The notes under the pieces: model-generated
What the model was told of the DNA's origin: nothing
Database searches by the model: none
Seen by the model: only the letters and a program-made list of their open reading frames with translations
Program-made: the position numbers and the translations under genes
NCBI GenBank assembly: GCA_037439705.1
Contig: JBBIVP010000139.1
Span: 1-5,739 of the forward strand
Length of the DNA stretch: 5,739 nt
Direction of reading: 5' to 3'
Source of the DNA: JBBIVP01 sp037439705 [NCBI: bacterium]
GTDB lineage: Bacteria > JBBIVP01
Part shown: positions 1-5,739 of the stretch, in pieces
Numbering within the stretch: position 1 is the first letter of the stretch
Layout: every line of letters begins with the position of its first letter

Positions 1-927
1 GGAAAATTATACGCTTCGGGTTCTAAAGACGCACCTTCCTGCAAAACATGTCATGGAACTCACGGGGTTACAAAATTAACTAAGTTGATGAGTTCAGAAA
101 TCTGCTTCAATTGTCATTCAGACAGAAAAGTTGAAGAAAAATACAATCTTCCAGGGATTGAATTCATACAGGCATATAAAAATAGTATCCATGGAAAGGC
201 TGTTTATAATCTTGGAGTGTTAAAAGCACCGGTATGCAGTGACTGTCATAATTCCCATCTTGTGTTACCTCCTGATGACCCATTATCAATTATTAATAAG
301 AAAAATATTCCATTATTATGTGGTAAATGTCATTTATCCGAAAAGGAGGACTATCTTAACAGTATTCACGGAACTGCAATTCAAAAAAATATTAAAGAAG
401 CACCGGTTTGTACCGATTGCCACGGAGAGCATACAATTTCAATTGTAACTGACCCTGATTCTAAGGTTTCACCAAAAAATTTGCCTTATACATGTTCAAA
501 GTGTCATGACGATGTTGTGCTTGTAGAAAAATTTGGATTCAAATCAAGACGCTTCACCTCATATCTGAATACATTCCACGGTGTGGCAAATGTTTATGGT
601 TCTACCACCGCTGCCAATTGTGCTTCCTGTCATGGGTATCATTCTATTCTACCTTCTTCTGATCCGCGTTCTTCCATACATCCTGATAATATTCCAAAGA
701 CATGCGGTAAATGTCATCCGGGGGCTGGAATTAATTTTGCAAAGGGACCGGTTCATGTTGAAGCAACTCCAGATGTTTCAAAACCTGCATACTATGTAAG
801 CACCTTTTATACATGGTTTATCGGAATATTGTGCGTGATGTTCTTCATCCACATAATAATTGATTATGCAAGTTACAGAAAAAAGAAAAAATCCTTTATA
901 AGGGAGAGAATAGATGGAAGACAATAA
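1..927 (+). CDS. Membrane-anchored multiheme cytochrome c (5' partial, 8 hemes visible)
   Basis: The reading frame is open from base 1 and already holds a heme site (CKTCH, bases 40-54) upstream of the first ATG at 85, so the true start lies outside the window. The visible 308 residues contain eight CXXCH sites, at residues 14, 35, 79, 107, 137, 165, 207 and 235. They sit in repeats of the form S-I/F-H-G ... A-P-x-C-x-D-C-H-G-x-H ... C-x-K-C-H, where the S-x-H-G histidines are likely distal heme ligands. One transmembrane helix (about residues 264-287) is followed by a basic tail (RKKKK), so the hemes should face the periplasm and the C-terminus the cytoplasm. It aligns throughout with hemes 2-9 of the gene at 1606, so roughly 60 residues (signal peptide and one heme) are probably missing. 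It overlaps the cytochrome b gene by 14 bases. Likely role: periplasmic electron-transfer partner of that cytochrome b; the redox partner is unknown. Confidence 0.93.
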   Translation, partial: GKLYASGSKDAPSCKTCHGTHGVTKLTKLMSSEICFNCHSDRKVEEKYNLPGIEFIQAYKNSIHGKAVYNLGVLKAPVCSDCHNSHLVLPPDDPLSIINKKNIPLLCGKCHLSEKEDYLNSIHGTAIQKNIKEAPVCTDCHGEHTISIVTDPDSKVSPKNLPYTCSKCHDDVVLVEKFGFKSRRFTSYLNTFHGVANVYGSTTAANCASCHGYHSILPSSDPRSSIHPDNIPKTCGKCHPGAGINFAKGPVHVEATPDVSKPAYYVSTFYTWFIGILCVMFFIHIIIDYASYRKKKKSFIRERIDGRQ

Positions 928-1609
928 AAATAAAAACGAAGAGTTTGTTGAAAGAATGAATCTTAACCTCAGGATTCAACACATAATATTGTTTCTTTCC
1001 CTTATAATTCTTGCAATTTCTGGACTCGCTCTGTATTTTCATGACACATGGTTTGGAAGATTTTTAATCCAACTTGAGGGAGGAATTGAAGCAAGGGGAA
1101 AAATTCACAGGTTTTCAGCAATTGTTCTCATTATTTTAAGTATATACCATGTAATTTATATTGTCTTCTCCGAGGAAGGACACAGCGAATTTTCTAAGCT
1201 TCTCGTCCGCCTGCAGGACTTTAAAGATTTTCTAACTGACATTCTTTACACTCTGAATATATCTCCAAATCATGCTGAGTTTGAAAAATACAGTTACAGA
1301 GAAAAGTTTCAGTACTGGGGTGTAGGTGTGGGAGTGATAATAATGATTTTTACCGGATTAATTCTCTGGTTTCAGGATATTGCTATGGCTGTCTTGCCAA
1401 AATGGTGTATTGACCTGACATTTGTAATTCATGGTGGTGCAGGACTTGTTATATTCTTTCTCCTTTTTATCTGGCATCTTTATGATGTTCATTTATCGCC
1501 ATTTAATTTTCCGATGAATTCGGTGTGGCTCACAGGAAAAATTTCTCTTGATAAACTTAGAAAAACTCATTACAAGGAATTTCTAAAAATCACTGGAGAA
1601 AGGAAGTGA
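914..1609 (+). CDS. Cytochrome b, di-heme FdnI/HydC-like membrane subunit
   Basis: This 231-residue integral membrane protein has four predicted helices, about residues 24-41, 66-85, 134-152 and 170-189. Histidines lie in the pattern of formate dehydrogenase gamma/hydrogenase cytochrome b subunits: H23 (RIQH), H65 (KIHR), H79 (YH), H173 (VIHG), H188 (IWH) and H193 (DVH). By family analogy, four of these bind two b hemes across the inner membrane, and the protein exchanges electrons with quinone. All six are conserved in the paralogue at 2643. The ATG at 914 is preceded by an AGGGAGAG ribosome site at 901-908 inside the preceding gene, and the 14-base overlap implies translational coupling. 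The length is normal for the family. It most likely forms a quinone-oxidoreductase module with the multiheme cytochrome encoded just upstream. The direction of electron flow cannot be read from sequence. Confidence 0.9.
   Translation: MEDNKNKNEEFVERMNLNLRIQHIILFLSLIILAISGLALYFHDTWFGRFLIQLEGGIEARGKIHRFSAIVLIILSIYHVIYIVFSEEGHSEFSKLLVRLQDFKDFLTDILYTLNISPNHAEFEKYSYREKFQYWGVGVGVIIMIFTGLILWFQDIAMAVLPKWCIDLTFVIHGGAGLVIFFLLFIWHLYDVHLSPFNFPMNSVWLTGKISLDKLRKTHYKEFLKITGERK
1595..1608 (+). promoter_or_regulatory. Ribosome binding site supporting the GTG start of the nine-heme cytochrome
   Basis: GGAGAAAGGA precedes GTG at 1606, with GGAG seven bases upstream. The GTGA overlap with the previous stop codon is a classic translational-coupling arrangement. 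The predicted signal peptide begins directly at this codon (MKFTHFLLL), which supports the start. Confidence 0.75.
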
Positions 1610-2670
1610 AATTTACTCATTTTCTTTTACTAATTCTAATACTTCTTATGCCATCCGGGTTGAATGCAACAATCTCTATACAAAAATGTATGATATGCCA
1701 TGGTAAACCCGGGTTCAAGAAGGTTGAAGAAAGCGGTAAGATGAAGGAATTGTATGTAAATTTTTCAGTGCTTGAAAATTCAGTTCATAAAAAGAAGGTA
1801 TGTACTGATTGTCATGCTGATGTTGTTGAAATTCCGCACAGACATACTCCGGAAAAGGTTAAGTGTATAAGATGTCATTATAAGGGTAATCCCGAAGGGG
1901 CTCCTCAATCAGACAAATATCTTGAATATCAGAAAAGTGTTCATGGAAGGGAGTCCGAAAAAGGCAATCCGAAAGCGCCAGTATGTCAGGAATGCCACGG
2001 AAATCACGATATCAGACATACAAAAGATGCCCTCTCAAGGGTTAGTAAGTTGAATGTACCCAAAACTTGTGGGCGCTGTCACATGGATATTTACGCACAG
2101 TATGTAAAAAGTATTCATGGTAAATCATTACTTGTTGAGCATAAGCAGGATGCACCAAGTTGCACTGATTGCCATGGAGAGCATAACATTCTTGCTCCTG
2201 AAGAAAGTGAGTCCACGGTAAATCCTGTGAATGTTGTTAAAACATGTGCCCACTGTCATGAATCTGTGGATATCGTTGGCAAATATGGAATTGAAACAAC
2301 TCAGGTTTCTCTTTATGAACACAGTTTTCACGGAATTGCGGTGAAGTATGGTTCAAAGAAAGTTGCAAATTGCGCATCCTGTCACGGGACCCATAATATT
2401 CTTCCTCCTGAAGACCCTGATTCTCCTGTAAACATAAACAATATACCTAAGACATGTGGAAAACCGGAATGCCATCCCGGGGCTAATAAGAATTATGCTA
2501 AGGGAAAAATCCATGTAAATCCAAAGAGCAGGGAATCCGGGGTGATTTACTGGACGGGTTTGTTTTTCAAATACCTTACTATACTTACTATGATGGCTCT
2601 TGTTATTCATATTCTTCTTGATTTGAACCGGAGGTCAAAGGAATGGCGGGAACAGAAGAAAAAACCGTAA
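1606..2670 (+). CDS. Nine-heme membrane-anchored cytochrome c
   Basis: The 354-residue protein starts at GTG, which overlaps the stop of the previous gene as GTGA. A hydrophobic signal peptide covers about residues 1-21. Eight CXXCH sites start at residues 28, 66, 87, 127, 155, 186, 214 and 256. A ninth, at 284-290 (CGKPECH), has the wider CX4CH spacing. Conserved S-V/I/F-H-G histidines (H61, H113, H171, H242) probably supply distal ligands. A C-terminal transmembrane helix (about 314-338) contains H335 and ends in a basic tail (NRRSKEWREQKKK), so the hemes are periplasmic and tethered to the inner membrane. It is a clear paralogue of the cytochrome at 1-927. It overlaps the next cytochrome b gene by 28 bases and probably forms a complex with its product. 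Nine hemes followed by a cytochrome b recalls the Geobacter CbcL layout split in two; that comparison is from memory. Confidence 0.93.
   Translation: MKFTHFLLLILILLMPSGLNATISIQKCMICHGKPGFKKVEESGKMKELYVNFSVLENSVHKKKVCTDCHADVVEIPHRHTPEKVKCIRCHYKGNPEGAPQSDKYLEYQKSVHGRESEKGNPKAPVCQECHGNHDIRHTKDALSRVSKLNVPKTCGRCHMDIYAQYVKSIHGKSLLVEHKQDAPSCTDCHGEHNILAPEESESTVNPVNVVKTCAHCHESVDIVGKYGIETTQVSLYEHSFHGIAVKYGSKKVANCASCHGTHNILPPEDPDSPVNINNIPKTCGKPECHPGANKNYAKGKIHVNPKSRESGVIYWTGLFFKYLTILTMMALVIHILLDLNRRSKEWREQKKKP
2630..2645 (+). promoter_or_regulatory. Strong Shine-Dalgarno fixing the long N-terminus of the second cytochrome b
   Basis: GGAGGT at 2630-2635, inside the 3' end of the preceding gene, lies seven bases before ATG 2643. 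It decides between this start and the internal ATG at 2958, which would give a 232-residue protein like the paralogue. The site indicates that the 105-residue extension is translated. Confidence 0.75.
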
Positions 2671-3656
2671 AAAAGGTGTCTACAAAACCAGAAATTGAAG
2701 AGTCATTTCTGAACGAAATAAGGGAGGAGGTGATTGCCAGGATTCAGGAATTATTGATTAAGGATGAAAAAATACCTGAAGACATAAAGGAAAAAGTCGT
2801 TCAAGAAATAAATGAAAAACTTCCTGAAATTGTTGCAAAGAGGGTGGAGGGAGTAAAAGAAGAAATCATAAAAGAATCAATAAACCTTGCTGTAACCTCC
2901 AGAAAAGAACTTCTTGCTTTGTACAGAAAAAAAGAAAAAGAGAAGGAAAAAGAAGAAATGTTCCAGCGTTTCAACATTCATTTCCGTATACAGCACATGA
3001 TTCTATTTACAAGCGTAATATTTTTAATTCTGACTGGACTCCCGCTCAAATTCCCTGGTTTTTCCCCGGTAGCGTTTCTCGTTGATGTTTTTGGAGGTAT
3101 TGACAATACCAGGATTATTCACAGGATAGCCGCCTCACTACTTGTTCTATTTATGATTTATCATACTCTCTATACAATATTTCATCACGAAGGAAGACGC
3201 GATTTTTGGCTCTTATTGCCGAGAATAAAAGATATAAAAGATGTAATTCAGAATCTAAAGTATTTCTTCGGAATGACAGATGAAAAACCAAAATTCGGAA
3301 GATTCTCCTATGTTGAAAAGTTTGATTACTGGGCTGTTTACTGGGGTTGTGTAATAATGATTGGTTCAGGGATTTTGATGTGGTTTGAGGAGTTATCCTT
3401 AAAAATACTCCCGAAGTTTATTCTGGATGCAGCAAAGGAGGCACATAGCGATGAAGCACTTCTCGCCACGCTCGCAATTGTAATCTGGCACTTTTACAAT
3501 GTCCATTTTAATCCTGATAAATTCCCTGGCAGTTTAACCTGGTTTCATGGAAAAATTACAAAAGAAGAGATGATAGAACACCATCTTCTTGAGTATGAAG
3601 AGATAATGCGAAAAAGAAAACAGGTAACGGAGGAGAGATTAAATAACAATGGGTAA
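2643..3656 (+). CDS. Cytochrome b (FdnI/HydC-like) with long charged cytoplasmic N-terminal extension
   Basis: Residues about 106-337 are a four-helix cytochrome b paralogous to the protein at 914. Shared landmarks are RIQH (H118), IIHR (H160), YH (H174), H268, IWH (H283), NVH (H288) and the tail F-P-x(4-5)-W-x-x-G-K-I. Predicted helices are about 117-134, 160-180, 229-247 and 270-285. Residues 1-105 have no counterpart in the paralogue. They are hydrophilic, rich in Glu/Lys/Ile, probably helical or coiled-coil, and end in a KEKEKEKEE run just before the membrane domain; topology puts them in the cytoplasm. The ATG at 2643 is supported by a strong GGAGGT ribosome site at 2630-2635 and by the frame staying open without stops. 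Likely role: quinone-linked di-heme subunit paired with the nine-heme cytochrome upstream. The extension might dock a cytoplasmic partner or drive oligomerisation; no known domain is recognised. Confidence 0.9.
   Translation: MAGTEEKTVKKVSTKPEIEESFLNEIREEVIARIQELLIKDEKIPEDIKEKVVQEINEKLPEIVAKRVEGVKEEIIKESINLAVTSRKELLALYRKKEKEKEKEEMFQRFNIHFRIQHMILFTSVIFLILTGLPLKFPGFSPVAFLVDVFGGIDNTRIIHRIAASLLVLFMIYHTLYTIFHHEGRRDFWLLLPRIKDIKDVIQNLKYFFGMTDEKPKFGRFSYVEKFDYWAVYWGCVIMIGSGILMWFEELSLKILPKFILDAAKEAHSDEALLATLAIVIWHFYNVHFNPDKFPGSLTWFHGKITKEEMIEHHLLEYEEIMRKRKQVTEERLNNNG
3629..3651 (+). promoter_or_regulatory. Ribosome binding site with long spacing before the 18-heme gene
   Basis: GGAGGAGA at 3629-3636 is the only purine-rich site before ATG 3649, leaving 12 bases, longer than the usual 5-9. 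An in-frame TAA at 3640 excludes an earlier start. The spacing may lower initiation, or initiation may depend on ribosomes terminating at 3656. Confidence 0.55.
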
Positions 3657-5664
3657 TCTTCGTGAAATACTGAAAAATTGGTGGAGAACCCGAAGAGATT
3701 TAACCCGTGGTTTGTTAATTGCGTTCTTGATTATTGCAGGACTATTCATTATAACCAATCTTACCTTTTTTGGCACATCTTTTTTTCCATCTTTATGCAA
3801 TGTATGCCACATTATGCGCCCCTATTATGAATCATGGAAAACATCATCTCACAATATGACTGGCTGTGTAAGATGTCATCCCTTCAGACCCGGATTTATT
3901 ACAACCGCGATATTGAAATATTTTACCGGTACTTATAATCCAAGACCCCATGCAATTATAGACGACTCATCATGTTTGAGGTCCGGCTGTCACAGTGAGC
4001 GACTCAAAAACGGAAAAACAACTTTTAAGGAAGGCATTATCTTTGACCACGACATTCATGTAAGCAAGACAAAACGGGGTGAAAAATTAAGATGTGCAAC
4101 CTGTCACTCCCAGATTGTTCAGGGTGAACATATTTCAGTAGATGAAAAGATCTGTTTTCTCTGCCACTTCAAAGGTGCTCAGAAGGGTCAATCAATTACT
4201 GGCTGTCCCTCCTGCCATGGTGTTCCTAAAAAAATTGTTGAACACGAGGGGTTCTCCTTCAGTCATGAATCGTATCTTAAAATTGGCGTAGCCTGTAACC
4301 AGTGCCATATAGAGGTATCAGCCGGAGATGGAAAGGTGCCTGAAGAAAAATGTCACTTCTGCCATATACCAAGAAAGAAGGCAGAGGTTGATTTTGTTAC
4401 ACTGCATAGAATTCATGTTACAGAAAAGGAAATATATTGTTTCAATTGTCATGAAGAGATAAAGCACGGAGGAATACGCCTTGTGCAACCCTTTGAAGTA
4501 CGGTGCGAATCGTGTCACAAGAAAAAACATTCGCCACAGAAAGAACTTTACATGGGTGTAAGCGGAAAAGGCGTAAGAAATATACCGAGCAGGATGTTTG
4601 CTGCACAGGTAAGTTGTGATGGATGTCACACATATTCTAACGGCAGAGAGGAAAGATATAAATCAATTAAAAATGCCTGCGTTAATTGTCACGGAAAAAA
4701 ATACGACCTAATGCTGGATGACTGGAAGAGCGAAATAAATAACGCTCTTTATTATGTTAAAAATTTAATGAATGATGCTGAAAAATTGCTTAAGAGCGAT
4801 TTACTAAAAAAAGAAAAATATCAGGGTATAAGGGAATTACTTGAAGATAGTCTTTTCAATTACAATCTTGTAAAAACAGGGAAGGGGGAACACAATGTGG
4901 AATATGCGGTAAAGTTGCTATCAGCATCCATAGACCAGTACGAAATAGCAAAAAAATCAATAACGCCAGGATTTTCTATAACTAACAGACCCGATGTTTT
5001 AAAAGAGCCCGATGGATATTGTACAAGACTCTGTCACACTCGCCTTGGCCTCCCCGAGAAAAAATTCTTTGAAGAAATGCATATTGATTTTCCTCATCGT
5101 CTGCATGCTGAAGAAATGGGTCTCGGTTGTGCAACATGCCATTCTCCTGAAAAACACAAGATGAGAATCATAACAAAAGACGGATGTATGGACTGTCATC
5201 ATGGTGGAGATAGTTTCAATTGCAGGAAGTGTCATCCTTTTCAGACAGAATTGTTCAGGGGAGAATTTAAGGTGAAAAAAATAACCCCAGATGTAATGTT
5301 TAAAGCGGGGCTTAAATGCACTGATTGTCATAATTTTAAGGAAAAGATGCACACTGTAGAGACCATTAAAGATAAGTGTGTTGAATGTCACGAAAAGGGA
5401 TACGATGAACTTTTGATTAAATGGGAAAAGGACCTTCTGCAGGCAGAGAGTGACCTTACACTTAAAGTGAGTGAACTTAAAGAAAAGATAGAAACAAGCA
5501 AACTTCTTGGAAAACAATTGCCAAAAAATGCTGAGGAACAACTTAAGAAGGCTGAAATTATTCTAAAAGCAACGGGTGAAGGTAGAGGAGTGCACAATTA
5601 TACAGAAAGTATAAAATTGTTGCAGGAAGCTGTAAAAGAGATTGAGGAAATTTTGAAAAAATAG
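3649..5664 (+). CDS. NapC/NirT-type membrane-anchored cytochrome c with 18 potential hemes and duplicated heme/helical modules
   Basis: The 671-residue protein has a basic N-terminus and one transmembrane helix (about 21-40). A NapC/NrfH-like start follows: CNVCHIM (50-56, Met56 placed like the NrfH axial Met), an RPYYESWKTSSH stretch, then CVRCHP (73). Standard CXXCH sites start at 50, 73, 149, 169, 186, 216, 235, 264, 286, 323, 344, 494, 513, 525, 557 and 577. Two are non-standard: CX4CH at 109-115 and CX3CH at 458-463. Paired F-x-H-x-x-H type histidines before several sites look like distal ligands. Residues 235-440 and 458-671 are homologous: a heme cluster followed by about 90 residues of helix with a G-x-x-H-N motif (H415, H649). 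NapC relatives oxidise membrane quinols; here the long heme chain suggests a periplasmic wire. No catalytic CX2CK site of nitrite reductase is present. ATG 3649 is the only plausible start, since an in-frame stop lies at 3640. Confidence 0.92.
   Translation: MGNLREILKNWWRTRRDLTRGLLIAFLIIAGLFIITNLTFFGTSFFPSLCNVCHIMRPYYESWKTSSHNMTGCVRCHPFRPGFITTAILKYFTGTYNPRPHAIIDDSSCLRSGCHSERLKNGKTTFKEGIIFDHDIHVSKTKRGEKLRCATCHSQIVQGEHISVDEKICFLCHFKGAQKGQSITGCPSCHGVPKKIVEHEGFSFSHESYLKIGVACNQCHIEVSAGDGKVPEEKCHFCHIPRKKAEVDFVTLHRIHVTEKEIYCFNCHEEIKHGGIRLVQPFEVRCESCHKKKHSPQKELYMGVSGKGVRNIPSRMFAAQVSCDGCHTYSNGREERYKSIKNACVNCHGKKYDLMLDDWKSEINNALYYVKNLMNDAEKLLKSDLLKKEKYQGIRELLEDSLFNYNLVKTGKGEHNVEYAVKLLSASIDQYEIAKKSITPGFSITNRPDVLKEPDGYCTRLCHTRLGLPEKKFFEEMHIDFPHRLHAEEMGLGCATCHSPEKHKMRIITKDGCMDCHHGGDSFNCRKCHPFQTELFRGEFKVKKITPDVMFKAGLKCTDCHNFKEKMHTVETIKDKCVECHEKGYDELLIKWEKDLLQAESDLTLKVSELKEKIETSKLLGKQLPKNAEEQLKKAEIILKATGEGRGVHNYTESIKLLQEAVKEIEEILKK
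4351..4962 (+). repeat. Internal duplication unit A of the 18-heme cytochrome
   Basis: Protein-level repeat covering residues 235-438: heme sites 8-12 followed by a helical, heme-free segment (about 352-437) with the GKGEHN motif. The heme 11-12 part (MFAAQVSCDGCH ... KNACVNCHGKKYDLMLDDW) aligns clearly with MFKAGLKCTDCH ... KDKCVECHEKGYDELLIKW in unit B. The similarity is at protein level only, so the duplication is old. Confidence 0.8.
5020..5661 (+). repeat. Internal duplication unit B of the 18-heme cytochrome
   Basis: Protein-level repeat covering residues 458-671, matching unit A in order: heme sites 13-18, then a helical tail (about 585-671) with GEGRGVHN. It carries one more heme site than unit A (CRKCH at 525), and its first site is CX3CH where unit A has standard CHFCH. 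Confidence 0.8.
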
Positions 5665-5707
5665 TTTTGAAATCTCCTGAAAATTTTTACATCATTCTAC
5701 TTACCCT

Positions 5708-5728
5708 GTGATAAAATATTTTTATAAC
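5708..5728 (+). promoter_or_regulatory. Possible extended -10 promoter overlapped by an AT-rich inverted repeat
   Basis: The 75 bases after the last stop contain TG-A-TAAAAT at 5709-5717, which fits an extended -10 element. TTTACA at 5686-5691 resembles a -35 but lies 20 bases upstream, too far for an ideal pair. The same bases form an imperfect palindrome centred on 5718, with ATAAAA/TTTTAT arms (5711-5716 and 5720-5725) and outer GT/AC pairs, possibly an operator. In such AT-rich DNA both may be chance. An ATG at 5733 runs off the window and has no ribosome site. No GC-rich hairpin terminator is visible. Confidence 0.3.
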
Positions 5729-5739
5729 CACCATGAGTA

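What the first reader, a model, noticed from the sequence alone, without database searches (positions are those of the whole stretch)
3649..5664. NapC/NrfH-type anchor fused to a very long multiheme chain
NapC/NirT proteins usually carry four or five hemes in about 200 residues. Here the first two heme sites and the axial-Met position look NapC-like, but the chain continues to 18 potential sites. One polypeptide would then combine quinol oxidation with a long periplasmic wire, removing the need for a separate soluble acceptor.
Basis: partly seen in the sequence, partly recalled or inferred. Interest (0 to 1): 0.6.

Follow-up and report, generated by a model that had tools for sequence, protein, structure and literature searches.

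The report
NapC-headed 18-heme membrane cytochrome
This gene encodes a membrane-anchored protein that joins a quinol-oxidising type of head to a body of about fourteen further hemes, in a gene set conserved across many uncultured bacterial phyla; it is probably part of how these bacteria move electrons out of the inner membrane.

Summary
ORF 3649-5664 (671 aa) has one N-terminal membrane helix and 18 heme sites: 16 CXXCH, one CX4CH, one CX3CH. All 36 cysteines are used. The unusual sites are genuine: relatives have CX2CH at the same positions. The N-terminus is related to NapC/NrfH (profile against D. vulgaris NrfH, E 3.6e-12), although the window protein alone scores below the curated cut-offs. 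The rest is not a plain wire: residues 228-455 and 456-671 are a tandem duplication (profile E 2.4e-43) of an OcwA/NrfA-type heme core with helix bundle, without CXXCK. I found 27 relatives in 26 loci from about ten phyla, all metagenome-assembled genomes; in 24 of 26 a multiheme/cytochrome b pair, split or fused, directly precedes it, and CbcL-like, sometimes ImcH-like, genes lie near. Tail length varies (15, 18 or 27 sites) behind a constant head and first core. Best reading: a membrane-anchored quinol:cytochrome oxidoreductase or electron hub whose exchangeable tail extends the heme path. That no soluble acceptor is needed is unsupported. Quinone contact, direction of flow and heme spacing were not shown. 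New variant of a known kind.

The parts
3649..5664 (+). 671-aa, 18-heme-site NapC-headed cytochrome (called N18 here)
3694..3786 (+). single membrane helix, residues 16-46
   Evidence: hydropathy; helix 2-43 in the model
3649..4116 (+). NrfH/NapC-like head, residues 1-156, heme sites 1-4
   Evidence: TIGR03153 23-156 against profile 4-136 of 138, 37.5 bits; head profile hits NrfH 2j7a_C E 3.6e-12 over the membrane helix and sites 1-2
3796..3816 (+). heme site 1 with axial-Met-type motif CNVCHIM (residues 50-56)
   Evidence: Met in 20 of 27 members
3973..3993 (+). heme site 3, CX4CH (residues 109-115)
   Evidence: CX4CH in 24 and CX2CH in 3 of 27 members
4021..4329 (+). linking region, residues 125-227, sites 4-7, distantly related to module B
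   Evidence: hhalign E 4e-12 against module B
4330..5013 (+). module A, residues 228-455, sites 8-12 and helix bundle, OcwA/NrfA-type
   Evidence: family profile positions 214-440 hit OcwA 6i5b, whole-sequence E 1.7e-20; positions 311-443 hit NrfA 8bcx
4528..4530 (+). invariant His294, aligned with a His of an HHPH stretch in OcwA
   Evidence: 27 of 27; alignment
4594..4596 (+). invariant Met316, seven residues before site 11, where OcwA has Met and NrfA 8bcx has His
   Evidence: 27 of 27
5014..5661 (+). module B, residues 456-671, sites 13-18 and helix bundle; duplicate of module A
   Evidence: score 209 against a shuffle maximum of 133 with C/H fixed; hhalign E 2.4e-43; fold rows MccA Z 12.7, OcwA 12.1
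5020..5037 (+). heme site 13, CX3CH (residues 458-463)
   Evidence: CX3CH in 25 and CX2CH in 1 of 26 members
5296..5298 (+). Met550, module B counterpart of Met316
   Evidence: 16 of 17 rows; aligned with Met316 and with OcwA Met
2643..3656 (+). b2: cytochrome b (Ni_hydr_CYTB/formate-dehydrogenase-gamma type) with about 100 extra N-terminal residues
1606..2670 (+). c2: 8-CXXCH cytochrome with N- and C-terminal hydrophobic segments
914..1609 (+). b1: cytochrome b of the same type as b2
1..927 (+). c1: cytochrome cut by the window start, 8 CXXCH seen, C-terminal hydrophobic segment; 41% identical to c2

Best explanation
N18 is the NapC/NrfH-headed cytochrome of a multi-subunit inner-membrane quinol:cytochrome c oxidoreductase system. 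Its N-terminal helix and sites 1-4 form an NrfH-like head at the periplasmic face that would take electrons from menaquinol, from its b/c neighbours, or both. Electrons then pass through sites 5-7 to two tandem OcwA/NrfA-derived heme cores that conduct rather than catalyse, and leave at the far end to periplasmic or outer-membrane cytochromes. Shown here: head homology, 18 conserved sites, duplicated OcwA/NrfA-type cores, conserved gene neighbourhood, variable tail length. Inferred: quinone contact, direction of flow, continuity of the heme chain, partners, and a role in extracellular electron transfer.
For: NrfH is the best solved-structure hit of the head profile by eight orders of magnitude (E 3.6e-12; next 3.7e-4), over the membrane helix and sites 1-2 (profile of 21 members). 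PF03264 matches 24 of 27 members at E up to 0.1 (best 2.3e-9) and TIGR03153 24 of 27 at E up to 0.01 (best 7.6e-19). Specificity: among 8844 ORFs of the 80 loci, 270 with at least four CXXCH, the head profile (residues 15-95) ranks, after the family, a family fragment (L010), three other giants with such heads and 37 ORFs of 491-637 aa with 5-6 CXXCH (31-42 bits; the class of the ImcH-like P0001); other ORFs reach at most 30.3 bits (L022, also ImcH-labelled by BLAST) and then 25.4; in five column-shuffled controls the best hit was 9.5 to 25.9 bits once the fragment L010 (36.5 in one of them) is set aside. There are at least as many conserved candidate ligands (16 non-heme His in 60% or more of rows, Met316, Met550) as hemes other than heme 1 (17). 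No CXXCK occurs. Of 26 loci with a relative, 20 have the order c2-b2-N18 and the four Myxococcota loci a c2-b2 fusion directly before N18; 19 hold a CbcL-like gene (those four fusions included), 7 ImcH-like, 4 GSU2204-type. Of genomes whose c2 relative is 46-64% identical, 27 of 28 hold an N18 relative; of those tested with weaker c2 relatives, 2 of 16. Tail swap: same first 15 sites, then nothing, or module B, or (L023) six CXXCH pairs giving 27 sites.
Against: The window protein is below the curated cut-offs for PF03264 and TIGR03153, and TIGR03153 also gives 55 bits to a 25-CXXCH protein at residues 308-397, so that model responds to CXXCH repeats. Met56 is Ile in the closest relative and Glu in five others; no acid is conserved at the spacing of NrfH Asp89 (the only conserved acid between sites 2 and 3, Asp106, 25 of 27, lies three residues before site 3). 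The head-only structure found no match. His294 is invariant and aligns with an HHPH stretch of OcwA that I take for the motif above its open heme 5, so a catalytic site is not excluded. 54 of the 80 fetched loci carry CbcL-like genes, 31 of them ImcH-like genes too, without N18 on the fetched stretch, so such clusters do not need it.
Confidence: 0.53

Rival explanations
1. Membrane-tethered electron hub without its own quinone site: the NapC-like head only anchors the protein and electrons come from the adjacent cytochrome b/multiheme pair (b2/c2, where present b1/c1), which touches the quinone pool.
For: A c2/b2 pair, split (20) or fused (4, Myxococcota), stands directly before N18 in 24 of 26 loci; the axial-Met motif is not conserved, the closest relative has Ile; no acid at the NrfH Asp89 spacing.
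Against: Lys/Arg at residue 90 in 25 of 27 and Met56 in 20 of 27 are kept; P58 and H68 are invariant and W63 and S66 nearly so, more than a bare anchor needs. In L023 and L060 no c2-b2 pair directly precedes N18.
Confidence: 0.22
2. Fused NrfHA-like terminal reductase: the NrfH-type head feeds an OcwA/NrfA-type body that reduces a soluble substrate (nitrite, hydroxylamine or another) in the periplasm.
For: The modules match OcwA, NrfA and octaheme reductase in sequence, and module B also in fold. OcwA reduces nitrite slowly without CXXCK (PMC6703420, passages). His294 is invariant and aligns with the OcwA HHPH stretch.
Against: No CXXCK. In module B the aligned place is a heme-binding CXXCH, site 16. 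The chain ends after site 15 in 9 of the 25 A2 rows that reach that far and goes on as CXXCH pairs in L023, which suits conduction more than catalysis. There are enough conserved His and Met to give every heme but heme 1 a distal ligand, though this does not show that they do.
Confidence: 0.12
3. Same machine run backwards: electron uptake, with electrons entering from outside and reducing quinone (for example Fe(II) oxidation).
For: Sequence does not fix direction; CymA and CbcL-type relatives are reported in both Fe(III) reducers and Fe(II) oxidisers (PMC6295460, abstract).
Against: ImcH-like genes, reported only for quinol oxidation so far (PMC6295460, section), adjoin or lie near N18 in 7 of 26 loci.
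Confidence: 0.1

Closest known systems
NrfH / NapC / CymA quinol dehydrogenases (PF03264, TIGR03153)
   Same: Single N-terminal membrane helix, CXXCHXM at heme 1, SxH before heme 2, four sites in about 156 residues.
   Different: Fourteen further sites on the same chain; site 3 is CX4CH; Met not fixed in the family; below the curated cut-offs.
ImcH (Geobacter, 7 hemes)
   Same: NapC-type part; ImcH-like genes sit in the same gene cluster in 7 of 26 loci.
   Different: ImcH of Geobacter has three membrane segments, CX3CH next to them, six CX2CH and 495-519 aa (PMC6295460, section read); with the ImcH-like P0001 only the NapC part aligns.
ImdcA (Thermincola, inner-membrane decaheme)
   Same: Membrane-associated multiheme cytochrome proposed to oxidise quinol and pass electrons to other multihemes (PMC7911101, passages).
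OcwA (Thermincola, 6i5b) and NrfA / octaheme reductases / MccA
   Same: Heme spacing and C-terminal helix bundle of modules A and B; Met seven residues before the penultimate CXXCH as in OcwA.
   Different: OcwA is a nine-heme surface protein with one such core (PMC6703420, passages); here there are two in tandem behind a membrane head.
CbcL and Cbc-type cytochrome b/c complexes
   Same: Same neighbourhood; b2/c2 resembles a split version of the multiheme-plus-cytochrome b fusion, and a fused version replaces it in four Myxococcota loci.
   Different: N18 itself has no cytochrome b part.

Membership tests
NapC/NirT family, Pfam PF03264 | Score above the gathering cut-off (24.1 bits) | tested here: not met
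   Window protein 14.8 bits. The relative L023:577-2910 scores 57.9; 24 of 27 members match at E up to 0.1.
NapC/NirT family, Pfam PF03264 | One N-terminal membrane helix followed by CXXCHXM | tested here: met
   Met in 20 of 27 members
NrfH (TIGR03153 equivalog) | Score above the curated cut-off (134.2 bits) | tested here: not met
   37.5 bits over 23-156
NrfH / CymA quinol dehydrogenases | Charged residues at the quinone site (NrfH Lys82, Asp89) | tested here: inconclusive
   Lys/Arg90 in 25 of 27, Asp106 in 25 of 27, but Asp106 lies three residues before site 3; no structural alignment
NrfH / CymA quinol dehydrogenases | Predicted fold matches NrfH | tested here: inconclusive
   Head-only model pLDDT 64.3; no Foldseek match
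NrfH / CymA quinol dehydrogenases | Menaquinol oxidation | not testable with these tools
   Needs protein
ImcH | Three membrane segments, CX3CH at the site next to them, 6-10 sites, about 500 aa | tested here: not met
   One segment, CXXCH at site 1, 18 sites, 671 aa; definition from PMC6295460
NrfA nitrite reductase | CXXCK catalytic heme motif | tested here: not met
   None in the protein
NrfA/OcwA heme-core superfamily | Shared heme spacing with C-terminal helix bundle | tested here: met
   Sequence profile E 1.7e-20 to OcwA. Fold, about residues 510-671 only: VIA-align Z 12.7 MccA, 12.1 OcwA, about 8 to 10 octaheme and NrfA reductases, with unrelated helix bundles at 10.8 and 10.4 among them and the tool's warning that Z under about 13 can be common for helix bundles; the sequence match carries the verdict
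CbcL | Multiheme part fused to a cytochrome b membrane part | tested here: not met
   Single membrane segment; no PF01292 match

The most novel reading that the evidence does not exclude
A so far unnamed, cross-phylum class of inner-membrane quinol:cytochrome oxidoreductase in which an NrfH-type head and NrfA-derived, non-catalytic bodies are one polypeptide, and in which evolution tunes the reach of the heme chain by swapping the tail (15, 18 or 27 sites), so that a membrane-bound protein could carry electrons across much of the periplasm and hand them straight to an outer-membrane conduit.
Probability: 0.3. Interest if true: 0.72.

Novelty: new variant of a known kind. Interest (0 to 1): 0.5.

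Why it matters
Known NapC-type quinol dehydrogenases have four hemes (NrfH, CymA; passages) up to the 6-10 sites of ImcH homologues (PMC6295460 abstract), and hand electrons to separate carriers. A conserved family with 15 to 27 sites on one anchored chain, seen here only in metagenome-assembled genomes, could mark an unrecognised way of respiring, and its tail swaps are a natural experiment on what heme-chain length is for. It also joins relatives of NrfH and NrfA, normally two subunits of one complex, in a single chain.

Tried and rejected
Chance: rejected by shuffles and by conservation of all 18 sites. CX4CH and CX3CH as misreadings: rejected, because relatives interchange them with CX2CH at the same alignment columns. 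Fusion or frameshift artefact of this window: rejected, since long-form relatives of 647-698 aa occur in several lineages. ImcH or CbcL orthologue: rejected. NrfA-type catalysis by CXXCK: not present. A neat ligand budget of exactly 17 that I first noted does not hold: I had left out His518, which is kept in all 16 long-form rows, so the count is 16 His and 2 Met. A first claim that Myxococcota loci lack c2/b2 was wrong: there the pair is fused; the hub rival went from 0.20 to 0.22 and the best reading from 0.55 to 0.53 for that.

Led nowhere: the first genome-contig scan and a viral-contig scan with N18 found no relative, and the plasmid collection had none. No whole genome is held for the window, so its organism is unknown; the nearest rows by tree path are L002 (Poribacteria MAG) and L007 (Schekmanbacteria MAG), without starred support. 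Enlarging by phylum was not possible: the search returned only G001 itself. The head-only fold gave no match; NrfH is not among the rows, which tests only about residues 514-671. Promoter and terminator scans: 26 promoter-like sites against 18.9 (sd 4.7) expected, 3 terminator-like against 3.5, not used. Literature: ten searches of the held open-access library showed, in their listings and the papers opened, no description of an 18-site NapC-headed protein; most subscription papers and all preprints are not held. Papers: PMC6295460 abstract and one section; passages only of PMC7911101, PMC7829351, PMC12977616, PMC6703420, PMC9012536, PMC5317091, PMC10989804, PMC10654088, PMC4683180; the others search listings only. 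Rows dropped: L023 was left out of alignment A2 (27 rows) because its tail differs; the head alignment A3 used 21 of the 27; L024 (70.5 bits to N18) was not counted as a relative. 36 of the 80 loci's genomes were not searched. E. coli NrfA residue roles that guided me are recalled.
Full report
The window carries five + strand genes that overlap one another: c1 (1-927, cut by the window start), b1 (914-1609), c2 (1606-2670), b2 (2643-3656) and N18 (3649-5664). c1 and c2 are cytochromes with 8 CXXCH each in the part seen and a C-terminal hydrophobic segment, 41% identical. b1 and b2 are cytochromes b of the Ni_hydr_CYTB/formate-dehydrogenase-gamma type. The finding concerns N18.

Observation. 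N18 is 671 aa with one hydrophobic segment (16-46). It has 16 CXXCH, a CX4CH at 109 and a CX3CH at 458, and every one of its 36 Cys belongs to a site; shuffles gave at most 2 CXXCH in 2000. A scan of genome contigs with N18 alone found no relative; an alignment of c1 and c2 brought 80 loci (the best 80 of 246), of which 26 hold 27 relatives of N18 at more than 100 bits. Twenty-six of these and the window form alignment A2 (27 rows; L023 left out because of its tail). All 18 sites are conserved wherever a row extends that far, with one masked cell and one alignment stray; site 3 is CX4CH in 24 and CX2CH in 3 rows, site 13 CX3CH in 25 and CX2CH in 1; site 6 is CXCH in 5 rows, site 16 CX3CH in 4. 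The interchange at sites 3 and 13 is strong evidence that both unusual motifs of the window bind heme.

The head. Pfam PF03264 gives the window protein 14.8 bits, below its cut-off of 24.1, and TIGR03153 (NrfH) 37.5 bits over residues 23-156, below 134.2. Across the family PF03264 matches 24 of 27 members at E up to 0.1 (best 2.3e-9) and TIGR03153 24 of 27 at E up to 0.01 (best 7.6e-19). TIGR03153 also scores a 25-CXXCH protein at 55 bits in its middle, so I relied on better controls. A profile of the head (21 members) hits NrfH of D. vulgaris at E 3.6e-12 over the membrane helix and sites 1-2, with the next chain at 3.7e-4. Against 8844 ORFs of the 80 loci (270 with four or more CXXCH) the profile of residues 15-95 ranked, after the family, 37 ORFs of 491-637 aa with 5-6 CXXCH (31-42 bits), the class of the ImcH-like protein P0001 of L011, and three other giants; other ORFs reached at most 30.3 bits (L022, labelled ImcH-like by BLAST) and then 25.4. 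Five column-shuffled controls gave best hits of 13.1, 17.9, 25.9, 9.5 and 36.5 bits; the last is a fragment of the family itself (L010), the next best there 14.7, and the 25.9 is an ImcH-size ORF. With P0001 the family profile aligns only over the NapC part (E 1.5e-7). So the head is NapC-related by descent. It is not a curated-family member by score, and heme 1 may differ: Met56 is Met in 20, Glu in 5 and Ile in 2 of 27, and the only conserved acid between sites 2 and 3, Asp106, is not at the NrfH Asp89 spacing (NrfH roles from passages of PMC10654088 and PMC4683180).

The body. Residues 238-436 and 462-671 align with a score of 209 against a maximum of 133 in 200 shuffles that keep C and H in place; as profiles, modules A (27 rows) and B (16 rows) align at E 2.4e-43 and the linking region 125-227 aligns to module B at E 4e-12. 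The family profile matches OcwA at E 1.7e-20 (profile positions 214-440), NrfA of Geobacter metallireducens at 7.1e-5 (311-443) and octaheme nitrite reductase at 4.2e-4 (519-650). An AlphaFold2 model (27 sequences, pLDDT 75.3, pTM 0.46, weak over much of 40-340) has OcwA as first Foldseek row (E 2.2e-3; no row under 0.001), and VIA-align gives MccA Z 12.7, OcwA 12.1 and octaheme and NrfA reductases about 8 to 10 over residues 510-671; unrelated helix bundles at 10.8 and 10.4 lie among them and the tool warns that Z under about 13 can be common for bundles, so the sequence match carries the argument. Met316 (27 of 27) and Met550 (16 of 17) stand seven residues before a CXXCH where OcwA has Met and NrfA 8bcx has His; OcwA's last heme is His/Met (passages of PMC6703420), so hemes 12 and 18 are probably His/Met (inference). 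Sixteen non-heme His are kept in 60% or more of rows; with these two Met that is one more than the 17 hemes besides heme 1, and Met302 and Met355 are also fairly conserved, so ligands cannot be assigned by counting. His294 (27 of 27) aligns with a His of an HHPH stretch of OcwA, which I take for the HH motif above its open heme 5; in module B that place is itself a heme site, 16.

Variation. Members come in three lengths behind a constant head and first core: 15 sites (9 rows) and 18 sites (16 rows, one of them, L002, cut by its contig end after site 18, and one, L012, with a masked site), and in L023 27 sites, where six CXXCH pairs follow site 15. Two A2 rows (L007, L014) are cut before this point. 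The short form is mostly one clade (Zixibacteria, Calditrichota and kin) but the label needs at least two changes on the tree. Tails that come and go suit conduction better than catalysis.

Context. Of the 26 loci, 23 hold b2, 22 c2, 19 a CbcL-like gene, 13 c1, 12 b1, 7 an ImcH-like gene, 4 a GSU2203-type (one, L007, weak at 80-87 bits) and 4 a GSU2204-type gene, at more than 70 bits (labels). Twenty of 26 have the order c2-b2-N18, and in the four Myxococcota loci (L020, L022, L025, L026) the gene directly before N18 is a fusion of a c2-like and a b2-like part, counted above as CbcL-like. In the 54 loci without N18 on the fetched stretch, all hold CbcL-like and 31 ImcH-like genes (more than 100 bits), so N18 is not needed for such clusters; some of these genomes (L001, L010, L027) have N18 elsewhere. 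In genome searches for 44 of the 80 loci, 29 had a strong match: 27 of 28 genomes with c2 relatives of 46-64% identity but 2 of 16 with weaker ones. The record titles of the 26 loci name MAGs only, from Poribacteria, NC10, Acidobacteria, Aminicenantes, Schekmanbacteria, Zixibacteria, GN15, Calditrichaeota, Myxococcales, Omnitrophota, Fischerbacteria, Armatimonadota and others.

Mechanism. I propose a membrane-anchored quinol:cytochrome oxidoreductase or hub: head near the quinone pool, sites 5-7 as link, modules A and B as conducting cores, exit to periplasmic or outer-membrane cytochromes. Quinone contact, flow direction, heme spacing and partners are inferred. The rivals are a hub fed by b2/c2 only, a fused NrfHA-like reductase, and electron uptake.

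Novelty. NapC-type heads on longer chains are known (ImcH, 7 hemes; homologues 6-10), as is the inner-membrane decaheme ImdcA with a proposed quinol role. I found no description of this 15-27-site family in ten searches of the held library (calls listed under Tried and rejected), which lacks most subscription papers. I rate it a new variant of a known kind.

Noticed in passing
L024:14493-16397, L023:11885-13987, L041:7797-9725 (all Armatimonadota/Armatimonadetes MAGs): Three other proteins with an N-terminal hydrophobic stretch and NapC-like head (PF03264 16.9 to 22 bits, sub-threshold) followed by regular CXXCH pairs, 28, 32 and 28 CXXCH in 635-701 aa: more plainly wire-like than N18.
   Followed up: partly
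L023:577-2910: Hybrid: N18-type head and module A, sites 13-15, then six CXXCH pairs; 27 sites in 778 aa.
   Followed up: yes
L020, L022, L025, L026, L029, heme site 6: Five members have CXCH (one residue between the Cys) where the others have CXXCH; whether it binds heme is unknown.
   Followed up: no
L020, L022, L025, L026, heme site 16: Four Myxococcota members have CX3CH at site 16.
   Followed up: no
L020:9437-11818, L022:1931-4219, L025:9773-11812, L026:1-1644: c2-like and b2-like parts fused in one gene directly before N18, a natural fusion that hints the two work as one unit.
   Followed up: partly
L003:10432-11982 and 12223-14316: Two N18 genes in tandem, one short and one long form, in an NC10 MAG.
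   Followed up: partly
L011:2079-6952: GSU2203-type decaheme, GSU2204-type and ImcH-like genes upstream of the N18 operon.
   Followed up: partly
window 2643-2950: b2 has about 100 residues, rich in charged ones, before the part that the formate-dehydrogenase-gamma model matches.
   Followed up: no
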